From assembly GCF_000240165.1 (NCBI RefSeq), contig NC_017586.1:1798001-1862000 (forward strand): a stretch of DNA of 64,000 bases. Direction: 5' to 3'. The notes under the pieces are model-generated. The model had not been told where the DNA came from and did not search any database. It saw nothing but the letters and a program-made list of their open reading frames with translations. A program made the translations under genes and the position numbers. Of the stretch, positions 1 through 64,000 are shown in pieces. The DNA comes from Streptantibioticus cattleyicolor NRRL 8057 = DSM 46488 (GTDB lineage Bacteria; Actinomycetota; Actinomycetes; Streptomycetales; Streptomycetaceae). Each line of letters opens with the position of its first letter. Within the stretch, counting starts at the first letter, position 1.

Positions 1-2
1 CC

Positions 3-1397
3 GCCGGGTACGCCTCAGGCACCTCGGGGGCACGGCCCGGCTGGGCCTGGGTCGGCGAGGAAGGCCCCGAACTCGTCCGGTTCGGCGGCGGGGAGACGGT
101 GCTGAACCACCGGGACTCGATGCGGGCCGCAACCCGTGGCCTGCCCGGGTACGCCTCGGGCACGAAGTCGGGCGTGGCCGTCGACGCGGAGAAGGGCGCG
201 TCCTCGCTGAGTGCTGCGGTGAAGCGGCTCTACGAGATCATCACCAAGGCGTTCACGTCCGGGCGGATCGGCCAGGGCACGGAGAATTCGCTGAACCGCT
301 GGCTCGACGGTGAGAACAAGGCACTGTCGAACCTGGTGAAGCAGCGGACCGACCTGGCGGGGAAGCTGAAAGCGGCTCAGGCCGCGTTGAAGAAGGTCAA
401 GGACGACGAGGCGAAAATGGCCTCGGGGATCTCCGACAAGGCATCGTCCCTGCGCGACCTGTCATCGGTTTTCAATTCCGATGGCGTGTCGGTGACTGCT
501 GGTCTGTCCGGGCTCCACGAGCGCCTGGCCGCCATCAAGAAGTTCCAGGCCAACCTGAACACCTTGGTGAAGCGGGGTTTCTCGTCGGCAATCATCGAGA
601 ACATCGCGGAGGCCGGTCCGGAACAGGGCGGGGCCATGGCTCAGGAACTCCTGAACGCCACCGGCGCCCAGATCAAGGACTACAACAAGACGTACGCAGC
701 CATCGGCACGGCGTCCGATTCCCTCGGGAACTCGGTAGCCAAGTCCTACTACGCCACTGGCGAGAAGGCTGCTCAGCGTCTTGTCGATGGTCTGATGTCC
801 AAGGACAAGGTATTGGTCAAGAAGATCGAGTCCCTTGCGGATTCGATCGTCCGGACGCTGAAGAGGACGCTGAATTTCGGCTCCACCACACCGGTGACCT
901 CCGGTCTGGGTGCTCTGCTCACCTGGCTCACCGGCGAGTCGCAGAGCGTCGGGCGCAAGCCCAAGCCGAAGCCCAAGCCCAAGCCCAAGCCGACGCCGCA
1001 GGTCAAGCGCACGGTCACGACCACGACGGGATACGACTCCAAGGGGCGGTCCGTCACCACGGTGACGACGACCATCACGGATCCGTGGGCCGGTACGACC
1101 ACCACCATCACGGAGCGGACCGTCGACGGGCGGACGACCACCACCCGATCCGTCCGCAGGACGACCAAGGGCTACGCCACCGGCACTCTTTCCGCCTCGC
1201 CGGGTATGGCGCTGGTCGGTGAACGCGGCCCGGAACTCGTGGACTTCCGCGGAGGCGAGCGCGTCTACACCGCACGGCAGACGGCCGACCTGATGGGGCC
1301 TCGCTACGAGATCCACATTCATGAAGCGAAGGCGGAGAACACCACGCAGGCCGTTCTCCGCGCGCTGAAGTACGCGGAGGTGATGTCAGGAATGTAA
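3..1397 (+). CDS. phage tape measure protein, C-terminal part (5' end outside window)
   Basis: The reading frame is open from the window edge to a stop at 1395-1397, so this is the last 464 residues of a larger protein; the first internal ATG (99) is not a convincing start. The motif VGE-x-GPEL-V-x-F-x-GGE appears twice, at the extreme left and again near the C-terminus (about 1216-1260). That repeat is typical of tape measure proteins of Streptomyces siphophages, which set tail length and carry out DNA-ejection functions. A Lys-Pro dipeptide tract followed by a Thr-rich stretch (about 950-1160) links the helical middle to the C-terminal motif. The next gene is the distal tail protein, as expected for tail-operon order. 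Family call is solid; length is unknown. Confidence 0.8.
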   Translation, partial: AGYASGTSGARPGWAWVGEEGPELVRFGGGETVLNHRDSMRAATRGLPGYASGTKSGVAVDAEKGASSLSAAVKRLYEIITKAFTSGRIGQGTENSLNRWLDGENKALSNLVKQRTDLAGKLKAAQAALKKVKDDEAKMASGISDKASSLRDLSSVFNSDGVSVTAGLSGLHERLAAIKKFQANLNTLVKRGFSSAIIENIAEAGPEQGGAMAQELLNATGAQIKDYNKTYAAIGTASDSLGNSVAKSYYATGEKAAQRLVDGLMSKDKVLVKKIESLADSIVRTLKRTLNFGSTTPVTSGLGALLTWLTGESQSVGRKPKPKPKPKPKPTPQVKRTVTTTTGYDSKGRSVTTVTTTITDPWAGTTTTITERTVDGRTTTTRSVRRTTKGYATGTLSASPGMALVGERGPELVDFRGGERVYTARQTADLMGPRYEIHIHEAKAENTTQAVLRALKYAEVMSGM

Positions 1398-1415
1398 AAG
1401 CGAAAGGAGTGCTCC

Positions 1416-2399
1416 ATGCCGATTCCCGCAGCGGTCACGTCCCCCAACGATGCCTGGTCGGGGGATTTAACCGTCCCCGTTCCGGTGGAGTGGCAGAGCA
1501 CCTACGTATCGATCCGAGGGAACAACGGTCAGGGGGAGGAAATCCCCCTGACCGGTTTCCTGTCCGCGGCATGGCCGGCCATCATGCTCCAGCCCGGGGC
1601 AACCGGGCTGGACATGCCCCCGTTCGAAATCCACGCCGACGACTCCCCGAACCTGGACGGCTCGATGTACCGGGGAGCACGGGCAGCGGCGCGGGACATC
1701 CTGCTACCGCTCTACGTCTACGGCATCGACCGCCTGACGCTGCGCCAGTTCAAGAGGGATCTCGCCAACGCGCTCAACCCCAAGTCGGGTTACTGCGTGC
1801 TGACGTTCATCGAATCGGACGGCATTCCGCGAAGGCTGCGCTGCTACTACAAGGGCGGCATGGAGGGGAGCGAGGCCGCCGACTCGGCCGGGTTCCGCTG
1901 GGTGTCCTACGGAATTCAGCTCACCGCCATGGACCCCTGGTTCTACGGAGACACACAGGTCGTGGCGAGCTGGTCATTCGGCAAGCCCCAACCCTTCCTC
2001 GGCAAGTTCCTTCCGTTGCGGCTGGGCAAGGGCACGCTGGCTACCAACACCCTCCAGGTCAGCAACCCTGGGGACATCGAGGCGTGGCCGGTGTGGCGGA
2101 TCTCCGGGCCGGTCAAGTCCCTGATCCTCACGGGCCCCGACGGCTCTTCCTGGGGAATTCCGGCGCAGGCCAGCGGAGCGGACGTGATCCCTATCGGGCG
2201 CACGCTCACGGTGGACTGCCGTCCCGGCTACAAGACCGTGACCGATGACCAGGGGAAGAATTATTTCCCGCTGCTTGCAGCGAATCCGTCGCTGTGGCCG
2301 GTGCCTCCGGGAACGTCAACGGTCGCTACGAATCTGGTGGCCGGCAGCGGCACCGCGGCCGTGACGATGACGCTGGATCCCCGCTACGCGAGTTACTGA
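1416..2399 (+). CDS. phage distal tail protein (Dit-like, siphovirus tail component)
   Basis: A 327-residue protein starting at ATG 1416, with AAAGGAG 8 nt upstream and only 18 nt after the tape measure stop. Position (directly after tape measure), length and the segment around residues 150-185 (FRWVSYGIQLTAMDPWFYGD) fit the siphovirus tail component/Dit family, which forms the hub at the tail tip. The 'TAMDPWFYGD' type turn and the later 'N-PGDIEAWPVWRISGP' segment are characteristic of actinophage Dit proteins. No signal peptide or membrane segment is present. It is probably part of one late transcript with its neighbours. Confidence 0.75.
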   Translation: MPIPAAVTSPNDAWSGDLTVPVPVEWQSTYVSIRGNNGQGEEIPLTGFLSAAWPAIMLQPGATGLDMPPFEIHADDSPNLDGSMYRGARAAARDILLPLYVYGIDRLTLRQFKRDLANALNPKSGYCVLTFIESDGIPRRLRCYYKGGMEGSEAADSAGFRWVSYGIQLTAMDPWFYGDTQVVASWSFGKPQPFLGKFLPLRLGKGTLATNTLQVSNPGDIEAWPVWRISGPVKSLILTGPDGSSWGIPAQASGADVIPIGRTLTVDCRPGYKTVTDDQGKNYFPLLAANPSLWPVPPGTSTVATNLVAGSGTAAVTMTLDPRYASY

Positions 2400-2411
2400 C
2401 GAGGTGCACTG

Positions 2412-3641
2412 ATGGGTTACCGGGTGGAGGTGCGCGACGCCGCTCTCAACCGCATTGGAGTGATCGACACATGGATTAAATTGGATCTGGTGGTGCGTTA
2501 CTGCCAGACCGGTTCCTGGCAGGTTCTCGTGGAGGCGGGAACACCGCAGGCGGACCTTCTCCAGAAGGGCGGCGGAGTCGCCATCTACCAGGACGGGGTG
2601 AAAGACCCGGTTCTCACTGGGCAGATCGAGGCGTTCCAGCATTACTGGACCAATGATCAGCACACCTCGCTCGGCTCCCTGTATTTCGGGGGGAAGTGCG
2701 ACAACAAGCTTGCCTACAACCGGCTTGCGTTCCCGGACCCGGCCAAGGACGCCACGCAGCAGTGGCAGGCCGACGACACCCGCAAGGTCAAGGGCCCGGC
2801 CGGCCAGCTCATCTGGTCGGAGCTGAACCAGGCCCTCGGGCCCGGGGCGCTGCCCAGCCGGCAGATTCCCGGGGTCGTGATCGGCAGCAACGTCCCCAGT
2901 GGCCCCACGCTTTCGGACAACCTCCGATGGGATGTGATCGGGACCAAACTCGAATCGTGGATCGACACGAAGACGACCGGTTACCGGTTCCTGTACGACC
3001 CCAACGCCAAAGCGATCAACTTCCACCCCTTCACGCCCCGTGACCTCTCGCAGGACATCCGGTTCAGCACCGAGCTGGGCAACCTGCGGGAATTCACGTG
3101 GGCGCTCACCGCGCCGACGGTGACACGGGTGATCGTGGCGTGCCAGGGCGCAGGGAAGTCACGCTACCTCTATCAGCAGACCGACACCGCCAGCGAAGCC
3201 GAATGGGGGCTCCAGATTGAACAGTTCCTCGACCGCCGCGACCTACCCATCAAGGCGGACCCGACGACAGGACAGCCGATCAAAGCCGATCTTTCCGTTT
3301 CCGACACCGACTTCCAGACCGCACTCCAAGCCGTCAAGGACGCGGCCAATGAGGCGCTGACCAACGGCGCCAAGAACGGCAACTTCCAGATTTACCCCAT
3401 CGACACCGATCACGTGAAGTTCGGCCGTGATTACTTCGTCGGGGACATCGTGACAGTTGCCGTGGACGGCACCGAATACGTGGACATCGTCCGTGAGGTC
3501 TCCATCACAGTGGAGCAGGGCGGCCAGACGGAAACCGTCGCCCCCTCGATCGGGGAGCAGGGATCCGGCAACCCGCTGAATCTCTACAAGACGGTATTCG
3601 AGATGCGCGAGAAACTGCGCAGGCTAGAGGCAAGGATGTAA
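2412..3641 (+). CDS. siphovirus ReqiPepy6 Gp37-like tail protein
   Basis: This 409-residue protein starts at ATG 2412 behind GAGG, 12 nt after the Dit gene. The N-terminus (MGYRVEVRDAALNRIGVIDTW) and the central segment with 'GYRFLYDPNAKAINFHPF' are typical of the Gp37-like family, found after Dit in actinophage tail operons. It probably builds the tail-tip baseplate hub (Tal-like position). The C-terminal residues EMREKLRRLEARM form a short coiled-coil that may mediate contact with the next protein. The stop (3641) abuts the next start at 3642, indicating translational coupling. Enzymatic activity cannot be inferred from the sequence. Confidence 0.75.
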   Translation: MGYRVEVRDAALNRIGVIDTWIKLDLVVRYCQTGSWQVLVEAGTPQADLLQKGGGVAIYQDGVKDPVLTGQIEAFQHYWTNDQHTSLGSLYFGGKCDNKLAYNRLAFPDPAKDATQQWQADDTRKVKGPAGQLIWSELNQALGPGALPSRQIPGVVIGSNVPSGPTLSDNLRWDVIGTKLESWIDTKTTGYRFLYDPNAKAINFHPFTPRDLSQDIRFSTELGNLREFTWALTAPTVTRVIVACQGAGKSRYLYQQTDTASEAEWGLQIEQFLDRRDLPIKADPTTGQPIKADLSVSDTDFQTALQAVKDAANEALTNGAKNGNFQIYPIDTDHVKFGRDYFVGDIVTVAVDGTEYVDIVREVSITVEQGGQTETVAPSIGEQGSGNPLNLYKTVFEMREKLRRLEARM

Positions 3642-4724
3642 ATGGGAAACGAGATCAGCTACCCGTTCAGCTCGGACTCCGCCGGTGGCGGACAGCAGAT
3701 GGTGTCCCAGGCGCAGTGGCAGATGATGAGCCGCATGTTCGGGCCGGACCGCATCGACACCCAGCTCGTCAGCAGCAGCTACGACGGTTCAGCCCTCCCG
3801 TTCGCGGCCTCCGTCGTCAACGGCACGTCAGTCTCCGTCTCCCCCGGCCGCGCGCTGGTCGGGGGCTTCTACTACCAGCTCACCGCAGCCCAGAGTGTGG
3901 CCATCGCCGCCAACACCGGGACGAACCCCCGCGTCGACCTCATCGTGCTCCGGGCCGACCTGGCGGCCGGCTCGGTGAACCTCGCCGTCGTCCAGGGCCA
4001 GGCCGCGGCCTCCCCGGTCGTGCCGCAGCCCACACGCACACTCGGCGGCCGGTGGGAGCTGCCCCTGCACCAGGTCACCGTACCCGGCAACAACGGCACT
4101 CTCAGCGTCCTGTCAGTGGGCCCGTTCGACATGCCGTCACCCGTCGCCGTGCCGTGGAACGCGTCGCAGCTCGCCCAGGTGACACCGGTCGGCACGTACA
4201 TCTACGACCTGGACAGCAACACCAACGACACCCAAAGCGAGTATTTCGTTGGCCGGGACGGTGTTGCTGTGACCCGGCACCTGGGCAAGGCACGCCCGTA
4301 CACCCCGAGCCTGGTCAACGCTACGGATCCGCTGCCGACTTCCTACCGCACGGGCCGGTGGCGCATCATCGCGCCGGGCATGGTCTGGTTCGCCGTGACC
4401 ATCAACAACCAGAACGACGGCGGCGCAATGCTCAGCGGGAAGAACTGGATCATGGGAATCACCCTGCCTCCGGTCCCGGCGGCAACAGCGACCCGCCAGG
4501 TACTCCACGGGCACATCACCAACGCACGCGGCGGCGGCAACCTGCCCAACTACATGTCTGTTACCGCACTGATCGAACAGGGCGGCACCGGGCAGACCAC
4601 CGCCTACCTGTACTACCCCAGTCCGACCACCCCCGCCCAGGGCCTCGACGCACTGCCCGGGATCCCCGCCGGAGCCATCCTCACCCTGTCCGGGGTGTAC
4701 CAGACCAACGTCTACGGAGACTGA
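3642..4724 (+). CDS. phage minor tail / receptor-binding type protein
   Basis: A 360-residue protein whose ATG immediately follows the stop of the Gp37-like gene. Residues about 45-120 resemble the domain common in tail-tip proteins of actinophages (pattern V-NGTSVSVSPGRALVGGFYYQ ... NPRVDLIVLRADL), a beta-rich module also seen in phage base-plate and fibre proteins. The C-terminal part (from about 225) is a separate beta-rich domain that could contact the host. Position between tail hub and lysis genes supports a tail-tip or receptor-binding role; the exact part is inference. Confidence 0.65.
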   Translation: MGNEISYPFSSDSAGGGQQMVSQAQWQMMSRMFGPDRIDTQLVSSSYDGSALPFAASVVNGTSVSVSPGRALVGGFYYQLTAAQSVAIAANTGTNPRVDLIVLRADLAAGSVNLAVVQGQAAASPVVPQPTRTLGGRWELPLHQVTVPGNNGTLSVLSVGPFDMPSPVAVPWNASQLAQVTPVGTYIYDLDSNTNDTQSEYFVGRDGVAVTRHLGKARPYTPSLVNATDPLPTSYRTGRWRIIAPGMVWFAVTINNQNDGGAMLSGKNWIMGITLPPVPAATATRQVLHGHITNARGGGNLPNYMSVTALIEQGGTGQTTAYLYYPSPTTPAQGLDALPGIPAGAILTLSGVYQTNVYGD

Positions 4725-4727
4725 ATC

Positions 4728-5261
4728 ATGCGACAACTCTTCGGCGGGACAGCGTCCGACTTCGCCGAGGACGCCGCCGGCACCCGCGTACCCGGCGCCA
4801 TCGGAACCGTCTGGGACGGGCCGAGCACGGGCGCACAGCAGTACACCGACCTCACCACCGCTGATGGCGCCCCGATGTACCAGCTCACTGCCGACTCACG
4901 GGGGTTCGTCCCGGCCTTCTTCGGCCCGGATGGCGTCGAGAGGCTGTGGGTCGATTTCGGGGCCGGCCGCGTCGCGCTGACCTCCGTGACCGTCGGCGAA
5001 CGCCTCGACGCCCACACCAGCGCCCTCGACCCGCACGGCGACCGCGCCTACGCGGATGGCGCCTTCCTCAAGAACAGCGGCAACGGCCTCGAAGTCACAC
5101 CGGACGGAAAGGCCATCGTCAGCCACGTTCCCCACCAGTTCACCGGACCTCTGCGGCTCTGCTCGGCGAGCGGGGATCTCCTCGGGGAGCTGTACGCCGA
5201 GGGCGGCGCGCTGAAGTGGCGCAGCTCCGCAGGCACCGTGACCACGATCGCCCCGGCGTAA
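4728..5261 (+). CDS. putative phage tail fibre-associated protein
   Basis: A 177-residue protein starting at ATG 4728, 3 nt after the preceding stop. It contains a segment of the type 'RLDAHTSALDPHGDRAYADGAFL' (about residues 88-112) that recurs in actinophage tail fibre proteins, followed by a beta-rich stretch ending in 'GGALKWRSSAGTVTTIAPA'. There are no membrane segments. Its position after the minor tail gene and before lysis genes fits a structural tail-tip role. No catalytic motif is visible. The stop codon overlaps the AGGAG of the next (interrupted) gene. Confidence 0.55.
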   Translation: MRQLFGGTASDFAEDAAGTRVPGAIGTVWDGPSTGAQQYTDLTTADGAPMYQLTADSRGFVPAFFGPDGVERLWVDFGAGRVALTSVTVGERLDAHTSALDPHGDRAYADGAFLKNSGNGLEVTPDGKAIVSHVPHQFTGPLRLCSASGDLLGELYAEGGALKWRSSAGTVTTIAPA

Positions 5262-5273
5262 GGAGACTGCTCG

Positions 5274-5540
5274 TTGACCCCTCAGACCATCACCAACTAG
5301 GCCAGCATCGCAGCAACAACCATCGCTGCCCTCATTTCCCTCGCCGCGGCCGTGAAGTACCACACCGGCCGCGTCTGGCAGGCCGAGGCGGAAGCTCAGA
5401 AGGCACGAGCCGACCGGCTCCAGGACGACCTGGCGGAGATCAAGGAACGCCTCGCTCGGATTGAGGCCGAGAACTCTCGGCTTCTGGAGATCCTGTCCGT
5501 CATCGACCCTGAACGCATCGCCGCCCTGCGGCATCCCTGA
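5274..5540 (+). pseudogene. small membrane/coiled-coil phage protein with in-frame amber stop at codon 9
   Basis: AGGAG (5261-5265) is followed at good spacing by TTG 5274. The frame reads LTPQTITN, then TAG (5298-5300), then continues without further stops to 5540. The downstream part encodes a short hydrophobic stretch (ASIAATTIAALISLAAAV) and a charged coiled-coil (about residues 35-80 of the repaired 88-residue product). The only later starts (for example GTG 5352) lack a good ribosome binding site and would lose the hydrophobic segment. The simplest reading is a TGG-to-TAG change, with Trp fitting the membrane-border position. Suppression or a re-start cannot be excluded. Small proteins of this build often precede the endolysin in Streptomyces phages. 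Confidence 0.6.
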
Positions 5541-5558
5541 CCCCAGCAACTTCCCTGC

Positions 5559-5581
5559 GGGCCGCCCACACCGGGCGGCCC
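5559..5581 (+). terminator. intergenic hairpin before endolysin
   Basis: A perfect 9-bp stem (GGGCCGCCC / GGGCGGCCC) with a 5-nt loop is followed by TTCCTC. It lies between the interrupted small gene and the endolysin, and may attenuate or stabilise the late transcript rather than end it. Confidence 0.55.
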
Positions 5582-5604
5582 TTCCTCATACCTAGGAGAA
5601 CACC

Positions 5605-6327
5605 TTGATCAAGGGCATCGACGTTTCCTCGTACCAGTCCACCGACTTCGACACTGACGGCCTCGACTTCGTCTTCATCAAGGCCACCGAGGGCACCTCG
5701 TACGTCAACCCGCGCATGGCCGGCCAGGCGGCCACCGCCCGCGCCGCCGGCCTGGTGGTCGGCTTCTACCACTACATCTCACCGGGCGACATGTCCGCGC
5801 AGGCCGCCTTCTTCGTGGACCGGTGCGACTCCGTACCGGGCGACGTCCTGTTCGCCGACTGGGAAGAGCCGGGCGTGTCCTGCGCTCAGAAGGACCAGTT
5901 CATCCGCGAGGTGAAGCGCCTGCGCGGCTCGAACCACAAGGTCGGCCTGTACTGCAACCAGGACTACTGGCTCAACCGCGACTCCAGCTCGTACGCCGGT
6001 GACGCCCTCTGGATCGCCGACTACGTAACCCCGGGGCGCCCGCGCATCCAGGCGAACTGGCTCTTCCACCAGTACACCGACCGCCCGTTGGACACCAACG
6101 TGGCCAGCTTCGCCAACCGCGCGGCGCTGCGCTCATGGGCGGGCGGCAGCTCGGCGCCGGCCCCGAAGCCGACCCCGGGACCGGTCACGTACACGGTCCG
6201 CTCCGGCGACACCCTCTCCGGCATCGCGCAGAAGTACGGCACCACCGTGGCGAAGTTGTCGGCGGCCAACGGCATCAAGGACCCGGACATGATCTTCGCC
6301 GGTCAGGTTCTCAAAATCGTGAAGTGA
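5605..6327 (+). CDS. endolysin: GH25 muramidase with LysM domain
   Basis: A 240-residue cell-wall hydrolase starting at TTG 5605 behind AGGAG (5594-5598). Residues 1-178 are a GH25 (lysozyme-like) domain: GIDVSSYQ near the N-terminus supplies Asp6, and FADWEEP (residues 83-89) supplies the Asp85/Glu87 pair expected in the active site. A Pro/Ala linker (182-193) leads to one C-terminal LysM domain (about 195-239, [19 protein letters not shown]) for peptidoglycan binding. There is no signal peptide, so release probably depends on the holin-like protein downstream. The 3' end overlaps by 17 nt the end of an antisense gene. Confidence 0.9.
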
Positions 6328-6667
6328 GCGACGAGGGTGGAGGAATCTCCCGGATGCCGATGACGTGCGCCAGCCGGATCGAGAGAGCCTGATCGCCGTA
6401 GCGGTCCACGAAGCCGCGGCACACGGCGGCTGGTACCCCCCGCACGGCAGTTTCATGGCAGACCACGTGCCCGTCCGCCTCCAACGCGCTGCGGATGACG
6501 CGCCGTACTGCTTGAGGTGGCACAGGCGTGCCAGCCCGCAGAATGCAGGTGCCGCACTGCTCACTGAGGATGCGTGTTCCTTCTTGATCCGCCACGTCAC
6601 AGGCGCCGGAGTCCTCTTCTTCCACCTCTACGTCCCCATCGGGCCCTTGCATCTGCATGGAGTCCAT
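6311..6667 (-). CDS. Cys/His-rich small phage protein (moron), antisense in the lysis cassette
   Basis: A 118-residue protein read against the late operon. Residues 36-110 show the pattern CGTCILRAG ... HVVCHET ... [11 protein letters not shown] ... IREIPPP. I recognise this as a small family common in Streptomyces phages and prophages (C-x2-C, C-H and a further Cys, probably zinc binding). The conserved residues here are Cys38, Cys41, Cys70, His71 and Cys83. The N-terminal 30 residues are acidic and variable. GGAGG lies 12 nt before ATG 6667. The function of the family is unknown. Its opposite orientation between endolysin and holin suggests independent expression, possibly during lysogeny. 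Confidence 0.65.
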
Positions 6668-6674
6668 TCTGCCT

Positions 6675-6693
6675 GCCCGCCTCCGTGGCGGGC
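6675..6693 (+). terminator. hairpin upstream of holin-like gene
   Basis: A perfect 7-bp stem GCCCGCC / GGCGGGC with loop TCCGT is followed by TTCCTCTTCT on the plus strand. It sits between the antisense gene start and the holin-like gene, and resembles the hairpin before the endolysin. Confidence 0.5.
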
Positions 6694-6715
6694 TTCCTCT
6701 TCTCAAGGTGATCGA

Positions 6716-6946
6716 ATGAATGAATTCATCAAGAAGCACGCGGTGCGGGCATTCGCCGTCCTCGCCGCCCTGGTCCCCGTCCTGGTCGACCAGTGGCCGG
6801 GTATCCCGTGGGAGGCGCTGGCCGCCGTCGTGGCCGCGATCCTCGGTGTGGGCGAGGTGACCCAGCGGCACTGGGACGCACGGCTGAACGCACCCGTCGA
6901 GCCGGCGGCGGAGGTTCCCGCCGAGCCGGCGGGACCGGCCGTCTGA
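6716..6946 (+). CDS. holin-like small membrane protein
   Basis: A 76-residue protein starting at ATG 6716 (AAGGTG upstream). It has a short charged N-terminus, a hydrophobic segment at about 9-25, a Pro-containing turn, a second hydrophobic segment at about 33-47, and a polar tail rich in Pro, Ala and Glu. This two-segment layout and its place next to the endolysin fit a small actinophage holin, or a membrane protein assisting lysis. A longer in-frame reading from 6365 exists, but it crosses the antisense gene and a hairpin and is not protein-like. No motif proves pore formation. Confidence 0.6.
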   Translation: MNEFIKKHAVRAFAVLAALVPVLVDQWPGIPWEALAAVVAAILGVGEVTQRHWDARLNAPVEPAAEVPAEPAGPAV

Positions 6947-6960
6947 TCCCGGACGCACGA

Positions 6961-6988
6961 AAGCCCCTGCCATCCGGCAGGGGCTTTC
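6961..6988 (+). terminator. late-operon terminator
   Basis: A perfect 12-bp stem AAAGCCCCTGCC / GGCAGGGGCTTT with an ATCC loop lies 15 nt after the holin-like stop. It probably ends the late transcript. A small extra hairpin (CTCCGC/GCGGAG, 6992-7007) follows and runs into the repeat cluster. Confidence 0.85.
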
Positions 6989-7005
6989 AACTCCGCGAAG
7001 GCGGA

Positions 7006-7343
7006 GCTTACCCCCCGCTAGCGCGGGGACAACGCGGATCTCTCCGCAAGCCCAACAGACTGCTTGCGCGCCTGTCACGGGCCACCCCCGCGCAGCGGGG
7101 ACAACGAAAAGCGTGCAGCGGGACCACCCCCGCTAACGCGGGGACAACATCCCTGTCACTTGAACATCAGGGATGCATGTTCACTTGTGAAGGAACATCC
7201 CCGCCGAAGCGGGGCCAAACTTGCGCCCGACAACCCCTGCAAGGCGACTCTCGGGCCATCCCCGCCGAAGCGGGTCCAACGTTGTGCCCTGTTGAGCCAT
7301 GCAAAGCGACTCTAGGGCGACCCCCGCAGAGGCGGGGTCAACG
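7006..7343 (-). CRISPR. degenerate type I-E-like CRISPR repeat cluster (six units, no cas genes)
   Basis: Six 28-29-nt units lie at 7006-7034, 7079-7106, 7121-7149, 7193-7221, 7254-7281 and 7316-7343. Read on the minus strand they follow GTTG-x-CCCCGC ... GCGGGG-(A/G)TG(G/T)-(T/C)CC, the layout of actinobacterial type I-E repeats: 5' GTTG, internal palindrome, 3' GGGGATGGTCC-like end. End-to-end spacings are 72, 43, 71, 61 and 62 nt, so only two match the usual 61 nt. The palindromic stems are kept while loops vary. Two 'spacers' resemble each other and others hold hairpins. No cas gene lies nearby. It could be a decayed array, a phage CRISPR mimic or structured RNA. Confidence 0.5.
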
Positions 7344-7384
7344 ACTCGTACGTTAGCGCAGACGCACCCTGTATGTCAGCCAGT

Positions 7385-7657
7385 TCACTCGTTCTGGCCT
7401 CCGGGCCCTGCCTCCCGGTGCTTCCGTAGTGCTTCGCGCCCGACTTCGGTGATGACCCTGGTGGACTCGTAGATGGATCCGAAGACCTCTACGTACCCTG
7501 CATCGATGAGTTCTCCCAGCACTGGGTAAGAACGCTTGTGCGTCGCTGTGGGTCTGGCCGGTCCGGTGACCTCCAAGAGAGCCAAGGTCATGTACTCGCC
7601 CTCGCTGAGGATCACGCCACCGTCTCCCGTGTCACCGTTCGGGTCCACCCCGCGCAT
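7385..7657 (-). CDS. small unknown protein, possible winged-helix fold
   Basis: A 90-residue protein starting at ATG 7657 (AGGAGAAAGG upstream). The alternation of helices and a final turn-strand segment (VLGELIDAGYVEVF ... TRVITEVGREALRKHREA) is reminiscent of winged-helix DNA-binding proteins that read 'domain-GY-x-turn-T-x-x-G-x-x-AL'. This is a pattern impression, not a confirmed match. It is the leftmost early-strand gene, separated by a strong hairpin from the large early genes, and lies next to the CRISPR-like repeats. A regulatory role is possible. Confidence 0.5.
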   Translation of the reverse strand: MRGVDPNGDTGDGGVILSEGEYMTLALLEVTGPARPTATHKRSYPVLGELIDAGYVEVFGSIYESTRVITEVGREALRKHREAGPGGQNE

Positions 7658-7707
7658 CCCGCACCCTTTCTCCTGCTCGGCCTCATACTGGCACTACCCT
7701 GTGACAA

Positions 7708-7740
7708 CGGCCCCTGGACGCGTGCTTCGTCCAGGGGCCG
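7708..7740 (-). terminator. terminator after early genes
   Basis: A perfect 13-bp stem CGGCCCCTGGACG / CGTCCAGGGGCCG with a 7-nt loop lies 27 nt past the stop of the DUF6884 gene. It closes the leftward block that starts at 12067. The flanking T-run is better on the plus strand, so it may act both ways. Confidence 0.75.
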
Positions 7741-7767
7741 CTTTCTGCGTTTCTGCTGTTCAGTGCC

Positions 7768-9912
7768 TCACACCTCGCCACGGGCGTACTGCTCGCAGCG
7801 TCGCCGCCACCAGGCCCTCGCAGCCTCCGTGTCCGCCTCCTCAGCTATGTAGAGGAAGTTCTCCGGCACCTGGCGGAGCGGCCGGCTCGACTTCCCGGCC
7901 TTCGTCGGCAACTCGGGCTCGTCGTCCTGGTCCTCGTCGGCAACCAGCTCGGCCTCCACCTCCTGTGCCACCTCCCAGTTGCCCGGCAAGGCAGCCCAGT
8001 GGATCCGGGTGGACAGCTTGGCGTTCAGCAGCACCTCACCGGTCTCCAGGTCGGCCAGCTCGTACACGCTGTCCCCGGTGTAGGTGACCTCGACCCGACG
8101 CCAAGGCCCCGGTGCCTTGCCCTTCCTCCCCGCCTTGCCGCCGAACCACATCCGGTGAAGGCGCGGCTGGTACCGGGTCGGCAGTCCGCCGACTTCGCGT
8201 AGCGGTCCGGTGTACCACTTCATCGGGGCCGCCGTCGGCATGGTCTCCGGTGTCTCGTCCAGTGGTTCGGGGTCGCCTCCGTAGATGCTGGCGAGCTGCT
8301 GGAGCTGATCCCCGATGCCCCCGTTCAACGGTGCCTCCGCCTGGGGCCAGACCGACCGGGCCAGCTCAACGTACGCGCTCCCGCCCAGCACCGTGACACG
8401 TGCGTCGGTGAGTCCCATGCTCGCGGCCTGGTCCCGCAGGGCGTCCGGCTGCATCGCGCCTGGTTCTCCGGCCCTCACGTCGTACGTCTCGATCTCCTGA
8501 TCAAGAGGCAGCAACCCGTACCGGGCACTGAGTATCAGGACGGTCCCTCCGTCCTTCGTCAGGGCCTCGGCTGCGCGTCGGCACGCCCGGTGGTAACTCC
8601 CGACGTACATGTCACCGGCTGCTGCCCGGTCCAGCGCCGCCTTGGCCCCTCCGCAGGCCACGAGTACAACCCGCTCCGGCTCCGTGGGTGACTGCTGCTC
8701 TTGGTCCTGGTGCTCGTCGCCAGCCGCAAGGTAGGCGTCGACCAGCTTCGAAGTGCGCTCGTGGTCGGGGGTGTACCGCTGGACGAACGTGGTTGCCGCA
8801 CGCTTCACCGCAGGGTGATCGTGGCCCTCGAAGTGCCGGGCGCGATCCAGCAGCCAGCGCAGCCCATCGACGGTCACACGCCCCTTCGCTCCGGCCTCCG
8901 TCCAGCTCATCGCGGTCAACTCTGCAAGCAGGTCGTCGCGTCCGCGAAGCTGCCCATGGCTGAAGGACCGACGCATCAACTCTGACAGAGACTTGGGCAA
9001 CTTGACCTCGTGCCGGATCTCCCTCGGGTCGTCCGGTACGTAGTCCATCTCGTGCCGAGACAGCAGCGACTTCGCGGCCCGCATCTCGTTGCCGTTCTTG
9101 CTGTTCAGCCATCCACGAGCAACCGTGAGCGCCGCCCCGAGAGCAGCGTTCGTCAGCTGTACGGTTCCGCCCTCGTTGGGGCTGCGCCCGGCCTCGCGCA
9201 TCGCCTCGACAGCTCGGGAGCACGCTTCCGTCAACTCCCGCTCGCCCTTCGTGGCCCCGTTCAGCCGCGCCGCGTGCTTGCGAAGCTGCGCGGGCATGTC
9301 CACACTGATCATTTCCTTCTTCTCCCTCTTCTCCAGGTCAGCGGCGGGGCTCCACCCGGTCCACATCCGGTAGTGCGTGAGCGCCACGGCATAGTCCGCA
9401 CCTTCGATCACCCGCGTGGACAGTTCGCTGTGTTGCTTGAGCCACCTCATCGCCTGGTCGCGGTAGGTGGGCAGGTCGCTCATGTCGAACGATTCGCCTG
9501 CCGATGACCACATGCCGACTTCTCGCGCCAGCTCTGCCATAACGGCTCGTGTGGCGGCGGACTCGCGGACTTCGGTCATGATTGATCCCTCTGGTAGTTC
9601 GTCGTGGCTGTCCACCAGCACCCGAAGGCCGGGCGCGTCGACCAGCTCCCGGCACGCGGCACAGTCGCAGTCGTGCTGGCACAGGCGACAGGTCAGCTCG
9701 TCACACAGCCGCTCCGGCCCGTGCCCGTCGCCACGGTGGTAATAGAGGGGGTGCACCACGTGCTCCCGCATGTACGGGTGTCCGTGCGCAACCGGCTCTT
9801 CCGGGCATGGCCACTGGGCTTGAGCTGCGTTCTCCTTGCTGAGGAAGGCGGCCCGACAGCGGACGCACTGAAACCGTCCCTCGGGCCGCCACCTCACCTC
9901 GTGCCTTGTCAC
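7768..9912 (-). CDS. zinc-ribbon / DUF6884-type phage protein
   Basis: A 714-residue protein whose GTG start overlaps the upstream stop (GTGA at 9909-9912). Residues 16-90 are Cys-rich (C-x2-C at 16-19; CRLCQHDCDCAAC at 75-87) and look zinc binding. Residues about 110-400 are helical and unrecognised. Residues about 414-540 (VVLVACGGAKAALDRA ... MYVGSYHRACRRAA ... ILSARYGLLPLDQEIETYDVR) match the layout of DUF6884 (conserved small-residue/Lys loop, LY-x-GS, ILSA-x-GLL and YD). The usual 'CS' of the first loop is replaced by 'CG'. The C-terminus is variable. An internal ATG at 9579 with AGAGGGA upstream could give a shorter product lacking the zinc region. A nucleic-acid role is inference only. 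Confidence 0.65.
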   Translation of the reverse strand: MTRHEVRWRPEGRFQCVRCRAAFLSKENAAQAQWPCPEEPVAHGHPYMREHVVHPLYYHRGDGHGPERLCDELTCRLCQHDCDCAACRELVDAPGLRVLVDSHDELPEGSIMTEVRESAATRAVMAELAREVGMWSSAGESFDMSDLPTYRDQAMRWLKQHSELSTRVIEGADYAVALTHYRMWTGWSPAADLEKREKKEMISVDMPAQLRKHAARLNGATKGERELTEACSRAVEAMREAGRSPNEGGTVQLTNAALGAALTVARGWLNSKNGNEMRAAKSLLSRHEMDYVPDDPREIRHEVKLPKSLSELMRRSFSHGQLRGRDDLLAELTAMSWTEAGAKGRVTVDGLRWLLDRARHFEGHDHPAVKRAATTFVQRYTPDHERTSKLVDAYLAAGDEHQDQEQQSPTEPERVVLVACGGAKAALDRAAAGDMYVGSYHRACRRAAEALTKDGGTVLILSARYGLLPLDQEIETYDVRAGEPGAMQPDALRDQAASMGLTDARVTVLGGSAYVELARSVWPQAEAPLNGGIGDQLQQLASIYGGDPEPLDETPETMPTAAPMKWYTGPLREVGGLPTRYQPRLHRMWFGGKAGRKGKAPGPWRRVEVTYTGDSVYELADLETGEVLLNAKLSTRIHWAALPGNWEVAQEVEAELVADEDQDDEPELPTKAGKSSRPLRQVPENFLYIAEEADTEAARAWWRRRCEQYARGEV

Positions 9913-11432
9913 AGCAGAGCGGCAATCGGGTTCACATCAGCCGGTGCGGGCGCCGGAGCAGGCTTCGGCTTGGCCACTGCCTTCTTCGTGACTGCCTTCT
10001 TGGGCCCCGTCGGCTTTGCCTTCTTCTTGGTCTTCTTCGGAAGGGGCTTCACCGGCTTCGCCTTCACCGGCTGCTGCGGCTCGTCCTGGTGGACGGGATC
10101 CAGCGTCCTGGCCGGGCGGACAACGCGCAGGGTCGGCCGCGTCGCCTTCCGCTCAGGCTTCTCGGCAGCCGACGGCACCACGGTCTCCGGCTCCGTGGGC
10201 GACTCCTCGGTCTGATCCCCCGCGGCCGGCTCGACGAGCCGGTACATGATCGGCTTGGCACCCCGCCCGACCGTCTGCGCCTTGTAGACCTCCACGTCCT
10301 CCATGCCCTCGACGGCTTCCTTGACCGCTGCCGCGTTAGCGCGCGTTCCGAGGGCCCGCAGCAGAAGCGTGCTGGTCGCCTCCCCGCCGTAGCGGGCGAG
10401 TGCATCCCTGATCAGATCCTCGATCGTCTTCAGGGGCCGGGAACCCGACTCCGCGGCTTCCTTCACCAGCTTCTCGACGGACGCCATGCTGTACTGCACG
10501 AATGCCCAGGCCGCATCGACGGCCTTTCTCGGGATCTTCGTCCGCTTCTCCGTCGCGGCCAGCACAGCAGCGATGCGGTGGACCTGCTCGGCAGCGCGCT
10601 CCATGTAGCTCGCCAGCAGCTCCGGCAGCTCGACCATGCGATCCTCGATCTCCGCCCGGATCACGTCGTATCGTTTCCCGGCTGGCGTGTCGAAGACCAT
10701 CACCCGCTCGGTAGCCGTGGCCCACTGGAAGGCGTTCGCCAGCGGCTTGGCGTCGCCGAACTTCCACCGGTTGTTGTGCGGCAGCATCTTGGACCGCTCC
10801 ACCAGCACCGGGAGCAGCCGGTTGTAACTCCCGCCGAGCGCATCGGACTTGGACACGTACGCGGCCCACTCGCCGGGCGTGATGTGCGCGTGGAATCCCA
10901 ACAGCGGACGGGGAACGATCTGCAATTCCTTCTTCGTCCTGTTGGAGATCGTCTTGCCGTCCCACGCCGACCGGAAAAGGGTGGAGAACTTGGTATCGCG
11001 CTTCTGCATCCGCAGAACGCTCGCCCACTCCTCCTCGACAATGCAGGCCCGCCCGTCCGGGCCGCCACGGCTGCCGGAGGTCTCCAGCTCCAGGCGGTAG
11101 AGCATCTGCACCAGGGACGCCCCCGAGGCGATCCCGTCCTCAAGCCGCACATCGAGGTAGCCACCGATGACCGGTCTCAGCATGCTCTTGGCCGTTCCAA
11201 GGGCATAGCCCTTGCGCCCGATGGCACTCCGGCCAGCAAGCACGGTCCACACCACCACGGGGCGCCCGTTCTCCAGCCTCACCGTTCGGGATATCGCGGA
11301 CGAGTAGAGAGACAAGGCAGCCGCCCACACTCCGATGGGGTCGGCCTCACTCGTCGGCATCGCCCTTTCCACAGCTTCGCCCATCGGCCCGTACTTCATC
11401 GCCGCGAACGGGCTCGTAGCATCGGTGCTCAT
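9909..11432 (-). CDS. DUF3987-like P-loop phage replication protein
   Basis: A 507-residue protein starting at ATG 11432 behind AAAGGA. Residues 67-76 (GRSAIGRKGY) form the P-loop-like 'G-x-[ST]-x-x-GRKG' motif typical of DUF3987 proteins in actinophages and integrative elements, which are ATPase/helicase-like replication factors. The central part (about 120-400) is helical and typical of that family. From about residue 420 the protein becomes a Lys/Pro/Ala-rich tail (KPVKPLPKKTKKKAKPTGPKK), resembling histone-H1-type DNA-binding tails. The tail may hold the protein on DNA. The stop overlaps the GTG of the next gene, so the two are translationally coupled. A replication role is family-based inference. 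Confidence 0.7.
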   Translation of the reverse strand: MSTDATSPFAAMKYGPMGEAVERAMPTSEADPIGVWAAALSLYSSAISRTVRLENGRPVVVWTVLAGRSAIGRKGYALGTAKSMLRPVIGGYLDVRLEDGIASGASLVQMLYRLELETSGSRGGPDGRACIVEEEWASVLRMQKRDTKFSTLFRSAWDGKTISNRTKKELQIVPRPLLGFHAHITPGEWAAYVSKSDALGGSYNRLLPVLVERSKMLPHNNRWKFGDAKPLANAFQWATATERVMVFDTPAGKRYDVIRAEIEDRMVELPELLASYMERAAEQVHRIAAVLAATEKRTKIPRKAVDAAWAFVQYSMASVEKLVKEAAESGSRPLKTIEDLIRDALARYGGEATSTLLLRALGTRANAAAVKEAVEGMEDVEVYKAQTVGRGAKPIMYRLVEPAAGDQTEESPTEPETVVPSAAEKPERKATRPTLRVVRPARTLDPVHQDEPQQPVKAKPVKPLPKKTKKKAKPTGPKKAVTKKAVAKPKPAPAPAPADVNPIAALL

Positions 11433-11449
11433 GAATTAATTCCTTTCTG

Positions 11450-12067
11450 TCAGGCAGCGGCCTGAGCGGGCTTCAGTGCATCGGCGAACCAGGCACGGAA
11501 CCGCTCTCCGTGTTCGCCGCACAGGTCATATTCGTCGTCCCCGATGGTGAGCTTCACAGAGCCTTCGCGCTCGATTTGCTTGGTCGCGCAGGCGTCACAC
11601 ACCACGCTGCTGATAACCCGGCTTGCCATGTCGTCTCCTCTCGTCACCATCACGATGTCGCGCGGTGCGATCTCTTCATGCATTTCAAGCAGATGCTCGG
11701 GGATAACCGGGTAGGTGAACGTCACCTTCGGGAAGGGGCGCCGGGCATCCCTGAAGTCACACGTCGGTTTACTGAACTTCCGCTTCTCCACCATCAAGGC
11801 TTCTGCCTCGTAGACCTTCGACGCCTCTTCGAGATTTCCCGTTCTCGGGTGAGACCGAAGTCCGCGTGCCTTGGTCCCCAGCAACCGAAGTTGCGCTGCC
11901 TTCTTGCGCTTCCCGACAGCGTGCAGTTCTTCAAGCTTGGCCTTCACCCGGTTGAAGTGAGCGGCCTCAAGCTGCTTGTCCGTCCGGATCGTGCCGTCCT
12001 TCTCGGTCCGCACAATCACTGCGCGGCCGTACACCGAAACTTGCGTCTCTCGGTAATCTGCTGGCAC
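11450..12067 (-). CDS. early phage protein with C-terminal Lsr2-dimerisation-like domain
   Basis: A 205-residue protein; GTG 12067 is chosen because AGGAGG ends 5 nt upstream, whereas an ATG at 12097 lies before that site. The N-terminal two thirds are basic and helical with no recognised family. The last 45 residues (VCDACATKQIEREGSVKLTIGDDEYDLCGEHGERF ...) combine a C-x2-C with the strand-strand-helix pattern 'V-x-F-x-x-D-x-x-EYEIDL-C-x-x-H' of the Lsr2 N-terminal dimerisation domain. It has no Lsr2 DNA-binding half. It could bind host Lsr2 or the prophage Lsr2 at 20,486; this is inference. Confidence 0.6.
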   Translation of the reverse strand: MPADYRETQVSVYGRAVIVRTEKDGTIRTDKQLEAAHFNRVKAKLEELHAVGKRKKAAQLRLLGTKARGLRSHPRTGNLEEASKVYEAEALMVEKRKFSKPTCDFRDARRPFPKVTFTYPVIPEHLLEMHEEIAPRDIVMVTRGDDMASRVISSVVCDACATKQIEREGSVKLTIGDDEYDLCGEHGERFRAWFADALKPAQAAA

Positions 12068-12096
12068 TCCGCCCTCCTCTGAAGTCGCCCATGGCA

Positions 12097-12126
12097 AAGG
12101 CCGGGCCCCGACAGGGACCCGGCCTT
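12097..12126 (-). terminator. early-region terminator, family copy
   Basis: The stem AAGGCCGGG / CCCGGCCTT (with an imperfect inner part) is flanked by CCCATGGC on one side and CACCAAAGGTGCTC on the other. The same flanks recur around other early hairpins. It closes the block 13569-12147. Confidence 0.7.
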
Positions 12127-12146
12127 CACCAAAGGTGCTCAGACGG

Positions 12147-12386
12147 TTAGGCGGCCGTCACCGCCGGCTCGTCCGGCGCGCTCTCCTGCCACGCTGCTGC
12201 CGCGACCGACACCAGCTCCGCAGCCGCCCTGCACGGGCAGGGGTAGACGCGCGCCAGGTACCCGCACTCCTCGAACAGTTCTCGCAGGGCGACCAGCCGC
12301 TCCCGCGCCGTTGGCAATTCCCGGCCCCGCACGGCCTGTTCCTGCACGTCCTTCACGTCGTCCGCCCACCGCTTCGTGTAACTCAT
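12147..12386 (-). CDS. small unknown early phage protein
   Basis: A 79-residue protein. ATG 12386 is chosen because GAGGAGGGGG lies just upstream and the start overlaps the preceding stop by 4 nt (ATGA). The sequence is mostly helical (MSYTKRWADDVKDVQEQA ... ARERLVALRELFEECGYLARVYPCPCRAAAELVSVAAAAW) with a CPC motif near residue 50. No family is recognised. It is the last gene of a chain of six overlapping genes. Confidence 0.55.
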   Translation of the reverse strand: MSYTKRWADDVKDVQEQAVRGRELPTARERLVALRELFEECGYLARVYPCPCRAAAELVSVAAAAWQESAPDEPAVTAA

Positions 12387-12796
12387 GAGCTGTCCCCCTC
12401 CTCGATGCCGTGCGCCTGGTTGTATGCCTCGACCACGCGCCGCGGAATGCAGCCCCGTGTGCCGACGAAGTAACCGTTCTCCGGCCCCCACCGCCGCATG
12501 TCCCGCATACGGCGTGCCTGCTCCGCAGCCCGTTCACGGGCCGCTGCTGCTTCCGCCCACATCTGAGCTAGCCGGGTCCGCTCAGCAGCGCCACGCTTCT
12601 CCCGCTCCAGTTCCCTGGCGCGGTCCTTCCGGTACAGCGCAAGCACCTTCGGATGAATCTCCCGCTTCTGGAATTCCGTGTCCCACGGCCCGGTTGTGAA
12701 CCAGCGCTGCCGGAGGCACCAGGCAGCCACGTCTTCCGGGTCGTAGTCCTCGGGAACCTCTCCGGGCGTCCGCGCCGGCTCGTCGACGCCGCTCAC
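12383..12796 (-). CDS. early phage protein with C-terminal Lsr2-type DNA-binding domain
   Basis: A 137-residue protein starting at GTG 12796, whose start overlaps the stop of a 13-codon ORF. Residues about 102-131 (RRWGPENGYFVGTRGCIPRRVVEAYNQAHG) match the DNA-binding half of Lsr2 (pattern WA-x-x-NGY-x-V-x-x-RGRIP-x-x-V-x-x-AY-x-x-A), with Arg-Gly-Cys in place of the Arg-Gly-Arg AT-hook-like core. The N-terminal dimerisation domain of Lsr2 is absent; instead there is a long charged helix (about 55-100). The protein may bind AT-rich DNA or compete with host Lsr2. The helical part could dimerise. Function is inference from the domain. Confidence 0.65.
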   Translation of the reverse strand: MSGVDEPARTPGEVPEDYDPEDVAAWCLRQRWFTTGPWDTEFQKREIHPKVLALYRKDRARELEREKRGAAERTRLAQMWAEAAAARERAAEQARRMRDMRRWGPENGYFVGTRGCIPRRVVEAYNQAHGIEEGDSS

Positions 12797-12834
12797 TGGA
12801 CCACTCGCAAGCGGTAGGTGTGGTCCGAGCCCAT
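12793..12834 (-). CDS. 13-codon coupled micro-ORF
   Basis: ATG 12834 overlaps the stop of the preceding gene (ATGA), and its own TGA (12795-12793) overlaps the GTG of the next gene (GTGA). The product would be MGSDHTYRLRVVQ. It resembles the C-terminal segment of the 78-residue protein two genes upstream (DSHHTYRVRQIKE), and the DNA shares the stretch CGGTAGGTGTGGT with that gene (plus strand). It may be a remnant of a duplicated gene kept as a translational bridge, or a leader peptide for the Lsr2-like gene. Confidence 0.4.
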   Translation of the reverse strand: MGSDHTYRLRVVQ

Positions 12835-13079
12835 CACCGGCCGCCCATCGTGAGCCGGACGGCGACCTCGCACTGCTGAGCTGTACTCATGGCAAGCCAG
12901 CGCGCCCGGTTCCTCTCGCTCAGGGCGTCGTGCAGGGTGACACACGCCGCTGCTGTCCAGGCGTCAACGAGCAGCCCGTCAACGGTGTCGGCGGCGTGCA
13001 GCTCGGCTATCCGGCGGTACTCGCCGATCCGGCCTTCGGCCTTCCACCGTTCCTCGACGTACCTCTTCATGCCGCTCAT
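12834..13079 (-). CDS. small unknown early phage protein
   Basis: An 81-residue protein starting at ATG 13079, overlapping the preceding stop by 4 nt; a second ATG three codons later is possible. It is helical throughout, with KRYVEERWKAEGRIGEYRRIAELHAADTVDGLLVDAW and a second helix pair near the C-terminus. No family is recognised. The 4-nt overlaps on both sides place it in the six-gene coupled block 13569-12147. Confidence 0.55.
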   Translation of the reverse strand: MSGMKRYVEERWKAEGRIGEYRRIAELHAADTVDGLLVDAWTAAACVTLHDALSERNRARWLAMSTAQQCEVAVRLTMGGR

Positions 13080-13336
13080 CGGTCCTCCACGCTGATCCGG
13101 ACCGGCCAAGCGTCGGCCACCATGACGCTGGACTCGCCCAAACGCTCCCACTGCGGGGCGGTGCGCCATCCGTTGGTGGGGTGTTCCCAGCTCCACAGGA
13201 TGAGCGTCTGGATTGCGTGGGTCAGGTCATGGCGTCGGCGCCATGTGTACATCGGACCGGGGCCGTTGGAGCTGTAGATGTCGAGCTGCCCCGCCTCCTC
13301 GTCAAAGGTGGCGATCCATCGGGTTGAGGTGGTCAC
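13076..13336 (-). CDS. small unknown early phage protein
   Basis: An 86-residue protein whose GTG 13336 overlaps the previous stop (GTGA). The first 30 residues look like a beta hairpin (TRWIATFDEEAGQLDIYSS), followed by a helix (RRHDLTHAIQTLILWSW) and a C-terminal strand region. Trp content is high (six residues). No catalytic motif or family is recognised. Confidence 0.55.
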   Translation of the reverse strand: MTTSTRWIATFDEEAGQLDIYSSNGPGPMYTWRRRHDLTHAIQTLILWSWEHPTNGWRTAPQWERLGESSVMVADAWPVRISVEDR

Positions 13337-13569
13337 TTGTTGTTGCCTTCCTTGATCTGTCGCACGCGGTAGGTGTGGTGCGAATCCTTGAACTCGTCGT
13401 TGCCGTGGCCGTCGCAGTACGCCTTACTCAGCCAGCGCCGAATGCCGTACCGCTCCATATCGATCCACCGCGTAGCCGCTTTCCCGCAGTTCCATGTCCA
13501 GCACCCAGTGCGCCCGTCATCGAGCCTCTGGAAGTGCTGCACTTCGCTCTTGGTTGAGCCCTTGCCCAT
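13333..13569 (-). CDS. small Cys/His-containing early phage protein
   Basis: A 78-residue protein starting at ATG 13569 behind AGGAGG (spacing 7), the first gene of a coupled block. Residues 22-64 contain three Cys and several His (CWTWNCGKAATRW ... YCDGHGNDEFKDSHHTYRV) compatible with a metal-binding fold, though no standard zinc-finger spacing is met. Its C-terminal segment is echoed by the micro-ORF at 12,793. Unknown function. Confidence 0.55.
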   Translation of the reverse strand: MGKGSTKSEVQHFQRLDDGRTGCWTWNCGKAATRWIDMERYGIRRWLSKAYCDGHGNDEFKDSHHTYRVRQIKEGNNK

Positions 13570-13601
13570 GCCACCCCTCCTGGTCTAGTGGCCAAAGCAA
13601 A

Positions 13602-13621
13602 GGGCCGCCCGAAGGCGGCCC
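13602..13621 (-). terminator. early-region terminator, family copy
   Basis: A perfect 8-bp stem GGGCCGCC / GGCGGCCC with CGAA loop and the recurrent flanks GCAAA on one side and CACTCAAG on the other. It closes the block 15041-13640. TGGTCTAG lies just beyond it at 13581-13588. Confidence 0.75.
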
Positions 13622-13639
13622 CTCACTCAAGCGACTAGA

Positions 13640-14068
13640 TCAGTGCTTCGCGTCTTCCTGCGCTACGTCAAGGACGGGCCTGTAAAGGCGTGAATCAGGG
13701 TCTCGGCCGGTGACGTATGCGTTTCGCTCGTGATCCCGCCGGAACGCCGAGCGGCAGTCCTCACACATGAACTTTTTGCCGAACGGCGTTGTGGTGAGTG
13801 GGCCGCGCCGCTTCCGACACTCCTTGCACAGACCGCCGCCGCGGATGTGCTCGAACGTGATGTGTGCCTTCCAGCCCCGTTCGAGGGTGGCTCCCACGGG
13901 CACCGCCATCACGTACGCATGGCCGTGCTGAGCGGCTTCCTCGAAGGCACCGAACCATCTGTCATTCCAGTGGATCGCCGTGCGCTTCCAGATACCGCAC
14001 GAGCCGTCGTGCTCCGCCGGTTTGGTGTAACCGCAGTCACATACCCATACTTCATATCCCCAGGACAC
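13640..14068 (-). CDS. zinc-finger-like unknown early phage protein
   Basis: A 142-residue protein starting at GTG 14068 with GGAGG 7 nt upstream. It has two Cys clusters: CDCGYTKPAEHDGSC near the N-terminus, and C-K-E-C ... C-E-D-C (about residues 80-105), the latter resembling an HNH-type or ribosomal-protein-type zinc ribbon (LCKECRKRRGPLTTTPFGKKFMCEDC in two halves). No clear nuclease HNH core is visible. A nucleic-acid-binding role is plausible but unproven. Confidence 0.55.
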   Translation of the reverse strand: MSWGYEVWVCDCGYTKPAEHDGSCGIWKRTAIHWNDRWFGAFEEAAQHGHAYVMAVPVGATLERGWKAHITFEHIRGGGLCKECRKRRGPLTTTPFGKKFMCEDCRSAFRRDHERNAYVTGRDPDSRLYRPVLDVAQEDAKH

Positions 14069-14083
14069 TTACCTACCTCCACG

Positions 14084-14257
14084 TCAGTTCACGCCGAACT
14101 CGGCATTCTCTTCACAATCAGTGCAGCCGCATTCGTCGCGGCTCATGTCGCCGATCGAATGGACGTGGCACTCCGTGCAGATTGCGTCTTCTTGCACGCT
14201 GTCCACGTACTCGTAGCAGTGCCCGCACTGCTCTTGACCGGGGTAGATGATGGCCAT
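14084..14257 (-). CDS. 57-residue Cys-rich early phage protein
   Basis: Not a long ORF, but well supported: ATG 14257 overlaps the previous stop (ATGA) and GGGGAAG precedes it. The product MAIIYPGQEQCGHCYEYVD ... has C-x2-C at 11-14, C-x2-C-x-H at 27-32, and CGC-x2-C near residue 43. Eight Cys/His residues in 57 strongly suggest a double zinc-ribbon fold. It ends 15 nt before the next gene. Unknown function; small zinc-ribbon proteins of this type are common in actinophage early regions. Confidence 0.6.
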   Translation of the reverse strand: MAIIYPGQEQCGHCYEYVDSVQEDAICTECHVHSIGDMSRDECGCTDCEENAEFGVN

Positions 14258-14760
14258 CACTTCCCCTTTCGCATCGGACAGGACCGCTCATCGTGCCAGC
14301 CGAATAGCGCGGTTTCCGAGGGAATACCCTTGTCAACGCCAACCCGGCGGATACTCGCAACGCGGGCTTCAGAGTCGGCGGGGTAGTAGTCCGCGACCAT
14401 TTCCTCAATGAGGTACCTCGCTGGCGCCTCGGCATCGCCTTGGCTCATCCCGTCCGTGACAATGGTCCAGCCGGGATCGTCACCGAATCCCTCCAGTTCG
14501 AAACTGAAGGTGTACGGCTCACATCCCTTGTGGTGCTTCTCGCCGCACTCGTCGCCCTCTGCGTGCTCCGCCAGAATGCCCGCAGCGGAGTCTGCATAGC
14601 CGAATGCTTGCAACAGGCCGACCAGCGAATCGGCTTCGTCACAGTGCAGCGAAAACCCGGCAAGCTCCGTGTGCTTCCACACCTCCACGAATTCCACAGC
14701 CGCTCTCAGCTTGCGCAGGTCTTCCGTGTAAACCTTCTTAGCCTTGCGGGACATGCTCAC
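14257..14760 (-). CDS. unknown early phage protein
   Basis: A 167-residue protein starting at GTG 14760 (4-nt GTGA overlap) or ATG 14754. It has an N-terminal basic helix, an acidic middle part and the C-terminal segment CPMRKGK. CDEADSLVGLLQAFGYADSA suggests a helical pair. No motif or family is recognised. The stop overlaps the start of the Cys-rich gene. Confidence 0.55.
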   Translation of the reverse strand: MSMSRKAKKVYTEDLRKLRAAVEFVEVWKHTELAGFSLHCDEADSLVGLLQAFGYADSAAGILAEHAEGDECGEKHHKGCEPYTFSFELEGFGDDPGWTIVTDGMSQGDAEAPARYLIEEMVADYYPADSEARVASIRRVGVDKGIPSETALFGWHDERSCPMRKGK

Positions 14761-15041
14761 TTCCCTTCTTCCAAAAGCTTGCGGGCCTCGGACGCAAAGT
14801 TGACCAACATCTCCTGAGCGTCGAGCACATAAATCTCCTCTATGTGCTCGTAGTCGCCCATCTCTGCGTCAATGCAGGGCTGATCTCCGTCGACGGGGTC
14901 GTAAGACGGGATCTGCCGAAACCACGCCTGCCGTTCCTTCTCCCACTCCTCGTGAGCCTCGACGAGCTTTCTCATGAATTGTCGATCAGCCTCAGCGGTA
15001 GCCAACTTGCGCTTGATCCTCTTGGGGTACTTACGAGACAT
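14757..15041 (-). CDS. small unknown early phage protein
   Basis: A 94-residue protein starting at ATG 15041 (AAAGG upstream). It begins with a very basic segment (MSRKYPKRIKRKLATAEADRQFMRKLVEAHEEW) and ends acidic and helical. The N-terminal MSRK resembles the start of the next protein (SRKAKKVYTEDLRKLRAAVEF), a possible short shared nucleic-acid-binding or localisation segment. Unknown function. Confidence 0.5.
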   Translation of the reverse strand: MSRKYPKRIKRKLATAEADRQFMRKLVEAHEEWEKERQAWFRQIPSYDPVDGDQPCIDAEMGDYEHIEEIYVLDAQEMLVNFASEARKLLEEGK

Positions 15042-15073
15042 GTCTTGCCTTTCTGTCGGTTGCCCGTGGCGAA

Positions 15074-15093
15074 CGGCCGGAGTTTCCCGGCCG
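15074..15093 (-). terminator. early-region terminator, family copy
   Basis: A 7-bp stem CGGCCGG / CCGGCCG with a 6-nt loop lies downstream of the gene ending at 15119. Flanks CCCGTGGC and CACCAAA match the other early hairpins. Confidence 0.65.
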
Positions 15094-15118
15094 CCACCAA
15101 ACAGGAACCGCCTAGAGG

Positions 15119-15649
15119 TCAGGCAGCCGCAGGGATCCGCTCGTCATCCGGGCTGTCCGGCACGTAGTTGGCTCTCCAGAAGTCGGCACCCTCGTGACAA
15201 CCGGCTGCACGGAGAACCCCCGACAACGCCTCCACCTGAGCTTCGTTCAGGTGCTCAGCCTCATAAATCGCCAGCGCGCCATCATCGAACACCCGGGCAA
15301 AATGCAATGCGGCACTGACCACCGGGTTCTGCTGCCGCCTCTCCGTAGCCAGCTCGGTGAGCATTTGTCGGAGTTCCGCGATCTCCTTGCGTGACGCCTC
15401 CACTTCCGCCCGCGTCGCCTTGATGAGTCCCGCATATGCCCGGTACGAGCCTTGCACCGTGTTGTTCAAATCCTGCACCAAGTCAGAAAGAAGCTTTTGG
15501 TTCTGCGAGACGAGTAGTTGCGACTCGCTGATTACGGAGACCTCCTCCGTGTTTACGTTGATCTCCACCAACTGATCCGACACCCAGTTGATGAGATCCT
15601 GACGTTCCGACGCCTTCTCGCGCCGCTTGCTGATGAACGGGAGCTTCAC
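15119..15649 (-). CDS. coiled-coil early phage protein
   Basis: A 176-residue protein. GTG 15649 is chosen because GGAGG ends 5 nt before it; an ATG at 15679 precedes that site. After a basic start (KLPFISKRREKASERQD), residues about 15-105 form a long heptad-type helix (LLVSQNQKLLSDLVQDLNNT ... IAELRQMLTELATERR). The C-terminal 60 residues are a compact mixed region (FDDGALAIYEAEHLNEAQVEAL). It is a single-gene block between two terminators. The build would suit a scaffold, partition or host-takeover adaptor; no family is recognised. Confidence 0.55.
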   Translation of the reverse strand: MKLPFISKRREKASERQDLINWVSDQLVEINVNTEEVSVISESQLLVSQNQKLLSDLVQDLNNTVQGSYRAYAGLIKATRAEVEASRKEIAELRQMLTELATERRQQNPVVSAALHFARVFDDGALAIYEAEHLNEAQVEALSGVLRAAGCHEGADFWRANYVPDSPDDERIPAAA

Positions 15650-15691
15650 GTGATCCTCCAGTTGTCTAGGCTTAGGCAAGCGCCCATAGCA

Positions 15692-15719
15692 AAGGGCCGG
15701 GAAGCCATTCCCGGCCCTT
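15692..15719 (-). terminator. early-region terminator, family copy
   Basis: A perfect 12-bp stem AAGGGCCGGGAA / TTCCCGGCCCTT with loop GCCA; flanks CCCATAGC and CACTAAAGGTGCTC are nearly identical to those at 12,097. It closes the block 17459-15742. Confidence 0.8.
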
Positions 15720-15741
15720 CACTAAAGGTGCTCGACAGTGG

Positions 15742-15966
15742 TTACTTGTCCCAGCCCCACCAACCGCGTACCTCCGCAAGGGAAGTCTCGGGGTAGAACT
15801 GGCTCAGCACGTCCTCAAAGGACGCGTCCGGGTTTTCGCTGATGGTCATGGCCGAACTGATGACAAGCCTCACCGCGTCCATCACCGCCTCTCCGATACC
15901 TATGTTCTCGCTCACCATGTCCAGGGCCGATTCCATGACTTCTTCGATGTGCTCTGCGGAATTCAT
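15742..15966 (-). CDS. small acidic unknown early phage protein
   Basis: A 74-residue acidic protein starting at ATG 15966 (GAGGGTGGGG upstream), ending in EVRGWWGWDK. It shares layout with the 78-residue protein at 16,953: an acidic helix, a hydrophobic helix (AVRLVISSAMTI / LALMVNAAMSSL), then 'F-x-DV-x-x-x-x-F/Y-x-x-T' and a terminal GW. The two may be diverged paralogues. Unknown function. Confidence 0.5.
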   Translation of the reverse strand: MNSAEHIEEVMESALDMVSENIGIGEAVMDAVRLVISSAMTISENPDASFEDVLSQFYPETSLAEVRGWWGWDK

Positions 15967-15975
15967 TCCCCACCC

Positions 15976-16770
15976 TCAGTAAGACTCGACGCGCCGGAAG
16001 CTGTTGTTCTGTGCGGCAACCTCAGCCCGCTTGCTGTCAGCGCAGGGCTGGCACAGGTTCCGGAAGTACGTCCAGGAGCCGTTTGGCGTCCCCCCGATCC
16101 ACCTGTACTTGCCGACCGCTCTCACCCGGTCTCCGTGCGCTTCGTCGCCCAGGTCGCACCAGTGGACACGCACTACCGGCGCCACGTAGCGGACGAAAGG
16201 AAACTCGGTCCCGTCCTCGTGAGCCGTCCAATCCCCGCTGACCTCGTAGTGATCGCGCTCGATCACAGCAACAACCGTCGCCAGCGGGACAGCAGCCGCC
16301 CCTTCGTAGAGGTAGCCGTCGACGGCCTGCGCCCAGTGGGTCAGTCGGCACGTGCAACGCAGAGCCACCGACGCGCCGACGAATGGCGACGCCTGGTACA
16401 CCTCGACGTACCGAGCCGTGCCGTCACACTTCGGCCTCTCGGATCGCAGCGCCCGCGGCTGAGGCTTCTCCACCGCGCCGGCCAATTCCCCCACGGTCGG
16501 GTGCACAGTGACAACGACGCGGTACCGTCGCGTCCCCGGTACGCGGTGCCACACCGACCCGAGGCGGTAGCCAAGCCTGCCCATCTCCGCGTACTCGTTG
16601 AACGCCTTCTCCGCGTCGATGCTGTCTGCTGCCTTGCCAAGTGGGATGAGCGTCCCGGACTTTCGGGCCTGCCAGGACGCCCGGGGAGACGGAGGCACGT
16701 AGAACGACACCTCTCCCGTCTCCCCGTCGAACGTCAGGTGCGGACGGTAGCCCCAGGCCGGTTCCCTCAC
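15976..16770 (-). CDS. unknown early phage protein
   Basis: A 264-residue protein starting at GTG 16770 (GTGA overlap with the previous stop). It is beta-rich with scattered Cys (SERPKCDGTARY, LRCTCRLTHW, RNLCQPCADSKRAE). The C-terminal C-x2-C (about residue 240) could be half of a zinc site with the earlier C-x-C. No family is recognised. It is the largest gene of its block. Confidence 0.55.
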   Translation of the reverse strand: MREPAWGYRPHLTFDGETGEVSFYVPPSPRASWQARKSGTLIPLGKAADSIDAEKAFNEYAEMGRLGYRLGSVWHRVPGTRRYRVVVTVHPTVGELAGAVEKPQPRALRSERPKCDGTARYVEVYQASPFVGASVALRCTCRLTHWAQAVDGYLYEGAAAVPLATVVAVIERDHYEVSGDWTAHEDGTEFPFVRYVAPVVRVHWCDLGDEAHGDRVRAVGKYRWIGGTPNGSWTYFRNLCQPCADSKRAEVAAQNNSFRRVESY

Positions 16771-16949
16771 TGCTCCGCCTCCAGAATCTCAAGAATCGAG
16801 TAGTCCTCGTCCAACTGCTGTGGATTGCAGGTACGGCAGTACCGAACATGCGTGTTGCACATCTCTACGGTCCCGGCCGACGTGTAGAAGATCGCGCCCA
16901 GCCACGCGCACTTCCGCGCCTTGGCATTCATGAGGTTTGTCCAACGCAT
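16767..16949 (-). CDS. small Cys-rich early phage protein
   Basis: A 60-residue protein starting at ATG 16949 (a second ATG six codons later is also possible). It has C-x-W-L at residue 14, and 'VEMCNTHVRYCRTCNPQQLDEDY' near 28-50, giving C-x2-H-x3-C-x2-C, compatible with one zinc site. The stop overlaps the next GTG. Unknown function. Confidence 0.5.
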   Translation of the reverse strand: MRWTNLMNAKARKCAWLGAIFYTSAGTVEMCNTHVRYCRTCNPQQLDEDYSILEILEAEQ

Positions 16950-16952
16950 CTC

Positions 16953-17189
16953 TCACCACCCCCGCTCGGTCAGGAACTCATCCACGGTGACCTCGAAGTT
17001 CGCCCGGATAACGTCCTTGAAAGTCGCCTTCCCGCCCGTCTTCAAACTGCTCATGGCAGCGTTCACCATGAGCGCAAGCAGGTCTTCGTCTTCCGTGTCG
17101 AGCCATGGCAGCTCACCTATCAGCATGTCCATGGCGCCATTGACAGCCTCGGACACCTGCTCTTCGGTGTACGTCTTCGCGTCACTCAC
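16953..17189 (-). CDS. small acidic unknown early phage protein
   Basis: A 78-residue acidic, helical protein starting at GTG 17189 with GGGGAAGG upstream. It is possibly paralogous to the 74-residue protein at 15,742 (same order of hydrophobic helix, FKDV-x and terminal GW). It lies 3 nt from the next gene. Unknown function. Confidence 0.5.
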   Translation of the reverse strand: MSDAKTYTEEQVSEAVNGAMDMLIGELPWLDTEDEDLLALMVNAAMSSLKTGGKATFKDVIRANFEVTVDEFLTERGW

Positions 17190-17204
17190 TTCTTCGCCTT
17201 CCCC

Positions 17205-17459
17205 TCAGTAGACTCGCTTCGACTGGTTCTTGTACGTGCGCCAAATCTGGCCTGCGAGGACGACACCCGCGCCCGCGAAGTTGTAGTTCAAGCACTGACC
17301 GAAGACGTAGTTCCGGAGCGTGTTCAGCGTCTCCGTACGCGTCTCGGTCACAACCTGACCCGTTTGCAGGTTGCGCCACACGATCTGGTATTCCTGTGTC
17401 GGCTTTTTGCCGACGCGAGCCTTACCCATGACATCGAGTCGCAGCGTCGCTGTTGGCAT
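17205..17459 (-). CDS. small basic unknown early phage protein
   Basis: An 84-residue basic protein starting at ATG 17459, with only a weak AAGG upstream. It is beta-rich (EYQIVWRNLQTGQVVTETRTETL) with a C-terminal hydrophobic stretch (FAGAGVVLAGQIW). It is the first gene of its block; the preceding 60 nt carry TTGGTCTAGG (17475-17484) and the terminator. Unknown function. Confidence 0.5.
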   Translation of the reverse strand: MPTATLRLDVMGKARVGKKPTQEYQIVWRNLQTGQVVTETRTETLNTLRNYVFGQCLNYNFAGAGVVLAGQIWRTYKNQSKRVY

Positions 17460-17515
17460 CGTTCAAGGCCCTTCTTGGTCTAGGTCGAGTGGTTCAGCCG
17501 TGACCGGCCATGAAA

Positions 17516-17542
17516 AAGGGCCGGGATGCCATCCCGGCCCTT
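17516..17542 (-). terminator. early-region terminator, family copy
   Basis: A perfect 12-bp stem AAGGGCCGGGAT / ATCCCGGCCCTT with a GCC loop; flanks GGCCATGAA and CAACAAAGC. It closes the single-gene block 18047-17562. Confidence 0.8.
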
Positions 17543-17561
17543 CAACAAAGCAGTTAACGCG

Positions 17562-18047
17562 TCAGATTGCGCACTCCAGGTCTTCCGATATCAGGCACAG
17601 CACGTCGGCATGCGTCTTGCGTGTTCCCGTGTGGGCACGGCCCGCCCGGAATGGTTCGCCGTCGCGGAGCAGTCGGTAAGCCCAGTCCCCGTGGTACCGC
17701 TCACCAGGTGTGCCTCCTCCCAGCTTGTACACCTCGATCGTGACACCCGGCACATGGGGAGACTCGCCAGAGAATTCCGGGGAAAAGCCCCGGGGCAGCT
17801 CGCACGCCCCGTAGTAGCCGCACCCGGTCCCGTCGCAGTGCCCGGTGAAGCAGTGATCAGTGACCGCCGGATCGCACCCGTCCTCGCACCCCTCGCATTC
17901 GTAGTACGAGTCATCCAACGGGCCTGTGACGGTGGTCCCGCAGCATGAGCAATACCGTAGGCCGTGCTGCACGTCGGGCTTACCGCTCCGCAGCGCGGAA
18001 GCGGCACGCGCAGCCGCTCTTTTCTGGTGCCAGGTCAGTCCTGTCAT
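17562..18047 (-). CDS. Cys-rich unknown early phage protein
   Basis: A 161-residue protein; ATG 18047 is chosen for AGGAGG five bases upstream. After a basic helical start, residues about 33-85 hold about 11 Cys (YCSCCGTTVTG ... YECEGCEDGCD ... HCFTGHCDGTGCGYYGAC), enough for two or three zinc sites. The C-terminal 70 residues are a mixed domain with TIEVYKLGGG and YHGDWAYRLLRDGEPF. It is the first complete gene leftward of the boxA leader. No family is recognised. Confidence 0.55.
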   Translation of the reverse strand: MTGLTWHQKRAAARAASALRSGKPDVQHGLRYCSCCGTTVTGPLDDSYYECEGCEDGCDPAVTDHCFTGHCDGTGCGYYGACELPRGFSPEFSGESPHVPGVTIEVYKLGGGTPGERYHGDWAYRLLRDGEPFRAGRAHTGTRKTHADVLCLISEDLECAI

Positions 18048-18101
18048 TGTGGCCTCCTGCATGAGTTATTGCGCGAATCAGTGGGCGTGAAGCCCCATGA
18101 A

Positions 18102-18131
18102 AAAGGGCCGGGATGCCAGCCCCGGCCCTTT
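18102..18131 (-). terminator. early-region terminator, family copy
   Basis: An 11-bp stem AAAGGGCCGGG / CCCGGCCCTTT with an 8-nt loop; flanks CCCCATGAA and AACAAAGC as in the copy at 17,516. It is the first terminator met by a transcript coming from the leader at 18.2-18.9 kb. Confidence 0.75.
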
Positions 18132-18207
18132 AACAAAGCTCTTCACACTCGTTGTGCACCTGGCCAACGTTCCAGGCTCGCGCCGTATCGTTTAAGCGCT
18201 TGGGCAT
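18130..18207 (-). CDS. possible 25-codon leader ORF
   Basis: ATG 18207 opens a frame MPKRLNDTARAWNVGQVHNE-CEELC that ends in TAA within the stem of the first early terminator. The upstream GAGCGGGAAG is only a fair ribosome binding site. Placement in front of a terminator would suit a leader peptide, but coding is not proven. Confidence 0.25.
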   Translation of the reverse strand: MPKRLNDTARAWNVGQVHNECEELC

Positions 18208-18486
18208 GCTTCCCGCTCACCTAGCCTTCCCTATCACCTCCCTTCAGCGAGGGCGCTACCCCTCAATTAGGTGGGTCGGCTTAGGCATTCGTCATCGCTG
18301 CGAGCACGAAAAGTGCTCTAGGTCGGTACATGCCCGTTGGTTTTACGTGTGCTGCGTGTCTCCCTACGCTCGACCGGGGTTCCAGCCCGGCGTCTTTGCC
18401 CTCGGATCGTCTGCCGAAGCAGCTACCTCTCCGCACACGGGTCCTCTTGTCCAGATGGGTCGCTAAGCCACCGGTCAAGAGTCGCG

Positions 18487-18503
18487 CTATTGAGTTCTCA
18501 AGC
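18487..18503 (-). promoter_or_regulatory. rrn-type boxA antitermination element
   Basis: On the minus strand the sequence GCTTGAGAACTCAATAG matches the boxA motif (TTGAGAACTCAATAG) of actinobacterial rRNA leaders and spacers, the site where NusB and S10 (NusE) load on the nascent RNA. It lies about 440 nt upstream of the first early gene, on the coding strand of a transcript that must cross several strong terminators. The motif match is visible; function is inference. Confidence 0.55.
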
Positions 18504-18812
18504 ATCACAGGTCCCTTTCAGGCTCATCACCACTGTTCTCCCGGCTTGGAACACTCGCCCAACTGCCTCATCCGTGGGCAGGATTGGGAACGAGCAACGC
18601 GCTTTGTAGCCTTCAGCCCCGTAATGAGGGGGCGTCCAACCTGCGTGCCGTGCGTGGTAGCTAGCCTGTCCGGCCCTAATCTCCGGTCCGCTTACGCGGA
18701 GTGGGAGCACCGAACTTGCCTGCCTATATAGGCGGATCCCGTGTGTGCATATCGCGTATTTCCTTTCCGTTCTTGCCGCCTGCCGTGGCGACACCGAGAA
18801 CGTTAGGGCCTG

Positions 18813-18849
18813 ATCCCCTGATTCAACAAACGGCATCCCCTGATTCAAC
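18813..18849. promoter_or_regulatory. paired 15-bp direct repeats, possible operators
   Basis: ATCCCCTGATTCAAC occurs exactly at 18813-18827 and 18835-18849, a 22-bp period that puts both on one face of the helix. They lie just downstream (leftward) of a terminator and upstream of the early leader, where a repressor or activator would act. Confidence 0.5.
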
Positions 18850-18894
18850 TTCCTCGACATAAAATCCCCTTGTCCGTGCTTGTCCAGATTGAAC

Positions 18895-18930
18895 AAAAAA
18901 GCGCCGCCCGATTAGCTACGGAACGGCGCG
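18895..18930 (-). terminator. intrinsic terminator upstream of early leader
   Basis: Read on the minus strand: GCGCCG, a 17-nt loop, CGGCGC, then six T residues. It would stop leftward transcription entering from the control region and insulate the early promoter. Confidence 0.65.
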
Positions 18931-18998
18931 GTTTGACGCGTGACCGGCGTCACATGGAATTGCCTTTTACAAAAGCCCCATCACAACCCATTACGGGC

Positions 18999-19067
18999 GT
19001 GGTCTAAACCACTTGAGGCGACCTTGATTGGTCTAGCCCTTGGTCTAAACCAATTGGTCTAAACCAC
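18999..19067. promoter_or_regulatory. cluster of four DasR/GntR-like operator palindromes
   Basis: GTGGTCTAAACCAC (18999-19012), TTGGTCTAGCCCTT (19028-19041), TTGGTCTAAACCAA (19040-19053) and TTGGTCTAAACCAC (19054-19067). The DasR-responsive element of Streptomyces is ACTGGTCTAGACCACT; the first site matches 13 of its 14 inner bases. Sites 3 and 4 are adjacent with a 14-bp period. Alternatives are a phage-encoded GntR-type regulator or iterons. Confidence 0.55.
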
Positions 19068-19136
19068 CGAGTCAAGCTGACCACTCGTCAGTGAATACCT
19101 GACTGCGACTCAGGCACTCCTGACTACCCGCTTTCA

Positions 19137-19170
19137 TGAATGAATCAATTCCAATCAATTCATTCATTCA
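19137..19170. repeat. 14-bp inverted repeat of the TGAATGAATGAATT motif
   Basis: TGAATGAATCAATT (19137-19150), six bases, then AATTCATTCATTCA (19157-19170); the arms pair at 13 of 14 positions. The same motif recurs as exact direct copies at 19439 and 26911, with partial copies at 24899 and 26869. Confidence 0.7.
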
Positions 19171-19438
19171 CACGCTCGAATACGGAGGGGGTAATCCCCA
19201 AATACATTCCGAGTGGACCCGCCGGGGGCGCTGTCCTTCGACCGTGTACGGGTTTTAATTTTTTCAAGGCTCTGTGCGGCCTTCAGCGGGCCGCAACGAT
19301 CACTGTACCACACGAGGGCGCCTGACCAGCCCCAACGGGCCTCCACGGGGCTCACAGGGCCTCAGAACCCCCCGCCGTGGGCCTGGATGGGCCCCGGCCG
19401 GCTCTGCCTGGCCCTCGACGCCGCCCCACCGCCCCTCG

Positions 19439-19452
19439 TGAATGAATGAATT
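19439..19452 (+). repeat. dispersed 14-mer TGAATGAATGAATT, copy 1
   Basis: An exact match in the same orientation as the copy at 26911-26924; the two flank a 7.5-kb accessory segment. It may be a regulator site or a trace of a recombination end. Confidence 0.6.
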
Positions 19453-19601
19453 GAGTCCCCACAGTGTGACCTGCGTCTCAGATGGGTGTCTGGCGTCCGA
19501 AGTCGGGGCGATTGACACCGACATCTATTTTGCGGGGGGTCTCTATACCCCCGCCAAGAAGCCTGTAGTGATCATGTAAAGAGCATGGGAGGATCAAGTG
19601 T

Positions 19602-19973
19602 ATGCACCACCCTGATAGATCCCCTGCTCTGGACACTCTCGACGCCTTCGCTCCACTGGATCTTGGCTTCCTGCTCCCCTGGGAGACTCCCGACTACGGA
19701 GAAGTGTGCTTGGCAGCCGGCCTGGAGGCCGCGGAGACGGGTTACGGGGTGCTCCTGGCGGTGGACAGCTCCATATCCCGGTACTCCCTGGTCACCAGGG
19801 ACGTTGCCTGGGTGCGGAGACTGGCGTTCTCGGGGATCTCCGCAGAGGCCCTGGCCGAACTCCCGCTCCCTGCTGAGAAGTTCACGGTTCTCCGGGGTTG
19901 GCCTGGAGAATGGGCGGCAGGCGGCGAAGGGCTTTGGGGCATCTCCCGGCCAGCCCAGGGGAATTGCGGCTAG
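19602..19973 (+). CDS. unknown protein
   Basis: A 123-residue protein starting at ATG 19602, with GGGAGG 9 nt upstream. The sequence mixes short helices and strands (YGEVCLAAGLEAAETGYGVLLAVDSSISRYSLVTRDVAWVRRLAF). It has no signal peptide or catalytic motif. It is divergent from the early region and lies 9 nt before a GNAT gene, probably in one operon with it. Confidence 0.5.
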   Translation: MHHPDRSPALDTLDAFAPLDLGFLLPWETPDYGEVCLAAGLEAAETGYGVLLAVDSSISRYSLVTRDVAWVRRLAFSGISAEALAELPLPAEKFTVLRGWPGEWAAGGEGLWGISRPAQGNCG

Positions 19974-19982
19974 CCTCTCGGC

Positions 19983-20297
19983 ATGCAGCACGTCTACGCA
20001 GCCCACGGGGGCTTAACGAGTGTCAGCCTGATCCACCACCCCGAGCAGAAGTCCGCGATCGTGACCGAGGTCGTCACCCTGCCGCGCTTCCGGGGCCGGG
20101 GATGGGCCAGTGAACTGCTGCGAGAAGTCTGCTCGGAGGCCGATCGAGAGGGCGTCGAGCTGGTACTGAAGGTCGAGACCAGCCCAGGCGGTCTCACGGA
20201 GGCCGAGCTGCTGGCGTGGTACCAGCGCCACGGTTTCACCCCTGTTTCAGCCGATCCCGAGGGGCTGACCCTGCGGCGCCGGCCGGGAAGTCGCTAA
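19983..20297 (+). CDS. short GNAT-family N-acetyltransferase
   Basis: A 104-residue protein that covers the core of a GNAT fold: strand (AIVTEVVTLPRFRGRGWASELLREVC) with the acetyl-CoA-binding loop R-x-x-GRG-x-A/G around residues 35-42, and the C-terminal GL-T-EAELLAWYQRHGFTP, the usual 'GF' end. It is shorter than typical (150 residues) and lacks the first two strands. The substrate is unknown. It ends 3 nt before a strong terminator. Confidence 0.65.
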   Translation: MQHVYAAHGGLTSVSLIHHPEQKSAIVTEVVTLPRFRGRGWASELLREVCSEADREGVELVLKVETSPGGLTEAELLAWYQRHGFTPVSADPEGLTLRRRPGSR

Positions 20298-20300
20298 CGA

Positions 20301-20328
20301 GAAGAGGCCCGGGAATATTCCCGGGCCT
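20301..20328 (+). terminator. palindromic terminator
   Basis: A 28-nt perfect palindrome (AGAGGCCCGGGAAT then its complement ATTCCCGGGCCTCT) ends the two-gene unit 19602-20297. It may also serve leftward transcription from the lsr2-like gene. Confidence 0.75.
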
Positions 20329-20485
20329 CTCCATCTGCGTTTTGCATCAAAGCAAAGAACGCTCAAAGCGTTGCGATCCTCACTCCGGCAGCCGAGCCGG
20401 ATTTTCAACCACACCGGTGCTGTGTGGTGTGCCACCCTCCGTCGAGCGAAGGTGGGTTCACCATAGCAGGTTCCGCGGAGGCGTG

Positions 20486-20824
20486 TCAGGGGTTCGCCTT
20501 CTTGTACGCGTCCATGACATTCCCCGGCACACGGCCCCGATCGCTGACCTCGTACCCGTTGTTCTTGGCCCAGGCGCGGACCTTCCCAGGGTCCACACCG
20601 TTGCCCCGGGGACCAACCACCGTGGTGGTGCGCCGGCCGCCCCGGCGCCCGCCGACCCTGCGACCGGACTCTACGAAATCAGCCAGTGCGTCACGGAGCT
20701 TGTCCGCGTTCTCCGTGGAAAGGTCGATCTCGTACTCAACCCCGTCGAGGCCGAACACGATCGTCTCATCGGCGTCTCCGCCGGAGAGGTCATCCACCAA
20801 CTGCGTGATGATCTTCTGTGCCAT
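20486..20824 (-). CDS. Lsr2-family nucleoid-associated protein
   Basis: A 112-residue complete Lsr2: the N-terminal dimerisation domain (MAQKIITQLVDDLSGGDADE, then VFGLDGVEYEIDLS), a Gly/Arg linker (residues 54-78), and a C-terminal DNA-binding domain (AWAKNNGYEVSDRGRVPGNVMDAYKKA) with the RGR core that inserts in the minor groove of AT-rich DNA. It differs from the typical chromosomal Lsr2 in linker and N-terminus, so it is probably an accessory copy of phage or island origin. ATG 20824 has no ribosome binding site; TATCCT lies 7 nt upstream, suggesting a leaderless or nearly leaderless mRNA. The 20825-20913 gap holds its promoter. Confidence 0.85.
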   Translation of the reverse strand: MAQKIITQLVDDLSGGDADETIVFGLDGVEYEIDLSTENADKLRDALADFVESGRRVGGRRGGRRTTTVVGPRGNGVDPGKVRAWAKNNGYEVSDRGRVPGNVMDAYKKANP

Positions 20825-20913
20825 ACAGAAAAGGATACGGCACACACAGATTCTCAGGGGACGCACCTTCGAAGCTCTGGGCTGTCTCCTAGACTGAGGC
20901 TCGGCTCCCCCGG

Positions 20914-21456
20914 TCAGGCAGACTGAGCGCGTTCGCGGTAAAGCTCTCGCACCATCACGGCAAAGAGCGGAGCGTCCGCGAAGGGCCTGTCCTCACCGAC
21001 CTTGCGGTATCCCCAACCTTCGTAGAGCGCTTGTACCTTCGGATGCTCGGTGTCGACCAGAAGGGCCGCGAGGTGTTCGGGCCGCTCAGCGAACAGGGCC
21101 TCGTGGATCGACTGAGCCGCGCCCGTCTTGCGCCACTTCGGCCGGACCATCAGCTCAGACAGGTGGTACGTCGCCCTGTGCCCGTTGTGCGGCTGGTACT
21201 TGGTGCCCCGCCACCACTCACGGCTCTCGGGTGCGGCAGCACCGTAGGCGTAGCCGACTGCTTGTTCCCCCTCGTAACCGATCACGCATGAGAAGCCTGG
21301 GCTGCTGCTCCAGTGGTCCACGAACCATGCGAACCGCTCACGCTGATCGAACTCGTCGGTGCTGTCTGCGTAGCACTCATCGTGGATGTCGAGAAGCAGA
21401 TCGCGGATTTGCGCCGCGCTGTCACGGTTGTGGTGGCGAAGGGTCAGCTCTTTCAT
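20914..21456 (-). CDS. GNAT-family N-acetyltransferase
   Basis: A 180-residue GNAT: ELTLRHHNRDSAAQIRDLLLDIHDECYAD at the N-terminus, then 'VGYAYGAA', the acetyl-CoA loop region 'LSELMVRPKWRKTGAAQSIHEALF' (about residues 104-128; the usual Q/RxxGxG/A appears as RKTGAA), and the C-terminal 'ALYEGWGYRKVG'. The start overlaps the stop of the XRE/TPR regulator (ATGA), so the two are co-translated; this pairing is common in Streptomyces. Substrate unknown. Confidence 0.75.
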   Translation of the reverse strand: MKELTLRHHNRDSAAQIRDLLLDIHDECYADSTDEFDQRERFAWFVDHWSSSPGFSCVIGYEGEQAVGYAYGAAAPESREWWRGTKYQPHNGHRATYHLSELMVRPKWRKTGAAQSIHEALFAERPEHLAALLVDTEHPKVQALYEGWGYRKVGEDRPFADAPLFAVMVRELYRERAQSA

Positions 21457-22688
21457 CGGTTCCTCATCCTGTCGATGTAGTCGCGCGTCACTGCTGCGTC
21501 TGGGGCCCGGCTGATCAGTTCCCGCTGGAAGTCACCGATCAAAGTTCGAAGCCGCGCGGACCCGTGAGCAGTTTCGGCAACTATCTCTGCCTCTCCGATC
21601 GTGGCAATGGCCCGCTCGACATCACCTTGTCGTAGCTGCGCAGTGGCCATTCGCACCGTATAGACAGCCCGGTTCCTCACGAAGCTGGGCCTTATGCGTG
21701 CAAGCGACTGGTGAGCGTGATATTCCGCCTCTTCGTGCCGTCCGACGGCAAGCATGCAAACAGCGCTGATTCCATTCAGCTCAGCCAGGTCATAGAACGC
21801 CATCCAAGCAGGCCGGGAAACGTCCTGGGCACGGTCGATGGCAGTGTGCGCACGTTCCAGCGTCCGAAGCGCGCTATGGTGTTCACCGACGAGCCCTTGG
21901 GCGAGCGCAACACGGGCATGCGCGAGGGAGGCAAAAAGCGGATCACGACGCACTGCCAGTGTGTTTCTCATTGCCTGTGCTGCGGCCAGCGATTCGGCTT
22001 CATTGTCCTGCAACTTTGCCAACATCGAGAGCAGATTCCACACATCGAATTGGGCGGCGCCGTCTCCGCTCATAATGGCCAGCGGCATGGCCTGCTCCAA
22101 GTACCGCCGCCCGTCGTCGTGCCGTCGCCCATCAAGGGCAGCCCATGCCGCGGCGGTGGTGGCGTCGGCCGCTAGACAGTAAAGCTTGTTTCGAACGCGC
22201 GTTGCTGCCGAGCCGTGTCTCGCTAGGTCGATCGCCACCTGAGCTTGTTTGAGCGCTGCCCTCTCGACAGAAGAGGTGCCTCCGGTGGCTTGGTCAACGT
22301 CGTTGAGCTGGTCGAGGGCGACTCGAAGGCGTTCAACGTCACTGGCTCCCACGGTTCGGCGACTGGCTGGCGCTGGCACCGCCGCCGTGCCGAAGGCGAC
22401 GAGGAATGATCGGCGGAGCAAGGGGTCTTCCTCCGTAGGTGACTTGATGCTGGGTGCAATCAAGCCTAGTTCCTCAACGGGGCATCCGAACACCTCTTCC
22501 AACGCGACACATGTGCGCCCGATGGGGCGTCTGGTCTTGCCCTTCACAAGGTTGCGCACCGACCGGTCGGACAGCTTGCCCGGCCTGCCGGTGATCCTGC
22601 GCAGAGCCTCGTTCATCTGACGCGCTAACTCATCTTGGGAGAGCCCAAGGGCACGCATCCGCTTCTTCAGAACGGCGTTCTCCGCCAT
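21453..22688 (-). CDS. XRE-type regulator with TPR-like domain
   Basis: A 411-residue protein. ATG 22688 (MAENAVLKKRMRALGLSQDELA) is chosen because it begins the helix-turn-helix; the longer frame upstream is not protein-like. Residues about 5-75 hold an XRE-type HTH with the Streptomyces signature 'LSDRSVRNLVKGKTRRPIGRTCVALEEVFGCPVEELG'. The rest (about 110-400) is an array of helical pairs of TPR type with repeated 'ARVALAQGLVGEH', 'MLAVGRHEEAEYHA' segments. This family regulates secondary metabolism and development genes. It is divergent from the ATP-binding protein gene; the 22689-22922 gap carries both promoters. Confidence 0.8.
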   Translation of the reverse strand: MAENAVLKKRMRALGLSQDELARQMNEALRRITGRPGKLSDRSVRNLVKGKTRRPIGRTCVALEEVFGCPVEELGLIAPSIKSPTEEDPLLRRSFLVAFGTAAVPAPASRRTVGASDVERLRVALDQLNDVDQATGGTSSVERAALKQAQVAIDLARHGSAATRVRNKLYCLAADATTAAAWAALDGRRHDDGRRYLEQAMPLAIMSGDGAAQFDVWNLLSMLAKLQDNEAESLAAAQAMRNTLAVRRDPLFASLAHARVALAQGLVGEHHSALRTLERAHTAIDRAQDVSRPAWMAFYDLAELNGISAVCMLAVGRHEEAEYHAHQSLARIRPSFVRNRAVYTVRMATAQLRQGDVERAIATIGEAEIVAETAHGSARLRTLIGDFQRELISRAPDAAVTRDYIDRMRNR

Positions 22689-22922
22689 ACCGCCGACGGT
22701 AGCCGCTGTCCGGGCCACGGGCCAGAGGCATGGTAATGGAGTCTTAAAGTTTTCCGGTTCCGTGCGAGCAACTTCTACCGACTTTTCCTGGTCAGCACGG
22801 GTTGCTGGTCGTTTACTTGGTGACCGGACGCCCGCAGGGCACTTCGCATCGGGCACAGCCAGCGGTCTGCCAAGTCCAAGACGAACGCTGGCCCCTTGTA
22901 TTCGCTGACGCCAGGAGCCGGC

Positions 22923-23411
22923 ATGACCTACGTGGGCAGTACGCGCTTCTCCATCCCCACGGACCCCAGGTGTCTCAAGGCGGCCCGTAACCGCGTCGTC
23001 GGAGCGGTCCGTGCCTGGACCGGACTGGATGCGGCTGCCCTGGACGGCCTCCGCTCGGTGGCCTCGGAGCTGCTGGCCAACGGGGTCGAACACGCGCCCG
23101 GCGCGCCGCTGACGGTCCGTCTGCGGCAGCGCGACCACCAAGTTCTTCTTGAGGTCTTCGACGGCAGCTCGAAGCCGCCGCAACCGCGCTGCGTTCCCGA
23201 GGGAGCCGAGCGGGGCCGGGGTCTGGTGGTGGTCGCCGCGCTGGCAGAGGACTGGGGATGGGAACCGATCGATGTCGGAAAGAGGGTGTGGGTCACGATG
23301 AAGTTGCCGGAGCCGGCCGGGAACTCGGCCGCCAGCAGCGTTGAAGACGCCTTACGGCTCTGCGACACCGGAACGCGGTTGTCGCTGAACCTCGTGCCGG
23401 GGGTGGCCTGA
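22923..23411 (+). CDS. RsbW/SpoIIAB-like ATP-binding protein
   Basis: A 162-residue protein starting at ATG 22923 behind AGGAG. It shows the HATPase fold of anti-sigma-factor kinases: N-box 'VASELLANGVEHA' (about residues 48-60), 'VLLEVFDGSSKPP' (the DxG motif as FDGS) and 'ERGRGLVVVAALAEDWGW' (G-x-GL). It is the single-domain Streptomyces type usually found with XRE regulators and DUF397 proteins, as here. It probably binds ATP and may switch a partner protein; kinase activity is not certain. The stop overlaps the next ATG. Confidence 0.8.
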   Translation: MTYVGSTRFSIPTDPRCLKAARNRVVGAVRAWTGLDAAALDGLRSVASELLANGVEHAPGAPLTVRLRQRDHQVLLEVFDGSSKPPQPRCVPEGAERGRGLVVVAALAEDWGWEPIDVGKRVWVTMKLPEPAGNSAASSVEDALRLCDTGTRLSLNLVPGVA

Positions 23412-23611
23412 TGGGGCGCCACGGACGGGACAAGCCCGTTCAGGACGAGGAGATTGAGGACTTCAAGCTCCGGCACCTCGCTCCCGTTGCGGCGGCTGTG
23501 TTCTTCACCCTCTACGCCACCTTGGGTCACCCGGGAGCCCTCCACCATGCGGCGCCCCGCGTGGGGACGGCGGAGGTCACGGAGCCGGCCGACGGGGAGG
23601 GTACGAAGTGA
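23411..23611 (+). CDS. small single-span membrane protein
   Basis: A 66-residue protein whose ATG overlaps the stop of the ATP-binding gene. An acidic N-terminus (DKPVQDEEIEDFKLRH) is followed by one hydrophobic stretch at about 24-40 (LAPVAAAVFFTLYATLG) and a polar tail. It may anchor or partner the RsbW-like protein; no family is recognised. Confidence 0.5.
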   Translation: MGRHGRDKPVQDEEIEDFKLRHLAPVAAAVFFTLYATLGHPGALHHAAPRVGTAEVTEPADGEGTK

Positions 23612-24480
23612 TCCCCCTGCCCATTCAGTCTGACCCGCAGGACCCCGTGCACGTTGCCGTCCGCCAGGTCGAGGCCGATCTGGTCGAGCTGGGGCTGGGC
23701 GTGAGGTGGGCAACCGGGCCTAGCGGGCACCGCTTGATGCAAGTGCCCAAAGGGCGGGGCTGGTGTGCTGCTCAGCCTGCCGCTGAGGTGGCCTGGCCGC
23801 ACGGGGCTGAGCTGTGCGTGATCGTGCAGTGGTATCCCGATGACGAGTTCAGGGACGTTTGGCGCACGGGCGAGGTGTCGCCCCGGGCTGAGGATCACTG
23901 GTCTAAGAGCCTGGAATACCTTTCCTCGGGGTTGGAATCCCTCGGTTACCTGGTCGGGCATCCGCAACCGCCACACTCACCCGCAACTCGCGCGAACGCA
24001 GACCTTCTTGTCTGCCGCATCCCTGACCACCCTCCGCCTCTTCGGACCTATATCTCGGTGAAGGCCACTCCTCGTGTGCGAAGGCGTTTCGTCGACGGCC
24101 CTCAAGACTCGATTCGCAGAGTGCTGGAGAAGGCAGGTCTGGACAGCCGTGCCAGGCCGGAGCGCAATAAGGGCATGGGTGTCTGCATTGCGGTTCCCGT
24201 CGACCACCTCTTGTGGCCGCCGGAGTCCGAAGCTTGTGCCCGGGTGGAGTGGTACCCGGACCCACAGTTCCGCCGGAGCGCGCTGAACGGGACGGCACCT
24301 GCGGGAGAACAGGCGCACTGGGACGAGGGCGCCGCTCATGTGGAGGCCGTCCTGAAGGAGGGCGGCTACGAGACCCGACGGCGCGAACGTCCGGCTTCCC
24401 CCGAGACCGATCTCGGGATTACCTGGCTCGTGTACCGAGGCCCCCAGCCTGCGAGCCCACTACTTCCGTCGAAGCCCTGA
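23608..24480 (+). CDS. unknown protein with internal duplication
   Basis: A 290-residue protein starting at GTG 23608 (GTGA overlap). Two halves share the pattern 'hydrophobic-WYPD-x-x-FR ... HW-x-x-x-x-x-x-(Y/V)-x-x-x-L-x-x-(L/G)GY ... D-L-x-x-x-x-L/V-V-x-R': first copy about residues 70-135, second about 210-275. Each half looks like a small alpha-beta unit. No catalytic residues are apparent. It is the third gene in a coupled operon with the ATP-binding and membrane proteins. Confidence 0.55.
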   Translation: MIPLPIQSDPQDPVHVAVRQVEADLVELGLGVRWATGPSGHRLMQVPKGRGWCAAQPAAEVAWPHGAELCVIVQWYPDDEFRDVWRTGEVSPRAEDHWSKSLEYLSSGLESLGYLVGHPQPPHSPATRANADLLVCRIPDHPPPLRTYISVKATPRVRRRFVDGPQDSIRRVLEKAGLDSRARPERNKGMGVCIAVPVDHLLWPPESEACARVEWYPDPQFRRSALNGTAPAGEQAHWDEGAAHVEAVLKEGGYETRRRERPASPETDLGITWLVYRGPQPASPLLPSKP

Positions 24481-24551
24481 TACGGACTGTCGGCGGAGTA
24501 ACGCCCTCTGTCGGGGCGATCGTCTAGAGCAACACTGAGGAGCAAAGGTAA

Positions 24552-24758
24552 GTGGCAAGGGGAAAGCGCACCGATACGGTCAGGGCGGTTGAGCAGCGCG
24601 CCGCGAAGCTGGGGGACGGAAAGGCCACCCCTGAAGCGAATCAGGCGGCGGCGCTGAACGGCGCATTGATGCGTGGGGTGCCCGACGACCTACGCAGGGA
24701 GCACCACCGCGACGGTGTTCAGACCCGGCAGGTGGACCGGAACTCCGGCAAGGGGTAA
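24552..24758 (+). CDS. small basic unknown protein
   Basis: A 68-residue protein starting at GTG 24552 (AGGAGCAAAGG upstream). It is hydrophilic, with Arg and Lys at both ends (MARGKRTDTVRAVEQRAAK ... TRQVDRNSGKG). No family is recognised. Confidence 0.4.
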   Translation: MARGKRTDTVRAVEQRAAKLGDGKATPEANQAAALNGALMRGVPDDLRREHHRDGVQTRQVDRNSGKG

Positions 24759-24772
24759 CCCGCCCGTTTCTC

Positions 24773-24881
24773 TGCCGTCGGTGGGAATTTCCCGGAACCA
24801 CTGGCATCACCTCTCTGCCGATGGTTCCGCCGACGGCAGGCCCAGCCCCGCCAACGTGCCGCGTTTGCAGCGGGGCTGGGC
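24773..24881 (+). terminator. compound hairpin / terminator region
   Basis: Nested stems: CTGCCGTCGG (24773-24782) with CCGACGGCAG (24831-24840), enclosing GGAACCA with TGGTTCC; then GCCCAGCCCCGC (24840 on) with GCGGGGCTGGGC (to 24881). The second hairpin is a strong terminator for the upstream operon. Confidence 0.65.
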
Positions 24882-24898
24882 ACCCCCTCACCGATGCA

Positions 24899-24912
24899 TG
24901 AATGAATGAAAG
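24899..24912 (+). repeat. partial copy of TGAATGAATGAATT
   Basis: TGAATGAATGAAAG differs from the dispersed 14-mer only at its last two positions, and lies immediately upstream of the ribosome binding site of the 44-codon ORF. Confidence 0.5.
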
Positions 24913-24921
24913 GAGCGGAGA

Positions 24922-25056
24922 ATGCCCGCTGCGACGGAGCCCGGCACCGAAGCCGAAGAGCCCGTGAAGGTCACTTCCACCGAGGGCGGCGACCAGCCCG
25001 ACAGGGCCCCGGAGGAAGCCTCCGACCTCGTGGGCGCGGTGGTCCTGGCCGCGTAG
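24922..25056 (+). CDS. 44-residue acidic peptide
   Basis: ATG 24922 behind AAAGGAGCGGAG, stop 25056. The peptide is strongly acidic (MPAATEPGTEAEEPVKVTST ... APEEASDLVGAVVLAA) with a hydrophobic C-terminus. The good ribosome binding site, the terminator just after it and the position before a DUF397 and a JmjC/cupin gene suggest a real product. A leader-plus-core peptide is conceivable, but no known RiPP precursor motif is seen. Confidence 0.45.
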   Translation: MPAATEPGTEAEEPVKVTSTEGGDQPDRAPEEASDLVGAVVLAA

Positions 25057-25064
25057 CTCAAGCC

Positions 25065-25105
25065 CCCTCTCCGGCCGGTTTAACCGCCGGCCTGGCCGGA
25101 GAGGG
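25065..25105 (+). terminator. terminator after 44-residue peptide gene
   Basis: A 12-bp outer stem CCCTCTCCGGCC / GGCCGGAGAGGG encloses a further GCCGG/CCGGC pairing. It separates the small peptide gene from the DUF397 gene. Confidence 0.7.
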
Positions 25106-25200
25106 CGAGCCTGGAGCAAGTCCGTCCTGGGAAGCCCCCCGTCGCGCAGGGAAGACCCGGCGGGGTTGTTACTGCACCACCGATCCGAGGAGGTCAGTAA

Positions 25201-25449
25201 GTGCCCGAGAAACCCAGTTTGTATGACCGGCCGATCGCCGGACCCTTCGCCGCGCTCTGTGGTGGTGGGGACAACGGCGACGAGTCCATGGAGAGTTGCA
25301 TCAGTGTGGCCGAACTCCACGGTGGCGGATACGCCCTTCGGGACACCAAGCCCGAGGGCAAAGGCCACGAACTCCGGATGAGCAAGACGGAGATCACCGC
25401 GTTCGCCCGCACGTGGCTGAGCCAGCACGACGAACCCCAGCTCGGCTGA
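25201..25449 (+). CDS. DUF397-family protein
   Basis: An 82-residue protein starting at GTG 25201 with GAGGAGG upstream. The core 'CISVAELHGGGYALRDTKPEG ... LRMSKTEITAFART' fits DUF397 (usual form C-V-E-V-A ... VRDSK ... W-x-x-F); the usual Trp of the last motif is Ile here. DUF397 proteins are small partners of XRE regulators and RsbW-like proteins in Streptomyces, both present upstream. The N-terminal part is atypical (PSLYDRPIAGPFAALCGGG). Confidence 0.65.
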   Translation: MPEKPSLYDRPIAGPFAALCGGGDNGDESMESCISVAELHGGGYALRDTKPEGKGHELRMSKTEITAFARTWLSQHDEPQLG

Positions 25450-25456
25450 GCAAAGT

Positions 25457-25481
25457 GGGCGCCCCGGTTTCCGGGGCGCCC
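25457..25481 (+). terminator. terminator after DUF397 gene
   Basis: A perfect 11-bp stem GGGCGCCCCGG / CCGGGGCGCCC with a TTT loop lies 7 nt after the stop. Confidence 0.75.
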
Positions 25482-25515
25482 CCCCTCACCTGTTGATCGC
25501 TCGCCAGGAGCGCAC

Positions 25516-26412
25516 ATGTCGCTGCAACTGATCGTGGACGACCCTGCGGTCATCCTCCGGAGCTGGCCGCACGAACCCCTCCGGTTCCGTCGTGATCCTG
25601 CTGAGTTCGGCCGGTGGCTGACGCTCGCGGAGGTGGATACGCTCATCGACGCCGGTTGTCTGGCCATGCGTAACGTGGTCCTGCTCAAAGACGGCCGGGT
25701 AAGCGAGAAGTGGGAGTACGCGGACCCTGACGACCCCACCATGCCCCGCTGCGGCGCCGTGCGAGAGCACATCAAGGCCGGTGGCTCGGTCTCGCTCCGG
25801 GAGCTGGAGCACCTGAAACCGTCGGTTGCCGACCTGTACAGAGCGCTGTGCAGAGAGACCGGCTACGGGGTCCACATCAACGCCTACCTCACGCCGCCAG
25901 GCTGCCAAGGGCTGAAGTACCACTTCGATCCGTACGTGACGCTCATCCTCCAGATCCACGGCCGGAAGACCTGGCCCGTGCATCCTCCGTTCGTGGCGAA
26001 CCCGGTGCAGGAGTACGGATCCTTCCACCTCATCGGCTTCACTCCCGAGCAGCGTCACTACCTGGCACACACCCCGCCGGCCGCGACCTTCACCCTCGCG
26101 CCGGGCGATGTGCTGTGGCTCCCCCGAGGTTACGTGCACTCTCCGTACACCGAGGGCAGCGAGACCTCCCTGCACATCACCGTGGCATTCAAGGAACGGA
26201 CCTACCACTGGGCCGCCGAACGACTCGCCGAGGACATCCTGAGAAGGGCCCTGGCGGACCCGGAGATGCGCGAGGAACTGCCGCCTCACCTGGTCACCCT
26301 GGACACGCTCCCTGTCGTGGAGCAGGCACGCGACTACCTGATCGGCGCCTTGCTCAGCCTCGATCCCGAGACTGCGGTTAAGTACCTCCAGCGCAGCGCC
26401 CTCGTCCTCTGA
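25516..26412 (+). CDS. JmjC/cupin-4-like Fe(II)/2-oxoglutarate oxygenase
   Basis: A 298-residue protein starting at ATG 25516. The middle part matches the JmjC/ROXA (cupin-4) layout: 'YGVHINAYLTPPGCQGLKYHFDPYVTLILQIHGRKTWPV' with the metal motif H-x-D (HFD, about residues 136-138), and 'FTLAPGDVLWLPRGYVHSPYT' with the distal His (about 219). These give the H-x-D ... H triad; Lys of GRKTW is the usual 2-oxoglutarate contact. The C-terminal 70 residues are helical, as in ROXA-type hydroxylases that dimerise there. Members hydroxylate ribosomal proteins or peptides; the substrate here is unknown. Confidence 0.75.
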   Translation: MSLQLIVDDPAVILRSWPHEPLRFRRDPAEFGRWLTLAEVDTLIDAGCLAMRNVVLLKDGRVSEKWEYADPDDPTMPRCGAVREHIKAGGSVSLRELEHLKPSVADLYRALCRETGYGVHINAYLTPPGCQGLKYHFDPYVTLILQIHGRKTWPVHPPFVANPVQEYGSFHLIGFTPEQRHYLAHTPPAATFTLAPGDVLWLPRGYVHSPYTEGSETSLHITVAFKERTYHWAAERLAEDILRRALADPEMREELPPHLVTLDTLPVVEQARDYLIGALLSLDPETAVKYLQRSALVL

Positions 26413-26432
26413 ACAGCGCCTCGGGAGCACCT

Positions 26433-26843
26433 ATGGACCAGCAACCGCCCCACTGGCACGCTTACAGCTACACCGGCCGGTCGTACTCCGACGGGCAAGC
26501 GCGCAGGGGGGAGGCTCCGGAGACGTACGAGCCCTTCCTGGTAGAGGACTGGCTCAGGAAACCGGCGCGGCTCATCTCGGAGACGTTCACGGACGTGGAC
26601 TCGGCAGTGGACTGGCTGAGGGACTGCTACGCGTCCCACGTTCCTCTGGACGCCGCCTCGTTCCCGGTCGACATGCGGCTCCACTACTCCCGAGCCACAC
26701 TCCTCCAGGAGCGAGGGAGGGACGTGGTGCTGGGCTACTACTCAACCGGCCGTGACTACGTCACACGAGCGCTGATCGCCTGCCCGAGGCCGAAGCGCCA
26801 CGCCTACAGCGAGGAGCCTCCGCGTTGCCCGGCTCCGCTGTGA
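26433..26843 (+). CDS. unknown protein linked to JmjC/cupin gene
   Basis: A 136-residue protein starting at ATG 26433, 20 nt after the oxygenase gene and probably co-transcribed. It begins HWHAYSYTGRSYSDGQ and contains DVDSAVDWLRDCYASHVPLD and a C-terminal basic segment. There is no membrane segment or recognised family. It may bring a substrate to the oxygenase or be its target; both are guesses from proximity. Confidence 0.5.
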   Translation: MDQQPPHWHAYSYTGRSYSDGQARRGEAPETYEPFLVEDWLRKPARLISETFTDVDSAVDWLRDCYASHVPLDAASFPVDMRLHYSRATLLQERGRDVVLGYYSTGRDYVTRALIACPRPKRHAYSEEPPRCPAPL

Positions 26844-26901
26844 CCACCGGTCCAAGCTGCGCCTGAACGAATGAATGAGTGCCTGTCCCGACCATCACAC
26901 C

Positions 26902-26935
26902 GGCGAACCGTGAATGAATGAATTGGCGGTTCGCC
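26902..26935 (+). terminator. hairpin with the 14-mer in its loop
   Basis: The stem GGCGAACCG / CGGTTCGCC (9 bp) carries a 16-nt loop that consists of TGAATGAATGAATT plus GG. A second partial copy of the motif (CGAATGAATGAG) lies at 26869-26880. It ends the unit 25516-26843 or is a regulatory site. Confidence 0.55.
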
Positions 26936-27011
26936 CCCCATCGGCCCCGCTCGTCCGTCCCTCCCCGTGGCGGATGGGCGGGGCTTCAACATCCCGTCCG
27001 AGGAACACCGC

Positions 27012-27413
27012 ATGCGTCAGTGCATTGCCACGGCCGCCGCACCGCCCGAACAATTACTCGTAGCAATCCTTGCCGAGCAAAGCTGCGTAAGCACCAGCGA
27101 CCTGAAGTACGCCACCTTTGACCTCCGCTGCGAACTCGGCCTCTGGCACGAGGGAGAACACGCTGACCACGTGTGGGAGTGGGAAGACGGCATGGCTCCG
27201 CCGCTGTGGGCACGCTGGACGGCGGACGGACTCCTAAGGTTCGAGTGTCTGTCCTGGTGCGAGGCTCCCCACCTAACACGCGACGAGGTGTGCACGCTAT
27301 TCCAAGACCATCCCCGAGAACACTCGTGGAACGTGGCCGATCCTCGCATCGAGGCGCTACGACGCCGGGTCCTGGCGGAGGGCGCGGGATGGATTCCCAA
27401 CCGGCTGGACTAG
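27012..27413 (+). CDS. unknown protein
   Basis: A 133-residue protein; ATG 27012 is chosen for GAGGAAC upstream (an ATG at 26967 is possible). It contains FDLRCELGLWHEGEHADHVWEWEDG, with clustered His and Trp, and 'LSWCEAPHLTRDEVCTLFQDHP'. His/Cys/Glu could bind a metal, but no known motif is recognised. It is the last plus-strand gene before conserved chromosome. Confidence 0.5.
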   Translation: MRQCIATAAAPPEQLLVAILAEQSCVSTSDLKYATFDLRCELGLWHEGEHADHVWEWEDGMAPPLWARWTADGLLRFECLSWCEAPHLTRDEVCTLFQDHPREHSWNVADPRIEALRRRVLAEGAGWIPNRLD

Positions 27414-27416
27414 CAG

Positions 27417-27449
27417 GTGCGTGCGTCCCCGTCTTGGAGACGCACGCAC
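27417..27449. terminator. bidirectional terminator
   Basis: A perfect 11-bp stem GTGCGTGCGTC / GACGCACGCAC with an 11-nt loop lies between convergent genes at the border between accessory DNA and the conserved chromosome. Confidence 0.7.
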
Positions 27450-27482
27450 TCTCGCAACCAGAACCACGCTGCCGGGCGTGGG

Positions 27483-27664
27483 CTAAATCCACTCGATCGT
27501 GCTACGGACGCTCGGGGTCTCCTTCGGCTTCGGCAGGGCCGCCCAAGGCGCCTCCGTCCTCTGCGGCTCCCGGCGGGGCCGGGCCCCCAACATGGCCAGC
27601 AGAGCAGCCACCTCAGCGTCCGAACAACCCGGCAACGACTCGATCACCTTGCGTAACGGGTCGG

Positions 27665-27668
<4 letters not shown>
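27483..27668 (-). CDS. small unknown protein coupled to radical SAM gene
   Basis: A 61-residue protein whose GTG 27668 overlaps the stop of the radical SAM gene (GTGA). It starts with a helical stretch (TDPLRKVIESLPGCSDAEVAALLAML) and ends Pro-rich. It probably belongs to the conserved operon, though no family is recognised; the DUF2344 partner protein usually found near this radical SAM gene is not seen here. Confidence 0.5.
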
Positions 27669-29620
<1,952 letters not shown>

Positions 29621-29700
29621 AGGGGTCTCTCGGCTGTCTCTCGGGGGCTGGGCAGAAGGTGGCCACCCGCACAGGGGTGACCACCCAGCTTAACCCGACG

Positions 29701-30906
29701 CTAGGCGGAGACCGGCCGCTGCATGCGCACCGACTGGAGCAGCCCGACCCCGATCCACACCGCGAACATCGACGAGCCGCCGTAGGAGACGAACGGCAGC
29801 GGGATGCCGGCCACCGGCATGATGCCCAGCGTCATGCCGATGTTCTCGAAGGACTGGAAGGCGAACCAGGCGACCACCCCGGCGGCGATGACCGTGCCGT
29901 ACAGGTCCGGGGCGTTGCGGGCGGTCTTGCAGGCCCGCCAGAGGATCACGCCCATTATCAGGATGATCAGCCCGGCACCGAGGAAGCCCAGCTCCTCGCC
30001 GGCCACCGTGAAGACGAAGTCGGTCTGCTGCTCGGGGACGAACTGGCCGGTGGTCTGGGTGCCGTGGAAGAGCCCCTTGCCCAGCAGCCCGCCGGAGCCG
30101 ATGGCGATCCGCGCCTGGGCGGTGTTGTAGCCGACGCCGGAGGGGTCGAGGGTGGGGTTGGCGAAGGCGGCGAAGCGGTCGATCTGGTACTTGCTGAGCA
30201 GCTGGAGCTGCCAGATCGCCACCGCCCCGGCCGCGCCCACCGCCAGCAGCCCGAGCACCCAGCGGTTGGAGGCGCCGGAGGAGAGCAGCACCCCGAGCAC
30301 GATCACCACCATGACCATGGTGGAGCCGAGGTCGGGCATGAGCAGGATGACGCACATCGGCAGCGCGGCCATGCCCAGCGACTGGAGCACGGTGCGGTTG
30401 TCCGGGGTGAGCTGGTCGCCGGCGTCCACCCGGGCCGACAGCAGCATCGCCATCCCCAGGATGATGGTGATCTTGGCGAACTCCGACGGCTGGAGGGAGA
30501 AGCCGCCGCCGATCACGATCCAGGAGTGGGCGCCGTTGACGGTGGAGCCCAGCGGGGAGAGGACGGCGAGCAGCAGCAGGATGGAGACCGCGTAGAGGAT
30601 CGGGATCACCCCGCGCACCCGGCGGTGGCCGACCGCGATGGTGCCCACGCACAGCCCGATGCCGATGGCCAGGTTCATCAAGTGGCGGATGAGGAAGTAC
30701 TGCGGGTCGCCGTGGTTGATCGAGGTGCGTCCCCGGGTGGCCGACCACACCAGCAGCGAGCCGACCGCGGAGAGCACCGCGGCCGCCGAGAGCAGCACCC
30801 AGTCCAGCCGCCGCACCACCGAGTCGCGGGCGAGCAGCTTGGCGAAGGTGCCGCGTTCCGGGCTGAACCGGCGGATCGCGTAGCCGCCGACGCTTCCGCC
30901 GGTCAT
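29701..30906 (-). CDS. rodA: RodA-type SEDS peptidoglycan glycosyltransferase
   Basis: A 401-residue polytopic membrane protein with about ten hydrophobic segments. It shows the SEDS hallmarks: 'SLQPSEFAKITIILGMA' with the conserved E-x-x-K, 'GVGYNTAQARIAIGSGGLLGKG', and C-terminal 'MPVAGIPLPFVSYGGSS'. SEDS proteins polymerise lipid II with a class B penicillin-binding protein, here encoded just upstream (its stop overlaps the rodA start, ATGA). With the Mre genes it forms the elongation cluster, which in Streptomyces serves mainly spore-wall and lateral-wall synthesis. Confidence 0.92.
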   Translation of the reverse strand: MTGGSVGGYAIRRFSPERGTFAKLLARDSVVRRLDWVLLSAAAVLSAVGSLLVWSATRGRTSINHGDPQYFLIRHLMNLAIGIGLCVGTIAVGHRRVRGVIPILYAVSILLLLAVLSPLGSTVNGAHSWIVIGGGFSLQPSEFAKITIILGMAMLLSARVDAGDQLTPDNRTVLQSLGMAALPMCVILLMPDLGSTMVMVVIVLGVLLSSGASNRWVLGLLAVGAAGAVAIWQLQLLSKYQIDRFAAFANPTLDPSGVGYNTAQARIAIGSGGLLGKGLFHGTQTTGQFVPEQQTDFVFTVAGEELGFLGAGLIILIMGVILWRACKTARNAPDLYGTVIAAGVVAWFAFQSFENIGMTLGIMPVAGIPLPFVSYGGSSMFAVWIGVGLLQSVRMQRPVSA

Positions 30907-33119
30907 ACGTGGTACCTCCGGCCCAGCAGCAGCTTCTCGTTACGGTCCGGGGCGAGCGCGGCCGGCGCGTACCCCGGGGCGGCCGGGCCGGCCGGCTCCG
31001 GCGGGTAGGCGAAGGCGCGGGCCGGGACGTAGGCGACCTGCTGGGCCTGGCCGTCGGGACCGAACTTCGGCAGCGTCTCCCGCGGTTGGGGCAGCAGCCC
31101 CTTCTTCGGGTCGATGTTGCCGCCGTCGACGCCGTAGAGCGCCTCGTAGATCGCGCGGACCGCGGCACCGGAGCCACCGGAGCCGGTGCCGCCCTGGGCG
31201 ATGGTCATCACGATCGCGTAGTCCTTGCTGTACGTCGCCAGCCAGGAGGTGGTCTGCTTGCCGTAGACCTCGGCGGTGCCGGTCTTGGCGTGCAGGGTGA
31301 TCTTGTCCTGCGGCCAGCCCTGGTACTTCCAGGCCGCGGTACCGCTGGTGATGGTGCCGGCCAGGGCGTCGTCGATGTAGTGCAGCGTCTCCTGGGAGTC
31401 CGGGAGCTTGCCGGTGGCCTTGGGCTTGATCTCCTGGACGTGCTTGCCGTCGGCGCTGACGATGGCCTTGCCGATGGTCGGCTGGTAGAGGGTGCCGCCG
31501 TTGCTGAGCGCGGAGTAGATGCGGGCCATCTGCAGGGGGGTGACGAGGGTGTCGCCCTGGCCGATGGAGTAGTTCACCGAGTCACCGGCGCGCAGCCGGT
31601 TGCCGTCGGTGCAGTCCTCGCGGGCGATGCGGGTGGCGTAGTCGTCCTTGTCGCTCTTGGCCTGGGCGCACCACGCGGTCTTGTTGGCCTCCCAGAACCG
31701 CTGCTTCCAGGTGCGGTCCGGGATCCGGCCCTTGGCCTCGCCCGGCAGGTCGACCCCGGTCTTCTCGCCGAGGCCGAACTGGCGGGCGGTGGTGTAGAAC
31801 CAGTCCTTGGGGTGCTTGGGGTTGTTGCCGCCGTCCTTGAGCCACTGGTCGTAGGCGAGGCCGTAGAAGACGGTGTCGCAGGAGATCTCCAGCGCCTTGC
31901 CGAGCGAGATGTCGCCGGCGCTCTCGCTCTCGAAGTTGCCGAAGGTCTGGCCGCCGATGGTCATGCTGGAGGTGCACGGGTAGTGGCCGTCGGCGGCGTA
32001 ACCGGCGTTGATGGCGGCGGTGGTGGGGATCACCTTGAACGTCGAACCGGGCGCGGACAGGCCCTGGATGGCGCGGTTGAGCAGCGGGTAGTCGCTGCCG
32101 TCACCGGTGAGCGCCTTGTAGTCCTTGGCGGAGATGCCGCCGACCCAGACGTTGGGGTCGTAGGTGGGGGCGTTGGCCATGGCGATGATGCGGCCGGTGT
32201 GGACGTCCATCACGATCGCGGCGCCGGAGTCGGCCTTGTACCAGGTGTTGGTGTTCTTGTCCCAGACGTGCCGGGCGTCCTCCATGGCCTGGGCCAGTTC
32301 CTTCTCGGTGACCGCCTGGACGCGTGAGTCGATGCTGGTCACCAGGGAGTTGCCGGGCTGCGGCGGGGTGTCGCCGGCGTTGCCGATGACCCGGCCGCGG
32401 TTGTCGACCTCGTAGCGGGTGATCCCGGCCTTGCCGCGCAGTTCGGCGTCGTAGGTGTGTTCCAGGCCGGAGCGGCCCACCTGGTCGGAGCGTTGCAGGG
32501 TGGGCTGGCCGTTCTTCATCGACGCCTTGATCTCGTCGTCGGTGACCGGCGAGAGGTAGCCGAGGACCTGGGCGGCGTTGGCGTGGTCGGGGCTGTCGTA
32601 GCGGCGGACCGCGGTGGGCTGGGCGGCGATGCCGGGGAAGTCCTCGCGGCGTTCCATGATCTGGAGCGCCTGCTGGGTGGTGGCCTTGTCGGTGATGGGG
32701 ATGGGCTGGTAGGGCGAGCCGTTCCAGCACGGCTTGGGGGTCTTGGCGTCGCAGAGGCGGACCTTGTCGGCCACGTCCTTCTCGCTCATGCCGAGGACGG
32801 CGGCGAGGCGGCCGAGGACCGCCTTGCCGCCGTCCTTCATCTTCAGCATGTCGGTGCGGCTGACGGTGACCACCAGGCGGGTCTCGTTGTCGGCGAGCGG
32901 GACGCCGCGCTCGTCGAGTATCGAGCCGCGTACCGCGGGGGTGACGACCTCCTGGACGTGGTTGCTGGCGGCTTCGGCGGTGTACTGCTGCCCGTTGCGG
33001 ATCTGGAGGTACCACAGCCGTCCGCCGAGGGTGCAGAGCAGGGAGACGACGAGGATCTGCAGGATCACCAGGCGGATGGTGACCCGCTGGGTGCGGCCGG
33101 TCTCAGGGATATTACTCAT
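30903..33119 (-). CDS. mrdA: penicillin-binding protein 2 (class B transpeptidase)
   Basis: A 738-residue membrane-anchored enzyme. One N-terminal TM (about 15-33) is followed by the dimerisation domain, then the transpeptidase domain with the SxxK motif at 359-362 (APGSTFKVI), SxN as SVNYSIGQGD, and KTG in LHAKTGTAEVYG. It cross-links peptidoglycan stem peptides with its SEDS partner RodA (adjacent, overlapping gene). The C-terminus (PPEPAGPAAPGYAPAALA) is Pro/Ala-rich. GGAGG lies upstream of ATG 33119 at rather long spacing. Confidence 0.92.
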   Translation of the reverse strand: MSNIPETGRTQRVTIRLVILQILVVSLLCTLGGRLWYLQIRNGQQYTAEAASNHVQEVVTPAVRGSILDERGVPLADNETRLVVTVSRTDMLKMKDGGKAVLGRLAAVLGMSEKDVADKVRLCDAKTPKPCWNGSPYQPIPITDKATTQQALQIMERREDFPGIAAQPTAVRRYDSPDHANAAQVLGYLSPVTDDEIKASMKNGQPTLQRSDQVGRSGLEHTYDAELRGKAGITRYEVDNRGRVIGNAGDTPPQPGNSLVTSIDSRVQAVTEKELAQAMEDARHVWDKNTNTWYKADSGAAIVMDVHTGRIIAMANAPTYDPNVWVGGISAKDYKALTGDGSDYPLLNRAIQGLSAPGSTFKVIPTTAAINAGYAADGHYPCTSSMTIGGQTFGNFESESAGDISLGKALEISCDTVFYGLAYDQWLKDGGNNPKHPKDWFYTTARQFGLGEKTGVDLPGEAKGRIPDRTWKQRFWEANKTAWCAQAKSDKDDYATRIAREDCTDGNRLRAGDSVNYSIGQGDTLVTPLQMARIYSALSNGGTLYQPTIGKAIVSADGKHVQEIKPKATGKLPDSQETLHYIDDALAGTITSGTAAWKYQGWPQDKITLHAKTGTAEVYGKQTTSWLATYSKDYAIVMTIAQGGTGSGGSGAAVRAIYEALYGVDGGNIDPKKGLLPQPRETLPKFGPDGQAQQVAYVPARAFAYPPEPAGPAAPGYAPAALAPDRNEKLLLGRRYHV

Positions 33120-33177
33120 CGGCTCGGGTGCACCTCCTTAGGAGCGTCGGGGCGGCGGGGCGGGTGGCCGGCGGTGC

Positions 33178-33807
33178 TCACAGCTTCCGCGCCCCCTTCA
33201 GCAGGTTGTCGCGGCGGCCGGAGCGCGCGGTGCGGGAGACGCCGGGGGCCATCCAGCGGTACGGTCCGGCGCCCGCGCCGCCCGAAGGGTCCGACGCCAT
33301 CGGGTCGTTGTCCAGCCGGCGGGCGAGCGCCATGATCCACGGCACGGTGAACGGCGCCAGCAGCAGGTCGTAGACGGTGGCCGTCAACAGCAGCTTGGCC
33401 AGGCCGACATGGCGGGCGGCGGTGTCCCCGACGAGGGCGCCGACGCCGGCGTAGAGCAGCGTGGAGCCGATCGCGGCGACGGCGACGGCGACCATCGGCA
33501 CGGCGGCGGAGCGCAGTTGGCCGGTTTCCGGCTTGGCCAGCCCGACCACGTAGCCGATGACGCAGAGCACCAGGGCGTACCGGCCGGCCGCGTGGTCGGC
33601 GGGGGGCGCGAGGTCGGCGAGGAGTCCGGCGCCGAAGCCCACCAGGGCGCCGCCGACGTGGCCGTAGGTGATGGCGAGCGAGAGGACGACCAGCAGCAGC
33701 AGGTCGGGGACGGCGCCGGGCAGGTGGAGCCGGGCCAGCGCGCTCACCTGGAGCACGAGCGCGACGACCACGAGGGCGGCGGAGAGCAGGATCCGGTTGA
33801 TGCGCAT
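33178..33807 (-). CDS. mreD: rod shape-determining membrane protein MreD
   Basis: A 209-residue protein with five to six hydrophobic segments (ILLSAALVVVALVLQVSAL, LLLLVVLSLAITYGHVGGAL and others), the size and layout of actinobacterial MreD. It connects MreC with the cell-wall synthases. The start lies 3 nt after the mreC stop. The C-terminal polar tail (about 45 residues, ending NLLKGARKL) is longer than in most bacteria. Confidence 0.88.
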   Translation of the reverse strand: MRINRILLSAALVVVALVLQVSALARLHLPGAVPDLLLLVVLSLAITYGHVGGALVGFGAGLLADLAPPADHAAGRYALVLCVIGYVVGLAKPETGQLRSAAVPMVAVAVAAIGSTLLYAGVGALVGDTAARHVGLAKLLLTATVYDLLLAPFTVPWIMALARRLDNDPMASDPSGGAGAGPYRWMAPGVSRTARSGRRDNLLKGARKL

Positions 33808-33810
33808 CGG

Positions 33811-34749
33811 TCAGCTCCGGGGCGAGGACGGCGAGACGGAGGCGCCGGGGGTGACCGTGACGGTGACCGTGGGCGTGGGATGGGCCGCCGGCTTGGGGGG
33901 CAGCACGGTGTCGCGCGGGTCCTGGCGCGGGGCGACCACGACCACGCCGACCACGTCGAGCCGGGAGAAGCCGACGAACGGCTGCACCTCGACGGTACGG
34001 GTCAGCCCGCCTCCCCCGGTGTCCACCTTGACGACCTGGCCGATCGGCACGCCGGGCACGAAGGGCTTGTCGGCCTGGGAGCCGAAGGTCACCAGCCGGT
34101 CGCCGGGCTTGACCCGGGCCCGGCCGTTGAGGAGCTGGATGCGCAGCGGCCGGTCGCCCTGGCCGGTGCCGAAGCCCAGTTCCATGGAGTTCTCCAGCCG
34201 GGCGCCGACGGTGAAGTCGGGGTCGCAGGCGAGCAGGACGGTGGAGGTGCTGGGGCCGACCGTGGTGACCCGGCCGACGAGTCCGTCGCCGTTGAGCACG
34301 GTCATGTCCCGCCGGATGCCGTCGGCGCTGCCGGCGTCGATGGTGATCGTCCAGGAGAAGCCCTGGGTGGCTCCTATGGCGATCACCTGGGCGCCCTTGA
34401 TGCCGTACTGGCCGGCGCCCGCGGTCCCCAGCATCTTGTCGAGTTCGGCGGCGCGGTTGCGGGTGATGTCGCTGCTGCCGAGCTTCGCCTTGAGCGCGGC
34501 GTTCTGGCGTTCCAGGGCGGCGATCCGGTCGTGGCGGGTGCCGGAGTCGCGCACCGCCGCTATGGCGTTGCCGACCGGGTTCACCACCGAGGACACGCCG
34601 TTCTCGACGGGTCCGAAGACGGATGCGGCGGCGCTGCGGGCGACCGCCAGGGGGGACTGTTCGCCGCCGCGGATGTCCACGGTGATCAGCGCGAACGCGA
34701 TGGCGATCAGTAGGACCAAGAGCAGCCGGCTCTCTCGTGTGTCCCTCAC
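33811..34749 (-). CDS. mreC: rod shape-determining protein MreC
   Basis: A 312-residue protein counted from GTG 34749 (VRDTRESRLLLVLLIAIAF); an in-frame GTG at 34797 would add 16 residues, and neither has a clear ribosome binding site. It has an N-terminal TM anchor (about 8-25), a coiled-coil (DRIAALERQNAALKAKLGSSD, about 75-100), then the two beta-barrel domains of MreC (GIRRDMTVLNGDGLVGRVTTVGPSTSTVLLACDPDF as the core). The C-terminus is Pro/Thr/Val-rich and extracellular. It scaffolds the elongation complex outside the membrane. Confidence 0.88.
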   Translation of the reverse strand: MRDTRESRLLLVLLIAIAFALITVDIRGGEQSPLAVARSAAASVFGPVENGVSSVVNPVGNAIAAVRDSGTRHDRIAALERQNAALKAKLGSSDITRNRAAELDKMLGTAGAGQYGIKGAQVIAIGATQGFSWTITIDAGSADGIRRDMTVLNGDGLVGRVTTVGPSTSTVLLACDPDFTVGARLENSMELGFGTGQGDRPLRIQLLNGRARVKPGDRLVTFGSQADKPFVPGVPIGQVVKVDTGGGGLTRTVEVQPFVGFSRLDVVGVVVVAPRQDPRDTVLPPKPAAHPTPTVTVTVTPGASVSPSSPRS

Positions 34750-34943
34750 GTGCGGCGGCCGTGCCTTCCTCGTCGGACCGGACCGGCCGCGAGCCACGGC
34801 CGGTCGGCGATGTCGTAGTTCGGGTCGTTACGTCCGGGGGGACGACCGACGGGCGGGCCGTGCGGTGGGGCCCCGGGACGGGGCCGCGCGGCGGTCCGCG
34901 GCGCGGGCGCCCGCAGAAGGCGGGGCCACGGCGCCGCGGCGGG

Positions 34944-35975
34944 TCACCTGCGCGGCTGGGCGTCGAGCACCTGCTGGAGGGCCTCGAACTCCTCGACGCA
35001 CTTGCCGGAGCCGAGCGCCACCGAGTCCAGCGGGTCCTCGGCGATGTGGATGGGCATCCCGGTCTCGCGACGCAGCCGTTCGTCGAGGCCGCGCAGCATG
35101 GCGCCGCCGCCGGTGAGCACGATGCCGCGGTCCATGATGTCGCCGGAGAGTTCCGGCGGGCACTTGTCGAGGGTGGTCTTGACCGCGTCCACGATGGCGT
35201 TGACCGGTTCCTCGATGGCCTTGCGGACCTCGGCGGCGGAGATCACCACCGTCTTGGGCAGGCCGCTCACCAGGTCGCGTCCGCGGATCTCGGTGTGCTC
35301 GTCCTTCTCCAGCTCGAAGGCGGAGCCGATGGTGATCTTGATCTGTTCGGCGGTGCGCTCGCCCAGCAGGAGGCTGTACTCCTTCTTGATGTGCTGGATG
35401 ATCGCATTGTCCAACTCGTCGCCGGCCACCCGGATGGACTGGGCGGTGACGATGCCGCCGAGCGAGATCACGGCGACCTCGGTGGTGCCGCCGCCGATGT
35501 CGACCACCATGTTGCCGGTGGCCTCGTGGACCGGCAGGCCGGCCCCGATCGCGGCGGCCATCGGCTCCTCGATGATGTGCACCTGGCGGGCGCCCGCCTG
35601 GCTGGACGCCTCGATCACGGCGCGCCGTTCGACCCCGGTGATGCCCGAGGGCACGCAGACCACGACCCGCGGGCGGGCAAGGTAGCGCCGCTTGTGGATC
35701 TTGAGGATGAAGTAGCGGAGCATCCGCTCGGTGATCTCGAAGTCGGCGATCACACCGTCCTTGAGCGGACGGACCGCAACGATGTTGCCAGGGGTACGGC
35801 CGATCATCTTCTTGGCTTCGGCGCCAACCGCCAGAATGCCGCCCGTATTCGTATTGATGGCGACAACCGACGGTTCGTTGAGGACGATCCCGCGACCCCT
35901 GACGTACACCAGCGTGTTGGCGGTGCCGAGGTCGACAGCCATGTCACGGCCGATGAACGACATATTGTTCGCCAT
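34944..35975 (-). CDS. mreB: actin-like cytoskeletal protein MreB
   Basis: A 343-residue actin-fold protein; ATG 35975 ([21 protein letters not shown]) is the usual start, the longer upstream frame being non-coding. It shows Phosphate-1 (DLGTANT, about 12-19), Phosphate-2 ([16 protein letters not shown]) and the adenosine motif ([13 protein letters not shown]). It polymerises on the membrane and positions wall synthesis; in Streptomyces it is needed for spore-wall integrity. It heads the mreB-C-D-PBP2-rodA set. Confidence 0.95.
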
Positions 35976-36330
35976 GAGGATACGTCTGGCCTTCCCGAGC
36001 TGGAGCGATGGGGACTTGAGGGCGGCGTTCTGGCGCCCCCGCGGGGCAGGGGGCGTGATCTGCTGCGGAGGTCCGTAGCGGTGTATCCATCGTAGTCGCG
36101 CCCGGTGGACCAGGAGTGAGGGCGCCCCGGCCATTGTCAGCAGAACACACAGCCGCCCCTTGTAATGGTGACGTCGTGTCGGGGCGATTGGTTCCCGCAT
36201 TACCGTCGCATATGCGGGACCGCCGCCCGGGCAAAACCCTCGGCGGCGGCCGGTGCCCGCCGGTGTCCGCGTTTCTGACTTGCCGTCAGCAACTGACCGG
36301 CGGCGGGCGGGATCCCGGAGGGCGTCCGCC
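35976..36330. other. mreB promoter region and ndk 3' region
   Basis: A 355-base gap. Next to mreB lies the leader of the mre operon. At 36220-36249 a hairpin (CCGCCGCC / GGCGGCGG) may terminate the ndk transcript. No ORF is credible. Confidence 0.5.
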
Positions 36331-36744
36331 TCAAATCAGCCCGGGGAAGAAGAGCTTGATCTCCCGCTCCGCCGACTCCGGGGAGTCGGAGGCGTGCACC
36401 AGGTTCTCGCGCACGATGGTGCCGAAGTCGCCCCGGATGCTGCCGGGGGCGGCGGCGATCGGGTCGGTGGGGCCGGCCAGCGCGCGCATCCCCTCGACCA
36501 CCCGCTCGCCCTCGACCACCAGCGCCACCGAGGGACCGGAGGACATGAACTCCACCAGCGGCTCGTAGAACGCCTTGCCCACGTGCTCCGCGTAGTGGCG
36601 CTCCAGCGTGGCCCGGTCCAGCGAGCGCAGCTCCAGCGCGGTGATCGCCCACCCCGCCTTGCGCTCGATCCGCCCGATGATCTCGCCCACCAGACCCCGG
36701 CGGACGGCATCGGGCTTGAGGAGGACGAGGGTGCGCTGGCTCAT
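36331..36744 (-). CDS. ndk: nucleoside diphosphate kinase
   Basis: A 137-residue enzyme of standard length. It starts [22 protein letters not shown], with the conserved active-site segment [19 protein letters not shown]. The phosphorylated His117 equivalent is in NLVHASDS, the NDPK signature. It balances NTP pools by transferring the gamma-phosphate from ATP. Downstream of the folC-DUF4233 genes on the same strand. Confidence 0.95.
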
Positions 36745-37002
36745 GTGCGGCTCCTTGGAACGCGAGTGCGCCGCGGCTTCGACTGTGCTGCGGCTTCGAA
36801 GTGGACTGACCCTATCGGGCGACCCCGTGTTCCCCGCCAGCGGCTACCCCGACCGTGGGGCAGCAGTCGCACCCGGCAGTGTCCCCCGCGCGGGTGACAG
36901 TGGGCCGAACGGGTGGCGGCGCGGCGGTGGCCCCGGGACGGGCGTGTCGGCGCCGCGTCCCTTGACGGCGCCGCCGGGGCGCCGCCGTCCGCCCCGGCCG
37001 GG

Positions 37003-37371
37003 TCAGCCGGCCGTGGCCGCGGCGTCCTGCGGCGGCTCGGCGGCGCGCGCGGCGTTGGCCGCCTTGAACGCGTCGATCTTGCGGCCGAAGTGGACCGCGG
37101 CCCACCACAGCGCGGCGAAGACCGCCCCCAGGAAGTACATGGTCGGCACCACGAACCCGGAGGCGATCAGGGCGATCTGGAGCACCCAGCCGATCACCAC
37201 CCCGCCCGGCCGCGTGATCATCCCGCACAGCAGCACGCACAGCACCATGGCGACCCCGCTGACCGCCCAGACCGTGCCGGCCGAGAAGTGCGAGAGGTTC
37301 ATCGCCACCAGCCCGGCCAGGCCGATCACAAAGGCTTCACCGAGCAGGGTGCTGGCACACAGCGTTCGCAT
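37003..37371 (-). CDS. DUF4233 four-helix membrane protein
   Basis: A 122-residue protein with four hydrophobic segments (LLGEAFVIGLAGLVAM, VWAVSGVAMVLCVLLCG, VVIGWVLQIALIASGFVV, MYFLGAVFAALWWAAVHFG) and a basic/Ala-rich tail. It is the actinobacterial DUF4233 protein that regularly follows folC (gap 6 nt). Unknown function. The 258-base gap to ndk (36745-37002) holds no gene. Confidence 0.8.
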   Translation of the reverse strand: MRTLCASTLLGEAFVIGLAGLVAMNLSHFSAGTVWAVSGVAMVLCVLLCGMITRPGGVVIGWVLQIALIASGFVVPTMYFLGAVFAALWWAAVHFGRKIDAFKAANAARAAEPPQDAAATAG

Positions 37372-37377
37372 CGGAAC

Positions 37378-38910
37378 TCACTTCCGGCCCAGCAGCAGCC
37401 GGGCCTCTCCCACGGTGATCACGGAACCGGTGACCAGCACGCCGGCCCCGGCGTACTCGCCCTCCTCCTCGGCGAGGGTGACGGCGGCCTCCAGCGCGTC
37501 GTCCAGCCGCGGCTCGACCTGGACCCGCTCGCTGCCGAAGACCTCCACCGCCACGGCCGCCAGCTCGTCGACGTCCATCGCACGGTGGCTGGAGTTACGG
37601 GTCACCACCACCTCGGCGAAGATCGGCTCGAACGCCTCCAGCACCCCGCGGACGTCCTTGTCACCGCTGGGGGCGACCACGCCGACCAGGTGGGTGAAGG
37701 CGAACGCCTCGCGCACCGCCTCCGCGGTCGCCTGGGCGCCGGCCGGGTTGTGCGCGGCGTCCAGCACCACCGTGGGGCTGCGCCGCACCACCTCCAGGCG
37801 GCCCGGGGAGGTGACCGTGGCGAAGGCGCCGCGCACCGTGTCCACGTCCAGCGGGCGGGCCGCGCGGGCCGAGCCGACGCCGAAGAACGCCTCCACCGCG
37901 GCGAGCGCCACCGCCGCGTTGTGCGCCTGGTGGGCGCCGTGCAGCGGGAGGAAGATCTGCTCGTACTCGCCGCCGAGGCCGCGCAGGGTCAGCATCTGGC
38001 CGCCGACCGCCACCTCGCGGGAGACCACGCCGAACTCCATGCCCTCGCGGGCCACCGTGGCGTCCACCTCGACGGCGCGCTTGAGCAGCGTCTGGGCGGC
38101 GTCCACCGGCTGCTGGGCGAGGACGGCGGTGGCGCCCTCCTTGATGATGCCGCCCTTCTCCAGCGCTATCTCGCCGGGCGTGCCGCCCAGCCGGTCGGTG
38201 TGGTCCAGCGCGATCGGGGTGACCACGGCGACGGTGCCGTCGAGCACGTTGGTGGCGTCCCAGCGGCCCCCCATGCCCACCTCGACCACGGCCACGTCGA
38301 CCGGCGCGTCGGCGAAGGCGGCGTAGGCCATGCCGGTGAGGACCTCGAAGAAGGAGAGCCGGTAGTCCTGGCTCGCGTCGACCATCTCGACGTACGGCTT
38401 GACGTCCCGGTAGGTGGCCACGAAGCGCTCGACGGAGATGGGCGAGCCGTCCAGGCTGATGCGTTCGGTGACCGACTCCACGTGCGGGCTGGTGTAGCGG
38501 CCGGTGCGCAGTTCGAAGGCGCGCAGCAGCGTCTCGATCATGCGGGCGGTGCTGGTCTTGCCGTTGGTGCCGGTGATGTGGATCGCCGGGTAGGCGCGCT
38601 GCGGCTCGCCGAGGACGTCCATCAGGGCGCTGATGCGGGTGACCGAGGGCTCCAGCTTGGTCTCGCCCCAGCGGTCGGCGAGCTCGGCCTCCACCTCGCG
38701 CAGGGCCTCGGCCTCCTCGGGGGACCGCGGACCGGCCGGGGTCTCCTCGCCGAGGGTCGGGGAGACCTGTGCGCGCAGCGTCCTGCTGCCGGCCTCGATC
38801 ACCGCCAGATCCGGGTCCCGGTCGGTCTCCTCGGCGATGATCTCGTCGAATTCGTCCGGTGTGCCCGGGGTGTCCGAGGACGGGTCTTCGTTACGGGGGC
38901 GCTCGCTCAC
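37378..38910 (-). CDS. folC: bifunctional folylpolyglutamate/dihydrofolate synthase
   Basis: A 510-residue Mur-ligase-family enzyme. GTG 38910 is chosen because it fits typical N-termini; there is no ribosome binding site, and a TAGACT -10-like box lies 7 nt upstream, so the mRNA may be leaderless. It contains the P-loop 'HITGTNGKTSTARMIETLL', 'TSPHVESVTERIS', and 'VVLDAAHNPAGAQATAEAV'. It adds glutamates to folates. The acidic N-terminal extension of about 75 residues (IIAEETDRDPDLAVIEAG ...) is common in Streptomyces FolC. It follows valS. Confidence 0.92.
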   Translation of the reverse strand: MSERPRNEDPSSDTPGTPDEFDEIIAEETDRDPDLAVIEAGSRTLRAQVSPTLGEETPAGPRSPEEAEALREVEAELADRWGETKLEPSVTRISALMDVLGEPQRAYPAIHITGTNGKTSTARMIETLLRAFELRTGRYTSPHVESVTERISLDGSPISVERFVATYRDVKPYVEMVDASQDYRLSFFEVLTGMAYAAFADAPVDVAVVEVGMGGRWDATNVLDGTVAVVTPIALDHTDRLGGTPGEIALEKGGIIKEGATAVLAQQPVDAAQTLLKRAVEVDATVAREGMEFGVVSREVAVGGQMLTLRGLGGEYEQIFLPLHGAHQAHNAAVALAAVEAFFGVGSARAARPLDVDTVRGAFATVTSPGRLEVVRRSPTVVLDAAHNPAGAQATAEAVREAFAFTHLVGVVAPSGDKDVRGVLEAFEPIFAEVVVTRNSSHRAMDVDELAAVAVEVFGSERVQVEPRLDDALEAAVTLAEEEGEYAGAGVLVTGSVITVGEARLLLGRK

Positions 38911-38950
38911 GGTGTCCAGTCTACGGAGGGGGACCGACGACGAAGGGCAA

Positions 38951-38984
38951 GGCCCCCGCACCCACCGGGGCGGGTACGGGGGCC
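38951..38984 (-). terminator. valS terminator
   Basis: GGCCCCCGCACCC pairs with GGGTACGGGGGCC (one mismatch), placed 11 nt after the valS stop and before the folC start. Confidence 0.6.
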
Positions 38985-38994
38985 GGGGCGGGCG

Positions 38995-41628
38995 TCAGCC
39001 CTGGGGCAGCGACTCCAGCTGGGCGGAGATCCGCGCGATGTCGGCCTCCGCGGTGGCCTTGCGGGTCCGGATCTTCTCCACCACCTGATCGGGCGCCTTG
39101 GCGAGGAACGCCTCGTTGCCGAGCTTGGCGTCGGCCTGGGCCAGCTCCTTCTCCGCCGCCGCCAGGTCCTTCGTCAGCCGCTTGCGCTCGGCGGCGAAGT
39201 CGATGACGCCGGACAGGTCGAGGGAGACGGTGGCGCCGGCCACCGGGAGCGAGGCGGTGGCGGTGAAGGCGTCACCGGCCGGCTGGAGGCGCAGCAGCGA
39301 GCGGATCGCCTCCTCGTGCGCGGCCAGCGGGGTGCCGGCCAGCTCCAGCCGGGCCGGGACCCGCTGGCCGGGCTGGAGGCCCTGGTCGGCACGGAACCGG
39401 CGGACCTCGGTGACGGCGTCGCGCAGGGTGGCGATCTCGGCCTCGGCCGCCGCGTCCCGGAAGCCGCTGTCGGCCGGCCACTCGGCGATCACCACGGACT
39501 CCCGGCCGGTGAGCGCGGTCCACAGGGTCTCGGTGACGAACGGGACGATCGGGTGCAGCAGGCGCAGCGTCACGTCCAGCACCTCGCCGAGCACCCGGCG
39601 GGAGCGCTCCGCGCCCTCGCCACCGGCGGCGAAGACCGTCTTGGACAGCTCCACGTACCAGTCGAAGACCTCGTCCCACGCGAAGTGGAAGAGGGTGTCG
39701 GAGACCTTGGCGAACTGGTAGTCGTCGTAGTAGGCGTCCACCTCGGCGACCACGGCGTTCAGCCGGGACAGGATCCAGCGGTCGGCGGCCGACAGCCCTT
39801 CCACGGGCGGCAGTTGGCCCTCCACGGTGGCGCCGTTCATCAACGCGAAGCGGGTGGCGTTCCAGATCTTGTTGGCGAAGTTGCGGGAGCCCTGGACCCA
39901 GTCCTCGCCGATCGGCACGTCGGTGCCGGGGTTGGCGCCGCGGGCCAGCGTGAAGCGGAGCGCGTCGGAGCCGTAGGCGTCCATCCAGTCCAGCGGGTTG
40001 ACCGCGTTGCCGAAGGACTTCGACATCTTCTTGCCGAACTGGTCGCGCACCATGCCGTGCAGGGCGATGGTGTGGAACGGCGGGGTGCCGTCCATCGCGT
40101 ACAGGCCGAACATCATCATCCGGGCGACCCAGAAGAAGAGGATGTCGTACCCGGTGACCAGCACGGAGTTGGGGTAGAACTTCGCGAGCGACTCGGTCCG
40201 CCCGGGCCAGCCGAGGGTGGAGAACGGCCACAGGCCGGAGGAGAACCAGGTGTCCAGGACGTCGGAGTCCTGGCGCCAGCCGTCACCGGTGGGGGGCTCC
40301 TCGTCCGGGCCGACGCAGACCACCTCGCCGTTCGGCCCGTACCAGACCGGGATGCGGTGGCCCCACCACAACTGCCGCGAGATGCACCAGTCGTGGAGGT
40401 TGTCGACCCAGTCGAAGTACCGCTTCTCCATCTCCTGCGGGTGGATCTTCACCCGCCCGTCGCGCACCGCGTCACCGGCCGCCTTGGCCAGCGGGGCGAC
40501 CTTGACCCACCACTGGAGCGACAGCCGGGGCTCGATGGTGGTCTTGCAGCGCGAGCAGTGGCCCACCGAGTGGACGTACGGGCGCTTCTCGGCGACGATC
40601 CGGCCCTCGGCGCGCAGCGCCCCGACGATGGCGGAGCGGGCCTCCAGCCGGTCGAGCCCCTGGAACGGGCCGTGCGCGGTGATCACCGCGTGCTCGTCCA
40701 TGACGGTCAGCGACGGCAGGCCGTGCCGGCGGCCGATTTCGAAGTCGTTGGGGTCGTGGGCCGGGGTGACCTTCACCGCGCCGGTGCCGAACTCCGGGTC
40801 GACGTGGGCGTCGGCGACCACCGGGATGCGGCGGCCGGTCAGTGGCAGTTCGATCTCGGTGCCGACCAGGTGGCGGTAGCGGTCGTCGTCGGGGTGGACG
40901 GCGACCGCGGTGTCGCCGAGCATCGTCTCGGCCCGGGTGGTGGCCACCACGATGGCGTCGTCCCCGTCGCCGTAGCGGATGGAGACCAACTCGCCGTCGT
41001 CCTCCTGGTACTCCACCTCGATGTCGGAGATGGCGGTCAGGCAGCGCGGGCACCAGTTGATGATGCGTTCGGCGCGGTAGATCAGCTCGTCGTCGTAGAG
41101 CTTCTTGAAGATGGTCTGGACGGCCTTGGACAGGCCCTCGTCCATGGTGAAGCGCTCCCGCGACCAGTCGACGCCGTCGCCGAGGCGGCGCATCTGGCCG
41201 GAGATCTGGCCGCCGGACTCCGCCTTCCAGCGCCACACCCGCTCGACGAACGCCTCCCGGCCCAGGTCGTGGCGGGACTTGCCCTCCTTGGCCAGTTCGC
41301 GCTCGACCACGTTCTGGGTGGCGATGCCGGCGTGGTCCATGCCGGGCTGCCAGAGCACCTCGTACCCCTGCATGCGCTTGCGGCGGGTTAGGGCGTCGAT
41401 GATCGTGTGCTCGAAGGCGTGGCCCAGGTGGAGGCTGCCGGTGACGTTGGGCGGCGGGATGACGATGGTGTACGGCGGCTTGTCGCTCTTGGCGTCGGCC
41501 GCGAAGTAACCGCGTTCTACCCAGCGCTCGTACAGCGTTTCCTCTACCTCGGCCGGGACGTACTGGGTCGGCAGATGGTCAGGGCTGCTGCTGGGCCCGC
41601 TGTTGGGGCGCTGGTTCATCTCGGTCAC
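38995..41628 (-). CDS. valS: valyl-tRNA synthetase
   Basis: An 877-residue class I aminoacyl-tRNA synthetase. It has the HIGH motif as HLGH in [17 protein letters not shown] (about residues 58-74), the editing (CP1) domain in the middle, a zinc-type segment 'CPRCLTA' and 'CSRC', KMSKS in [13 protein letters not shown] (about 530), the anticodon-binding helical domain, and a C-terminal coiled-coil arm ([28 protein letters not shown]). It charges tRNA-Val. Alone on its transcript or ahead of folC. Confidence 0.96.
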
Positions 41629-41757
41629 GCGGCAATTCTAGGGCGGCGGGGGCGGCGTCCCGCACCCGCCGGGCCCGGGGCGCGGGGCCCCGGCGTGCCG
41701 GTGGCAGCGGCCATCGGCAAGGATATGGGCCGCGTACACGTCAACGGGAGGAACCCC

Positions 41758-42612
41758 ATGAGCTTCAACCAGCCGCCGCCCAACCCGTACGGGCCGCCGC
41801 AGCCGCCCGCGCCCCAGCCGGGCTACGGCTACCCGCAGCAGCCGCCGGCGGCCAACCCCTACGCGCAGCCGCAGCCGCAGGGCCCCAACCCGTACGCACA
41901 GGGCCCCGCACAGCCGCCCGCGCCGCCGTACGGCCAGCCGCCGGTGCCGGGGGCGCCGGGCCCGTACGGGCAGCCGCAGGGGTGGGGGGCCGGCCCGGTG
42001 CCGCCGCCGCTGCCGGTGAAGAAGAGCAACAAGGGCAAGATCGTCGGCATCGTGGCCGGTGTCGTGGTGGTCGCCGCGATCGCGGTCGGCGCCGTCACCC
42101 TGACCGGCGCCACCTCCTCCGGCGGCGGCTACAAGCTCGACACCCCGGCGACGGTGCTGGGCGGCCAGTACACCAAGGACTCCACGATGCCGGGCGCCAC
42201 CGGCGGCGACTCCGACACGCAGAAGGGCTCCGACAAGGGCATCACCGACGCCACCTCGGTGCGCGGCGCCTGGAAGAGCAGCAAGGACGAGATCATCCTG
42301 GGCGGCGCCTACGGTGACGTCACCGACCCCAAGTCGGCGGTGGGCACCCTGCTGTCGGCGGCCGGCATGAAGGACGCCACGGACCAGAAGCCGTCCGGTT
42401 TCGACGGTGACCTGATGCAGTGCGGGGTGAAGGACTTCGGCATCTACAAGGCCCCGTTCTGCGCCTGGGGCGACAACAGCACGGTCGCGCTGGTGATGTG
42501 GAACGGCAACCCGGACACGGTCGCCACCGGCGGTCTGCCCACTCCGCCGTCGACCGCCGACTTCGCCCAGACCGTGGCGAAGCTGCGCGGCGAGATACGC
42601 GTCAAGAAGTAA
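41758..42612 (+). CDS. Pro-rich single-span membrane protein
   Basis: A 284-residue protein starting at ATG 41758 behind GGGAGGA. Residues 1-86 are a Pro/Gln/Tyr-rich cytoplasmic tail, 94-116 a TM segment (IVGIVAGVVVVAAIAVGAV), and the rest an exposed domain with one Cys pair (MQCGVKDFGIYKAPFCAWGD). This build is common in Streptomyces membrane proteins of unknown role. Confidence 0.75.
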   Translation: MSFNQPPPNPYGPPQPPAPQPGYGYPQQPPAANPYAQPQPQGPNPYAQGPAQPPAPPYGQPPVPGAPGPYGQPQGWGAGPVPPPLPVKKSNKGKIVGIVAGVVVVAAIAVGAVTLTGATSSGGGYKLDTPATVLGGQYTKDSTMPGATGGDSDTQKGSDKGITDATSVRGAWKSSKDEIILGGAYGDVTDPKSAVGTLLSAAGMKDATDQKPSGFDGDLMQCGVKDFGIYKAPFCAWGDNSTVALVMWNGNPDTVATGGLPTPPSTADFAQTVAKLRGEIRVKK

Positions 42613-42638
42613 CCCGCACCGACGCGGCACCGACACCA

Positions 42639-42672
42639 AAGGGGGCGCCCGGATCACTCCGGGCGCCCCCTT
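42639..42672. terminator. bidirectional terminator
   Basis: AAGGGGGCGCCCGGA / TCCGGGCGCCCCCTT with a 4-nt loop lies between the convergent membrane protein gene and clpX. Confidence 0.85.
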
Positions 42673-42686
42673 CGCGCTACAGGACG

Positions 42687-43970
42687 CTACGCGCTCTTCT
42701 CGTGGCGTTCGCCCTCGTCACCCCGAGTGCGGGGGACGAGAGTGGGGTTCACGTTCGAGTGAACGACTTCCTTGGTGATGACGACCCGGGCGACGTCCTT
42801 GCGGGACGGCACCTCGTACATCACCGACTGGAGGACCTCCTCCATGATGGCCCGCAGGCCACGGGCGCCGGTGCCGCGCAGGATGGCCTGGTCGGCGATG
42901 GCCTCCAGCGCGGAACGCTCGAACTCCAGCTCGACGCCGTCCAGCTCGAAGAGGCGCTGGTACTGCTTGACCAGCGCGTTGCGCGGCTCGACCAGGATCT
43001 TCAGCAGCGCCTCGCGGTCCAGGTTGTGCACCGAGGTGATCACCGGCAGGCGGCCGATGAACTCCGGGATCATGCCGAACTTCACCAGGTCCTCGGGCAT
43101 GATCTCGGCGAACTGGTCCACCGAGTCCAGCTCCCGCTTGGAACGGATGGTGGCACCGAAGCCGATCCCCTTGGCCCCGGCCCGGGCCTCGATGATCTTC
43201 TCCAGGCCGGCGAAGGCACCGCCCACGATGAAGAGCACGTTGGTGGTGTCGATCTGGATGAACTCCTGGTGCGGGTGCTTGCGCCCGCCCTGCGGCGGCA
43301 CCGAGGCGGTGGTGCCCTCCAGGATCTTCAGCAGCGCCTGCTGGACACCCTCGCCGGAGACGTCCCGGGTGATCGACGGGTTCTCGCTCTTGCGGGCCAC
43401 CTTGTCGATCTCGTCGATGTAGATGATCCCGGTCTCGGCCTTCTTGACGTCGTAGTCGGCCGCCTGGATCAGCTTGAGCAGGATGTTCTCCACGTCCTCG
43501 CCGACGTATCCGGCCTCGGTCAGGGCGGTGGCGTCGGCGATGGCGAAGGGGACGTTGAGCATCCGGGCGAGGGTCTGGGCGAGCAGCGTCTTGCCGGAGC
43601 CGGTGGGGCCGAGCAGCAGAATGTTGGACTTGGCCAGCTCGATGCCGTCGTCGTGGCCCGGACGGCCGTTCTCCCCGGCCTGCACCCGCTTGTAGTGGTT
43701 GTAGACGGCGACCGACAGCGCCTTCTTGGCGGGCTCCTGCCCGACCACGTAGCTCTCCAGGAACTCGTAGATCTCCCGGGGCTTGGGCAGGTCCTCCCAG
43801 CGCACCTCGGAGGACTCGGCGAGCTCCTCCTCGATGATCTCGTTGCACAAGTCGATGCACTCGTCGCAGATGTACACACCAGGCCCTGCGATGAGCTTCT
43901 TCACCTGCTTCTGGCTCTTTCCGCAGAACGAGCACTTGAGCAGGTCGCCGCCGTCACCGATGCGTGCCAC
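42687..43970 (-). CDS. clpX: Clp protease ATPase subunit ClpX
   Basis: A 427-residue AAA+ unfoldase starting at GTG 43970 (a long upstream extension in the same frame is non-coding). It has an N-terminal zinc-binding domain (CSFCGKSQ ... [12 protein letters not shown]-x2-C and C-x2-C), Walker [14 protein letters not shown] (about 125), Walker B YIDEIDK, and sensor/arginine motifs toward the C-terminus. The IGF-type loop that docks in ClpP appears as [10 protein letters not shown]. It feeds substrates to ClpP1P2. Confidence 0.95.
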
Positions 43971-44187
43971 GAGGTGCTTCCCCTTCGCCTGGGATCCGCT
44001 TCGCTCAGCGGAACCTGGTGCTTGCCGGGTCGTCCGGGTCCCTGTCAGTGTGCGGCTGACGCCGCGGGGCCCCCGGACCCCCCTCCGACGGTACCTTGCC
44101 GAGCCCTGGGTGTGGGCCCCCCTTGAACCGACTCGTCGCCGGCCCAAGGGCGGGCCCGTGGTTTCCGGCCCTGTACCGGGCCGGTGG

Positions 44188-44871
44188 TCAGGCCGAAAGC
44201 GCGGCCTTGCGGGAGGAGGTGATCTGGTCCACGAAGCCGAAGCTGAGCGCGTCCTCGGCGGTGAGGATCTTGTCACGCTCGATGTCCTCGCGGATCTGCT
44301 CCTCGGTGCGGTGGGAGTGCTTCGCCAGCATCTCCTCCATCTGGACCCGCATCCGGGTGATCTCGTTGGCCTGGATCTCCAGGTCGGAGATCTGCGCCCG
44401 GCCGGTCTCGGTGTACGGCTGGTGGATCAGCACCCGCGCGTTGGGCAGCGCCATCCGCTTGCCCGGGGTGCCGGCGGCCAGCAGCACCGCGGCGGCCGAC
44501 GCGGCCTGGCCGAGGCAGACCGTCTGGATGTCCGGCTTGACGAACTGCATCGTGTCGTAGATCGCCGTCATGGCGGTGAAGGAGCCGCCGGGCGAGTTGA
44601 TGTAGATCGAGATGTCCCGGTCCGGGTCCATCGACTCCAGGCACAGCAGCTGCGCCATCACGTCGTTGGCGGAGGCGTCGTCGATCTGCACGCCGAGGAA
44701 GATCACCCGCTCCTCGAAGAGCTTGGCGTACGGGTCGTACTCACGGATGCCCTGCGAGGTGCGCTCGACGAAGCGCGGCACGATGTAGCGGGCCTCCATG
44801 CCGTGCGAGCGGGAGGCGTCCACGCCCTGCTGGAGGGCGAGCGGGTTGCGGGTGTTCATGGATCGGTTCAC
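44188..44871 (-). CDS. clpP2: ATP-dependent Clp protease proteolytic subunit 2
   Basis: A 227-residue serine protease with the catalytic Ser125 in [14 protein letters not shown], His150 in VLIHQPY, and NSPGGSF substrate-binding loop. The N-terminus ([22 protein letters not shown]) is of ClpP2 type, processed in other actinobacteria. It forms a mixed 14-mer with ClpP1. The gene follows clpP1 after 84 nt; the 217-base gap to clpX holds no gene. Confidence 0.93.
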
Positions 44872-44955
44872 CGTCCTGAGGGGTGAGCGGGAAGGGGAAG
44901 CGTAACTGTCCGGTGCGCCGGGGCCGCGCCCGGCAGGGCTCCGCGCGGGCGGGGC

Positions 44956-45594
44956 TCAGGCACCGGTACCGCCACCACCGGGGACGTCCGCGGCCGTGTG
45001 CATGACCTCGTCGATCAGGCCGTACTCCTTGGCCTCCTCCGCGGTGAACCAGCGGTCGCGGTCCGCGTCGCGGTTGATGGTCTCGACGGACTGGCCGCTG
45101 TGCTGCGCGGTGAGCTGCTCCATGCGCTTCTTGGTGCGCAGCAGCTGCTCAGCCTGGATCTTGATGTCGGAGGCGGAGCCGCCGAGGCCGGCCGACCCCT
45201 GGTGCATCAGGATGTCGGCGTTGGGCAGGGCGAACCGCTTGCCGGGGGTGCCGGCGGTCAGCAGGAACTGGCCCATGGAGGCGGCGAGGCCCATGGCGAT
45301 CGTCACGACGTCGTTCTTGATGTACTGCATCGTGTCGTAGATCGCGAAGCCGGCGGTCACGGAGCCGCCGGGCGAGTTGATGTAGAGGTAGATGTCCTTG
45401 GTCGGGTCGGCGGCGAGCAGCAGCATCTGCGCGCAGATCCGGTTGGCGATGTCGTCGTCCACGGCCTGGCCGAGGAAGATGATGCGTTCATCGAGCAGCC
45501 GGTTGTAGACCGCGTCACCGAGGCCCGGTCCGCTCGGGGCGCCGTTGGCGGTGGGCATCAGGAGTCCCGGCATCTCGATCTGCGGAGTCGTCAC
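44956..45594 (-). CDS. clpP1: ATP-dependent Clp protease proteolytic subunit 1
   Basis: A 212-residue serine protease starting at GTG 45594. Ser106 ([11 protein letters not shown]), His131 (ILMHQGSAG) and Asp180 form the triad; '[20 protein letters not shown]' is the family signature. With ClpP2 it degrades substrates delivered by ClpX or ClpC1, including developmental regulators. A ClgR-type box lies upstream at 45,774. Confidence 0.94.
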
Positions 45595-45773
45595 GTATCC
45601 ACCTGCTCGTTGTCGGACGGCGACGCCGTCTTTCGCGTCTTACGTCGTCTTCTCGAAAGGGCCGGGGAGGAGCGGCGCGCCTTTCGCCTTCCGTCCCTTC
45701 TCAGGGTCTCCCTGCCCTCGTTACTACGGACCCTAACGCCCTGGTAGGGCCCAGCAATCCCGCACACGGAACT

Positions 45774-45787
45774 GTTCGCTGTGAGCG
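45774..45787 (-). promoter_or_regulatory. ClgR-type activator box upstream of clpP1
   Basis: GTTCGC-TGTGA-GCG fits the Streptomyces ClgR motif (GTTCGC, five bases, GCG), and the other strand reads CGCTCACAGCG, the corynebacterial form CGCYNANRGCG. It lies about 180 bp upstream of clpP1, which ClgR activates in Streptomyces. The rest of the 315-base gap 45595-45909 holds the clpP1 promoter and the tig terminator. Confidence 0.65.
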
Positions 45788-45848
45788 CAGGCAGGGGGTA
45801 CGAGGGTTGGTCCGGCCGTCCGCGGGAAGGGCGCGGACGGTACCGACG

Positions 45849-45890
45849 GGGACGGGCCCGGACGCGTGGGTACGCGTCCGGGCCCGTCCC
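45849..45890 (-). terminator. trigger factor terminator
   Basis: A perfect 19-bp stem (GGGACGGGCCCGGACGCGT and its complement) with a 4-nt loop, 20 nt after the tig stop. Confidence 0.9.
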
Positions 45891-45909
45891 GTGAGACGTG
45901 CGACGGGGC

Positions 45910-47304
45910 TCAGCCCTCGTTCTTCTCCTCGGACTCCGCGGCGGCCTCGGTGGCCTCCTCGGCGGACGCCTCGACCGTCTCGGCGGTCTCGTCCTCCTCG
46001 TCGAGGTCGACGACCTCACCGTTGGTGTCCTTGACCGTGGCGGCCTCGACGACCGCGGCCAGCGCCTTGCCCCGGGCGACCTCGCCCACCAGCATCGGGA
46101 CCTGGCCGCCCTCGACGACCGCCTGGGCGAACTGGTCGGGGGACATGCCGGAGGAGGCGGCGCGGCGCATCAGGTGCTCGGTGAGCTCCTCCTGGTTGAC
46201 CGAGAGGTTCTCCTTGGAGACCAGCTCGTCGAGGACGAACTGGGTCTTGATGCCCTTCTTGGCCTGCTCCTCGAGCTCGGCGTCGTACTCCTCGGCGGTC
46301 TTGCCCTCGCGCTCCAGGAACGACTCCCAGTTCAGCCCCATCATCGGGAACTGGTGGTGCTCCAGGTTGTGCTTGCGGGTCTCGATCTCGTCCTTGAGGA
46401 GCTTCTCCGGGACCGGGACCTCGACCAGCTCCAGGAGGGCGTCGAGCACCTTCTCCTGGGCCTGGGTGGCCTGGTCGTACTTCTTGATCCGCTCAAGACG
46501 CTTGACGCTGTCGGCGCGCAGCTCCTCGAGGGTGTCGAACTCGCTGGCGAGCTGGGCGAAGTCGTCGTCGAGCGCGGGCAGCTCACGGGCCTGGACGGCG
46601 GTGACGTCGACCTTGACCTCGGCCTCACGGCCGGCCGCGGAGCCGCCCTTCAGCTCGGAGGTGAAGGTGGCGGAGGCGCCGGCCTCCAGACCGGTGACGG
46701 CCTCGTCGATGCCGTCGAGGAGCTGGCCGGAGCCGATGGTGTAGGTGACACCCTTGGCGACGCCGTCCTCCAGCACCTCGCCGTCGACCTTGGCCTCCAG
46801 GTCGATGACGACCACGTCGCCCTCGGCGGCGGCCCGCTCGACCGGGGTGGTGGAGGCGAAGCGCTCGCGGAGCTGCTCGACCGACTTGTCGACGTCCTCG
46901 TCCGAGACCTCGACGGCGTCGACGGTGACCTCGATGCCGGAGTAGTCCGGGATCTCGAACTTCGGCCGGATCTCGACCTCGGCGGTGAACTTCAGCTGCT
47001 CGTTGTCGTTGAACTCGGTGATGTCGATCTCGGGCTGGCCGAGCACGCTCAGCTCACCCTCGTTGACCGCCTCCGTGTAGAACTTCGGCAGCGCGTCGTT
47101 GATCGCCTCTTCGAGCACCGCGCCGCGGCCGAACCGCTGGTCGATGATGCGTGCGGGGATCTTGCCCTTGCGGAACCCGGGCACCGTGACCTGCTGGTTG
47201 ATCTTCTTGTACGCCGCGTCGAGGCTGGGCTTGAGCTCCTCGAAGGGCACCTCGACGGTGAGTCGAACCCGGGTGGGGTTCAGAGTCTCCACGGCGCTCT
47301 TCAC
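45910..47304 (-). CDS. tig: trigger factor (ribosome-bound chaperone)
   Basis: A 464-residue chaperone; GTG 47304 is chosen for AAGGAGA seven bases upstream. It has the N-terminal ribosome-binding domain with the signature region '[19 protein letters not shown]' (GFRxGxxP), a PPIase domain in the middle (about 155-240), and a helical C-terminal arm domain. The acidic C-terminal tail (about 35 residues, [20 protein letters not shown]) is typical of actinobacterial trigger factor. It helps folding of nascent proteins and lies beside the Clp genes as in most bacteria. Confidence 0.95.
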
Positions 47305-47471
47305 GGTTGGGTCTCCTTGGGCTGACATCAGGGGCTTGTGTGGCCGACGAGACGTACTTGCTTGGGCCTACCTGGGGTTCCGGCCCCTACGTCGCCCCGT
47401 ATACAGGGCCAGCCTGCATAGTACCCGGTACCCGTGACACGGCGGTCGCACGGTGGGCGTGTTCGAACGTC

Positions 47472-47548
47472 TGGTCGGGGTGGCCGGATTCGAACCGACG
47501 ACCTTCCGCTCCCAAAGCGGACGCGCTACCAAGCTGCGCCACACCCCG
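47472..47548 (-). tRNA. tRNA-Pro (anticodon TGG)
   Basis: A 77-nt gene: acceptor CGGGGTG / CACCCCG with discriminator A and encoded CCA, D-arm TGGCGCAGCTTGGTAGCGC, anticodon loop CTTTGGGA (TGG), T-arm GTCGGTTCGAATCCGGC. The cloverleaf folds completely. Confidence 0.95.
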
Positions 47549-47692
47549 TCGGTGCGACACGTAGCGTACATGGCTCCGCACACCACGACCGCAATATTTC
47601 CGCGCGGGGTCCCGCGAAGGCCCGGCCGGGGCCGTGGCCCGGGGGCGGAGGTCGACCCGCTACGATTCGGTGTGCCAGAATGACTGGCCGTT

Positions 47693-47766
47693 GCGGGCGT
47701 AGCTCAATGGTAGAGCCCCAGTCTTCCAAACTGGCTACGCGGGTTCGATTCCCGTCGCCCGCTCCA
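47693..47766 (+). tRNA. tRNA-Gly (anticodon TCC)
   Basis: A 74-nt gene: acceptor GCGGGCG / CGCCCGC, discriminator T, encoded CCA, D-arm AGCTCAATGGTAGAGC, anticodon loop CTTCCAA (TCC), T-arm GCGGGTTCGATTCCCGT. Complete cloverleaf. Confidence 0.96.
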
Positions 47767-47853
47767 CACCGGCCCCGGCGCCGGGTCACGAGGGTGTTCC
47801 CCGTGGTCCGGCCGCCGGGGCCGGCCGTTTTCCCGGCGGCTACAGTGCTCGCC

Positions 47854-48222
47854 ATGGAGATCTGGGTCAATCCGGCGTGTTCCAAGTGCCGCTCGGCGGT
47901 CTCGCTGCTGGACGCCGAGGGCGCCTCGTACACCGTGCGCCGGTATCTGGAGGATCCGCCGAGCGCGGCGGAGATCACCGAGGTGCTGGCGTGGCTCGGC
48001 CTGGAGCCGTGGGACATCACCCGCACCCAGGAGGCCGTGGCCAAGGAGTTGGGCGTGCGGGAGTGGCCGCGCACCCCGCAGGAGCGGCAGCGCTGGATCG
48101 ACGCGCTCGCCGCGCACCCGAAGCTCATCCAACGGCCCATCATCACCGCCGACGACGGCAGCGCGGTGGTCGGCCGCACCGAGGAGGCCGTCCGCACGGC
48201 GCTCGCCCGCACCCAGGGGTAA
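47854..48222 (+). CDS. ArsC/Spx-family thioredoxin-fold protein
   Basis: A 122-residue protein starting at ATG 47854 (MEIWVNPACSKCRSAVSLLDAEG) with the ArsC-type active-site segment NPACSKCR, RRYLEDPP, and the C-terminal RPIITADDGSAVVGR (the usual R-P-I/L-x of the family). It is arsenate-reductase-like, but the arsenate-binding set is not certain, so a general thiol oxidoreductase is possible. No ribosome binding site; TACAGT lies 7 nt upstream, suggesting a leaderless mRNA. Confidence 0.82.
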   Translation: MEIWVNPACSKCRSAVSLLDAEGASYTVRRYLEDPPSAAEITEVLAWLGLEPWDITRTQEAVAKELGVREWPRTPQERQRWIDALAAHPKLIQRPIITADDGSAVVGRTEEAVRTALARTQG

Positions 48223-48276
48223 CCGGTTCGGCGCCGCGCGGCCGTGCCGTGGCGGCGCACCCGCGGGTGCGCCCGG

Positions 48277-48471
48277 TCAGAGCCTTATCTGGTTGATCGT
48301 CGAGGCGATCGACTCCATCAGGCGGTTGATCGACGGGGCGAGCCCCGATGAGGCGAGGAAGAAGCCGAGCAGTATGGCCACGATGGCCGGGCCCGCCTTG
48401 ATCGATCCGCCGCGCATGAGAACGATCAACACGATCGCCAACAGCACGACCACGGACAGGGAGATGGCCAC
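48277..48471 (-). CDS. small membrane protein
   Basis: A 64-residue protein from GTG 48471 with two hydrophobic segments (ISLSVVVLLAIVLIVLM and AIVAILLGFFLASSG) and an amphipathic C-terminus (INRLMESIASTINQIRL). Common in Streptomyces chromosomes near this locus; unknown function. Confidence 0.7.
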   Translation of the reverse strand: MAISLSVVVLLAIVLIVLMRGGSIKAGPAIVAILLGFFLASSGLAPSINRLMESIASTINQIRL

Positions 48472-48670
48472 TCGGGATCACTTCCTCGCTCGGTACGCCT
48501 CGCCGGACGGGGGGTGGGCCGCCGGACGGGGGTGCGTCGCCGCCCCTGCTCCCCCGCGCCGACCATCGTGCCACCTGCGCGGCGCGAGCAGGACCCGTCG
48601 GGCCGCCCGACACCCGCGTGTCGTACGGGTGTTGGAGCAGCGGTCCGGTCATACCCCGCCAACGCCCGGG

Positions 48671-49978
48671 TTACTCACGGCAGATGATGAGCAGCGCGCG
48701 GTCGTCGTTGGTGTCCTTGGCCACCGCTTCGATCAGCGGGTAGGCCGCGCCGCGGAAGCCGTGGGCGACGTAGCGGTCGGCCTCGCCGATCAACCGGTCG
48801 ATGCCGTCGCCGAGTTCGCGGCCGGGCAGCTCGACCAGGCCGTCGGTGAAGAGCAGCAGGACGTCCCCGGTGCGCAGGGTGCCCTTGACGCCGTGGAACT
48901 CGGCGTCCGCGGCGATGCCCAGCGGCATGCCGTCGGCCGCCTTCTCCTCCCAGCGTCCGGTGCCGGCGATCAGTTGCATCGCGGGCAGGTGGCCGGCCGA
49001 GAGGAGTTCGTAGTCGCCGCTCTCCAGGTCGAGCACGAGGTGGGCGGAGGTGGCGAAGCCCTCCTCCCAGTTCTGCCGCAGCAGGTAGCCGTTGGCGGCG
49101 CTGAGGAACTGGTGCGGCGGCAGCGAGCCGAGCAGCCCGCCGAAGGCCCCGGAGAGCAGCAGGGCGCGCGAACCGGCGTCCATGCCCTTGCCGGAGACGT
49201 CGGCCAGCACCGCCTCCAGGACCCGGCCATCACCCGAACGAGTGGCCACCACGAAGTCACCGGAGAAGAGCTGGCCGCCGGCCGGGCGCAGCCCGATCTC
49301 GGCGTGCCAGCCGGCCCCCAGCTCCGGCAGCCGGCTCTGCACCCGGATGCGTTCGCGCAGGTCGAACAGCATGGTGCCGCCGCGCCGCCAGGGCACGCCG
49401 ACGCGTCTGCGGAACTGGGCGAGCATCAGGCCGCCGAAAGCGACCCCGCCGACCACCAGCACGGTGCCCGGGGAGACCCCTCGGCTGTGCGGGCCGGTGC
49501 CGAGCACGGCGTCCTCGACGATGAGCGCGGTGGCCGCGCCGGCGTAGAGCACCAGCAGGCTGGCCGGGCGGAGCATCAGGCCGCCGATGATCACCGGGAA
49601 GACCAGGGCGGTCGGCGGGACCCAGGCGGGCGCGACGCTGGTGGCCCAGGCCAGGGTGGGGACCATCGTCGTCTGTATGGTCAGCGCCAGCCAGTCGGAG
49701 CCGTTGCCGCGGAAGTACTCGACGGAGGACCGGCGCACCATCGTCCAGGCCCGCCGTGCCGATCTGCGGATCTGGGCCCGGATGCCGTCGTGGACGGGGC
49801 GCGGCAGGGCGTCGCCGCGCACGCTGCGCACCACTTCGGCCGTGCGGCCGATGCCCTCTTCAGTCCCGTCCGTCCCGCCCTCCCGCCGGTCGTACCACTG
49901 CCCCTCGCCCTCCCCGGGCTCCCGGCACGCGGATGCCGGCACCCTCATCGGAGAGCGCTTCGCACTCCTGCTCTCCAT
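48671..49978 (-). CDS. membrane-linked PP2C/SpoIIE-type serine phosphatase
   Basis: A 435-residue protein; ATG 49978 is chosen for AGGAG six bases upstream. Residues 1-70 are cytoplasmic; about 85-185 hold four to five hydrophobic segments (LALTIQTTMVPTLAWATS, ALVFPVIIGGLML, LLVLYAGAATALIV and others). The C-terminal 230 residues are a PPM domain: GGQLFSGDFV, ADVSGKGMDAGSRALLLSGAFGGLL, SAGHLP, DGLVE and the final NDDRALLIICRE with the metal-binding Asp residues. It probably controls an anti-sigma/anti-anti-sigma pathway. Confidence 0.86.
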   Translation of the reverse strand: MESRSAKRSPMRVPASACREPGEGEGQWYDRREGGTDGTEEGIGRTAEVVRSVRGDALPRPVHDGIRAQIRRSARRAWTMVRRSSVEYFRGNGSDWLALTIQTTMVPTLAWATSVAPAWVPPTALVFPVIIGGLMLRPASLLVLYAGAATALIVEDAVLGTGPHSRGVSPGTVLVVGGVAFGGLMLAQFRRRVGVPWRRGGTMLFDLRERIRVQSRLPELGAGWHAEIGLRPAGGQLFSGDFVVATRSGDGRVLEAVLADVSGKGMDAGSRALLLSGAFGGLLGSLPPHQFLSAANGYLLRQNWEEGFATSAHLVLDLESGDYELLSAGHLPAMQLIAGTGRWEEKAADGMPLGIAADAEFHGVKGTLRTGDVLLLFTDGLVELPGRELGDGIDRLIGEADRYVAHGFRGAAYPLIEAVAKDTNDDRALLIICRE

Positions 49979-50157
49979 CCCGTTCTCCTGAAGCGCCGAG
50001 CGCGCCACTGCCGGCTTGCCGTTCGTGGGTGACCTTATCCACCCGTTCGGCGGTGCGTCGATTCACGACTCGCCGGACGAAGGCGGATGAAGGGATCCTG
50101 TCACCGGGCGTTCGAAAAGGAGTCGCTCATCCGGGGAGCCGTTGATAGGCAGGGGTC

Positions 50158-51384
50158 ATGACAACGGATCTGCGGGTGCTGGAACCGGAGCACTGGGACC
50201 ACTGGTACGGGCGGCTGGAGCGGGCGTTCGGGGGCGCCGACGACGCCGAGGAACGGGCGTTGTGGCGTGATCTGACCGAGTTCGAGCGGTCGTTGGCGGT
50301 GTGGGACGGCGGTGAGGTGGTCGGCACCGCGGGGGCGTTCTCGTTCCAGGTGTCGGTGCCGGGCGGGGCGGCGGTGCCGGCGGCCGGGGTGACCATGGTC
50401 AGCGTCCAGGCCACGCACCGCCGCCGGGGCGTGCTCACCTCGATGATGCGGCGCCTCCTGGACGACGTGCGCGGACGCGGGGAGCCGCTGGCCGTGCTGA
50501 CCGCCTCGGAGCCGGGGATCTACGGGCGGTTCGGGTACGGGCTGGCCACCCGGCAGATGCGGATCGAGCCGGACACCGACCGGGTGCGGGTGCTCGCGCC
50601 GCCGGAGGCGGACGGGGTGCGGCTGCGGGTGGCCGATCCGCGCGAGGCGGTGGACGCCTGCGAGGCGGTCTACGCGCGCCGGGTGCCGCTGCGGCCGGGG
50701 GCGCCGGTCCGGCCGCCGGGCTGGGAGCACCTGCCGCTGCTGACCGGCCAGTGGCGGCGGGAGGGCGCCGGCGAGCTGCTGTGCGTGCTGGCCGAACGGG
50801 ACGGCGAGGTGACCGGGTACGCGCGCTACGCGGTCAGCCCCGCCTGGGAGTTCACCGGTCCGCGGGGCGCCGTCCTCCTGCGTGACCTGGAGGCGCTGGA
50901 CCCCGTGACCTGTGCGGCGCTGTGGCGTTACCTGTTCAGCGTCGACCTCACCTCCTCGGTGCGCGCGGGGAACCGGCCGGTGGACGATCCGCTGCTGCAC
51001 CTGGTGTCGGACGTGCGCCGCTGTGACGTGCGGGTGCGGGACGGGATGTTCCTGCGGGTGGTCGAGGTGGGGGCGGCGCTGACGGCTCGGGCCTACGCGG
51101 CGCCGGTGGACGTGGTGCTGGAGGTCACCGATCCGTTCTGCCCGTGGAACGAGGGGCGGTGGCGGCTGAGCGGGGACGCCAAGGGGGCCTCGTGCGAGCG
51201 CACCGGGGACGCGGCCGATCTGGTGGTGGGCGCGACGGAGCTGGGCTCGCTCCACCTGGGCGGGGTCTCGGCGGCCGGGCTGGCGGCGGCCGGCCGGATA
51301 CGCGAGGTGCGGGCGGGGGCGCTGGCGGAGCTGGAGACCGCGTTCCACTCGCCGCTGGCGCCGTGGCTGCCGCACGGTTTCTGA
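50158..51384 (+). CDS. Eis-like GNAT N-acetyltransferase
   Basis: A 408-residue protein starting at ATG 50158 (CAGGGG upstream). It carries tandem GNAT folds plus a C-terminal SCP2-like domain, the Eis arrangement: first GNAT with VSVQATHRRRGVLTSMMRRLLDDV (acetyl-CoA loop HRRRGVL, about 82-105), 'ASEPGIYGRFGYGLAT', and the C-terminal carboxylate end GF. Eis proteins acetylate amines, including aminoglycosides in mycobacteria; the substrate here is unknown. Confidence 0.85.
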   Translation: MTTDLRVLEPEHWDHWYGRLERAFGGADDAEERALWRDLTEFERSLAVWDGGEVVGTAGAFSFQVSVPGGAAVPAAGVTMVSVQATHRRRGVLTSMMRRLLDDVRGRGEPLAVLTASEPGIYGRFGYGLATRQMRIEPDTDRVRVLAPPEADGVRLRVADPREAVDACEAVYARRVPLRPGAPVRPPGWEHLPLLTGQWRREGAGELLCVLAERDGEVTGYARYAVSPAWEFTGPRGAVLLRDLEALDPVTCAALWRYLFSVDLTSSVRAGNRPVDDPLLHLVSDVRRCDVRVRDGMFLRVVEVGAALTARAYAAPVDVVLEVTDPFCPWNEGRWRLSGDAKGASCERTGDAADLVVGATELGSLHLGGVSAAGLAAAGRIREVRAGALAELETAFHSPLAPWLPHGF

Positions 51385-51409
51385 GCCGGCCCGGGGCGTT
51401 CGGGCCGGG

Positions 51410-52216
51410 TCAGCGGGTCTGGCAGCCCGGGCACCAGAACAGGTTGCGGTTGCCGAGGTCTGCGGTGCGGACCTCGGTGCCGCAGACCAGGCAGGGGCTG
51501 CCGGCACGCCGGTAGACGTAGACCTCGCCGCCGTGGTCGTCCACCCGGGGCGGGCGCCCCATGGCCTCGGGGGTGTGCTCGGGGCGCACGGTGTCGATGC
51601 GGTTGAACCGTACGCCCTCGCGCATCAGGGCGACCAGGTCGGCCCAGACGGCGTCCCACTCGGCCCGGGTCAGGCCGCGGCCGGCCCGGTAGGGGTCGAT
51701 GCCCTGGCGGAAGAGGACTTCGGCGCGGTAGACGTTGCCGACGCCGGCGATCACCTTCTGGTCCATCAGCAGGGCGGCTACGGAGGTGCGGCTGCGGGAG
51801 ATCCGTTCCCAGGCGCGGTCGCCGGTTCCCGGGCGAAGGGGGTCCGGGCCCAGGCGGTCGTGTATCGCCCGCTTCTCCTCGTCGGTGATCAGCTCGCAGG
51901 CGGTGGGGCCGCGCAGGTCGGCGTAGTGCTCGTCACCGGCGAGCCGCAGCCGCACGGTGTCGCCGGCCGGCGGCGCCGGGGCCGGGCCGAAGCCCAGCTT
52001 GCCGAAGAGGCCGAGGTGGATGTGGACCCAGCCGAGCGGCCCGAAGCCCAGGAAGAGGTGTTTGCCGTGGGCCTGGGAGTCCTCCAGCGGGCGGCCGTCG
52101 AGGAGGGCGGCGCCATCGGCGAACTTGCCCTGCGGGCTGGTGACGCGCACGGGCCGGCCGCCGAACCTCTCCCAGTGGTCGGCGGCCAGCCGGTGGATGG
52201 TGTGCCCTTCCGGCAT
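51410..52216 (-). CDS. Fpg/Nei-family DNA glycosylase
   Basis: A 268-residue protein; ATG 52216 begins MPEGHTIHRLA, with Pro2 and Glu3 forming the catalytic N-terminus after Met removal. Lys in SQAHGKHLFLGF, the H2TH domain around DQKVIAGVGNVYRAEVLF, and a C-terminal zinc finger C-L-V-C ... C-P-G-C complete the family. The 'EGHTIHR' form points to the actinobacterial Nei type that removes oxidised pyrimidines. Starts 7 nt after the rpiB stop. Confidence 0.9.
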   Translation of the reverse strand: MPEGHTIHRLAADHWERFGGRPVRVTSPQGKFADGAALLDGRPLEDSQAHGKHLFLGFGPLGWVHIHLGLFGKLGFGPAPAPPAGDTVRLRLAGDEHYADLRGPTACELITDEEKRAIHDRLGPDPLRPGTGDRAWERISRSRTSVAALLMDQKVIAGVGNVYRAEVLFRQGIDPYRAGRGLTRAEWDAVWADLVALMREGVRFNRIDTVRPEHTPEAMGRPPRVDDHGGEVYVYRRAGSPCLVCGTEVRTADLGNRNLFWCPGCQTR

Positions 52217-52223
52217 CCGGTGC

Positions 52224-52712
52224 TCAGCCCTGCTGGGGGTGGTGGGCCGGGATGGCGGGCAGCTCGCCGGTGGTCTCGTAGGCGCCGAGCATGTCGATGC
52301 GGCGCACGTGGCGTTCGTCACCGGAGAACGGGGTGGCGAGGAAGGCCTCGACGAAGCGGGTGGCCTCCTCCTCGGTGTGCATCCGGGCGCCGACGCTGAT
52401 CACGTTGGCGTTGTTGTGCTCCCGGCCCAGCTTGGCGGTCTCCTCGCTCCAGGCGAGGGCGGCGCGGACGCCCTTGACCTTGTTGGCGGCGATGGCCTCA
52501 CCGTTGCCGGAGCCGCCGATGACGATGCCCAGGGCGCCGGGGTCGGCGGCGGTGCGCTCGGCGGCACGCAGGCAGAACGGCGGGTAGTCGTCCTGGGCGT
52601 CGTAGATGTGCGGGCCGCAGTCGACCGGCTCGTGGCCGCCTGCCTTGAGCCACTGGACGAGGTGGTTCTTGAGTTCGTAGCCGGCATGATCCGAGCCGAG
52701 GTAGACGCGCAT
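52224..52712 (-). CDS. rpiB: ribose-5-phosphate isomerase B
   Basis: A 162-residue enzyme of usual size from ATG 52712 (MRVYLGSDHAGYELKNHLV). IVIGGSGNGEAIAANKVKGVRAAL carries the actinobacterial active site in which Glu takes the role of the Cys in E. coli RpiB, with the anion-binding loop next to it. It interconverts ribose 5-phosphate and ribulose 5-phosphate. The longer upstream frame is not coding. Confidence 0.93.
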   Translation of the reverse strand: MRVYLGSDHAGYELKNHLVQWLKAGGHEPVDCGPHIYDAQDDYPPFCLRAAERTAADPGALGIVIGGSGNGEAIAANKVKGVRAALAWSEETAKLGREHNNANVISVGARMHTEEEATRFVEAFLATPFSGDERHVRRIDMLGAYETTGELPAIPAHHPQQG

Positions 52713-52890
52713 GCCCCCGAGTGTGGCACGGGCCGGGGCGGTGACGGGCGGCGGCCCCTGGGCCGGTGTCGTCAAAGGATCACCGGTCGGCGGCCGGACG
52801 AGGGCAACGATTCGGACACAGGTATTCCATTCGGACGGCTGCCTGGGATTCCATGCCTGCACTCGTGAACCGAGAGCAAAGGAATGGCGC

Positions 52891-54327
52891 ATGGGCGCGC
52901 AACCGCCGCTTACGAAGGACGATCTCACGGCCGGTGAACCCGGCGCGGGCGCCTCGGAGCCGACCGGGCACGGCTTGCAGGCCGGACTGAAGAACCGCCA
53001 TCTGTCCATGATCGCGATCGGCGGGGTGATCGGCGCCGGGCTGTTCGTCGGCTCCGGCGCCGGTATCGCCGCCGCGGGACCCGCCATCCTGCTGTCGTAC
53101 GCGCTGGTGGGCGCGATGGTGGTGCTGGTGATGCGGATGCTGGGCGAGATGTCGGCGGCCAACCCGGCCTCCGGCTCCTTCTCGGCCTACGCGGACCGGG
53201 CGCTGGGCCGCTGGGCCGGGTTCACCATCGGCTGGCTGTACTGGTTCTTCTGGGTGGTGGTGCTCGCGGTCGAGGCGATGGCGGGCGCGGGCATCCTCAA
53301 CGGATGGTTCCCGGCGGTGCCGGTGTGGGGCTGGGCGCTGATCGTGATGGTGGTGCTCACCGCGACCAACCTGTTCTCGGTCGGCTCCTACGGTGAGTTC
53401 GAGTTCTGGTTCGCCGGGATCAAGGTCTTCGCCATCGCGGCCTTCCTGGTGCTGGGCGCGCTGGCGGCGTTCGGGGTGCTCCCGGGCACCCACGACCAGG
53501 CGGTGGGGCTGACCAACCTCACCGGCCACGGCGGCTTCCTGCCCAAGGGGCCGGGGGCGATCCTCACCGGTGTGCTGATGGTGGTCTTCTCCTTCATGGG
53601 CAGCGAGATCGTCACGCTGGCCGCCGGTGAGTCGGCCGACCCGCGCAAGGCGGTCACCAAGGCCACCAACAGCGTGATCTGGCGCATAGCCGTCTTCTAC
53701 CTGGGCTCCATCCTGATCGTGGTCTCGCTGCTGCCGTGGGACTCCGCCGAGGTGAAGAAGAGCCCGTACGTGGCGGTGCTCAACCACATCGGCATCGCCC
53801 ACGCGGGCCAGGTGATGAACGTCATCGTGCTCACCGCGGTGCTCTCCTGCCTCAACTCCGGGCTGTACACCGCCTCCCGGATGGCGTTCTCGCTCAGCAA
53901 GCGCGGGGACGCGCCGCGGGCCTTCGGCCGGACCACGCCGCGCGGTGTGCCGGCGGTGGCCATCCTGGCCTCGGTGGTCTTCGGCTTCGTGGCGGTCTTC
54001 TTCGACTACGAGTTCCCGACGACCGTCTTCCAGTTCCTGCTGAACTCCTCGGGCGCGGTGGCCCTGTTCGTGTGGCTGGTGATCTGCTTCTCGCAGCTGC
54101 GGATGCGGCGGATGATCGAGCGGGACGCGCCGGAGAAGCTGACCGTGAAGATGTGGGCGTACCCGTATCTGACCTGGGTCACCATCGGGATGATCCTCTT
54201 CGTCATCGGCTACATGTTCACCGACTCCGACGGGCGGCAGCAGATGGTGCTCTCGCTGCTCGCCGCCGGGATCGTGCTGGTGGTGGCGGTGGTACGGGAG
54301 CGGATCGGCAAGCGCGCCAAGAGCTGA
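52891..54327 (+). CDS. APC-family amino acid permease (copy 1)
   Basis: A 478-residue transporter starting at ATG 52891 (AAAGGA upstream). It has twelve predicted TM segments. The signature GGVIGAGLFVGSGAGIAAAGPAILLSYALVG (unwound TM1, about 40-70) and 'SYGEFEFWFAGIKVFAIAAFL' identify the amino-acid transporter (GabP/AAT) group. The substrate is not decidable. It is paralogous to the copies at 55272 and 56859. Convergent with bioY across a strong terminator. Confidence 0.88.
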   Translation: MGAQPPLTKDDLTAGEPGAGASEPTGHGLQAGLKNRHLSMIAIGGVIGAGLFVGSGAGIAAAGPAILLSYALVGAMVVLVMRMLGEMSAANPASGSFSAYADRALGRWAGFTIGWLYWFFWVVVLAVEAMAGAGILNGWFPAVPVWGWALIVMVVLTATNLFSVGSYGEFEFWFAGIKVFAIAAFLVLGALAAFGVLPGTHDQAVGLTNLTGHGGFLPKGPGAILTGVLMVVFSFMGSEIVTLAAGESADPRKAVTKATNSVIWRIAVFYLGSILIVVSLLPWDSAEVKKSPYVAVLNHIGIAHAGQVMNVIVLTAVLSCLNSGLYTASRMAFSLSKRGDAPRAFGRTTPRGVPAVAILASVVFGFVAVFFDYEFPTTVFQFLLNSSGAVALFVWLVICFSQLRMRRMIERDAPEKLTVKMWAYPYLTWVTIGMILFVIGYMFTDSDGRQQMVLSLLAAGIVLVVAVVRERIGKRAKS

Positions 54328-54344
54328 GCCGCGGCGGGACGCGG

Positions 54345-54389
54345 ACAAGGCACCGGCCCGGGGAGTGACTCCCCGGGCCGGTGCCTTGT
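54345..54389. terminator. bidirectional terminator
   Basis: A 20-bp stem ACAAGGCACCGGCCCGGGGA and complement with a 5-nt loop lies between permease copy 1 and bioY. Confidence 0.92.
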
Positions 54390-54411
54390 CGTGTTCCGTG
54401 TGGTGCGCCGG

Positions 54412-55011
54412 TCACCGGCCGCCGCGGCCGACCAGCTTCCACGCGGTGGGGAGCACGCCCATGGCGAGCGCGGCCTTGAGGGCGTCGCCGAGGAGGAACG
54501 GCACCAGGCCGGCCGCGACGGCCTGGCCGAGGCTCAGGTGGGCGGCGACGGCCAGGTAGGGCACGCCGACGGCGTAGATCACCGCTTCACCGGCCACCAT
54601 GGCACCGGCGGTGCGCCACACCCCGCGGTCGGCGCCGCGCCGGGCGAGCGCGCCGACCAGCGCGGAGGCGAGGACCATGCCGAGCACGTAGCCGAGGCTG
54701 GGCATCAGGGCACCGTGCGCGCCGCCCGCGAAGACCGGCGCCCCGGCGACCCCGGCGACCGCGTACACCAGCAGCGAGAGCATGCCGCGGCGGGCACCGA
54801 GGGCGGTGCCGACCAGCAGCGCGGCGAAGGTCTGGCCGGTCACCGGCACCGGGGAGCCGGGGACGGGGACGGCGATCTGGGCGGCCACGGCGGTCAGCGC
54901 GGCGCCGCCGAGCACCAGCGCGGCGTCGCGCAGCCGGGCACGGGTGGCGGTGGACGCAGTAAGCAGGTCGGCGAGGACCGGCTGCGGGCGGGCGGGGGCG
55001 GCGATGCTCAT
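54412..55011 (-). CDS. bioY: biotin transporter component BioY
   Basis: A 199-residue membrane protein with six hydrophobic segments. The BioY signature 'VPGSPVPVTGQTFAALLVGTALGARRG' (about 48-75) and 'PSLGYVLGMVLASALVGALA' identify the S-component of biotin ECF transporters. No bioM/bioN is adjacent, so it may use a shared energy-coupling module or act alone. Confidence 0.92.
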   Translation of the reverse strand: MSIAAPARPQPVLADLLTASTATRARLRDAALVLGGAALTAVAAQIAVPVPGSPVPVTGQTFAALLVGTALGARRGMLSLLVYAVAGVAGAPVFAGGAHGALMPSLGYVLGMVLASALVGALARRGADRGVWRTAGAMVAGEAVIYAVGVPYLAVAAHLSLGQAVAAGLVPFLLGDALKAALAMGVLPTAWKLVGRGGR

Positions 55012-55271
55012 CGGGACTCCGCGGGGTCGGGGACAGCGGTGGACACGGTGACGTTAGCCCAGCGGACCGCTGCCGATCACGGTCAGCGCATGACAAGGCG
55101 CGGTGACGGTGGTGATGGTGTCCCTACAAAGCGTGGCGGTCACCGGACCACCGGTGCCGGAACGTCCGTGACGCTCGTCACTGCGCACTCGTCGTCGCGG
55201 GATCGTTTTGCCGGGGCGGGGCGGCAGCGGGGAGACTGTGGAGTCCCACCAAAGCCCTGAGCACTGCGAGA

Positions 55272-56720
55272 GTGACCAGCACCATGCACGACGCACCGCC
55301 CGCCGACGCGCGCCCGACCTCCGGCGGCGGCCGGGAACCGCTGGGCGCGGGGCTCAAGCAGCGCCACATGACCATGCTGGGGCTGGGCGGGGTGATCGGC
55401 GCCGGGCTCTTCGTGGGGTCGGGCGCCGGGATCGCGGTGGCCGGGCCGGGGATCGTGGTGTCGTACCTGATCGCGGGTGCGCTGGCGATGCTGATCATGC
55501 GGATGCTGGGCGAGTTGTCGGCCGCGATGCCGTCCTCCGGGGCGTTCTCGGTCCACGCGGAGCGGGCCTTCGGCCGCTGGGCCGGGTTCACCGTGGGGTG
55601 GCTGTACTGGTTCATGCTGGTGGTGGTGCTGGCGGTGGAGGCGACCGGGGCGGCCACCATCGCCGCCGGGTGGTGGCCGGCGGTGCCGCAGTGGGCGTGG
55701 GTGCTGCTGTTCATGGTGGTCTTCACCGGGGCCAACCTCGCCTCGGTGCGCAGCTTCGGCGAGTTCGAGTTCTGGTTCGCGGCGCTGAAGGTGGCCGCGA
55801 TCGTGGCGTTCCTGGTGCTCGGGGTGCTGGCGGCGTGCGGGGTGCTGCCGGGTACGCGTCCGGTGGGGGCGGCCAACCTGACCGGCCACGGCGGTTTCCT
55901 GCCGCGCGGCTGGAACGGGGTGGTCTCCGGGGTGCTGGCGGTGGTCTTCGCCTTCGGCGGACTGGAGGTGGTCACCATCGCCGCCGCCGAGTCCGACGAC
56001 CCGGCGCGGGCGGTGGGCCGGGCGGTGCGCAGCGCGGTGGCGCGGATCCTGCTGTTCTACGTCGGCTCGATGCTGGTGGTGGTCACCCTGCTGCCGTGGA
56101 CCTCGATCACGCCGGGGCACAGCCCGTACGTGGCGGTACTGGACCGGATCGGCGTCCCGGCGGCCGGGCAGATCATGAACGCGGTGGTCTTCGTCGCCCT
56201 GCTCTCGGCGCTCAACGCCAACCTGTACGGGGCGTCGCGGATGGTGTTCTCGCTGGCCCGGCGCGGGGAGGCGCCGCGCGGGCTGCTGCGGGTGACCGGC
56301 GGGGTGCCGGTGCGGGCGGTGCTGGCCTCGGTGGCGTTCGGCTTCGTCTCGGTGCTGCTCAACCTGAAGTGGCCGCACTCGGTCTTCCTGTACCTGCTCA
56401 ACGCCGTGGGCGCGGTGCTGCTGGTGGTGTGGGGGCTGGTGATCGGTTCCCATCTGCGGTTGCGGCGGCGGATCGACCGGGCGGCGCGGGAGACGGGCGG
56501 CGTTGTTCCGGCGGTGCGGGCGTGGGGCTTCCCGTGGCTCAACTGGGTGGCGCTGGCCGGGATGGTGGCGGTGCTGGTGCTGATGGCGGCCGACCCCGGG
56601 TCGCGTCCGCAGGTGCTGTGGTCGGGCGGGGCGACCGGGCTGGTGCTGCTGGCGGCGTGGGTACGGCAGGCGCGCAGGGCGGGCGATTCGGCGGAAGCGG
56701 CCGGAAAACCCCGTACCTGA
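55272..56720 (+). CDS. APC-family amino acid permease (copy 2)
   Basis: A 482-residue permease; GTG 55272 or ATG 55284 may be the start (weak ribosome binding sites). It repeats the copy 1 signature GGVIGAGLFVGSGAGIAVAGPG and EFEFWFAALKVAAIVAFL. Closest in build to copy 1 and copy 3. About twelve TM segments. Divergent from bioY; the 260-base gap holds both promoters. Confidence 0.86.
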   Translation: MTSTMHDAPPADARPTSGGGREPLGAGLKQRHMTMLGLGGVIGAGLFVGSGAGIAVAGPGIVVSYLIAGALAMLIMRMLGELSAAMPSSGAFSVHAERAFGRWAGFTVGWLYWFMLVVVLAVEATGAATIAAGWWPAVPQWAWVLLFMVVFTGANLASVRSFGEFEFWFAALKVAAIVAFLVLGVLAACGVLPGTRPVGAANLTGHGGFLPRGWNGVVSGVLAVVFAFGGLEVVTIAAAESDDPARAVGRAVRSAVARILLFYVGSMLVVVTLLPWTSITPGHSPYVAVLDRIGVPAAGQIMNAVVFVALLSALNANLYGASRMVFSLARRGEAPRGLLRVTGGVPVRAVLASVAFGFVSVLLNLKWPHSVFLYLLNAVGAVLLVVWGLVIGSHLRLRRRIDRAARETGGVVPAVRAWGFPWLNWVALAGMVAVLVLMAADPGSRPQVLWSGGATGLVLLAAWVRQARRAGDSAEAAGKPRT

Positions 56721-56858
56721 CGACGGATTGGTCACATTCCGTTAACAAACCGTCCGTATAGCGAACTCTTCATTGCTGGCACCGGTGCACCCCCGCACAC
56801 TGATGCGGCCTCGTCGTGAGGCGACCCGTACCGCTCTCACCAACTGGACGGTCGAGAC

Positions 56859-58289
56859 ATGAATCGGACCACTGAGCCGAGTCCTGGCACGGCGCCGGTC
56901 GCCGACGACGGCGTGGAGCGCGGATTGCGCCATGGACTCAAGCAACGCCATCTGTCGATGATCGCACTGGGCGGGGTGATCGGCGCCGGGCTCTTCGTCG
57001 GTTCCGGGGCCGGCATCGCCGCGGCCGGTCCGTCGATCGTGGTCGCCTACGCCCTCTCCGGCCTGCTGGTCATGCTGGTGATGCGGATGCTCGGCGAGAT
57101 GTCGGCGGCCAACCCGGCCTCCGGCTCCTTCTCGGTGCACGCCGAACGGGCGCTGGGCCCGTGGGCCGGGTTCACCGCCGGCTGGATGTTCTGGCTGCTG
57201 CTGTGCGTGGCGCTGGCCGCCGAGGGGATAGGCGCGGCCGGGATCATGACGAGCTGGTTCCCGGGGACCCCGTCGTGGCTGTGGGTGGGGTTGTTCATGG
57301 CGCTGTTCTGCGGCAGCAACCTGGCGGCGGTGGCCAACTTCGGTGAGTTCGAGTTCTGGTTCGCCACGTTGAAGGTGGCCGCCATCACGTTGTTCCTGGT
57401 GCTGGGCGTGCTGGCGATCGCCGGGGTGCTGCCGGGCACCTCGGCGCCGGGGGCGGCCAACATCACCGGCTCCGGCGGCTTCCTGCCCAAGGGCGGCGGC
57501 GGCCTCATCGTCGGCCTGCTGGCGTCGGTCTTCGCCTACGGCGGGCTGGAGACGGTGACGATCGCGGCGGCCGAGTCGCAGGATCCGGTCAAGAGCGTGG
57601 GCCGCGCGGTGCGCACCGCGATGTGGCGGATCGCCGTCTTCTACGTGGGCTCGATGCTGGTGATCGTCACGCTGATCCCGTGGAACGACCCCGCGCTGGT
57701 CAAGCACGGCCCGTACGTGGCGGTGCTGGACCACATCGGGATCCCGGCGGCCGGCCAGGTGATGAACGCGGTGATCCTGGTGGCCCTGCTGTCGGCGATG
57801 AACGCCAACACCTACGGCGCCTCGCGGATGGCGTACTCGCTGGTCTCCCGGAACCAGGGGCCGCGGTGGCTTCGGCGCAACCCCACCGGGGTGCCGCGGC
57901 TGGCGGTGCTGGCCTCCTGCGCCTTCGGCTTCTTCGCGGTGCTGCTGAGCTACTGGTGGCCCGACACGGTCTTCACCTGGCTGCTGAACATGGTGGGCGC
58001 CGCGGTGCTGGTGGTGTGGGCCTTCATCGCCCTGGCCCAGCTGCGGATGCGCCGCCTGCTGGAACGCGACGAGCCGGAGAAGCTGGTGGTGCGGATGTGG
58101 GCGTACCCGTACCTGACGTGGCTGGCGCTGGCCGGGATCGTGGCGGTGCTGGCGCTGATGGCGTGGAAGCCGGACACCCGGGTGCAGCTGTACTTCACCG
58201 GGGGCGCGGCGGTCGCGCTGGCGGTGACCGGACTGCTGCGGCAGCGGCTCGCGAGCCGTCGCCCGGCCGCGGAGCAACTGGCAGGATAG
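56859..58289 (+). CDS. APC-family amino acid permease (copy 3)
   Basis: A 476-residue permease starting at ATG 56859, 138 nt after copy 2. It has the same signature (GGVIGAGLFVGSGAGIAAAGPS and GEFEFWFATLKVAAITLFL) and twelve TM segments. The C-terminus 'RRLLERDEPEKLVVRMWAYPYLTWLAL' resembles copy 1 more than copy 2, so the three probably arose by successive duplication. Substrate unknown. Confidence 0.88.
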   Translation: MNRTTEPSPGTAPVADDGVERGLRHGLKQRHLSMIALGGVIGAGLFVGSGAGIAAAGPSIVVAYALSGLLVMLVMRMLGEMSAANPASGSFSVHAERALGPWAGFTAGWMFWLLLCVALAAEGIGAAGIMTSWFPGTPSWLWVGLFMALFCGSNLAAVANFGEFEFWFATLKVAAITLFLVLGVLAIAGVLPGTSAPGAANITGSGGFLPKGGGGLIVGLLASVFAYGGLETVTIAAAESQDPVKSVGRAVRTAMWRIAVFYVGSMLVIVTLIPWNDPALVKHGPYVAVLDHIGIPAAGQVMNAVILVALLSAMNANTYGASRMAYSLVSRNQGPRWLRRNPTGVPRLAVLASCAFGFFAVLLSYWWPDTVFTWLLNMVGAAVLVVWAFIALAQLRMRRLLERDEPEKLVVRMWAYPYLTWLALAGIVAVLALMAWKPDTRVQLYFTGGAAVALAVTGLLRQRLASRRPAAEQLAG

Positions 58290-58313
58290 GGCCGCGTTTC
58301 ACACCGGACGGAC

Positions 58314-58345
58314 GGGGCCCCGCGCGGTGGTGTCGCGCGGGCCCC
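58314..58345. terminator. terminator between permease copy 3 and oxidoreductase
   Basis: GGGGCCCCGCGC pairs with GCGCGGGCCCC (one bulge) around a 9-nt loop, between convergent genes. Confidence 0.7.
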
Positions 58346-58375
58346 TCGCGTCCGGGAACGCGGGCGCTCGGTCGC

Positions 58376-59029
58376 TCAGTCGAAGACCGGCCCGGTGGTG
58401 CGGGTGCGCTTGATCTCGTAGAAGCCGGGCGTGCCGGCGACCAGCAGGGTGCCGTCCCACAGCCGGGCGGCGGCCTCGCCCTTGGGCGCCGGGGTGACCA
58501 CGGGGCCGAAGAAGGCGATCCGCTCGCCGTCGGCGCCGGGCACCGAGATGACCGGGGTGCCCACGTCCTCGCCGACCAGGCCGATGCCCTCCTGGTGGGA
58601 GATGCGCAGCTCGGCGTCGTACTCGTCGGTGTCGGCGGCGTCGGCCAGTTCGGCCGGGAGCCCGGCCTCCTCCAGGGCGGCCACGACGGTCTCCCGGGTG
58701 CGCGGCAGCGCCTGGTTGTGGAAGCGGGTGCCCAGCGCGGTGTAGAGCCGGCCGAGGGCCTCCGCGCCGTGCTTCTGCTCGGCGGCGACGCACACCCGTA
58801 CCGGGCCCCAGGCCTCGGTCAGCAGCTGCCGGTACTCCTCGGGAAGGTCGTCGAGGCGCGGCTCGTTGAGGACCGCCAGGCTCATCACGTGCCAGCGCAC
58901 GGTGACCGGGCGGACCTTCTCCACCTCCAGCATCCAGCGGGAGGTCATCCAGGCCCAGGGACAGACCGGGTCGAACCAGAAGTCGGCGACGGTCCGGTCG
59001 GTGCCGGTTGCTGCGGCGGTGTCGGTCAC
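58376..59029 (-). CDS. DsbA-family mycothiol-linked oxidoreductase (Rv2466c-type)
   Basis: A 217-residue protein; GTG 59029 is chosen for GGGAG upstream (the longer frame is not coding). The active-site segment FWFDPVCPWAWMTSRWML holds CPWA in place of the CPFA of the mycobacterial mycothiol-dependent nitroreductase Rv2466c, and VGTPVISVPG supplies the cis-Pro. DsbA-like helical insertion follows. It probably reduces substrates with mycothiol in the cytosol. Confidence 0.85.
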   Translation of the reverse strand: MTDTAAATGTDRTVADFWFDPVCPWAWMTSRWMLEVEKVRPVTVRWHVMSLAVLNEPRLDDLPEEYRQLLTEAWGPVRVCVAAEQKHGAEALGRLYTALGTRFHNQALPRTRETVVAALEEAGLPAELADAADTDEYDAELRISHQEGIGLVGEDVGTPVISVPGADGERIAFFGPVVTPAPKGEAAARLWDGTLLVAGTPGFYEIKRTRTTGPVFD

Positions 59030-59287
59030 GGGTGGTACTCCCCTGCCTTTTTCGGTCGATGACGTCCGTCGCCGGATGCAACACGGGTGGCCGGGCGGCC
59101 ATTCCCACGCGACCGCCACCAGCGGGACGTGCGATGATGCGTTCGCTTCGCCCGGCACGGCGTACGGAGGGTCGACGACGACCGTCCCGGCCCGGCCCGC
59201 GGACGACCGACCCGGCCGACCGCGCCGGCGCCCCCGTCCGGTCACCGACGCACCGCCCGTCACCGCGACAAGACGAAGGAGTCACCC

Positions 59288-61870
59288 GTGCCCGGAGAGA
59301 ACCTCACCCGCGACGAGGCCCGGGAGCGGGCCGGGCTGATCTCCGTGGACGGCTACGACGTGGCGCTCGATCTGCGCTCCGCGGTCCGCCCCGAGGAGCA
59401 CACCTTCCACTCGGTGACCACCATCCGGTTCCGCTGCGCGCGGCCGGGCGCCTCGACCTTCGTCGACCTGCTGGCGCCCTCGGTGGACTCGGTGGTGCTC
59501 AACGGCCGGGAGCTGACCCCGGCCGCCGTCTTCGACGGCGGCCGCATCGCGCTGGACGGCCTCGACGCCGTCAACGAGCTGGTGGTGAACGCCCGTTGCG
59601 CCTACAGCCGCACCGGCGAGGGGCTGCACCGCTTCGCCGACCCGGAGGACGGCGAGGTGTACCTGTACACCCAGTACGAGCCGGCCGACGCCCGCCGGGT
59701 CTTCGCCACCTTCGAACAGCCCGACCTGAAGGCGCCGTTCACCTTCACCGTCACCGCGCCCGAGCACTGGACGGTGCTCTCCGGCGGCGAGCGGGTCTCC
59801 CACGAGCCGGCCAGCGAGGCCGCCGCCACCTGGCGGTTCGCGCCGACCGAGCCGATCTCCACCTACATCACCGCGGTGGTGGCCGGGCCGTACCACATGG
59901 AACGGGACGTCTACGAGCGGACGCTGCCGGACGGCGGCACGCTGCGGGTCCCGCTGGGCGCGCTGTGCCGCCGGTCGCTGGCGAAGCACTTCGACGCCGC
60001 CGACATCTTCACCGTCACCAAGCAGGGGCTGGACTTCTTCCACGACCACTTCGACTACCCGTACCCGTTCGGCAAGTACGACCAGGCGTTCGTGCCGGAG
60101 TACAACATCGGGGCGATGGAGAACCCGGGGCTGGTGACCTTCCGGGAGGAGTTCGTCTTCCGCGGCAAGGTGACCCGGGCGTCCTACGAGGGCCGGGCCA
60201 ACGTCATCCTGCACGAGATGGCCCACATGTGGTTCGGCGACCTGGTCACCATGGAGTGGTGGGACGACCTGTGGCTCAAGGAGTCCTTCGCGGACTTCAT
60301 GGGGGCCTTCTCGCTGGTGGAGGCGACCAGGTTCACCGAGGGGTGGATCACCTTCGCCAACCGCCGCAAGGCGTGGGCCTACCGCGCCGACCAGCTGCCC
60401 TCCACCCACCCGGTCACCGCCGACATCCACGACCTGCAGGACGCCAAGCTCAACTTCGACGGCATCACCTACGCCAAGGGCGCCAGTGTCCTCAAGCAGC
60501 TGGTGGCCTACGTGGGCCGGGAAGCCTTCCTGGAGGGCGCCCGCCGCTACTTCAAGCGCCACGCCTACGGCAACACCCGCCTCGCCGACCTGCTCGCGGT
60601 GCTGGAGGAGACCTCCGGGCGGGACATGGCGGCCTGGTCCCGGGCCTGGCTGGAGACGGCCGGGGTCAACTCCCTGGCCCCCGAGGTGCGTTACGACGCC
60701 GAGGGCCGGATCGCCGAGCTGGCCGTGGCCCAGCAGGCGCCCGCCTCCCACCCCGTGCTGCGCCCGCACCGGGTCGCGGTCGGCCTCTACCGGCGCGGCG
60801 CGGACGGCGCGCTGGAACGGTACGCCCGGGCCGAGGCCGACGTGGCCGGCGAGCGCACCGTGGTGCCGGAGCTGACCGGCGTCGGCCGGCCCGACCTGGT
60901 GCTCGTCAACGACGAGGACCTGACCTACTGCAAGGTGCGGTTCGACGAGGACTCGCTGCGCACGCTCCGCGGCCACCTCGGCGACCTGACCGACCCGATG
61001 GCCCGCGCGGTGGTCTGGTCGGCGGTGTGGAACATGACCCGCGACGCGCTGATGCCGGCCCGGGAATACCTGGCGATGTTCCTGGACTTCGGCGGGCGCG
61101 AGTCCGACATCGGCGTCCTGCAGATGCTGCACTCCTGGGCCGGGACGGCGCTGGAGCACTACGCGGCGCCGGCCTGGCGGGCCGAGGGGGCGCGGGCGCT
61201 GGCCGACGGCGCGGCGCGGGAGCTGCGCCGGGCCGAGCCGGGCAGCGGCCACCAGCTCGCCTGGGCGCGGTTCCTCGCCCGGGTGGCCTCCTCCGAGGGT
61301 GATCTGGCGCTGCTGCGCGATCTGTTGGACGGCACCGAGCGGATCGAGGGGCTGGAGGTCGACCAGGAGCTGCGCTGGACGTTCCTGGAGCCGCTGGCCG
61401 CCCACGGCCTCGCCGACGAGGAGGTGCTCGCCGCCGAGCTGACCCGGGACGACACCGCCTCCGGCCGCCGCCACCAGGTGCGCTGCCTGGCCGCCCGCCC
61501 GTCGGCCCAGGTGAAGGCGGCGGCGTGGAGCGAGCTGGTGGAGACCGACGCGCTCTCCAACGCCCTGGTGGAGGCGACCATCTCCGGCTTCGCCCAGTCC
61601 GGCCAGCGGGAACTGCTGGCGCCCTACGCCGAGCGGTACTTCGCGGTGATCGAACGGGTCTGGGCCGAGCGCACCATCGAGATCGGCATGGCCGTGGTGC
61701 GCGGACTCTTCCCGCACCACCAGGACTCGCCCGGGACGCTGGCCGCCGCCGACGCGTGGCTGGCCGGCCACCCGCAGGCCCCGGCCGCGCTGCGCCGCCT
61801 GGTGCTGGAGGCCCGCGACGACCTGGCCCGGGCGCTGGCGGCCCAGGGGTGCGACGGCGCGGTCGCCTGA
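59288..61870 (+). CDS. pepN: aminopeptidase N, M1 family
   Basis: An 860-residue zinc peptidase starting at GTG 59288 (AAGGAG upstream). GAMENPG (substrate binding) and the zinc motif HEMAHMWFG followed by KESFADFM (HExxH-x18-E) are present (about residues 278-330), with the catalytic domain preceded by a beta-rich N-terminal domain and followed by the helical C-terminal domain of PepN. It removes N-terminal residues from peptides. Confidence 0.95.
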   Translation: MPGENLTRDEARERAGLISVDGYDVALDLRSAVRPEEHTFHSVTTIRFRCARPGASTFVDLLAPSVDSVVLNGRELTPAAVFDGGRIALDGLDAVNELVVNARCAYSRTGEGLHRFADPEDGEVYLYTQYEPADARRVFATFEQPDLKAPFTFTVTAPEHWTVLSGGERVSHEPASEAAATWRFAPTEPISTYITAVVAGPYHMERDVYERTLPDGGTLRVPLGALCRRSLAKHFDAADIFTVTKQGLDFFHDHFDYPYPFGKYDQAFVPEYNIGAMENPGLVTFREEFVFRGKVTRASYEGRANVILHEMAHMWFGDLVTMEWWDDLWLKESFADFMGAFSLVEATRFTEGWITFANRRKAWAYRADQLPSTHPVTADIHDLQDAKLNFDGITYAKGASVLKQLVAYVGREAFLEGARRYFKRHAYGNTRLADLLAVLEETSGRDMAAWSRAWLETAGVNSLAPEVRYDAEGRIAELAVAQQAPASHPVLRPHRVAVGLYRRGADGALERYARAEADVAGERTVVPELTGVGRPDLVLVNDEDLTYCKVRFDEDSLRTLRGHLGDLTDPMARAVVWSAVWNMTRDALMPAREYLAMFLDFGGRESDIGVLQMLHSWAGTALEHYAAPAWRAEGARALADGAARELRRAEPGSGHQLAWARFLARVASSEGDLALLRDLLDGTERIEGLEVDQELRWTFLEPLAAHGLADEEVLAAELTRDDTASGRRHQVRCLAARPSAQVKAAAWSELVETDALSNALVEATISGFAQSGQRELLAPYAERYFAVIERVWAERTIEIGMAVVRGLFPHHQDSPGTLAAADAWLAGHPQAPAALRRLVLEARDDLARALAAQGCDGAVA

Positions 61871-61879
61871 CGACCCGAC

Positions 61880-61903
61880 GGCGCGCGGCACCGGCCGCGC
61901 GCC
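61880..61903 (+). terminator. pepN terminator
   Basis: A perfect 9-bp stem GGCGCGCGG / CCGCGCGCC with a 6-nt loop, 9 nt after the pepN stop. Confidence 0.8.
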
Positions 61904-62030
61904 CCGGTCCGTCCCGGGGTCGCCTTCTCGGCCGTCGAACGCGCGTACTTTAGCCCCGTACCGTCCCGGTTTGTCGACGGCTGGGTAACAGCGGGTTACC
62001 GGCCCGGTACCGCCCGGGAATCGGCTCGGC

Positions 62031-62996
62031 ATGAGTCACGAGAGCACGCCGTCGGGCCCTTGCCACCTGGTCCACCTGGAGCGCACCCGACGCACCGTGA
62101 TGAGCGCGCGTGAGCTGCGGGCGCACGGGATGACCGGGCGGGCGCTGGCCGAACGGACGCGGCCGGGCGGGCCGTGGCGGGAACTGCTGCCGCAGGTGTA
62201 CCTGCTGCACGAGGGGCCGGCCTCGGGCGAGGAGTGGCTGCGCGCCGCGCTGCTGTACGCCGGGCGGCCCCCGCGCGGCCAGGAGGGCGGCGGGGAGGCG
62301 ATGCTCACCGGGCCGGCCGCGCTGGCGCTGCACGGCTTCGCCTCGGTGCCGGAGCCGCCCGGGCTGGGCCGGATCGACGTGCTGGTGCCGCGCCGGCGGC
62401 GGCTGCGGGACACCGGCCCGGTACGGCTGCGGCGGGCGCCGGTGCTGCCCCGGCCGGTGACGGTCGCCGGGCTGCCGTGCGCCCCGGTGCCGCGGGCGCT
62501 GGCCGACGCGGTCGAGCAGGCCACCGACACCCGTACCGTCCGTACGCTGCTGGTGGAGTCGGTGCGCGACGGGCACTGCGAAGCGGCCCGCCTGGTAAGG
62601 GAGTTGACGGTCGCCGGGCTGCTGGAGCGGCCCCATGTGACGGCCGCGGTGGCCGCGTTGCACGCCGAGGCCCGGTCGGCGGCCGAGGGGCTGCTGTACG
62701 AGATGGTGAGCCGGTACGGGCTGCCGGACCCGGTGTGGAACGTGGAGCTGCGGCTGCCCGGCGGCCCCGCCGTGGCCGTGGTGGACGCCTACTGGCCGCA
62801 GCAGGCGGTGGCGGTGGTGCTGGACGGGCGCGGGGTGCGCCACGACGAGCTGGAGCGGCTGGGGGTGACGGTGGTGACCGCGCCCGTCCGGCGGCTGCGC
62901 GGGTCCGCCGCGTGGCAGGCGGCGGCGGTGCGTACCGCGCTGGTGGCCGCCGAGGACCGGGAGCCCCACGCCTACCTGGTGGTCCTCCCCCGCTGA
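62031..62996 (+). CDS. AbiEi/DUF559-like protein
   Basis: A 321-residue protein starting at ATG 62031. The N-terminus (about 1-60, TRRTVMSARELRAHGMTGRALAERTRPGGPWRELLPQVYLL) looks like the winged-helix AbiEi-antitoxin domain; the C-terminal 110 residues (VWNVELRLPGGPAVAVVDAYWPQQAVAVVLDGRGVRHDELERLGVTVVTA) resemble a PD-(D/E)XK-type DUF559 endonuclease fold with D-x-x-W/Y and V-V-L-D-G. The catalytic Glu is not evident. Such two-domain proteins are widespread in actinobacteria; no AbiEii toxin gene is adjacent. Function is unknown. Confidence 0.65.
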   Translation: MSHESTPSGPCHLVHLERTRRTVMSARELRAHGMTGRALAERTRPGGPWRELLPQVYLLHEGPASGEEWLRAALLYAGRPPRGQEGGGEAMLTGPAALALHGFASVPEPPGLGRIDVLVPRRRRLRDTGPVRLRRAPVLPRPVTVAGLPCAPVPRALADAVEQATDTRTVRTLLVESVRDGHCEAARLVRELTVAGLLERPHVTAAVAALHAEARSAAEGLLYEMVSRYGLPDPVWNVELRLPGGPAVAVVDAYWPQQAVAVVLDGRGVRHDELERLGVTVVTAPVRRLRGSAAWQAAAVRTALVAAEDREPHAYLVVLPR

Positions 62997-63079
62997 GACC
63001 GCCCACGGGGGCGCACCGCGTGGCAGGATGGCGTCATTCGTAACGAATGGCTGATCACTGCTGACGCGAAGGAGCTCAG

Positions 63080-64000
63080 GTGCCGGGAACGAACCTCACC
63101 CGCGAGGAGGCGCAGCGGCGGGCCCAGCTGCTCACCGTGGACTCCTACACCATCGACCTGGACATCAGCGACGCGGCGGATTCGGGCACGTTCCGGTCGG
63201 TGTCCGTGGTGCGGTTCGACTGCGCCGAGGAGGGCGCGGAGACCTTCATCGACCTGGTGGCCCCCACGGTGACCGAGGTGGTGCTCAACGGCACCGCGCT
63301 GGACCCGGCGGAGGTCTTCGCCGACTCGCGGATCACGCTGCCCGGGCTGCGCGCGGGGCGCAACGAGCTGACGGTGACGGCGGACTGCGCCTACACCAAC
63401 ACCGGTGAGGGGCTGCACCGGTTCACCGACCCGGTGGACGGCCAGACGTACCTGTACACCCAGTTCGAGGTGCCGGACGCGCGGCGGGTCTTCGCCGGCT
63501 TCGAACAGCCCGACCTGAAGGCCACCTTCGCCTTCACCGTCAAGGCCCCGGCCGGCTGGACGGTGATCTCCAACTCGCCCACCCCGGAGCCCACCGCGGA
63601 CGGCGTGTGGGCCTTCGAGCCGACGCCGCGCATCTCCACGTACATCACCGCGCTCATCGCCGGGCCGTACCACAGCGTGCACAGCAGCTGGGAGGGGAAG
63701 GACCGTACCGTCCCGCTGGGCATCTACTGCCGGCCGTCGCTGGCCGAACACCTCGACGCCGAGGCCATCTTCGAGGTGACCCGGCAGGGGTTCGACTGGT
63801 TCCAGGAGAAGTTCGACTTCCCCTACCCGTTCGCCAAGTACGACCAGCTCTTCGTGCCGGAGTTCAACGCCGGGGCGATGGAGAACGCGGGCGCGGTCAC
63901 CATCCGGGACCAGTACGTGTTCCGGTCGAAGGTGACGGACGCGGCGTACGAGACGCGGGCCGAGACGATCCTGCACGAGCTGGCCCACATGTGGTTCGGC
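63080..64000 (+). CDS. pepN: second aminopeptidase N, 5' part (runs off the window)
   Basis: The first 307 codons of an M1 peptidase starting at GTG 63080 behind AAGGAG. It opens VPGTNLTREEAQRRAQLLTVDSYTIDLD, and shows GAMENAG and, at the edge, HELAHMWFG (zinc motif). It is clearly paralogous to the copy at 59288. The C-terminal domain lies outside the window. Confidence 0.92.
   Translation, partial: MPGTNLTREEAQRRAQLLTVDSYTIDLDISDAADSGTFRSVSVVRFDCAEEGAETFIDLVAPTVTEVVLNGTALDPAEVFADSRITLPGLRAGRNELTVTADCAYTNTGEGLHRFTDPVDGQTYLYTQFEVPDARRVFAGFEQPDLKATFAFTVKAPAGWTVISNSPTPEPTADGVWAFEPTPRISTYITALIAGPYHSVHSSWEGKDRTVPLGIYCRPSLAEHLDAEAIFEVTRQGFDWFQEKFDFPYPFAKYDQLFVPEFNAGAMENAGAVTIRDQYVFRSKVTDAAYETRAETILHELAHMWFG

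Follow-up and report, generated by a model that had tools for sequence, protein, structure and literature searches.

The minus strand of positions 7006-7342 of the window (by which we mean the whole 64,000-nt stretch of Streptantibioticus cattleyicolor DNA that was analysed) carries six type I-E-like CRISPR repeat units within 337 nt, a set that is far beyond chance. The locus is intergenic, lies in a mobile element (it is contained in an IMG/VR viral contig and has phage genes upstream) and has no match to cas6e, cse1 or cas1. Judging from its sequence, it is probably (we would put the probability at roughly 0.6) a gene of the phage for a small RNA in which mimics of the type I-E CRISPR repeat follow one another, i.e. 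a multi-unit decoy resembling the Racrs, small phage RNAs that mimic a CRISPR repeat (PMC10651486). We infer the decoy function; the present host of the array appears to have no I-E system that could serve as the target. The features of the locus are given below in window coordinates, with the units scored on the consensus positions of the I-E repeat (maximum 24). All six units are on one strand and, in the direction of transcription, unit 6 comes first and unit 1 last.

5605-6327, plus strand: endolysin of the lysis cassette, with GH25 and LysM domains
6716-6946, plus strand: 76-aa ORF after the endolysin, putative holin
6959-6988, no strand assigned: perfect 13-bp hairpin, an inverted repeat between the late operon and the array
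7006-7033, minus strand: unit 1, last transcribed, score 19.5 of 24, 3' handle degenerate
7079-7105, minus strand: unit 2, 3-nt loop, score 24 of 24
7121-7148, minus strand: unit 3, score 24 of 24, fits the whole actinobacterial I-E pattern
7192-7220, minus strand: unit 4 in its 29-nt form, GTTTGGCCCCGCTTCGGCGGGGATGTTCC; the 28-nt form (7192-7219) scores 22.5 of 24
7253-7280, minus strand: unit 5, GTTGGACCCGCTTCGGCGGGGATGGCCC, score 23 of 24, one stem base changed
7281-7314, minus strand: gap between units 6 and 5, the last handle base plus a 33-nt 'spacer' that is related in sequence to the next spacer
7315-7342, minus strand: unit 6, GTTGACCCCGCCTCTGCGGGGGTCGCCC, first transcribed, score 22.5 of 24
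7350-7379, minus strand: promoter-like site, CTGACA - 18 nt - TAACGT, a script pattern match that ends 7 nt before unit 6
7385-7657, minus strand: 90-aa ORF upstream of the array, ending 42 nt before unit 6

An earlier note on this DNA, made from the letters alone, had described six I-E-like units of 28-29 nt on the minus strand, and this description is borne out: five of the units score at least 22.5, a level reached by none of the sites in 40 simulated first-order Markov windows of 64 kb (sites of at least 19.5 averaged 0.275 per window), and the window read backwards contained a single site of at least 19 and none of at least 20. Read by eye, the units have the actinobacterial I-E stem CCCCGC-loop-GCGGGG, as had been claimed; of the repeat ends, also claimed to be those of I-E, the 5' GT.G is kept in five of the six and the 3' TG..CC in four. 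The resemblance thus extends beyond a generic hairpin, a point the note had wanted checked. Comparisons among the five units with 4-nt loops gave stem differences in 4 of 120 cases, loop differences in 26 of 40 and differences at the handle positions T, G, C and C in 15 of 40, which agrees with the reported conservation of the stem; this contrast within the window is less affected by selection than the conservation figures for other loci, which are partly selected because the detection score uses I-E consensus positions, although the units had also first been spotted by their stems. The strict pattern GTNGNCCCCGCNNNNGCGGGGNTGNNCC, which unit 3 fits, occurs in 86 of the 394 family genomes (read backwards, in 1 of 394), and the region of unit 3 matches I-E arrays with, for example, 91% identity over 32 nt and 86% over 43 nt. 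Compared with a small set of 12 distinct host-array repeats, the best match differs at 4 of 28 positions.

Taken from unit 6 to unit 1 and measured between successive unit ends, the spacings are 62, 61, 71, 42 and 73 nt (61, 61, about 71, 43 and 73 as pitches), so that the range of 43-72 nt given previously was about right (observed: 42-73). The 87-nt stretches formed by units 6, 5 and 4 with their intervening segments are 79% identical copies; since neighbouring repeat-spacer segments are copies of each other, this part of the array grew by duplication, without spacer capture. Several spurious ORFs cross the units, none of them with support, and we found no related prophage in which a coding frame runs through a homologous locus. 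Both strands of 6990-7350 fold better than all of 100 shuffled sequences, an excess that the hairpins alone can explain.

With regard to the transcription signals, the scan of 6900-7800 with the sigma-70 consensus listed no promoter, not even the site CTGACA-18-TAACGT. The hairpin at 6959-6988 is a probable terminator for both strands, which on the minus strand would place it after unit 1. The late-operon terminator that had been placed before the array looks like one, as a perfect 13-bp hairpin, but is absent from the terminator-like sites of the consensus scan of 6900-7800, the sole such site being the hairpin of unit 4 itself (7192-7219). When 6001-9000 was compared with Rfam (E up to 1), no CRISPR family came up; the single match, below threshold at E=0.093, places a Brucella sRNA on the hairpin at 6959-6988.

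The position of the array downstream of a prophage lysis cassette was confirmed: the endolysin and the tail genes lie upstream, both on the plus strand. The 76-aa ORF is a possible holin, with one relative (50% identical) in another viral contig; at the DNA level, 117 nt match a phage Ponzi gene labelled 'membrane protein', and Pfam and PHROG gave no match. The earlier assignment to a Streptomyces prophage is unproven, the host genome being the only one of its genus in the set compared. The IMG/VR contig matches the window identically over 12,348 nt and is probably from the same strain, and therefore does not count as independent evidence. Models for cas6e, cse1 and cas1 had zero matches in the whole host genome, which extends the earlier remark that no cas genes are nearby; cas6e is found in 185 of the 394 family genomes. 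The host does have an orphan I-E array of four repeats with 61-nt spacing (C2:643707-643910), the repeat of which differs from five of the window units (unit 2 left out) at 3-7 of 24 arm positions. Single unit-like sites occur elsewhere in the host genome at C2:728901 and C2:3266535.

We also looked for related clusters in family genomes and viral contigs. The DNA search of the 394 family genomes matched 25, including the genome of the window itself, and in the other 24 the longest match covered at most 92 of 391 bases. On inspection, these loci proved to be I-E arrays spaced at about 61 nt, single units, hairpins of the chromosome or chance matches. In IMG/VR, the strict pattern was found in 22 contigs (that of the window included), 14 of which were read as having unequal units, a slightly different strict pattern matched only the window's own viral contig, and a two-stem pattern matched at least 120 stretches. 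Within the 133 loci from the strict pattern and the listed two-stem matches, at least 596 sites scored 17 or more, as compared with 53 in the reversed sequences. Defining a cluster as two or more sites scoring at least 17, with one of at least 21, the loci from the strict, two-stem and spacing scans yielded, among the matches listed, at least 64 clusters in 49 non-redundant groups. Among these, 39 groups (that of the window included) were divergent, defined by a mean arm identity below 93%, and 10 were near-identical. In some of the divergent groups with a 61-nt pitch, e.g. L160 with its 13 units, we may be looking at ordinary arrays whose repeats have drifted.

The surroundings of these clusters were compared with random positions in the same contigs. 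The box TANNNT had its end in the 30 nt before the first unit in 12 of 22 divergent clusters with a short pitch (the window counted; expected 1.0) and in 8 of 16 divergent clusters with a 61-nt pitch (expected 0.5), as against 1 of 10 near-identical arrays (expected 1.4). Downstream hairpins are a weaker signal than this box: hairpins of at least 12 pairs within 70 nt were present in 6/21 short-pitch, 2/17 divergent 61-pitch and 0/9 near-identical clusters (controls about 4%, 4% and 3%), and those of at least 10 pairs in 7/21, 5/17 and 1/9, respectively (controls 15%, 16% and 13%). Within the units of 39 clusters, the handle motif was kept at 135 of 156 positions in first units, 248 of 292 in middle units and 80 of 156 in last units, so that conservation runs from each handle through to the hairpin that follows it. 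The last repeats of ordinary arrays are degenerate as well and this trait does not by itself separate decoys from arrays.

The commonest non-canonical spacing in the divergent clusters is 49 nt, 12 below the I-E period of 61. Expressed as an offset (the distance from the cut site to the next stem relative to the canonical 45 nt), 49 of 52 gaps in near-identical arrays were at 0, and the 82 gaps in divergent clusters fell into 40 within 1 nt of 0, 28 at -11 to -13, 4 at -18 and 10 elsewhere. The two-stem pattern had allowed pitches of 42-72 and therefore did not favour 49. A replication scan with a different front motif (GCT) and pitches of 37-59, for which 43, 49 and 55 had been predicted beforehand, gave 54 pairs, 44 of them with both hairpin arms: 22 of these 44 were at 49 and 34 at 48-50, with none at 43 and the others at 47 (3), 51 (1), 53 (2), 55 (1) and 59 (3). 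The remaining ten pairs, in which an arm was missing, showed no common spacing and ranged over 39-51. The 21 newly fetched loci (L454 and L461 being one sequence) contributed 23 pairs, 12 at 49 and 16 at 48-50, and after grouping of the replication scan a pitch of 48-50 was present in 20 of 27 groups. The 12-nt shortening is therefore established.

A strict 6-nt ladder (61 ± 6n, with 43/49/55 and 67/73/79 predicted ahead of the scans) is not. A half-unit scan over pitches of 39-59 that demanded at least 5 of 6 positions in both arms gave 15 pairs: seven at 43, including one from the window itself, six at 49 and two at 50; 12 of its 14 loci had been fetched before, and pairs with a weaker arm (4 of 6) were in neither group. 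The prediction of 67/73/79 failed, as the range 63-93 returned only the 71 and 73 of the window and one unit-skipping pair (93). With the window left out, 32 of 37 off-canonical gaps deviate by no more than 1 nt from a multiple of 6, most of them at -12, and because this one mode dominates, the period scan is unable to distinguish a period of 6 from others. In the window taken by itself, 4 of 5 spacings come within 1 nt of the ladder, which is not significant. The window lacks the 49-nt mode and fits the class loosely, and its 61-nt spacings also fit ordinary crRNAs. The irregular spacers that had been noted earlier are thus real in the window, but the class is dominated by 61 and 49 nt.

Clusters were also recovered from isolated phages. 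A search of five array loci in the phage records gave two weak matches, to the near-identical Streptomyces sanglieri phages Eklok (NC_073484.1) and AxeJC (NC_073485.1) (E=0.08) and to ZL12 (NC_013420.1; E=0.008), and nothing for the other three loci. Eklok and AxeJC have six units between genes 53 and 54 (scores 16.5-23; offsets 0, -1, -3, -12 and -11) and ZL12 has three weaker ones with a hairpin behind them (scores 16-19.5; offsets 0 and -12), all of these units being unannotated and in gaps. The spacer/array search of the phage records also matched Naboo. In the viral contig L054 (region 6700-6990) an array comes just after genes for a LysM endolysin and for small membrane and collagen-like proteins, as assigned by eye, and is followed by a terminator, 44 nt of which are identical to a terminator in the phages SF1 and SF3 (L428 and L429, 1480-1560); in these two phages the endolysin and holin genes precede the common terminator and no units were found. 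It would appear from this that arrays are gained and lost in the neighbourhood of lysis cassettes, where the array of the window is found as well.

How such a chain could act may be proposed as follows: the chain would be transcribed during infection, the Cas6e of a host having one would cut after each hairpin, and the products, carrying a handle and a hairpin without a useful guide, would occupy Cas6e, Cas5e, Cas7e and Cas8e, so that the pool of working Cascade would fall. The decoy or mimic reading offered earlier is supported to the extent that divergent clusters recur in viral contigs with a promoter-like box, and in named phages, but the host has no I-E genes to inhibit. A more specific mechanism, in which the spacer of each predicted product would pair with its 5' handle and so lock it, was found unsupported and dropped, since there was no excess over shuffled spacers: mean handle pairing, observed versus shuffled, was 0.47 vs 0.46 for short-pitch clusters (37 products), 0.44 vs 0.46 for divergent 61-pitch clusters (38), 0.35 vs 0.35 for near-identical viral arrays (40 drawn) and 0.54 vs 0.54 for host arrays (126 products, at most 6 per locus, 21 loci). 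The five products of the window gave 0.70 vs 0.55, with shuffle fractions for the single products of 0.14, 0.09, 0.09, 0.23 and 0.58.

The closest described relatives of the proposed decoy are the Racrs (PMC10651486). Of these, RacrIF1 is cut by Cas6f and leads to an aberrant complex of Cas6 and Cas7, while inhibition of the I-E system of a Pseudomonas was shown for two I-E Racrs. The window shares with them a repeat mimic in an intergenic region of a phage, without cas genes and with a promoter-like site upstream; it differs in being a chain of six divergent units, not a solitary repeat unit, and in that its predicted products, unlike that of RacrIF1, would have a 5' handle and could therefore form complete but target-less, sometimes smaller, Cascades. 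The published search (PMC10651486) required 90% identity to CRISPR repeats of known subtype. Full matches less than 100 bp apart were not considered in it, and a candidate was dropped if its 100-bp flank held a partial match of over 70%; chains like that of the window would be left out by such filters, and the number of multi-unit decoys would thus be underestimated. The same source reports acr genes to be often near Racr candidates. Directly upstream of the window's array, on the same strand, lies the orphan 90-aa ORF (7385-7657), which occurs in its own contig and genome, has no relative in the viral contigs, the phage records and the 393 other family genomes, and has a predicted structure of low confidence (mean pLDDT 53.7). 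Solitary repeats and mini-arrays of one or two spacers with host-like repeats have been described already; the titles and abstract openings of the open-licence papers among the matches listed contain no description of multi-unit divergent clusters. If the decoy reading is true, RNA anti-CRISPRs would not be single repeats only, and phages would also build multi-unit decoys.

A wider reading, which we put forward tentatively and regard as possible but short of probable, is that there is a class of overlooked phage RNA genes, i.e. chains of 2-6 divergent I-E mimics, often 12 nt shorter, the products of which would nucleate a stunted Cascade without a target; the window would be a long-spaced member. 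The footprint of Cas7 is 6 nt, and the 12-nt shortening common among the other members could be interpreted as the loss of two such footprints from each product. The stunted Cascade would then have about four Cas7 subunits, and the sponge would use up the single-copy Cas6e, Cas5e and Cas8e for less RNA and less Cas7, with the diversity of the units widening the range of Cas6e enzymes caught. The number of Cas7 subunits varies with crRNA length (PMC6828817), and targets are still degraded, though slowly, with I-E Cascade whose spacers are 6 or 12 nt shorter (PMC7296934), so that shortness need not disable the complex but the lack of a target would. If this holds, the preferred spacing of decoys may reflect the architecture of Cascade and would predict the stoichiometry of the Cascade assembled on them, which is testable, and the named, isolated Streptomyces phages are ready material.

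The main rival to the decoy is a functionless, decaying remnant of an ordinary I-E array that was captured by the phage or its ancestor. The 61-nt spacings in part of the array, the degenerate last repeat and the orphan array of the host, for which no cas genes were found, fit such an origin. Actinomycete I-E arrays (PMC4762764) share with the window the CCCCGC-N4-GCGGGG stem, the flanking motifs and, in part, the 61-nt spacing. Unlike these, the window has no cas genes, its repeats and spacings are unequal, with no constant period, and its spacers are related. Decay is at odds with stems that are kept where loops differ, with the recurrence of divergent clusters that have promoter-like boxes when near-identical arrays do not, and with the 48-50-nt spacing found across the groups, which it would not give, and we consider it unlikely.

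Less probable again is a working viral mini-array that uses the I-E system of a host against competing phages or plasmids. Working mini-arrays are known for archaeal viruses (PMC6858448), and the virus-borne examples (PMC6858448, PMC8616872 and PMC11656645) resemble the window in being cas-less and in having units and intervening segments in a virus genome. Furthermore, the viral contigs L060 (2598-2690) and L062 (815-1030) look like one locus: they have in common the promoter region, the last unit and the terminator of a small array, which has 2 units in the former and 4 in the latter; the two extra repeat-spacer units are at the promoter end, as if spacers had been gained or lost. Against this explanation, two spacers of the window are related to each other and the expected targets were not found: the array gave 6 matches with E≤10 among 50,697 phage records and 18 among 72,556 plasmid records, none better than E=0.3, so that the comparison of the interspersed segments with phages and plasmids proposed earlier, where matches to related viruses would be expected of a mini-array, came out negative. 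The described mini-arrays have one or two spacers, and their repeats are mostly identical or very similar to those of the host (PMC8616872); the window has more units, its repeats diverge, no I-E cas genes were found in its own host and the repeat of the orphan array differs.

We give a still slimmer chance to short-guide RNAs that would direct the Cascade of the host to repress genes without cutting. In a type I-B system shortened spacers can repress transcription without interference (PMC10989794), but the array had no match elsewhere in its own genome at E≤0.001.

Generic G+C-rich hairpins such as terminators or REP-like elements are the least credible explanation, as the ends are conserved besides the stem, all six units are on one strand and the controls are almost empty, even though unit 4 is terminator-like and matches a UUCG hairpin in phage Tomas and the bare stem-pair pattern was found in at least 119 stretches of genome contigs and in many unrelated bacteria (among the 119 matches listed, I-E-like units stood next to each other as a pair in 8, for the most part within ordinary arrays). 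The Tomas match itself was rejected as a cluster, being a lone UUCG terminator-like hairpin.

A few further occurrences were recorded outside the viral contigs. In two genomes (L031 and L033, both 1501-1770) the motif occurs on the chromosome: a small gene, read by eye as that of ribosomal protein L28, is preceded by the I-E-like hairpin GTTGTCCCCGCG..AGCGGGGGTGACCC and followed by a second one, GTTCTCCCCGCGCAAGCGGGGGTGAGTC. Two-unit divergent clusters with a pitch of 58-61 and a changed end of the second unit were seen in five loci of family genomes (L406, L407, L408, L411 and L413). The Streptomyces uncialis plasmid NZ_CP109584.1 (L425, 1941-2100) has two identical I-E-like repeats 61 nt apart and a third, degraded one, all in an unannotated gap.
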